This document shows, piece by piece, positions 1 to 21,236 of a stretch of 21,236 bases of DNA. Under the pieces are notes generated by a model. That model did not search any database. It had not been told where the DNA came from and saw only the letters and a program-made list of their open reading frames with translations. This DNA is from a virus: the IMG/VR virus record IMGVR_UViG_3300046387_000308, positions 1 to 21,236 of that record. One strand, 5' to 3'. Position numbers and translations under genes: made by a program. Within the stretch, counting starts at the first letter, position 1. Each line of letters begins with the position of its first letter.

Positions 1-1383
1 TCATCTGCTTCAAGAGTTATTCAACCAGCAGTTCCAATAGGTATGTATTCTTACAAAACCAATGATGGTGAAGAAGTCTTAGCTATTGGCACTAGAGCTG
101 GAGTAAATGTTTTTTATAATGGCACTTGGTATGACATTACACCTTCTGGTTTTGTTGGTGATGACGTTATTACTTCAACTGGCTATGGTGCATATCACTA
201 TGGCGTAGAAGATTGGGGAGATGCGAGAAGTCAATCAGGCATACAGTTTGATACCAAAAGTTTTTCTTTTGATAACTGGGGAGAACATTTAATTTTTTGT
301 TTTGCAGGTGATGGCAAGATATATCAATGGCGACCTGATGCTGGTAGTGGTAGTCCAGATACCATAGCTACCGCAGTAACTAACGCACCAACTGGCTGTC
401 AAGCAGTTATCGTTACTAATGAAAGACATTTAGTAGCAATCGGTTCTGGTGGTGATCCTCGTAAGATAGCTTGGTCTGATAGAGAAGATAATACAAATTG
501 GACATCTTCTGCTAGGAATACTGCTGGTGATTTACAAATACCTACTGGTGGTCAAGCTAATTACGCAGTCAAGTATGGTAACGATATTATTATTTTTACC
601 GATGTTGGTATAAACAAGATGTACTACGTTGGTAGTCCTTTTGTTTATGGCATACAAGATGCTGGTGTAAATTGTAAGGCAATCAGTCCAAGATCAATTA
701 TATCTTCTGGTAACTTTTTATCCTGGATAAGTGAAAACTCTTTCTTTACTTACGATGGCAGAGTTAGAGAACTTAAATCAGATGTCCATGATTTTATCTT
801 TGACAACTTACAACAAAGAACGCAACAAGCTACCTTTGGCGCACATAACATTGATTACAATGAGATTTGGTGGTTTTTCCCTGTTGGTGATACAGACCAA
901 CTATCGCCAAATAAATATATTATTTGGAATTACTTAGATAATGTTTGGTCTATTGGTGAACTTGATAGAGGTTGCTGGATAGATCAAGGTGTCTTTGATA
1001 ATCCAATCGCTTGTGATTCTGGTGGTTTTGTTTATGAACATGATAAAAGAGCTTTATTTAATTCACCAGGATTAGGCACAAGAAAACCTTTTTGTCTTAC
1101 AGGCCCATTGGAAATAAGTAATGGCGACAAAGTGGCTCAAGTAAATCAAATCTTACCTGACGAAGAAACTACAAGTTTGCCAGCAATAACTTTAAGTTTT
1201 ACTGGTCGTTTTACACCATTAGGTGCAGATACAGATTTTGGTAGTTTTTCTTTCAACGCTGATGGTTATACCGATGCTAGATTTTCTGCTAGACAAGTGC
1301 AGATGAAAATAGAAGGCGATGTTACGCAAGACTTTCAAGTTGGCAAGATTAGATTGGATGTGCAACCTAGAGGTCGTAGATAA
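1..1383 (+). CDS. Phage virion protein, probable tail-hub/stabilisation protein (P22 gp10-like), 5'-truncated
   Basis: The reading frame is open from base 1 (Ser-Ser-Ala-Ser-Arg...) through the ATG at 43 to TAA at 1381, so the true start lies left of the window and 43 should not be taken as the start. About 460 residues are visible. The protein is rich in Gly, Asp and aromatic residues with regularly spaced short beta-type segments such as DGKIYQWRPD, SFFTYDGRVREL, EIWWFFP and YIIWNYLDNVWSIG. That pattern suits a beta-propeller-like head-to-tail connector or stabilisation protein of P22-type podoviruses. It precedes small virion and ejection-protein genes, as gp10-type genes often do. Family assignment is by overall resemblance, not by a catalytic motif. 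A tail-tube or receptor-binding protein is the alternative. Confidence 0.6.
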   Translation, partial: SSASRVIQPAVPIGMYSYKTNDGEEVLAIGTRAGVNVFYNGTWYDITPSGFVGDDVITSTGYGAYHYGVEDWGDARSQSGIQFDTKSFSFDNWGEHLIFCFAGDGKIYQWRPDAGSGSPDTIATAVTNAPTGCQAVIVTNERHLVAIGSGGDPRKIAWSDREDNTNWTSSARNTAGDLQIPTGGQANYAVKYGNDIIIFTDVGINKMYYVGSPFVYGIQDAGVNCKAISPRSIISSGNFLSWISENSFFTYDGRVRELKSDVHDFIFDNLQQRTQQATFGAHNIDYNEIWWFFPVGDTDQLSPNKYIIWNYLDNVWSIGELDRGCWIDQGVFDNPIACDSGGFVYEHDKRALFNSPGLGTRKPFCLTGPLEISNGDKVAQVNQILPDEETTSLPAITLSFTGRFTPLGADTDFGSFSFNADGYTDARFSARQVQMKIEGDVTQDFQVGKIRLDVQPRGRR

Positions 1384-1748
1384 TGGACTTTGATGCTAAA
1401 CCGCAATATATTCAAAGAGCAACAAACGTAAAACACTCTTTTGCAGCAACTACACAACAAACTATTTATACTGCACCAAGCGGTGATGATTTTACCTTTG
1501 CTGTAATAGAAGGCATATTTGCTTGCGATCATGGCAACCAACAAACCAATTTAGACATATCAGTAACTGATACCAGCTCTAACGAGTTTTTTATATTTAA
1601 ACAACATAATATAGCTGCACATGGCACAGAAGAATTAGTAGTCAATGCAGGTCTTATTTTAACGCAAGGCGAGATTGTCAAAGCGCAAGTTAATCATGCA
1701 AATATAGATTTAGTTATTAGTATTATTGAATATGCAAAGGGTGATTAA
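1383..1748 (+). CDS. Small phage virion protein of unknown function
   Basis: 121 aa. The start ATG overlaps the upstream stop (TAATG), implying translational coupling with the virion protein before it. The protein has an 'IYTAPSGDDFTFAVIEGIFACDHG' type N-terminal half and ends with 'ILTQGEIVKAQVNHANIDLVISIIEYAKGD' (quoted loosely across two segments). This layout, TxxxIYTAPsG followed by a C-terminal Gly-Glu/Asp-x-Ile-x-Ala and VxxSIxE strand, recurs in small all-beta accessory virion proteins of marine phages, which supports a decoration or tail-accessory role. No signal peptide, membrane segment or enzymatic motif is visible. Exact role unknown. Confidence 0.65.
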   Translation: MDFDAKPQYIQRATNVKHSFAATTQQTIYTAPSGDDFTFAVIEGIFACDHGNQQTNLDISVTDTSSNEFFIFKQHNIAAHGTEELVVNAGLILTQGEIVKAQVNHANIDLVISIIEYAKGD

Positions 1749-2112
1749 AAAAGAAGAATGGGAAGTGCATTGGGATTATTGCAAGCAATTTATTGAGCCT
1801 GCATTAAAACATCAAGATGCCTATACAATAGACGATGTAGAAGATAAAATAAGACATGGATTTTTCCATTTGTGGCCAGGTAAGGAATCAGCCTTTATAA
1901 CTGAGATTGTTACTTATCCACAGCACAAAGTAATGAATTTATTATTTTGTGGCGGTAAGTTTGAAGAAATAGAAGAAATATTAACTTCTATTGAAACTTT
2001 TGCTAAAGCCATTGGTATCAAAAGATTATATGGTGGTGGTCGTAAAGGTTGGAAAAGAAAAGCTAAACATCTTGGTTACAAACAAGAATATATGATTAGA
2101 AAAGAATTATGA
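1732..2112 (+). CDS. GNAT-fold-like phage protein (T7 gp13-like)
   Basis: 126 aa from the ATG at 1732. A TTG at 1726 would add two residues (Met-Asn) and is less likely. The start overlaps the previous gene by 17 bases and has no clear Shine-Dalgarno. The sequence runs HGFFHLWPG, then FITEIVTYPQHKVMNLLFCGG, then a helix EEIEEILTSIETFAKAIG, then the end GRKGWKRKAKHLGYK. This strand-helix-'GR.GW.R..K.LGY' pattern is that of small GNAT-superfamily-like proteins commonly encoded next to phage internal virion proteins, of which T7 gp13 is an example. It may be an assembly factor rather than an active acetyltransferase; no substrate can be inferred. Confidence 0.6.
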   Translation: MQRVIKKEEWEVHWDYCKQFIEPALKHQDAYTIDDVEDKIRHGFFHLWPGKESAFITEIVTYPQHKVMNLLFCGGKFEEIEEILTSIETFAKAIGIKRLYGGGRKGWKRKAKHLGYKQEYMIRKEL

Positions 2113-2121
2113 GAAACAACA

Positions 2122-3120
2122 ATGGCTAAAGGCGCAACAACAACAACAGCAGAAGTACCTGATTATCTAAAAGATCTTTATACGGAAGCATCTACTAGAG
2201 GATTAGAAGCTTCTAGCATGGGATTTCAACCATACACAGGTGAAATGGTTGCTGGTTTTACACCAGACCAAGCACAAGTTATGGGAGCAACTAGAGGATT
2301 ATTCGGTCAAGCTATGGCTCTTGATCCTAGAGCTGGAATTAGTAATTTAATTGCGCAAGGCTCACCAAATATTCAAGCAGCTTCCTTATTAGACAATTTC
2401 TCTAATTATCAAAGCAATTTAGAAGAAGCTGCAATAGATCCTTTTTTAGCAGATATAGATAGACGAAGGGATATATTAACATCGCAAGCACAAGACAGAG
2501 CAATAAGAGCTGGTGCATTTGGTGGTAGTCGTTCTGGAATTATAGAATCAGAAGCTACTAGACCGCTAGACGAAGCAACAGCAAGCACTATTGCTGGTCT
2601 AAGATTAAAAGGTTTTCAAGAAGCAGCAAAATTAGCTGATGCAGATGCAGCTCGTAGGCAACAAGTTAATTTGCTACAACCACAATTAGATTTAAAACAA
2701 ATGGGATTTCAAGCTGATTTGTTAGGAAATCAAATAGGAGATCAATATAGAAGTCTTGGTTTATTATCTGGTATTGGTGGACAACAACAAGTATTAGACC
2801 AAGCTAGATTACAAGCACAACGAGCTGAGTTTGAAAGAGAACTTGGCTTCCCTGCTTATCAATTAGGACTTTTACAAGCAGCTTCAGGGCAAATATCTCC
2901 TGCGGTTATTGGACAAAGAACGCAAAAAGAAACTGGCTTGGGTGATATTTTAGCTACTGGTGCAGGTTTAGCTGCTGCTGCTTTTACAGGTGGTTTAGCA
3001 GGCGGTGGTGGTGGTGGTGCATCTGGTGGTAGTGTTGGCACTTCTTTTGCCACTCCTTCTGGAACTGGCGGTGCTTTTTCAACTTCTCCAACATCTTTTA
3101 GTATGTTTTCGGGTATTTAA
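2122..3120 (+). CDS. Probable DNA ejection / internal virion protein
   Basis: 332 aa, starting 9 bases after the preceding stop; an AGAAACAAC stretch upstream is only a weak ribosome site. The middle of the protein is Ala/Gln-rich and helical, with the segment 'RAIRAGAFGGSRSGIIESE' (about residues 127-145), which resembles a motif recurring in phage DNA-transfer/ejection-type structural proteins. The C-terminus is strongly Gly/Ala-rich, including a run of six glycines (about residues 290-310), and could be flexible or membrane-inserting. It is the first of three long helical genes in a row (332, 442, 700 aa). That matches the three-ejection-protein arrangement of P22-type phages (gp7, gp20, gp16) in number, not in detectable sequence identity. 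A tail-assembly protein is the alternative. Confidence 0.55.
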   Translation: MAKGATTTTAEVPDYLKDLYTEASTRGLEASSMGFQPYTGEMVAGFTPDQAQVMGATRGLFGQAMALDPRAGISNLIAQGSPNIQAASLLDNFSNYQSNLEEAAIDPFLADIDRRRDILTSQAQDRAIRAGAFGGSRSGIIESEATRPLDEATASTIAGLRLKGFQEAAKLADADAARRQQVNLLQPQLDLKQMGFQADLLGNQIGDQYRSLGLLSGIGGQQQVLDQARLQAQRAEFERELGFPAYQLGLLQAASGQISPAVIGQRTQKETGLGDILATGAGLAAAAFTGGLAGGGGGGASGGSVGTSFATPSGTGGAFSTSPTSFSMFSGI

Positions 3121-3122
3121 TC

Positions 3123-4451
3123 ATGGCTAGTATATTTGATCCTAATAATCCAACTGCTTTTAACTTGCTTGGCAATCAACAACAGCCTTTTACTATTAAT
3201 AAAGAAAACTATCAACAACCAAACGCAAACGCAAACATAACCGCAAGCGCAAATGGCATGAACAGAAATCAAAAAATTGGATATATGTTATCTGCTTTAA
3301 GCGATGCTTTTGCTGGTAGAGATGTTGCTGGTCGTGCTATGCAAAGGGCGCAAGCTATGAGACAACAAGCAGAAGTTGATAGACAAAGACAAGAAGCGTT
3401 AAGAAAACAAGAATTAATTGCTAGTTTGCCAGAAGATATTCAAAGAATATATGGCGTTTATGGGCCAGATGCAGCTTACAAAGCTCAATATGGTACAACA
3501 ACAGATAATTCAACTCAAATTGAAAGAGATAGACAAAGACTTACAATGCTTGAAAAAATACCAATTGAATTAAGAAGTCCAGAAGATAATCGAACATTAG
3601 TAATGTTAGAACAATCAGTTTATGGAGCGCCTAAAATAATTCCTTTTTATGATAGTTCAGGAAAAGTTGCAAAAAGCATTACATCTATAGATTTAGCAAA
3701 AGATTCAGGTATTGTTAAAAGATTTGAAAAACAAGGTTTATTTACTGTTGGACAAAAACCTAGCGCACAATTTAAAGGAAAAGAATCTACATTTAATATT
3801 ATGGGAGATGATTTTTTACAAACAAAAAACCAACTTAATACTTATAATGACTTAGCATCTATCATAGATGAAAACAGAGATGCTTTTACTGTTGCTGGAT
3901 CAATAGGAAATCTTATTAATAGCGCAAGATATGAAGTACAAAGTGCAGAAAGATTAATTAATTTAAATAACTTTCAAAATAATAATCCTGCTGAATATTC
4001 AAAATTAACAGCATCATTGGAAACGGGTGAAACAGATTCAGGAATTAGTTTTAGCGATATATTAGACAAATTATCTCAAAATCGAGCAGTTGCAAAATCT
4101 ATATTTTTAAAATTAGCTTATGGAACTGCAAAAGAAATAGATCCAAGCGGAAGGCTTTCAGATAATGATGTTAAGATTGCTATGGATATACTTAGCAATC
4201 TTGGCCCAAATGTTGATGCTAATTTAGCAGTCCTTGAAAACTTAGCAAAAACTACTACAAGGGAGTATTTAGATAAATACGATCAAAAATTTAAACAATT
4301 AAGAGATGAAGAACAAATAAGTATTGCTAGTGGATATAGTGATCTTCCACAATTTTTAGGAGGTCGAACAATACGACAGCCTAATATAACTCCACCGCAA
4401 TCAAACAATAATCAAAATGATGATGTTCCAAGAATTAGAATTTCTTTATAA
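3123..4451 (+). CDS. Probable DNA ejection / internal virion protein
   Basis: 442 aa, starting two bases after the upstream stop (TAATCATGG), so it is part of the same mRNA. The N-terminus is Asn/Gln-rich and disordered-looking (residues 1-50). A segment 'ALSDAFAGRDVAGRAMQRAQ' (about 60-80) follows, then a charged coiled-coil-like stretch full of RQRQEALRKQE repeats (about 80-105), then a long helical region. The C-terminal about 25 residues are again Asn/Pro/Gln-rich. The 'L.DAFAG.D....A..RA...R' start followed by a Gln/Arg coiled coil is common in putative internal virion proteins of marine podoviruses. No enzyme motif is seen. The role is inferred mainly from position between two other probable ejection proteins. 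Confidence 0.5.
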   Translation: MASIFDPNNPTAFNLLGNQQQPFTINKENYQQPNANANITASANGMNRNQKIGYMLSALSDAFAGRDVAGRAMQRAQAMRQQAEVDRQRQEALRKQELIASLPEDIQRIYGVYGPDAAYKAQYGTTTDNSTQIERDRQRLTMLEKIPIELRSPEDNRTLVMLEQSVYGAPKIIPFYDSSGKVAKSITSIDLAKDSGIVKRFEKQGLFTVGQKPSAQFKGKESTFNIMGDDFLQTKNQLNTYNDLASIIDENRDAFTVAGSIGNLINSARYEVQSAERLINLNNFQNNNPAEYSKLTASLETGETDSGISFSDILDKLSQNRAVAKSIFLKLAYGTAKEIDPSGRLSDNDVKIAMDILSNLGPNVDANLAVLENLAKTTTREYLDKYDQKFKQLRDEEQISIASGYSDLPQFLGGRTIRQPNITPPQSNNNQNDDVPRIRISL

Positions 4452-4459
4452 AACTTATA

Positions 4460-6562
4460 ATGTCAAAAGTAATATATGAATTTGAACTGCCTAACAAAAC
4501 AATTTTAGAAATTGAAGGCGAACAAGGCAAGCAAGCAGAAGCAACTGCAAAAGCAAAAGATTATATAAAACAAAACTTTAACCAAACAGCACAGCCAGAA
4601 GATTTATCTGCACTTGATGTAGCTAAAGATGTTGGTGTAAGTGCTGCAAGAGGTAAAACAAAAGGAATAGCAGGAACATTAGCATTACCCTCTATGGCAG
4701 AACAAGGTATAGATTATCTTATGAGAAAAATTCCTGGAATGAGTACGCCAGCTAATGTTTTAGAAGAATTTAGACAAAAAAATCCACCTATATTGGGTAT
4801 GCCTGGACTTTTAACTAGAACACCTACATATCAGGACATTATGGGCCTTGTGCCAGAAGGTTTAAGAGAATACGATCCTCAAACAACTGCTGGTGGATAT
4901 GCTGAAACAATCGCAGAATTTACTGCGCCTGGCGGTATTTTTGCTAGAACGCCAAAAGCCATTGGACAAGTTGTTGCAATAGGAACTGGTGCTGGTGCTG
5001 TTCAAGAAACAGCAGAAATTATGAACGCACCTGTTTGGGCGCAAGTTCCAATAACTCTTTCTACAGCTTTAGCTTTAGGATATGCAACTTCTCCAGGCAG
5101 AGCAGCAAAAATTGCAAATCAAGCGTTAAAAGGCGTAGATGATGCAGAAATAGCATTGGCCATGCAATTAGAAAAAAAATTAAAAGAGAAAGGAATAAAC
5201 CTTACAGCTCCAGAATTAATTGATAATAGAATAATTCAAAAATTAGGAGAAACTGTTTATAGCACAGAAAAAGGCGGACAAATTATGTATAACTTCATAA
5301 AGAATAGGCCAGAAGAATTAAACAAAACAGCAGATAGACTGTTAGACGAAATTTCTAAAAGACCAGATTCTTTAAGAGGTGCTTTTAAAGATATAAAAAC
5401 AACAACTAATAAAGCACTTACAGAAGCAACAAAAGATAGAAAATTAAAATCACAAGAAGCAGGTTATAAAATATCAAATGAAGAATTTGTTGATGAATCA
5501 AGTATATCCCAGTTAATAAACAGAGTGGATGAAGAAATATTAAACTTACCAAGCGGCTCTCCAACTATTGCTCAACTTAAACGCTTTAAAACTAGACTTA
5601 CAAAAGAAAAATTAGATGACGATACAATAATTGCAGAAACAAATATTAATAAACTAGATTCTTCCCTTAAAGAGTTTAGACAAAAAATTGATGATTCTTT
5701 TGCATCACCCAATTTACCTAAAGAAAGATTTTTAGATAAAGATGCTTCAAGAATATTTAGTTCTGAAGAAGGCGGTTTATTAGATGATCTTAATGATATT
5801 TTAAGAACAAATTCATCTTATGCAAACGCTAAAGATACTTTTGCAAGACTAAGTAACGATTTAGTTAAACCAGTAGAAGATAACTTAGAGGTATTGTTAA
5901 AAAATAAAATTACTCCTTCTAAAATTAAAGAATTTATATTTAACCCAGAAAAAAACAGCGTGTCTGATATTAAAGCTACATATAAAGTTTTAAATAAAAC
6001 CAATAAAGAAACTTTTCCATTAATGGCAAGAACTTATATAGAAAATGCAGTAGAAAAAGCATTTGTTATGAAGAAAAAAGGAGAAAGTTTAAAATCTGGT
6101 TTTGATTTATATAAAGCCTTATCTGGAACTCCTGCACAAAAAAACAATTTTAATCAAGTTTTAAAAGGAGTTGCCGAAGCACAAGGCGTTAATGAAAATA
6201 ATTTATTATTAGGTTGGAGAACTTTTAGCGAAGGATTAAAAAGAACAGCTAGACTTGCAAATGTCGATAATCCAAGCGCTCCAATAGATCCTAAATTTAT
6301 ACCCAGAGATATAGCTCAAATAGGATCTTTTATGTGGAGAATTAAATTTGCTGGTAAAGCAGCAGAGTTACTTGAACAAAAAGCAATAAAACAGTTAGCA
6401 AACATATTTACGCAAAAAAATTCTGTTGAGTTATTGGTTGAGTTAGGCAAACAAGGTGTTAATTCAAACGATGCTATAAGAAGAATGGCATACATAATAT
6501 CAATAACAGATCCTCAAAGAGAACTTACAAATCAAGAACAAGAACAATCAATGACAGAATAA
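4460..6562 (+). CDS. Large probable ejection / internal virion protein
   Basis: 700 aa, the longest gene in the window, starting 8 bases after the previous stop without a strong Shine-Dalgarno. The N-terminus (residues 2-40: VIYEFELPNKTILEIEGEQG followed by an Ala/Lys-rich helix) resembles the 'YEVELPDG.ilEIeap.gat.eqa...a..yi' module often found at the start of phage internal virion and ejection proteins. Residues about 50-220 contain hydrophobic Gly/Ala-rich helices (around 'VGVSAARGKTKGIAGTLALP' and 'IGTGAGAVQETAEIMNAPVW') that could insert into membrane. The remainder is charged and helical. No lysozyme or transglycosylase motif is evident. By size and position it corresponds to the last of a gp7-gp20-gp16-like set; that is inference from layout. 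Confidence 0.55.
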   Translation: MSKVIYEFELPNKTILEIEGEQGKQAEATAKAKDYIKQNFNQTAQPEDLSALDVAKDVGVSAARGKTKGIAGTLALPSMAEQGIDYLMRKIPGMSTPANVLEEFRQKNPPILGMPGLLTRTPTYQDIMGLVPEGLREYDPQTTAGGYAETIAEFTAPGGIFARTPKAIGQVVAIGTGAGAVQETAEIMNAPVWAQVPITLSTALALGYATSPGRAAKIANQALKGVDDAEIALAMQLEKKLKEKGINLTAPELIDNRIIQKLGETVYSTEKGGQIMYNFIKNRPEELNKTADRLLDEISKRPDSLRGAFKDIKTTTNKALTEATKDRKLKSQEAGYKISNEEFVDESSISQLINRVDEEILNLPSGSPTIAQLKRFKTRLTKEKLDDDTIIAETNINKLDSSLKEFRQKIDDSFASPNLPKERFLDKDASRIFSSEEGGLLDDLNDILRTNSSYANAKDTFARLSNDLVKPVEDNLEVLLKNKITPSKIKEFIFNPEKNSVSDIKATYKVLNKTNKETFPLMARTYIENAVEKAFVMKKKGESLKSGFDLYKALSGTPAQKNNFNQVLKGVAEAQGVNENNLLLGWRTFSEGLKRTARLANVDNPSAPIDPKFIPRDIAQIGSFMWRIKFAGKAAELLEQKAIKQLANIFTQKNSVELLVELGKQGVNSNDAIRRMAYIISITDPQRELTNQEQEQSMTE

Positions 6563-6563
6563 A

Positions 6564-6986
6564 ATGTCCAGAGCCACAGAAAGAACAGGTCGTGCAGGCG
6601 AGTACGCTGTGGCTAGTTTTCTGAGCTTAGAAAGCGATACAGTTCACGTTCTACCACATGGCAGTCATGCCGACATAATCTTTGAAATAGATGACACTAT
6701 GTACAAGTGTCAGGTAAAAACTGCTGCTTTGAAAAAGATGTGCCACAAGACACACAAAAGAGTTAATTGGTGCTTTGATATGCGTAGAGGTGCTAATACA
6801 AAAATCAGAGATTACAAACAAGGTATGGTCGATCTTTATGCCTTTTACTGTCTGGAATACAACACCATAATATTTAAAATATTTGAGAACAGCAAAAGAA
6901 CCAAAGTAACTTTTAAAGACTCTCTTATGCAAAACATAAACTCAAAAGACAGTCTTTACGAAGCTATCACACTGTTAAATAATTAA
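6564..6986 (+). CDS. PD-(D/E)XK endonuclease-like protein
   Basis: 140 aa. It starts one base after the stop of the 700-aa virion protein and so is very probably translated from the virion mRNA. The active-site skeleton of the PD-(D/E)XK nuclease fold is visible: helix 'GRAGEYAVASFL' with Glu13, then 'HADIIFE' with Asp37, then 'YKCQVKTA' with Gln50-x-Lys52. The later 'MVDLYAFYCLE' strand (Asp90) is typical of the archaeal/phage Holliday-resolvase-like and PDDEXK_11 groups. Gln in place of Glu/Asp in the QxK motif is a known variant. It might resolve recombination junctions, trim DNA for packaging, or act on host DNA. Its placement behind ejection genes rather than with replication genes is unusual. 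Confidence 0.7.
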   Translation: MSRATERTGRAGEYAVASFLSLESDTVHVLPHGSHADIIFEIDDTMYKCQVKTAALKKMCHKTHKRVNWCFDMRRGANTKIRDYKQGMVDLYAFYCLEYNTIIFKIFENSKRTKVTFKDSLMQNINSKDSLYEAITLLNN

Positions 6987-7001
6987 CAATCACTAAACTA
7001 C

Positions 7002-7030
7002 TTGCTTTATCACTTTACATTGTTTAGTAT
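7002..7030 (+). promoter_or_regulatory. Candidate sigma70-type promoter for the methyltransferase-integrase genes
   Basis: The 67-base gap after the nuclease contains TTGCTT (7002-7007), a 17-base spacer and TAGTAT (7025-7030), followed by a strong Shine-Dalgarno AAGGAG ahead of the 28-aa gene. The boxes match the consensus at about three and four of six positions, so this is a weak call. An ACTAAAC/GTTTAGT inverted repeat brackets the same stretch. The gap is the only one of this size between the virion genes and the integrase, so a promoter or weak terminator here would make sense. Confidence 0.25.
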
Positions 7031-7053
7031 TCTTTTACTAAAAAGGAGAAACA

Positions 7054-7140
7054 ATGAGAGAACCTAAAGACTTAATCATTTTATTACTGCTTGGCATTAT
7101 CCTTGCGTTCGTTTGGAACTTAGAGATTTACTTGGTGTAG
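7054..7140 (+). CDS. 28-aa single-pass membrane peptide
   Basis: A 28-codon gene with a very good ribosome site (AAAAGGAGAAACA then ATG). The product is a short charged head, MREPKD, followed by about 15 strongly hydrophobic residues (LIILLLLGIILAFVW) and a short tail. This is one membrane helix with the N-terminus probably inside. Its TAG is followed after 9 bases by the methyltransferase ATG, and the Shine-Dalgarno of that gene begins at the last base of this stop codon, so the two are coupled. The function is unknown. A holin-like, spanin-like or membrane-anchoring role is possible, but nothing in the sequence decides it. Confidence 0.6.
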   Translation: MREPKDLIILLLLGIILAFVWNLEIYLV

Positions 7141-7149
7141 GAGAAGAAG

Positions 7150-7686
7150 ATGAAACCAACCATTCCAAATAGAACAGGTCAAGCAACAAAACAAGATGTT
7201 GTTATGACACCCTATAATACTGCAAAGTGGATAGTTGAACATTTTGAACCAGAAGGCAAAATGTTAGAACCTTGTCGTGGCGATGGTGCTTTCTATACCG
7301 CAATGCAACAATATAATTTTGCAACTAAAGGTACATCTGTAGAAGATGATGATGTTGATTGGTGTGAAATATCAGAAGGTAAAAACTTCTTTGATTATAA
7401 AGGTAAAGTCGATTGGATAATTACTAATCCACCTTATAGTATATTTGATGATTTTTTAAATAAGGCATTTGAAGTTGCAGACAATGTTGTATTCTTTGTC
7501 CCTTTTTCTAAATTATTTAAATCAAAAGGTAATGACCAATCAGTTATGAAATATGGAGATGTAAAAGAAATTGTTAATTTAGGCACTGGTAATAAACATG
7601 GGTTTCCCGTTGGTTTTATGGTTGGTGCAATACATTATCAACGAAATTACAAAGGTAATATAAAATTTTCAAGGAGGTATAACTAA
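7150..7686 (+). CDS. DNA N6-adenine methyltransferase (orphan)
   Basis: 178 aa. S-adenosylmethionine-dependent amino-methyltransferase with motifs in the order X-I-IV: 'TPYNTAKWIVEHF' (20-32), the cofactor loop 'LEPCRGDGAF' (39-48, a variant of the usual D/E-P-x-G-G-x-G) and the catalytic NPPY (93-96). NPPY indicates methylation of the exocyclic amino group of adenine, or less often cytosine. The protein is short for a complete restriction-modification methylase and has little room for a target-recognition domain, which is typical of compact phage enzymes. It starts after GGAGAAGAAG. The nearest nuclease, a PD-(D/E)XK protein, lies 163 bases upstream. Probable role: protecting phage DNA from host restriction or marking it for regulation. 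Confidence 0.85.
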   Translation: MKPTIPNRTGQATKQDVVMTPYNTAKWIVEHFEPEGKMLEPCRGDGAFYTAMQQYNFATKGTSVEDDDVDWCEISEGKNFFDYKGKVDWIITNPPYSIFDDFLNKAFEVADNVVFFVPFSKLFKSKGNDQSVMKYGDVKEIVNLGTGNKHGFPVGFMVGAIHYQRNYKGNIKFSRRYN

Positions 7687-7736
7687 TCCTCCTCTAAAGG
7701 CAGGTCAATAATTTATTTATAAAAAAGGAGAAGAAG

Positions 7737-8864
7737 ATGAAAAAGATAACCTCAGACAAACTTAACCAAAGCATCAAACAAGTAGTCTGGACTAATAGCA
7801 AAGGCCAGAAACAAATCAGCTACTATCTTAAATATACTTTCAATGGCAAACGCAGAAACATGAAGATTGGTCATGGCGGTATGCCAATACAAACAGTACG
7901 CAAGATTGCAAGTGAACTACAAGCCAAGATGTTGCTAGATACTAGCTTTGATCCTTTGGCTAAGAATGATAAACAGAAACGAACTACTGATGAAGTCTTT
8001 GCTAAATATCAACAACAGTTGGAGATGAACAACAGAAAAACTATTCAAGAGTATGTGCGTTTGTACGAAAAAGACATCAAGCCTGGCTTTGGTCATCTAC
8101 CAATAGATACAATCAGCAGAGGAGATGTTAAGTCTTGGTTTGACGAACTCAGTTTAAGATCTAAATATACTGCCAATCGTTGTCTGACTATTTTAAAGAC
8201 TGTCTTTGAGATTGCGATTGATTACGAATACTTGGAAACCAATCCAGCTAGTAGAATCAAAAAGCACGCAGAGGTAAAAAGAACCAGGCATTACACACCA
8301 GAAGAAAAGCTCAATATCTTTAGAGAATTATTCAGAAGATTAGACGAAGATAACTCTTTGTTGCACTCAGTTAGCTTTATTTTGCTCTTAATATTTACTG
8401 GCGCAAGGAAGTCAGAACTAGCTCGTGCTACATGGGATGACTGGCATGGCGATTATATTGAGCTAAAAGAACATAAAACCGATAAAGATGGCAAAACCAG
8501 AAAAATTTGGTTGAATTCTCAAAGTCGGAGTGTCATACAGACTCTACAAGGCGAGAAAAAGAAAAAAACGATACTTGGTATCAAAAATCCTAAAAGGCTC
8601 TGGAACAGCGTGAAATTAGCTTGTAAAGAATCTTCGCCAAATATAGATAAAATTAGACTGCATGATCTCCGTCATTCCTTTGGAACTGTCGCAAATAGCG
8701 CAAGTGTAGATTTTTTACAGACTGGTGAGCTTATGGGCCACCAATCACTTAGTATGATGAAGCGTTATCAACATATTGAGGATAAAACGAGTAAGGAAAA
8801 CATAGAGAAAATCGGTGATGAGATTCTCAAAGAAATTGATTTACCTACAACTTTTTTTCAATGA
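7737..8864 (+). CDS. int: Tyrosine-family integrase
   Basis: 375 aa site-specific recombinase that would insert the phage genome into, and with an excisionase remove it from, the host chromosome. Residues 1-75 form an arm-site-binding type N-terminus ('YYLKYTFNGKRRNMKIG', '...SFDPLAK'), 85-165 a SAM-like core-binding domain and about 185-350 the catalytic domain. All catalytic residues are visible: Arg224 (TGARKSEL), Lys247 (EHKTDKDGKTR hairpin), His309-x-x-Arg312 (LHDLRH), His335 (GHQS) and the nucleophile Tyr344 (MKRYQHI). The leader AAAAAAGGAGAAGAAG repeats the GGAGAAGAAG-ATG arrangement of the methyltransferase upstream. The 3' end overlaps the convergent DUF1289 gene by 20 bases. It looks intact, implying a temperate lifestyle or recent ancestry of one. 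Confidence 0.95.
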   Translation: MKKITSDKLNQSIKQVVWTNSKGQKQISYYLKYTFNGKRRNMKIGHGGMPIQTVRKIASELQAKMLLDTSFDPLAKNDKQKRTTDEVFAKYQQQLEMNNRKTIQEYVRLYEKDIKPGFGHLPIDTISRGDVKSWFDELSLRSKYTANRCLTILKTVFEIAIDYEYLETNPASRIKKHAEVKRTRHYTPEEKLNIFRELFRRLDEDNSLLHSVSFILLLIFTGARKSELARATWDDWHGDYIELKEHKTDKDGKTRKIWLNSQSRSVIQTLQGEKKKKTILGIKNPKRLWNSVKLACKESSPNIDKIRLHDLRHSFGTVANSASVDFLQTGELMGHQSLSMMKRYQHIEDKTSKENIEKIGDEILKEIDLPTTFFQ

Positions 8865-9156
8865 CAAAAATCTGTTTAGCCTTTTCAAACGAAATATTAT
8901 GATCGTCAGCCAAAAAAGTAAGTTTCTGTCTGGGGTAGGAGTCTTTATCCTTGATTGCATCCATGACAATTTTTTTCTTGGTTACTGTATCGTAAGAATT
9001 CCAGGAACTAATTTGTTTAAGATTGCGACCACAGATACAAGAATCTTTAAGTCCATAAGTTGTAGAGCAAATGCTAATACATGGAGAGTCCTCTAATGAA
9101 GTGGACAAACCATCCATCTTTAATTGGTCACGAAAACACATTCTTTGCTCTTTCAT
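8845..9156 (-). CDS. DUF1289-family cysteine-rich protein
   Basis: 103 aa, on the strand opposite to its neighbours. Residues 24-53 carry the DUF1289 signature: S-P-C26-I-S-I-C30, then nine residues, C40-I-C42-G-R, then I-S-S-W. Four cysteines in a CxxxC...CxC pattern suggest a metal or iron-sulphur site. Family members are small bacterial proteins, common in proteobacteria, with no firmly established biochemical role. The rest (54-103) is charged and helical. An inner ATG at 9141, preceded by AAAGAG, or one at 9117 could be the true start; the family core is kept in all cases. The gene is convergent with the integrase and divergent from the HTH gene, the place where a temperate phage often keeps its repressor. 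The overlapping rightward ORF at 8815-9096 is rejected. Confidence 0.8.
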   Translation of the reverse strand: MKEQRMCFRDQLKMDGLSTSLEDSPCISICSTTYGLKDSCICGRNLKQISSWNSYDTVTKKKIVMDAIKDKDSYPRQKLTFLADDHNISFEKAKQIFVIEKKL

Positions 9157-9178
9157 ATAATTTATGTTTTAATTATAT
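9155..9178. repeat. Operator-like inverted repeat in the divergent spacer
   Basis: An 8-bp perfect inverted repeat, ATATAATT (9155-9162) and AATTATAT (9171-9178), separated by 8 bases. It lies between the leftward DUF1289 gene and the rightward HTH gene. The symmetry places a TATAAT box on each strand: 9156-9161 rightward and 9172-9177 leftward. The left arm includes part of the DUF1289 start codon. A dimeric regulator bound here would block both directions. AT-rich DNA makes short palindromes common, so the position is stronger evidence than the repeat itself. Confidence 0.45.
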
Positions 9179-9201
9179 CACTTGGAAGGAAAATTTAACA
9201 A
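9172..9201 (-). promoter_or_regulatory. Leftward sigma70-type promoter for the DUF1289 gene
   Basis: Read on the minus strand: -35 TTGTTA (9201-9196), an 18-base spacer, and a perfect -10 TATAAT (9177-9172). Transcription would begin near 9165, only about 8-9 bases before the ATG at 9156. The message would therefore be nearly leaderless if that ATG is used, or would have an ordinary short leader if the inner ATG at 9141 (preceded by AAAGAG) is the start. Prediction from consensus only. Confidence 0.5.
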
Positions 9202-9213
9202 ATAAGAAAAATT

Positions 9214-9405
9214 ATGAATGACGATAAGAAATTTATTACGGCTAAAGAATTAGCTAATCGTTGGAAAAGAAGCCCACGTACATTAGCCAATCAACGTCTA
9301 GCTGGAGTTGGGTGTCCTTACTACAAAATATCTGGCAAGGTTTTGTATGATCTTGAAGATGTAGAGAACATGGAGAAAAGTAACTTTGTTAGCCGTAGCA
9401 ACTAA
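9214..9405 (+). CDS. Small HTH protein, excisionase/AlpA-like
   Basis: 63 aa. Residues 7-29 (FITAKELANRWKRSPRTLANQRL) form a winged HTH of the MerR/excisionase type (HTH_17 group). The following 'CPYYKISGKVLYDLEDVENM' is the usual wing: 'G.p.y.i.G.v.Y...dv..w'. Such proteins bind attachment or promoter DNA and act as recombination directionality factors or as regulators. It is the first gene of the rightward early region, 58 bases from the divergent DUF1289 start, and follows the integrase by one gene. The ribosome site is weak (AAGAAAAATT before ATG). It could serve as excisionase for the integrase, as a Cro-like regulator, or both. Confidence 0.75.
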   Translation: MNDDKKFITAKELANRWKRSPRTLANQRLAGVGCPYYKISGKVLYDLEDVENMEKSNFVSRSN

Positions 9406-9424
9406 AGAATTTGTAAAAGATAGT

Positions 9425-10156
9425 ATGCCTTCTAAGCACGCTAAGTATTCTCCCTCAAGCGCAGAGCGTTGGTTTGCGTGTCCTGGTTCAATAAAACTTT
9501 CCGAAGGTGTTGAAAGAGAACCTGTTGGCAGACCTGCGCTCGTTGGTACTTTCATACATAACATGGCAGAAATGCTTATGAAAGGACACTTAGAAGGCAT
9601 CACGCTAGAAGATTATTGGCTTGGTAAAAGCGAAACTGTTGAAGATGTAAAAATTTATGCCGACCAAGATATGATTGATTGTGCAAAGTTTTATGTGGAT
9701 TACATAGAAGGCAGAGCTAAAGAATTAAATGCCAAGCCTTTGATTGAAGAACAAGTAAGCATTGAAGAAATAAATCCTGAATGTTGGGGTACAAGTGATG
9801 CGATTATCTTTAATAAAGAAGTAATCGAAGTAGTTGATTTAAAGACAGGTAAGTGGCCTGTTAGTCCTGAGAATAATTTACAAATGTCTATTTATGCACT
9901 AGGCGCATTAGCTCGTTATGGTAATGAGAATATGAAAGTGATAATGACAATAGTGCAACCGAGATCTAAACAAAGCGTTCGTTCGTGGGAAACTACTGCC
10001 GAATACTTGGTGGATTTTGGTTTTTCAGAATTAAAAAATGCTTTAGATGCGTGTGAAGCAGATGAACCGAATTACGTTTTTGGCGAACAATGTAGATTTT
10101 GTCCAGCTAAAAGGGTATGTAAAACTTATAAACTAAACGGAGAAATCTATGACTGA
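9425..10156 (+). CDS. DUF2800-type PD-(D/E)XK nuclease, Cas4/RecB-like with Fe-S cysteines
   Basis: 243 aa from the ATG at 9425. The frame is open to a TTG at 9386, but the family normally begins MPSKHAK.SPSSA.RW..CPGS, exactly as here. Motifs of the RecB/Cas4 nuclease fold: His45 (GTFIHNMAE), Asp125 (GTSDAI), Asp138-x-Lys140 (VDLKTGK) and Gln153 (NNLQMSIYAL). Four cysteines suited to an iron-sulphur cluster: Cys19 (ACPG) plus Cys223, Cys226 and Cys232 (CRFCPAKRVC). Role: probably a 5'-3' or single-strand exonuclease that resects DNA for the recombination operon. It precedes a Sak4-like ATPase and an SSB-like gene, the usual partners. The catalytic set looks complete. Confidence 0.85.
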   Translation: MPSKHAKYSPSSAERWFACPGSIKLSEGVEREPVGRPALVGTFIHNMAEMLMKGHLEGITLEDYWLGKSETVEDVKIYADQDMIDCAKFYVDYIEGRAKELNAKPLIEEQVSIEEINPECWGTSDAIIFNKEVIEVVDLKTGKWPVSPENNLQMSIYALGALARYGNENMKVIMTIVQPRSKQSVRSWETTAEYLVDFGFSELKNALDACEADEPNYVFGEQCRFCPAKRVCKTYKLNGEIYD

Positions 10157-10406
10157 AGAAGTACAAAGTCCTACGCTTACGTTAGACGGCAAGGATTATC
10201 TTGAAGCTGATTTAAGCAAGGAGCAAATGGAACTTTTAAATACTGTGAAATTTTTAGAACCACAGATTCAAGAGTTGAATAATAAACTGTATGTTCTCAA
10301 CGATCACAAAGGAAGATTGATTAATGATTTAAAACAATCTTTGGATGGTGGTGTTGAAGAAGCAACAATCATTGAAACAAAGGAGATAAAAAATGAGTCT
10401 AGCTAA
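10149..10406 (+). CDS. Small coiled-coil protein (DUF6447-like)
   Basis: 85 aa. It overlaps the nuclease stop by 8 bases, so expression is coupled. The N-terminal 'SPTLTLDGKDYLEADLSKEQMELLNTVKF' type sequence followed by a helix with heptad-like spacing (LEPQIQELNNKLYVLNDHKGRLINDLKQSL, quoted in pieces about residues 35-65) resembles small phage and cyanobacterial proteins grouped as DUF6447. The tail is acidic and polar. No catalytic residues. Because it is locked between a nuclease and a recombinase, a structural or regulatory role in the recombination complex is plausible, but this is inference. Confidence 0.7.
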   Translation: MTEEVQSPTLTLDGKDYLEADLSKEQMELLNTVKFLEPQIQELNNKLYVLNDHKGRLINDLKQSLDGGVEEATIIETKEIKNESS

Positions 10407-11121
10407 TATTAGAAAGAAAGCTAAACAGAAACCGCCCAGAATAGTTCTTTATGGTGGTGCTGGTATCGGTAAAACTTTTTTTGCAGCGAGTATGAATAAA
10501 CCAATTTTTGTACTTACCGAAGATGGAATGGGTAAGATTGAAGCCGACCATTTTCCATTAGCAGAAAGTTTTGAAGATGTGCTTAAAAACTTACAGTCGT
10601 TGATTGATAACGATAACGATTATAAAACGCTTGTAGTAGATAGTTTGGATTGGTTAGAGCCTTTGATTTGGGATAAGGCTTGCCAAGATAATAATTGGAA
10701 ATCAATCGAGCAACCTGGTTATGGAAAAGGTTATGTTGAAGTTCTTAAATATTGGCGTGAATACATAAAACTTCTTAATGAATTAAGAGAGAAAGGCTAT
10801 ACGATTATGCAAATAGCACACAATCAGATAAAGCGTTTTGAATCTCCAGAGATAGAAGCCTACGATCGCCATGAATTAAAGTTACACAGAAAAACAGCAG
10901 ACTTAATTCTTGAACACAGCGATTGCTGTTTCTTTGCAAACTTTAAACTTGGCACAGTCCAAGTCAAAGGTAAAGGTGGCAACATGACGACAAAAGCTGT
11001 CGCAGGCGATAGAGTAGTATATACAGTAGAGAAGCCTGCTTACTTGGCTAAAAACAGATATGCACTTCCTGAATCGCTGCCGTTTGATTGGGAAACCGTG
11101 CGCGCCGAGATGTTGAAGTAA
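10393..11121 (+). CDS. Sak4-like RecA-fold ATPase (phage recombination/ssDNA-binding ATPase)
   Basis: 242 aa. It overlaps the coiled-coil gene by 14 bases and is preceded by AAAGGAGATAAAAA. The P-loop 'YGGAGIGKTFFA' spans 20-31 (Lys27-Thr28), the aspartate strand 'KTLVVDSLDWLE' spans 78-89 (Asp83), and 'YTIMQIAHNQIKRFE' at about 136-150 is a sensor-like strand with His143. This set defines the AAA_24 / phage nucleotide-binding family that includes the Sak4 single-strand annealing recombinases. It is the recombinase most consistent with an operon holding a Cas4-like nuclease and a DUF669 SSB. No RecT/Beta, Erf or UvsX gene is seen. Biochemical role is inferred from family and context. Confidence 0.85.
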   Translation: MSLANIRKKAKQKPPRIVLYGGAGIGKTFFAASMNKPIFVLTEDGMGKIEADHFPLAESFEDVLKNLQSLIDNDNDYKTLVVDSLDWLEPLIWDKACQDNNWKSIEQPGYGKGYVEVLKYWREYIKLLNELREKGYTIMQIAHNQIKRFESPEIEAYDRHELKLHRKTADLILEHSDCCFFANFKLGTVQVKGKGGNMTTKAVAGDRVVYTVEKPAYLAKNRYALPESLPFDWETVRAEMLK

Positions 11122-11243
11122 TGGAAGAAGAAGTAATTTATTGTGATGAGTGTGAGTCAGAAGCTATTTATAAAGCTAATGGTTTGTTCTTATGCACAGT
11201 TTGTTTAACTAAAAATAATAAAGAGGTAAGAAATGGATCTTGA
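11121..11243 (+). CDS. 40-aa zinc-ribbon micro-protein
   Basis: Forty codons from an ATG that overlaps the stop of the Sak4-like gene (TAATG), ending in TGA 11 bases into the SSB-like gene. The sequence has two CxxC knuckles, YCDEC (Cys8, Cys11) and LCTVC (Cys25, Cys28), spaced as in a zinc ribbon, with an acidic head MEEEVI. It fills exactly the only gap in this stretch of the operon, and both junctions are overlaps, which strongly supports a real gene. Role unknown; a small nucleic-acid or protein-binding adaptor of the recombination genes is a reasonable guess. Confidence 0.7.
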   Translation: MEEEVIYCDECESEAIYKANGLFLCTVCLTKNNKEVRNGS

Positions 11244-11709
11244 ACAATATGGTGGCTTAGAAGTAAGCCAAGAAGATGAACAAATAGCGCCTGGCAAATA
11301 TGTCATGCAATATTTAGAAGAAACAGAAATCAGAAATGATAGCGGTTGGATAGGGTGTCGTATGACTTTTCAAATACAAGGCCCTAAACATCAAGGTCGT
11401 TTGGTTTCTGGTTTATTTACAGTTGCTAATCCGAATTCGCCAAAGTCGGTAGAGATTGGTAAAACAGAACTGTCAGCACTTGCTAGCAGTTGTGGTCTAA
11501 CTGAGCTTAAAAATACTGAGCAACTTAAAGGCATTAGGTTCAATGGTGTTGTCAAAATTAATGACAATGGCTATGCAGAACTTGATCCTGCTTATGGAAA
11601 AAACTTTAGTAGAGCCGAGCAAGGCGAATCAATTCTTCCAAAAGAAGAAGTAGCTACGCAAAAGCCAGTAGAGGTGAATCCTTTAGACAGCGAAGAAATC
11701 CCTTTTTAG
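11233..11709 (+). CDS. DUF669-family single-stranded-DNA-binding protein
   Basis: 158 aa. The central part has an OB-like beta pattern: 'IAPGKYVMQYLEETEI', 'GWIGCRMTFQIQGPKHQGRLV', 'RFNGVVKIND'. The last residues, SEEIPF, are the acidic-aromatic tip typical of bacterial and phage SSBs, which recruits partner enzymes. DUF669 proteins commonly pair with Sak4/AAA_24 ATPases in phage operons. Residues 125-150 are a flexible linker rich in Gln, Glu and Pro. It is followed immediately by the next start (TAGATG). Function: coating ssDNA during replication and recombination. Confidence 0.85.
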   Translation: MDLEQYGGLEVSQEDEQIAPGKYVMQYLEETEIRNDSGWIGCRMTFQIQGPKHQGRLVSGLFTVANPNSPKSVEIGKTELSALASSCGLTELKNTEQLKGIRFNGVVKINDNGYAELDPAYGKNFSRAEQGESILPKEEVATQKPVEVNPLDSEEIPF

Positions 11710-12063
11710 ATGAAGAAAGGTTCGTTGTGTGGGGAGTGTGGACTCCCTGCACAAGGGTTTCTTTACAAACATAATGATGTTTATTATGGTAGTTGCTCAA
11801 TGGAGCATTTAGAGAGAATAAAGGAGAGAATTGAAAAAGGAGAAAAATTAGCGAGAAAAACTTATACCAATAGTTTTGGTGTGCAATACGCTCGTAAGCA
11901 ATCCAAAGAAAAATACTTAGAGATTGCGAAACAGACTGGTAGCTTTGAGCTGCACAAATGGTCTAACGAACAAAGAGATTCTTTTTTCAATACAATAATT
12001 TTAAATTACTTGGATTTTGAATCCGAGCTAGGTAACGATAATGGATCTGACGAAATTTTATGA
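11710..12063 (+). CDS. Cys-rich phage protein of unknown function
   Basis: 117 aa, beginning directly after the SSB-like stop (TAGATG) with no spare bases. The N-terminus is 'CGECGLPAQGFLYKHNDVYYGSCSMEHL': Cys7-x-x-Cys10, then Cys29, with His33 as a possible fourth ligand, which looks like a treble-clef or zinc-knuckle site. It is followed by a Lys/Glu-rich helix (34-60) and an aromatic region (80-105). Similar small Cys proteins occur in phage replication operons (DUF6511-like), but I cannot assign it firmly. The overlap of 23 bases with the primase-helicase gene suggests translational coupling and perhaps a role with that enzyme. Confidence 0.65.
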   Translation: MKKGSLCGECGLPAQGFLYKHNDVYYGSCSMEHLERIKERIEKGEKLARKTYTNSFGVQYARKQSKEKYLEIAKQTGSFELHKWSNEQRDSFFNTIILNYLDFESELGNDNGSDEIL

Positions 12064-13885
12064 GAATGGCTTAGTCTTAGACAAAGAATTACATTTTGGG
12101 AGTGGCAAAGATATTTCTGATGCCATCAACCAAATGAATGACGATGGTTTAGCAGTTAGTTTTATAGATACATCTGGAGAAGTTATTAGATGTATGGTCA
12201 AAGCAAGTGCTATTACAAGACCTGATAAAAGTAATGAAAAGTCTGGTTGGTATGTCTATAACGAGAACAAAGGTTATATTACTATTGTTTATGGCAACTG
12301 GCGTACAGGCGAGCAAAAGAAATGGTCAAACACCGATGTCAATAAACTTTCTTTACGAGAGCAAAACGAATTAAAAGCCATTGTTCAAGACAACATAGAA
12401 AGGCAGAAAAAAGAAAGAAAAATAAGGCAAGACGAAATAGCTAAAGACTGTCAAGCAAGATTTAAAAATGGAATTGACTGCGTTGGTCATAAATACCTCG
12501 AAGATAAAAAAATTAAAAATTATGGGTTAAAAACAATAAGAGATTCTCTTGTTGTTCCCTTATATTCTACAACTAATGTCAAGCCTGAGATTAGGTCGCT
12601 GCAATACATAGATAAGAAGGGCGAGAAAAGATTTGTTAGTGCAAGTGAAGTCAAAGGTAGTGTTCATATTGTTGGGTTTAGTTGGTCAGAGTGGCAAGAC
12701 CTAGATCAAGTCTTAGTTGTTGAAGGGATAGCTACAGCATACTCAGTATTTGAAGCAACGAATTTACCAGTCGTTTGCGTATTTTCAGCAAACTTTGGTC
12801 TTACAGCTTTGACTAATTTAAGAAAACTAACTAAAGCTAGGTTTATTATTTGCTTTGATAATGACAGCAATCAAGTTGGACAAAAGAAAGCAGAAGAAAT
12901 TACTTCAGCAATCAATAATACAGTTGTCAGATTGCCTTCCATTGTTGGCGACTTTAACGACTTACACCAAGAGCAAGGTTTAGATGTTGTCAGAAATGAA
13001 ATCTTAGATCGTGGTTTGCCTTTAAAACAATTTAATATCAAGTTTCTAAAAGGCGAGATACCAAAAAGAGAATGGTTGGTAGAAAATTTTATTGAGCTTG
13101 GCAAACCTGGAATCATGGCAAGTATTGGTGGTATAGGTAAATCCATGTTGGCATTGGACTTATGCCTAAAAGTTGCTCATGGTTCTGGCTCTTGGTTAGG
13201 CAATCCAATAGTCAATTCTGGTAGTGCAGTTTATCTCAGTAGCGAAGATGATCATCAAGAGTTACATCGCAGAGTCGATTCATTGGATAAAGAAGGCAAA
13301 AGGTTTGAAGGTCTAAACGAAGTCTATGCTTTGCCAATACCTAGTATGAAAGAAAGATTGATTGTTTTAGGCGATAACAGTTCACAAGGTTTGCACGTTA
13401 CTACACAAGGAGATGAATTGATTACTGCCCTAGAAAGCATAGATAATTTAAAGTTGGTGGTGATAGATCCAGTACAAAGTTTCGTAAGTGCCAGTATCAG
13501 TAGTTCTAATGAAGCTGGTCAGATGTATGCGAGTTTTTGCGCTAGTATTTCCGCAAGACTAGGCGCTACAGTTTTAAGTATTCATCACATGAGCAAAGCT
13601 GGTTTGGTATCTACTGAAGATAACATGACAGCAAGAGCAAGTATTCGTGGCGCAAGTTCACTCGTTGATGCACACAGATTCGCATTAGCGTTGTATTTGA
13701 GTTCGGAAGAAGAAGCAGAGCGTTTGTGCTTGCAAAATGGCGTAGAGTTTGATCGTACTAGGGTAGTGAGAGCTAGTATGGTGAAGTCAAATAGCGAGAT
13801 AGATTATTCGGTCAAGACTTTGTTTAGAAAAGACGTTGTGCTTGAGCCGATAGAAGATATAAAAGGGGGTATAAATTGGGATTAA
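12041..13885 (+). CDS. Toprim primase - RepA-like helicase fusion
   Basis: 614 aa bifunctional replication enzyme. The N-terminal part (about 130-310) is a Toprim primase: 'VLVVEGIATAYS' with Glu228 and 'IICFDNDSNQVG' with Asp273 and Asp275 for metal binding. The C-terminal half is a RecA-fold hexameric helicase of the RepA/AAA_25 type: P-loop 'ASIGGIGKSML' with Lys367-Ser368, Walker B 'LVVIDPVQSF' with Asp476, a sensor strand 'VLSIHHMSKAG' with His515-His516, and Arg536 (ASIRGASSL). No zinc-binding domain is clear at the N-terminus. It would unwind and prime phage DNA; with no polymerase in the window, synthesis probably uses the host replicase. The start overlaps the upstream gene by 23 bases. 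Confidence 0.9.
   Translation: MDLTKFYENGLVLDKELHFGSGKDISDAINQMNDDGLAVSFIDTSGEVIRCMVKASAITRPDKSNEKSGWYVYNENKGYITIVYGNWRTGEQKKWSNTDVNKLSLREQNELKAIVQDNIERQKKERKIRQDEIAKDCQARFKNGIDCVGHKYLEDKKIKNYGLKTIRDSLVVPLYSTTNVKPEIRSLQYIDKKGEKRFVSASEVKGSVHIVGFSWSEWQDLDQVLVVEGIATAYSVFEATNLPVVCVFSANFGLTALTNLRKLTKARFIICFDNDSNQVGQKKAEEITSAINNTVVRLPSIVGDFNDLHQEQGLDVVRNEILDRGLPLKQFNIKFLKGEIPKREWLVENFIELGKPGIMASIGGIGKSMLALDLCLKVAHGSGSWLGNPIVNSGSAVYLSSEDDHQELHRRVDSLDKEGKRFEGLNEVYALPIPSMKERLIVLGDNSSQGLHVTTQGDELITALESIDNLKLVVIDPVQSFVSASISSSNEAGQMYASFCASISARLGATVLSIHHMSKAGLVSTEDNMTARASIRGASSLVDAHRFALALYLSSEEEAERLCLQNGVEFDRTRVVRASMVKSNSEIDYSVKTLFRKDVVLEPIEDIKGGINWD
13861..13870 (+). promoter_or_regulatory. Strong Shine-Dalgarno deciding a TTG start
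   Basis: AAAAGGGGGT lies inside the last codons of the primase-helicase gene, 5 bases before the TTG at 13876. No ATG occurs in the correct frame before residue 12 of the cytosine methyltransferase, and residues 4-10 already belong to its cofactor motif. The TTG is therefore the real start. A strong ribosome site with a weak start codon probably tunes methyltransferase dose. Confidence 0.65.
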
Positions 13886-15039
13886 AAGTTTTAAGTTTAT
13901 TTGATGGTATGAGTTGTGGCCAGTTGGCTTTGCAAAGACTTGGTATTGAAGTTGATACTTACTATGCAAGTGAAATAGATAAGTATGCAATCCAAGTTAC
14001 ACAAGCAAACTTTCCAGAAACAATTCAAGTTGGCGATGTTTGTGAGTTAAAAGCAGAAGATTATCAAGAAGTAGATTTGATTTTAGCTGGTAGTCCATGT
14101 CAAGGATTTAGTTTTGCTGGTAAGCAGTTGGCTTTTGATGATCCACGTTCAGCGTTGTTCTTTGAATTTATTAGATTGTTAAAAGAAATAAAACCTAAGT
14201 ATTTTCTTTTGGAAAATGTAAAAATGAAGCAACAATTTCAAGATGTTATTACCGAACAAGTATCAGCTTGTTATCCAGACTTTGAAGGTGGCGATTTGTT
14301 TGGCAGTCAAATAAAACCTATCTTAATCAATTCAGCTTTACTAAGCGCACAAAATAGACAAAGATTGTATTGGACAAACATACCTAATATCGAACAGCCA
14401 GAAGATAAAGGCATAGTGTTGAGAGATATTTTGGAAGATGAAATAAATTCAGAATTTTATTATGGTAAAAAATCAATATCTTACATGGAAAGAGGAAATG
14501 ATAAATGGCAACAAGCTGGTAAAAGAAGGGCGGATAGATATGAACAGAATGCCGATAAAGAAAAATCATTTACCATCACAGAAAACTGGCACAAAGGTGT
14601 GCCTTATAATTATTTTAAAGAAACCAAACCTAAACAAGTGGGTATTGCTACAGACATAAAAGGACACGACATACTTAAAAGAGTTTATTCGCCAGATGGA
14701 AAATCGCCAACGCTTAATACAATGGGTGGTGGTAATCGTGAGCCAAAAGTTGTATCTGGTGCCTGGCGAGGTAGATACAAAGAAGATGGTACGACAGAGC
14801 AAAAGTTAGAGTTGAATCAAAGTGGTAAGTCTAATAGTTTAACGACTGTGCAAAAAGATAGTGTAGTGGTTAATGACAACCTATCATGGCGTAAGCTCAC
14901 GCCTTTGGAGTGTGAAAGATTGCAAACAGTTCCAGATAATTACACGAACCATGTATCAAATACGCAAAGATACAAACTTTTAGGGAATGGCATGACTGTT
15001 GATGTTATTGCTCACATTTTAAATAATATGAAACTATGA
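13876..15039 (+). CDS. DNA C5-cytosine methyltransferase
   Basis: 387 aa, TTG start, overlapping the primase-helicase gene by 10 bases. Motif I 'VLSLFDGMSCG' (5-15) binds S-adenosylmethionine, motif IV 'GSPCQGFS' holds the catalytic Cys75, motif VI is 'LLENV' (Glu113), motif VIII 'AQNRQRLYW' is at about 158-166, and motifs IX-X are 'ERLQTVPDNYT' and 'KLLGNGMTVDVIAHIL'. The roughly 230-340 stretch between VIII and IX is the target-recognition region, with 'SPTLNTMGGG' and 'SNSLTTVQ' resembling the repeated SPTLT elements of phage/Dnmt-like enzymes. No cognate restriction enzyme is adjacent, so it is an orphan methylase, probably for evading host restriction. It appears complete. Confidence 0.93.
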   Translation: MGLKVLSLFDGMSCGQLALQRLGIEVDTYYASEIDKYAIQVTQANFPETIQVGDVCELKAEDYQEVDLILAGSPCQGFSFAGKQLAFDDPRSALFFEFIRLLKEIKPKYFLLENVKMKQQFQDVITEQVSACYPDFEGGDLFGSQIKPILINSALLSAQNRQRLYWTNIPNIEQPEDKGIVLRDILEDEINSEFYYGKKSISYMERGNDKWQQAGKRRADRYEQNADKEKSFTITENWHKGVPYNYFKETKPKQVGIATDIKGHDILKRVYSPDGKSPTLNTMGGGNREPKVVSGAWRGRYKEDGTTEQKLELNQSGKSNSLTTVQKDSVVVNDNLSWRKLTPLECERLQTVPDNYTNHVSNTQRYKLLGNGMTVDVIAHILNNMKL

Positions 15040-15188
15040 AAAAAGAAGAATACGATCCAAACGATTTATCTATAAAAAATGCTTACGCAACACGCTGGAT
15101 TTGGTATCACACATTATTAGGTTTATTACTGCTCATGAGCAACATACTATTAATTTCTATTTTAACAATCCTGGCGGTTAAGTTATGA
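15036..15188 (+). CDS. 50-aa single-pass membrane protein
   Basis: Start overlaps the methyltransferase stop as ATGA, and its own TGA overlaps the next start the same way. The product has a charged N-terminus (MKKEEYDPND) and, from about residue 25 to 48, a long hydrophobic segment (HTLLGLLLLMSNILLISILT and on), enough for one membrane helix, ending in Lys-Leu. The two start/stop overlaps argue strongly for a genuine gene. Function unknown; a holin-like or membrane-tethering role cannot be excluded, although it sits in the early operon. Confidence 0.65.
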   Translation: MKKEEYDPNDLSIKNAYATRWIWYHTLLGLLLLMSNILLISILTILAVKL

Positions 15189-15295
15189 GCTTTATCAGAA
15201 GAAGAAAGAAAAAAAATCGCAAGGCGGAGCAAGACTATAACGAAGCATTGTGGAAAGCATATCCAAAGAAAAAAGAGAAAGATGAGCAAGATTAA
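15185..15295 (+). CDS. 36-aa basic micro-protein
   Basis: ATGA overlap with the membrane protein before it and a 14-base overlap with the DUF3310 gene after it. Product begins MSFIRRRKKKNRKAEQDY and ends in a Lys/Glu stretch; it is very hydrophilic with a dense positive patch at residues 5-13. No known family recognised. Its tight coupling on both sides supports expression, but the composition is simple and it could be a translational relay with little function of its own. Confidence 0.5.
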   Translation: MSFIRRRKKKNRKAEQDYNEALWKAYPKKKEKDEQD

Positions 15296-15503
15296 TCCAG
15301 AACATTATAAGTTTGGCGGTGTCGAATGTATTGACGCTATCAAAGCCAGTCTTAGTCCAGAACAATTTAAGGGGTATCTCAAGGCCAGTATTATTAAATA
15401 TCTTTGGCGGTATGAAAAAAAGAACGGTTTAGAAGATTTAGAAAAGGCAGATTGGTTTTTACGCAAGTTAAGATACGAGGTAGATAATGTCGAAAGGAAG
15501 TGA
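15282..15503 (+). CDS. DUF3310-family protein
   Basis: 73 aa covering the whole DUF3310 pattern: 'INPEHYKFGGVECIDAI' (4-20), 'EQFKGYLKASIIKYLWRYEKKNG' (27-49, with GY..A.IIKYLWR) and 'LEDLEKADWFLRKL' (50-63). Family members are short all-helical proteins found in many phage early operons, sometimes annotated as nucleotide-kinase-like or fused to nucleotide-metabolism enzymes; their activity is not settled. Overlaps the gene before (14 bases) and after (17 bases). Confidence 0.85.
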   Translation: MSKINPEHYKFGGVECIDAIKASLSPEQFKGYLKASIIKYLWRYEKKNGLEDLEKADWFLRKLRYEVDNVERK

Positions 15504-15600
15504 TGTAAGACCTTTTAACAAGAAGAAATTTGACGAAGAATTTGAGAGAATCTTTAAGAAAAAGAAGGAGAAAAAACGTGCGAATAAACCGCAAACTTAG
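15487..15600 (+). CDS. 37-aa Lys-rich micro-protein
   Basis: ATG inside the last codons of the DUF3310 gene (17-base overlap), TAG at 15598. Sequence MSKGSDVRPFNKKKFDEEFE followed by a run of Lys and a Gln-Thr end. Helical and highly charged. The upstream AGAT has no strong Shine-Dalgarno, but overlap coupling continues the pattern of this operon. Unknown function. Moderate confidence because of low complexity. Confidence 0.45.
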   Translation: MSKGSDVRPFNKKKFDEEFERIFKKKKEKKRANKPQT

Positions 15601-15637
15601 TTACTTAATTAATATTTTTAACATACTTGGCGGATAA
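15578..15637 (+). CDS. Possible 19-aa peptide with strong ribosome site
   Basis: GTG start 7 bases after a clean AAGGAG, overlapping the previous gene. The product MRINRKLSYLINIFNILGG is a basic head with a short hydrophobic stretch. Its stop TAA at 15635 lies inside the left arm of the large hairpin at 15630, so translating ribosomes would reach and open that structure. That would suit a leader peptide controlling downstream expression. Very short, so uncertain. Confidence 0.3.
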   Translation: MRINRKLSYLINIFNILGG

Positions 15638-15694
15638 TATGGGTTATCGACCTAAGAAACCCATGTTATCCGCGAAGGATAATACGTGTTATCC
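15630..15694. repeat. Array of four GGATAAYA half-sites; long stem-loop (candidate origin or control element)
   Basis: A 16-bp stem with one G-T wobble joins 15630-15645 (GCGGATAATATGGGTT) to 15658-15673 around a 12-base loop. Right after it, 15677-15694 is the near-palindrome GGATAATACGTGTTATCC, again with a single wobble at the equivalent place. Together they give four copies of GGATAA(T/C)A(T/C), alternating orientation, the inner pair 5 bases apart. The region is non-coding, between the early operon and the winged-helix gene. Such arrangements suit an initiator-binding origin, a repressor operator array or a structured RNA leader. The choice among them is not decided by sequence. Confidence 0.65.
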
Positions 15695-15702
15695 CATATC
15701 CA

Positions 15703-15718
15703 TACATGTTTACATGTT
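15703..15718 (+). repeat. Tandem 8-mer TACATGTT
   Basis: TACATGTT occurs twice back to back (15703-15710, 15711-15718), each containing the palindrome ACATGT. It is located between the GGATAAYA inverted repeats and the terminator, so it is part of the same compact control region. It could be a pair of protein-binding half-sites one short of a helical turn apart. Confidence 0.45.
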
Positions 15719-15719
15719 T

Positions 15720-15753
15720 AAGAGAGGAATCGCTAAGGCGATTCCCTCTTTTT
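15720..15753 (+). terminator. Rho-independent terminator
   Basis: Stem GGAATCGC (15726-15733) pairs perfectly with GCGATTCC (15738-15745) around the tetraloop TAAG. It extends by about five more pairs (AAGAG with CTCTT) across one bulged A. The stem ends in TTTTT (15749-15753). It closes the rightward early operon. The next start codon is only 10 bases beyond the T-run, so it may instead work as an attenuator for the winged-helix gene. Confidence 0.75.
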
Positions 15754-15763
15754 GAGAGTAAGA

Positions 15764-16201
15764 ATGAATAAAGATTTTTGGTGGGTAAATTCGAGCGTGG
15801 AGAGTAGCGATAGCGAGAGTGCGGAGATTAGTTTTGCGTTAGCTTTGAAGTATCGAGATGTGAGCAAGTTTAAGCGTGTCGTGTGGTATTGGTATCGTGA
15901 GAACGTAGCGAGGAAAGATCTGAATAGTTCGAGTAAGCTCGTGCTTTGGGCAATTTGTGAGCGGATGCGTTATGAGAGTATGAGTATGCGTGATGCTTAT
16001 GCGTACGTGGGGAAGATGTTAGGGTTATCGCGCGTGAGCGTGAGCAAAAGCGTTTATGCGTTGGTGGATAAAGATATTATTTGGATTGTTGAGGAAGGGC
16101 AAGAGCGTAAGGGGATGAAACGCTTACCGCAACATTCTCGTAAGCGTAAGCATATTTTGTTGGTGGGTTTGGGGAAGTTACTTAGCGACCACTTAGTTTG
16201 A
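15764..16201 (+). CDS. Winged-helix (HTH_36-like) DNA-binding protein, compositionally foreign
   Basis: 145 aa from the ATG at 15764. A TTG at 15752 in frame lies within the terminator T-run and is rejected. Residues from about 52 to 108 ('LNSSSKLVLWAICERM', then 'AYAYVGKMLGLSRVSVSKSVYALVDKDIIWIVEEG' in pieces) follow the HTH_36 pattern, L..s.klvL..l, then A..lglSr.tV...i..L...g.i. Proteins of this type serve as phage or plasmid replication initiators or as regulators. The N-terminus is Ser/Glu-rich and Trp-containing, the C-terminus basic (KRLPQHSRKRKH). The coding sequence is about 47% GC with many GAG, AGC and GCG codons, against roughly 30% in several other lines of the window, suggesting recent transfer. 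The adjacent half-site array could be its target. Confidence 0.7.
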   Translation: MNKDFWWVNSSVESSDSESAEISFALALKYRDVSKFKRVVWYWYRENVARKDLNSSSKLVLWAICERMRYESMSMRDAYAYVGKMLGLSRVSVSKSVYALVDKDIIWIVEEGQERKGMKRLPQHSRKRKHILLVGLGKLLSDHLV

Positions 16202-16328
16202 GGTGTTTCTTTCTGATTCTGCGCTTGTGCTTGTTGAGCGTAGAAGATTTAATTCTATTCTTTCTGGATTGCGAAGTTTTCTTTTTTACTGGTATTGGGC
16301 GTGGGGTTTGAGTTTTCGATCTTTGCAT
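16182..16328 (-). CDS. Possible 48-aa highly basic protein
   Basis: Leftward frame of 48 codons beginning MQRSKTQTPRPIPVKKK and ending KKHLKLSGR; about two in five residues are Lys, Arg or His, and there are no acidic residues at all. It ends 20 bases inside the convergent winged-helix gene. No good Shine-Dalgarno precedes its ATG, which is the main doubt. It would be the last gene of the leftward cluster. If real, an RNA- or DNA-binding or ribosome-associated role is suggested by charge. If not, the 198 bases 16202-16399 hold only the inverted repeat described next. Confidence 0.35.
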   Translation of the reverse strand: MQRSKTQTPRPIPVKKKTSQSRKNRIKSSTLNKHKRRIRKKHLKLSGR

Positions 16329-16338
16329 TGGTTTAGTG

Positions 16339-16390
16339 GAAGGAAGGTTTCAAGGGGAGAATTATCATTATGAAAAAGAAACCTTCCTTC
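16339..16390. repeat. 13-bp perfect inverted repeat
   Basis: GAAGGAAGGTTTC (16339-16351) and GAAACCTTCCTTC (16378-16390) around a 26-base spacer, with no T-run on either side, so it is not a standard terminator. Rightward, the spacer contains GGGGAG and an ATG at 16370 opening a nine-codon frame (MKKKPSFAN, stop) that reads through the right arm. Leftward, it lies between the 42-aa gene and the basic 48-aa frame. It may be an operator, an mRNA-stabilising hairpin at the end of the leftward cluster, or a bidirectional termination aid. Confidence 0.5.
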
Positions 16391-16399
16391 GCTAATTAA

Positions 16400-16528
16400 T
16401 TAACTGCGATACATTTTATCAAGTTCTATGGTTTTTGATACCCAAATTTTCTTGAATTCTAAAGACTTAGCTTGTCGTATAGCAGTCTTTAAGTTCGCAC
16501 GTCTTTTAAAATATAGTTCTTTATTCAT
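16400..16528 (-). CDS. 42-aa protein of the leftward cluster
   Basis: 42 codons, ATG preceded by AAGGAGAGTAACC, an excellent ribosome site. Product starts MNKELYFKRRANLKTAIRQA and continues with a short beta-like stretch (FKKIWVSKTIELDKMYRS). Basic, no Cys, no membrane segment, family not recognised. The junction with the gene upstream has the same layout as the others in the cluster (Shine-Dalgarno at the stop of the previous gene), which supports it. It is followed by the 13-bp inverted repeat. Confidence 0.6.
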   Translation of the reverse strand: MNKELYFKRRANLKTAIRQAKSLEFKKIWVSKTIELDKMYRS

Positions 16529-16539
16529 GGTTACTCTCC

Positions 16540-16809
16540 TTAAATTAATTCTTTGTTGCAGTTATACTCGCCCTCGTTCATGCTTTCCGCCCAAGTCCAT
16601 TTATTATCTATTCTATAAAGAATATCTTTAAAACATGACTCGCCATGAACTACCAATGCTATATCTCCAGACCAACTAGGTGAATCTGGATTATAACTTT
16701 TTAAGATTGCTACATTGTTTAAGTGATTTTCTGTTATTTCAAAACCGCCATAATGATCATTCAATGCTTTTGCTATTTGTTGATAATCTTTTTGTGTTGG
16801 ATTACTCAT
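16540..16809 (-). CDS. Unknown 89-aa protein of the leftward cluster
   Basis: 89 aa, moderately acidic and Asn/Tyr-rich: MSNPTQKDYQQIAKALNDHY, then a beta-rich middle ('NVAILKSYNPDSPSWSGDIALVVHG') and 'WTWAESMNEGEYNCNKELI' at the end. The AGGAGAGTAATT leader sits across the stop of the upstream gene. No recognised domain or catalytic motif. A small globular alpha/beta fold is likely from the helix-then-strands pattern. Position in a cluster of small unknown genes with its own promoter makes a host-interaction role possible, but that is inference only. Confidence 0.75.
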   Translation of the reverse strand: MSNPTQKDYQQIAKALNDHYGGFEITENHLNNVAILKSYNPDSPSWSGDIALVVHGESCFKDILYRIDNKWTWAESMNEGEYNCNKELI

Positions 16810-16811
16810 AA

Positions 16812-16937
16812 TTACTCTCCTTTTGAAAAAAATATATTGTTGGCATAGTCGATGGCTTGTTTTTCGGTTAGTCCTTTTTTCAAACCTCGCTCGACCAAAT
16901 ACTCTAAGTGTGCTTGTACTAAATAATTTCTACTCAT
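16812..16937 (-). CDS. Unknown 41-aa protein of the leftward cluster
   Basis: Start chosen at 16937: this ATG overlaps the end of the upstream gene by 8 bases (AATGAGTAG) and has AAAGAGAACA before it. The frame is open 21 codons further upstream to 17000, but that would overlap the preceding gene by over 70 bases. The product is nearly all helical: MSRNYLVQAHLEYLVERGLK, then 'KGLTEKQAIDYANNIFFSKGE'. It looks like a small helical-hairpin protein. The last codons encode the Shine-Dalgarno of the next gene. No family recognised. Confidence 0.6.
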   Translation of the reverse strand: MSRNYLVQAHLEYLVERGLKKGLTEKQAIDYANNIFFSKGE

Positions 16938-17178
16938 TGTTCTCTTTTTGGTTAAAGTTTGGGTTGAGTCTGATTTCTCTGTCGAATTCGTTTTCCTCAA
17001 CTGGGTTGAAGTTCTCCAATAACGCTTTGCAATAAGCGACCTCGTTCTGTAGCTTCATAGCGGTTTTTATCTTCATAATGCGGTGTAAATGAAACTCTTG
17101 GTTTAATTCGTTGTTTAAATCGTATATGCGATGTTCTAATTGATCTTTGGAAAGACTGTCTAAGTAATCTTTGTTCAT
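16930..17178 (-). CDS. Unknown 82-aa helical protein of the leftward cluster
   Basis: 82 aa, charged and predicted helical: 'YLDSLSKDQLEHRIYDLNNEL' and 'MKIKTAMKLQNEVAYCKALLENF' suggest two amphipathic helices that could form a coiled coil, followed by a polar Asn/Glu tail. Preceded by GAGGAGAAATAACC, a strong ribosome site that overlaps the stop of the gene before. No recognised family. The helical hairpin shape is common in phage proteins that bind host enzymes, but nothing specific points to a target. Confidence 0.7.
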   Translation of the reverse strand: MNKDYLDSLSKDQLEHRIYDLNNELNQEFHLHRIMKIKTAMKLQNEVAYCKALLENFNPVEENEFDREIRLNPNFNQKENNE

Positions 17179-17180
17179 GG

Positions 17181-17549
17181 TTATTTCTCCTCTAATAATT
17201 TATTCCTTTTCTCAATAAAATCATCATCTTCAATATTCCAAGTAAGCCAACCGCCGAAATAATACATAGTCTTGCCATTTATTATCTCTGGCTTAATTTC
17301 AGATAATTCTTCAAGAAATTCCTTTCCATAATCATCGTCAATGTTCATTTCTGGTTTGGTGTAATCAATTTTCATGTTTTCCATAAACTTATTAAATTCA
17401 GATTCCTCAAGATAAGGCATCGCCCAACCATTCCAACCATTACTACTTGCATCTATCCAACAATCATAAATTAAATTTGGATTTTCATTATTTTCATAGT
17501 AATCGTCAAAACATACTTTTGACTTAAATAGCATATTATTTTCTTTCAT
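17181..17549 (-). CDS. Unknown 122-aa acidic protein of the leftward cluster
   Basis: 122 aa, clearly acidic with many Asp, Glu and Asn, and seven Trp or Trp-neighbouring aromatic spots: 'YDCWIDASSNGWNGWAMPYL' and 'MYYFGGWLTWNIEDDDF'. This gives a compact beta-rich, negatively charged protein. Starts two bases after the upstream stop with GAGGAGAAATAATT ahead. Ends KLLEEK, as does the upstream protein, because the last codons double as the next ribosome site. Unknown family. Acidic small early phage proteins often mimic DNA or block host nucleases, so an anti-restriction or anti-CRISPR role is worth testing, though unsupported by homology. Confidence 0.75.
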   Translation of the reverse strand: MKENNMLFKSKVCFDDYYENNENPNLIYDCWIDASSNGWNGWAMPYLEESEFNKFMENMKIDYTKPEMNIDDDYGKEFLEELSEIKPEIINGKTMYYFGGWLTWNIEDDDFIEKRNKLLEEK

Positions 17550-17551
17550 AA

Positions 17552-17905
17552 TTATTTCTCCTCTAAAAGTCCGTAATATTTAAAATTATTAATTGCTACG
17601 TTATATCCAACAACAAAGCCAAACATTTCCTCTTTAGAATTAAATCTTTTTAAGTCATGTCCGTAGTAATGTCCTAAAGTTATGGAATACTTATTAAAAA
17701 ATAGACCTTCTTCTTTTACTGCCTTTGATGTTGCATAACAATCAAAGCCAAACTCTTCCAAGTTTTTTTCAAATTGTGCGCATTGAAAAGCATAGTAATA
17801 TTTATTATCTCCTCTTAATGGAAAAGTAATATGTCTTTTTGCTTGTTTAAATTCTAGTTCTCTTTCTTTGTGAAAGAGTTCCATCTTTTGTTCTAATGTT
17901 TCCAT
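17552..17905 (-). CDS. Unknown 117-aa protein, first gene of the leftward cluster
   Basis: 117 aa, starting about 30 bases after the predicted promoter start, with AAAGGAGAATTATCA before the ATG. The first 25 residues are a charged helix (METLEQKMELFHKERELEFK). A region rich in Tyr and Phe follows ('NKYYYAFQCAQFEKNLEEFGF', 'NKYSITLGHYYGHDLKRF', 'FGFVVGYNVAINNFKYYG'). Two Cys (57 region and in FQCAQF) without a motif. The end is LLEEK. No recognised domain. The aromatic alpha/beta pattern suggests a small globular protein. As first gene behind a strong promoter it is probably the most highly expressed of the group. Confidence 0.75.
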   Translation of the reverse strand: METLEQKMELFHKERELEFKQAKRHITFPLRGDNKYYYAFQCAQFEKNLEEFGFDCYATSKAVKEEGLFFNKYSITLGHYYGHDLKRFNSKEEMFGFVVGYNVAINNFKYYGLLEEK

Positions 17906-17941
17906 TGATAATTCTCCTTTAATTAGTTAATCAATTCGTTT

Positions 17942-17969
17942 ACTTTAGACTAATCAATATCATTGTCAA
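17942..17969 (-). promoter_or_regulatory. Leftward sigma70-type promoter of the small-gene cluster
   Basis: On the minus strand: perfect -35 TTGACA (17969-17964), 16-base spacer, -10 TAAAGT (17947-17942, four of six). Expected start near 17935, about 30 bases before the ATG of the first cluster gene, whose ribosome site AAAGGAG lies in between. It sits in the only divergent gap on this side (17906-18057), between the cluster and the small terminase gene; the rest of the gap is AT-rich with no clear rightward promoter. Confidence 0.6.
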
Positions 17970-18057
17970 GCATTAAATAACATTTTTCTACACTTTATAT
18001 GTAAGTAATAAATAAGCTATTTAGTGAATAAATGACATAAAAAGATTAAAATATCTT

Positions 18058-18552
18058 ATGGAAGCAAAGAAAAAACCAGGAAGAAAGGCGATTAATTTAG
18101 ACCATAACGAAATAGAGCGTTTAGCTGGAATGGGCCTTAATGAGCGTCAAATATGCGCTAGTTTAGGGATTAATCCTTCAACGCTTACCAGAAAGAAACA
18201 TATTAAAAGCATAAAGAACGCACTAGAAAAAGGGAGAGCGAAAGCAATAGCGCAAGTAAGTTCTAAATTATTCGATAATGCTATAGAGGGCAAAGAAACA
18301 TCTATCATTTGGTTTTTAAAGAACCGCGACCCGGATAACTGGAAAGACAGAAACATTTTAGAAACCAATCACACGATAAATTTAAGTCATGTGATCAATT
18401 CCGCAAAAGAACGAATCCCAAATACAACTCAAACAATAAAACGCCTTGACGATTCAATAAACAAAGGCAAGGGAATTTTCTTAGATAACAAAGGCACAGA
18501 GAATAATGGTTCTGGCTCTCTCTCTCCTTCCAAAAAAAAGACAGAATCATAG
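18058..18552 (+). CDS. terS: Terminase small subunit
   Basis: 164 aa. Basic N-terminus and an HTH at about 17-46 ('EIERLAGMGLNERQICASLGINPSTLTRKK') for recognising packaging sites. Then the segment 'LFDNAIEGKETSIIWFLKNRDPDNWKDR' (71-98, in pieces), a hallmark of one small-terminase family in which a helical region leads to 'fiLKnr.Pd.W.dr'. The tail is Ser/Lys-rich. It lies 175 bases before the large terminase, the usual order. No Shine-Dalgarno is visible (AAAGATTAAAATATCTT before ATG). The upstream gap also holds the divergent promoter of the leftward cluster. Role: binds concatemeric DNA and hands it to the large subunit. Confidence 0.8.
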   Translation: MEAKKKPGRKAINLDHNEIERLAGMGLNERQICASLGINPSTLTRKKHIKSIKNALEKGRAKAIAQVSSKLFDNAIEGKETSIIWFLKNRDPDNWKDRNILETNHTINLSHVINSAKERIPNTTQTIKRLDDSINKGKGIFLDNKGTENNGSGSLSPSKKKTES

Positions 18553-18587
18553 AGCGATGAAGTTATCTTTTCTCCGCTTCATCGCTC
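18552..18587 (+). other. Stem-loop at the end of the small terminase gene
   Basis: GAGCGATGAAG (18552-18562) and CTTCATCGCTC (18577-18587) form an 11-bp perfect stem with a 14-base loop, beginning at the last base of the terS stop codon. No T-run follows, so it is not a normal intrinsic terminator. It may protect the terS message, reduce read-through to terL, or be part of the packaging site. Confidence 0.55.
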
Positions 18588-18607
18588 GACCAAATAAACC
18601 TTTAAAC

Positions 18608-18652
18608 AATAGTAAGCACTTACTTACCAAAAGAATAGTAAGTACTTACTAT
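18608..18652. repeat. Two palindromic 17-mers, 26 bp apart, between terS and terL
   Basis: AATAGTAAGCACTTACT (18608-18624) and AATAGTAAGTACTTACT (18634-18650) differ at one base. The second lies in a perfect 18-bp palindrome ATAGTAAGTACTTACTAT (18635-18652), and the first is the same with one mismatched pair. They are non-coding. Candidate binding sites for a dimeric protein, such as small terminase at a packaging site or a repressor controlling terL. The 9-base gap between copies fits two sites placed about 2.5 helical turns apart. The rest of the gap to terL is a short GC-rich patch and a run of nine T. Confidence 0.6.
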
Positions 18653-18727
18653 CGCTACAGCCCCCATTTAAAGCCAGGCGGCGTGGCACTGTCCATGTAA
18701 CTAATGAACTAATTTTTTTTTAATTTT

Positions 18728-20260
18728 ATGAAATACGGTGTAGAAGCAGAAAAAGAACTAATGACTGAGCTTTGGTCAATGAATATCAAAGATGATCCAT
18801 TAAACTTTGTGAAATTTGTCTTTGAGTGGGGCAAGGAAGGCACCCCCCTCGAAAACTTTACTGGCCCTCGTAAGTGGCAAGAAAAAATTTTGCGAGATAT
18901 TGGAATACACATACAAAGAAATCAAAGCGTAGATTTACCAGAAATGTTCCGTCTGGCTGTAGCTAGTGGTCGTGGTATTGGAAAATCCGCTTTGGTATCT
19001 TGGTTAATACTCTGGATGCTTTCGACACGCTTAGGCTCAACTATAATCGTTACAGCAAACACCGAACAGCAATTACGCTCAAGAACATGGGCAGAATTAG
19101 GTAAATGGATGACTTTATCTATAAATTCACATTGGTTTAATAAAACCGCTACGACTATCAGACCTGCACCATGGTTTGAAGAAGCCTTAATTCGTGATTT
19201 AAAGATTGATACTGGCTATTACTACGCACAAGCACAGCTTTGGAGCGAAGAAAACCCAGATGCGTTCGCTGGAATTCACTCAAGTTACGGAGTTTGTCTA
19301 ATTATGGATGAAGCATCAGGTATTCCAGCACCGATTTACAGCGTTTCTGAGGGGTTTTTCTCCGAACCGACAGCAGATAGGTATTGGTTCACGTTTTCTA
19401 ACCCCAGAAGGAATACTGGGCCTTTTTACGACTCTTTTCATGGCAAACGCTCGTACTGGAAACAAGAACAAATAGATTCACGCTCGGTTGAGGGTACGGA
19501 TAAAGAACTCTTTCAACAAATGCTCGAACAATATGGCGAAGATTCAACAGTCGCACGAGTGGAAGTACTGGGCGAATTCCCTCGTGCTGACGATGACACA
19601 GTAATTCCTATGGAGTTAATCAAAGCAGCCATAGATCGTGATGTGGCACTCTCAGCAAGCGCACCGATTATCTGGGGATTAGACGTTGCTCGTTATGGTG
19701 GTGATAATTCTGCCCTCTGCGTACGTCAAGGCAATACTGTTTTAGAAATGAAATCTTTTCAGTCTATGGACTTGATGCAATTATGCGGTGCGGTAAAAAA
19801 TAAATTTGATGATTGCACCGCTTTAGAACGCCCACAAGAAATTTTAATTGATGTGATCGGTTTAGGTTCTGGGGTAGTTGATAGATTAGCCGAACAGAAC
19901 TTACCTGTGCGTGGGATCAATGTTGCCGAAGCTCCAGCTACGAAAAAAAATTATTTAAATCTGCGTGCTGAGTTATGGTTTGGGATAAAAGATTGGTTGG
20001 CGCAGCGTGATTGCAGACTTCCTAATGATGATGAGCTTGTTTCTGAATTAGCTGCGCCTATCTACAAATATACCTCATCTGGAAAAATAAAACTCGAAAG
20101 TAAAGAAGAAATGCGTAAGCGTGGCATTAAATCACCAGACAAAGCCGATGCGCTCTCACTAACAATGGCAAGTTCGGCTGCTTCCTTTAGTGGCAGTATG
20201 TCGTTTATGGGGTATAATTTTAGGCAACCTTTAAAATCTAAAATTATACGCATAGGTTAA
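18728..20260 (+). CDS. terL: Terminase large subunit
   Basis: 510 aa packaging motor. The ATPase domain has Walker A 'ASGRGIGKSAL' (79-89, Lys86-Ser87), Walker B 'VCLIMDEAS' with Asp194-Glu195 and a coupling-type segment 'TFSNPRRNTG' (222-231). The C-terminal RNase-H-like nuclease has 'GLDVARYG' (Asp319), 'ILIDVIGLGSG' (Asp375) and 'SPDKADAL' (Asp471, Asp474). All catalytic residues seem present. No Shine-Dalgarno: the start is preceded by a U-rich leader with nine consecutive T and then AATTTT. The portal gene starts 3 bases after its stop. It cuts concatemers and drives DNA into the prohead through the portal; the subtype (headful or cos) cannot be decided from this alone. Confidence 0.95.
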   Translation: MKYGVEAEKELMTELWSMNIKDDPLNFVKFVFEWGKEGTPLENFTGPRKWQEKILRDIGIHIQRNQSVDLPEMFRLAVASGRGIGKSALVSWLILWMLSTRLGSTIIVTANTEQQLRSRTWAELGKWMTLSINSHWFNKTATTIRPAPWFEEALIRDLKIDTGYYYAQAQLWSEENPDAFAGIHSSYGVCLIMDEASGIPAPIYSVSEGFFSEPTADRYWFTFSNPRRNTGPFYDSFHGKRSYWKQEQIDSRSVEGTDKELFQQMLEQYGEDSTVARVEVLGEFPRADDDTVIPMELIKAAIDRDVALSASAPIIWGLDVARYGGDNSALCVRQGNTVLEMKSFQSMDLMQLCGAVKNKFDDCTALERPQEILIDVIGLGSGVVDRLAEQNLPVRGINVAEAPATKKNYLNLRAELWFGIKDWLAQRDCRLPNDDELVSELAAPIYKYTSSGKIKLESKEEMRKRGIKSPDKADALSLTMASSAASFSGSMSFMGYNFRQPLKSKIIRIG

Positions 20261-20263
20261 TCA

Positions 20264-21236
20264 ATGGAAACAGACAAAGCTAAAGAAGAAAATCAAGACG
20301 AAGTAATCGACACGCAAGAATTACAGAGCATCTTAAAATCCGAAATGGATGATGCCAAAGACTACATCGACCAAATCGGTGAGTCACGAGCAGAAGCCAC
20401 AGAATATTATTTAGGCAACGAACCAGAAGCAAATAGCTCCCTACAGTCGGAGTTTATTTCTACTGATGTTCGAGATTCTATTTTATTTATGTTGCCGTCA
20501 ATCATGCGTACGTTTTTTGGTACAAAGAAAGTCGTTGAGTTTGTCCCACGTAATGTTGAGGACATACCTTTTGCCGAACAACAAACCAGTTATGTAAATT
20601 ACATTATTCAAGAAAAGAATCCTGGTTTTAAAGTTCTCTACGATGCGTTCAAAGATGCACTCGTGAGAAAGTCTGGCTTTGTCAAAGCGTTTTGGGATGA
20701 CAGCATTTCTGCTGCTACCCACGAATATACTAATTTAACACCAGAAGCGTACATGGCTTTGGTTATGGATGCCGATGTCGAAATCGTCAAAGAGAAAGTT
20801 GAAATGCAAACCATGACAATGCTTGATCCTACGACTGGCGAAGAAGTTACGCAAGAAACCCCTGCTAGTTACGATATTACGATTAGACGAGTCAAGAAAA
20901 AAAATCAAGTTTGCATTGAATCTGTACCCCCTGAAGAAGTTTTGATTTCTCGTAATGCGAGAAATATTTATGAAGCACCTTACGTTGCTCATCGCATGGT
21001 AAAAACTGTAAGTGACTTAGTGGCTATGGGGTACGACCGAGAAGAAATGGAACAATACGCAGGTTCAGGCTCGGCTTTAGATGCTGATATTTATGACGAA
21101 CTCGAAGCTCGTAATCCTTATGACGATAATGTTTATAATGATCGTGGTGGGTATGGCAACAAGAATGTTTTATACGTAGAACATTATTTATTTTACGACT
21201 TAGATGGCGATGGTATAGACGAAAGAATTAGAGTTT
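20264..21236 (+). CDS. Portal protein, P22-like, 3'-truncated by the window
   Basis: Open from the ATG at 20264 to the window end (324 codons seen), three bases after the large terminase stop. The N-terminus is acidic (METDKAKEENQDEVIDTQEL), followed by 'YYLGNEPEANSSLQSEFIST', 'DVRDSILFMLPSIMRTFFG' (in pieces, about 45-85) and 'NYIIQEKNPGFKVLYDAFKD', then a long beta-rich part with 'IRRVKKKNQVCIESVPPEEV'. The start-of-body pattern, S.F.STDVrD.i..mlPsimr.Ffg and later Ypp.E.l.ise, is that of the P22-like portal family. It forms the dodecameric DNA channel at one capsid vertex and docks the terminase. The C-terminal barrel region is not included. Confidence 0.88.
   Translation, partial: METDKAKEENQDEVIDTQELQSILKSEMDDAKDYIDQIGESRAEATEYYLGNEPEANSSLQSEFISTDVRDSILFMLPSIMRTFFGTKKVVEFVPRNVEDIPFAEQQTSYVNYIIQEKNPGFKVLYDAFKDALVRKSGFVKAFWDDSISAATHEYTNLTPEAYMALVMDADVEIVKEKVEMQTMTMLDPTTGEEVTQETPASYDITIRRVKKKNQVCIESVPPEEVLISRNARNIYEAPYVAHRMVKTVSDLVAMGYDREEMEQYAGSGSALDADIYDELEARNPYDDNVYNDRGGYGNKNVLYVEHYLFYDLDGDGIDERIRV

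Follow-up and report, generated by a model that had tools for sequence, protein, structure and literature searches.

In Staphylococcus aureus, the 3′ untranslated region (3′ UTR) of icaR, which carries a C-rich anti-Shine-Dalgarno (anti-SD) motif, represses its own mRNA (PMC3868564), and in Vibrio cholerae the small RNAs OppZ and CarZ also repress their own mRNAs (PMC7398697). Among phages, the c4 RNA represses ant in P1/P7 (PMC12197685). We compared these systems with a leftward-oriented locus of a linear, 21,236-base virus record from IMG/VR (the window, i.e. the whole stretch of DNA that was analysed). In common with icaR and OppZ/CarZ, a sequence complementary to the operon's own ribosome-binding region is present, and it is predicted here to lie, as in those systems, at the 3′ end of the transcript. 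Unlike these, the window system is found in phages, and the gene behind the target leader is swapped without leader and loop going out of register. The likeness to c4 and to sar of P22 lies in a phage RNA that carries, in loops, a sequence able to pair with a ribosome-binding region (PMC12197685). However, c4 and sar control antirepressor synthesis, whereas the slot described here holds unrelated small proteins without antirepressor similarity, and the window RNA, unlike c4 and sar, comes last in the operon.

The locus also shares features with the accessory or anti-defence loci of phages, namely a fixed position, high turnover, and small, often acidic proteins that are mostly uncharacterized, but it differs from these in having a constant leader and an antisense hairpin, and no known anti-defence gene was recognised in the window. 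In phage DSL-LC05 (accession no. OR003940), as in the window, a leftward array of small genes lies between the primase gene and that of the terminase small subunit (TerS); DSL-LC05 differs in possessing a repressor protein C and an ordinary bidirectional terminator, and in having no anti-leader match. The literature searched, the coverage of which was partial, does not describe in phages an antisense hairpin that is coupled to a slot for exchangeable genes, and this linkage is the novel and more interesting part of the locus.

Genome context and gene content of the leftward block

The window belongs to a group of marine, podovirus-like phages. Its large terminase subunit (TerL) is closest to those of phage DSL-LC05, the Manatee Spring podoviruses and epsilon15-like phages (approximately 36-50% identity). 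There are two weak pointers to the host: one related contig (L158) was binned with a Pelagibacter MAG, and a homologue of the first gene of the block is encoded by Pelagibacter phage HTVC204P. No tRNA gene was found in the window.

The genes for virion proteins (positions 43-6559) are followed by PD-(D/E)XK and methyltransferase genes, a tyrosine integrase gene (7737), and then, in this order, genes for a DUF2800/PD-(D/E)XK protein, an AAA_24 protein and an SSB-like protein. The replication module continues with a primase-helicase (12041), a methyltransferase (13876) and g149, which encodes a replication-initiator-like protein (15752-16201, plus strand). The packaging module starts with TerS (18058-18552, plus strand), behind which TerL is located (18728). 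The leftward block is flanked by g149 and TerS, which confirms its placement, in the initial annotation, between the replication and packaging modules.

The leftward cluster of small genes is real, and is composed of seven minus-strand ORFs of 41-122 aa (16182-17905), designated L1-L7 in the order of their predicted transcription. L1 (117 aa; 17552-17905) is the exchangeable first gene, i.e. the occupant of the slot; its family is also present in other phages, including HTVC204P, where the homologue (gp02; 444-869) belongs to a series of small genes at the left end. L2 (122 aa; 17181-17549) encodes an acidic (pI 4.2), Trp-rich protein with a WNGWxxPY motif, and occurs in only a few relatives. 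L3 (82 aa; 16930-17178) and L4 (41 aa; 16812-16937), the ATG of which overlaps the L3 stop codon, belong to a conserved distal set whose final gene is L6 (42 aa; 16400-16528), and the interval between L4 and L6 is occupied by a variable insert, L5 (89 aa; 16540-16809). For L4 the ATG start suffices, and a longer ORF starting with TTG is superfluous. L7 (48 aa; 16182-16328), found in the near clade only, encodes a very basic protein (pI 12).

Because substitutions are concentrated at third codon positions, which are the most variable in their homologues, L1, L3, L4, L5, L6 and L7 can be considered coding; the third-position measure covered these six ORFs, and the homologues of L2 share approximately 50-80% identity. 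The claim that each gene has an excellent ribosome site was slightly overstated, since good SD sequences precede L1, L2, L3, L5 and L6, while that of L4, placed within L3, is weaker, and L7 has none. The statement that the proteins belong to no recognisable family was borne out by searches of Pfam and PHROGs, which gave neither a confident family nor a recognisable function for the block proteins of the window; matches to structural or replication proteins, which would have contradicted the earlier view of the block, were also searched for and none was obtained.

Constant promoter-leader and turnover of the array genes

The 64 nucleotides upstream of L1 (17906-17969, minus strand) comprise a promoter match and a constant leader, which are largely kept in relatives ahead of unrelated first genes. 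A TTGACA box (17969-17964) is followed, 16 nt downstream, by a TAAAGT box (17947-17942), giving a promoter match of 10/12, and the SD leader of L1, GGAGAATTATCA, is located at 17917-17906. Taken by itself, the promoter match of the window is not above chance for the region (4 promoter-like sites vs 8.8 expected). It gains weight from the relatives: within the last 110 nt before the first array gene, a TTGACA, TTGACT, TTGCAT or TTGCAA box is present in 45 of 60 relatives, compared with 9.9 expected and a maximum of 20 in the shuffled sequences used as a control.

The intergenic region of the window is 96% identical to that of a related contig, L128, including all of the last 40 leader bases, and the first genes of the two are no more alike than shuffled sequence. 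Similarly, contigs L153 and L126 share 99% of this region and carry unrelated first genes, and the median intergenic identity across all pairs with unlike first genes is 73%. Near-identical promoter-leaders thus precede unrelated genes, which indicates that the gene located directly behind the leader is exchanged as a unit.

Relatives were anchored on TerL, which yielded 41 dereplicated cases with a complete g149-TerS interval; array genes were called by a simple script and families were defined as phmmer clusters at E<1e-3. The interval (1.6-4.4 kb) is occupied in all 41 complete cases by small leftward genes, 4-15 per array. These genes form 176 families, 123 of which are singletons. Turnover is also high in the 16 phages whose TerL proteins are at least 96% identical (62 array families, 39 singletons), and in these the first array gene alone represents 12 families. 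L3 is the only array gene present in all 16 near relatives; L6 is found in 14/16 and L4 in 12/16. Acidic proteins (pI below 6) account for 60% of 190 array families. The expectation that gene content would vary between conserved flanks therefore held, the arrays turning over strongly in relatives in which the flanking genes persist, and the block is probably an accessory cargo operon. The possibility that all array genes share a strongly conserved junction was rejected, as the junction profile shows little besides the SD sequence.

The anti-leader hairpin and its co-variation with the leader

The initial annotation identified the block correctly but overlooked its most informative feature, a hairpin on the array strand, 3′ of L6 (16339-16390, minus strand; z -5.5 on this strand). 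It is composed of a 13-bp stem (arms 16339-16351 and 16378-16390) and a 26-nt loop (16352-16377). On the plus strand the loop repeats the L1 leader GGAGAATTATCA; consequently, the leftward-strand loop and the SD leader of L1 are antisense to each other over 12/12 nt (16356-16367 vs 17906-17917). In the near clade, L7 lies beyond the hairpin, immediately 3′ of it. The hairpin also contains a small plus-strand ORF (M K K K P S F A N), but relatives that keep the loop core have lost its ATG, and it was therefore not taken to be a gene. The Rfam scan of the window gave no family.

The sequence of the stem varies and its pairing is maintained: seven stem versions were found in the near clade, with compensatory changes at most positions, and in relatives pairing is also maintained through G-U changes. 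A search for compact stems revealed 16 G-T vs 0 A-C pairs on the minus strand (p 1.5e-5). All 16 non-Watson-Crick pairs are thus G-T on this strand and A-C on the plus strand, which suggests that it is the leftward strand that folds. With less strict criteria, a search for symmetric stems gave 24 G-T vs 16 A-C pairs; how the stem is defined therefore has some influence on the strand assignment, and a comparison of the minimum-energy free folds of both strands was uninformative as to a G-U bias.

Several versions of the leader and loop were distinguished: GGAGAATTATC(A) in the window clade, GGAGAAATATTATG in L145 and L148, AGGAGAGTAAA in L072, L074 and L158, AGGAGGGAATTA in L046 and L049, and ATACTTTAGG, TTTGGAGAAG and GGAGAGTTAA in L090, L092 and L056, respectively. 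The loop tends to change along with the leader, with exceptions in some lineages. When each leader type was represented once (20 types), the longest leader-loop match averaged 9.1 nt for own pairs vs 6.5 nt for mismatched ones (0/20,000 permutations), and the duplex energy, calculated with hairpins that had been found without reference to the leader, was -11.3 vs -8.3 kcal/mol (0/20,000 permutations). Repetition on 31 previously unused contigs (17 types) gave 7.8 vs 6.4 (again 0/20,000), and none of these permutation values is an exact probability, because the leader types are related to each other. In the new contigs, first leaders averaged 7.5, compared with a background of 5.7 both for third and later genes and for the reverse-strand control.

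The second gene of the array carries the same leader in L113, L124, L128, L072, L074, L078 and L090. In L113 a gene with another leader stands in front, and gene 2 retains the leader and a 12-nt match; in L158 the first and second leaders match the loop by 12 and 11 nt, all other leaders by at most 8 nt. The match is missing or weak in L035-L040, L082 and L096, and in many of the new contigs (e.g. L183, L197-L204, L207, L212, L218 and L226), and the leader of L121 no longer fits the loop.

We hold it moderately probable, from the arrangement and co-variation of leader and loop, that the locus is an operon of accessory cargo in which translation of the first gene or genes is repressed by an antisense hairpin at the 3′ end. 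In such an operon, the constant promoter-leader would drive a promoter-proximal gene that is swapped as a unit, followed by high-turnover small genes and by the partly conserved distal set (L3, L4 and L6) preceding the hairpin. Transcription would proceed through to the end of the operon, and the hairpin may act within the 3′ UTR or after processing into a small RNA. Its loop would pair with the SD leader of the first gene, and in some relatives also of the second, blocking ribosome binding and limiting the cargo to a burst of synthesis; since the hairpin is last in the transcript, repression would set in only once the operon has been transcribed completely. The short leader homology may serve as a site of recombination through which new cargo is acquired, a process in which the AAA_24, SSB-like and PD-(D/E)XK proteins of the phage could help.

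The hairpin lies between the convergent transcripts of g149 and the array, and at the equivalent place the distant relative DSL-LC05 has its bidirectional terminator. It might thus mainly be a terminator or RNA-stabilising end of both transcripts, its identity to the leader being incidental. We consider this unlikely, as the GC-rich stem with a T run of an intrinsic terminator was not found (neither strand of the window or of near relatives has a T run behind the stem), the terminator scan of the window did not report the hairpin, L7, which is coding in the near clade, sits beyond it, and the loop of a terminator would have no need to follow the leader. The co-variation by type would be expected of immunity specificities, and the presence of an integrase, together with the repressor protein C of the equivalent array of DSL-LC05 (none was recognised in the window with Pfam and PHROGs), would fit a lysogeny or immunity region in which a c4-like antisense RNA silences the operon of an incoming phage. 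Such a region is slightly less probable again: there is no antirepressor-like target, and the slot contains unrelated proteins in near-identical phages, which is odd for an immunity switch.

The least probable of the three alternatives, in our estimation, is a DNA-level recombination element, in which inverted copies of the leader, folded in single strands in an attC-like manner, would import cassettes or invert the block. The array is indeed flanked by inverted 12-nt copies, the exchanged gene starts at the leader, G-T pairs form in single-stranded DNA too, and the phage encodes a tyrosine integrase. An integron-like array, however, has a recombination hairpin for each cassette, and a covariance model built from near-clade members detected a single strong site per phage, on the leftward strand, and not one at each gene. 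Moreover, none of the 41 complete arrays is inverted, and the match is centred on the SD sequence, as control of translation would predict.

Possible roles of the array cargo

Under the antisense reading, the locus could be an RNA-controlled cargo slot, whose constant leader accepts interchangeable host-attack or anti-defence genes and whose distal hairpin, co-evolving with the leader, shuts off any gene in the slot and may set superinfection types. We propose this extension tentatively and regard it as somewhat doubtful; it would possibly amount to a built-in off-switch for the arms-race genes of the virus. If true, the antisense control would extend to phages a form of regulation seen in a small number of operons, whose 5′ start is governed by RNA from their own 3′ end, and the natural variants of leader and loop make the pairing directly testable by swaps. 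The arms-race genes of phages are usually found via their proteins. Because the slot can be recognised by its constant leader and hairpin irrespective of the gene in it, it is readable across many environmental phages, and candidate anti-defence or host-modifying proteins could be harvested from them in this way.

The cargo is probably anti-host or anti-defence in nature. We take it to include anti-defence or host-modifying proteins because of its rapid turnover and of one relative whose array bears the antirestriction protein ArdA. This gene (L063:463-1008; PF07275) is the second of its array, was identified with a Pfam E value of 3.6e-21 (76.8 bits vs a cut-off of 27), and its product resembles the solved ArdA structure 2w82 (E 3.3e-9). 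The one piece of direct evidence for anti-defence cargo is this ArdA, which was found in the array of L063 only. The anti-defence role suggested in the initial annotation thus gains circumstantial support from ArdA and from the L1 homologue of HTVC204P, but no protein of the window itself is recognisable as such.

Besides ArdA, the recognisable array proteins of relatives are mainly a ParB-methyltransferase, a PAPS-reductase-like protein and nuclease-like hits. The ParB-methyltransferase of some relatives (about 400 aa) is encoded rightward, adjoining TerS; this gene and that of the PAPS-reductase-like protein are off the array strand relative to TerS or adjoin the array.

Relatives of L1 also occur in unrelated phage contexts. 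The predicted structure of the L1 protein is of the alpha/beta type (pLDDT 91), and that of L2 was modelled with a pLDDT of 82; comparison of each model with the PDB gave no convincing fold. A search of phage records for L2, and one of plasmid records for an L2 relative, gave no match. The only match of L2 is a borderline viral one, to a protein of Bacillus phage Bc431v3 (E 1.8e-3).

Inverted repeats and stems

Upstream of g149, the replication-initiator-like gene (15752-16201, plus strand), the window (15623-15693) contains an inverted repeat of 23 nt (87%) as well as two copies of the sequence GGATAATAyGnGTTATC; a terminator-like stem follows (15726-15745). It is possible that these elements constitute an operator or an origin.

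In the relatives L035-L040 and L061-L068, the leader upstream of the first array gene carries a short inverted repeat of the GTAGCC...GGCTAC type, which is located immediately 5′ of the SD; different leader repeats (TGTAAG...CTTACA) are present in further relatives. A further long stem, with a C/U-rich loop, was found in relative L125 (448-509, minus strand), where it adjoins the terminase genes, on the other strand.

Proteins of the leftward array

L7 (16182-16328) encodes a strongly basic protein (48 aa, pI 12), whose conservation is limited to the near clade, i.e. the closest relatives of the window. This ORF lies directly 3′ of the anti-leader hairpin and is devoid of an SD.

Array family c12 (104-115 aa) is represented in L072 (8463-8786) and seven other relatives, and tblastn revealed related sequences in Lactococcus 949-type phages and Enterococcus phages. 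Unrelated array proteins of several families (e.g. in L053, L072, L087 and L090) end in EEVA or LEEK, and the codons for these C-termini include the SD of the next gene.

In L112 (9998-10540) and L023, the L2 family (WNGWxxPY) is joined to a second small domain within one 181-aa protein, while in L072 the two parts are separate genes (7942-8460 and 7476-7655).

The TerS-side insertion place

A second insertion place in the relatives adjoins TerS, the terminase small subunit gene. L045-L050, L061, L062, L066 and L068 contain, before TerS, a rightward gene encoding a ParB-domain and DNA methyltransferase protein (400-411 aa). L096 carries at this place a 296-aa gene (7974-8861), from which the PAPS-reductase/SspD-like match probably derives.
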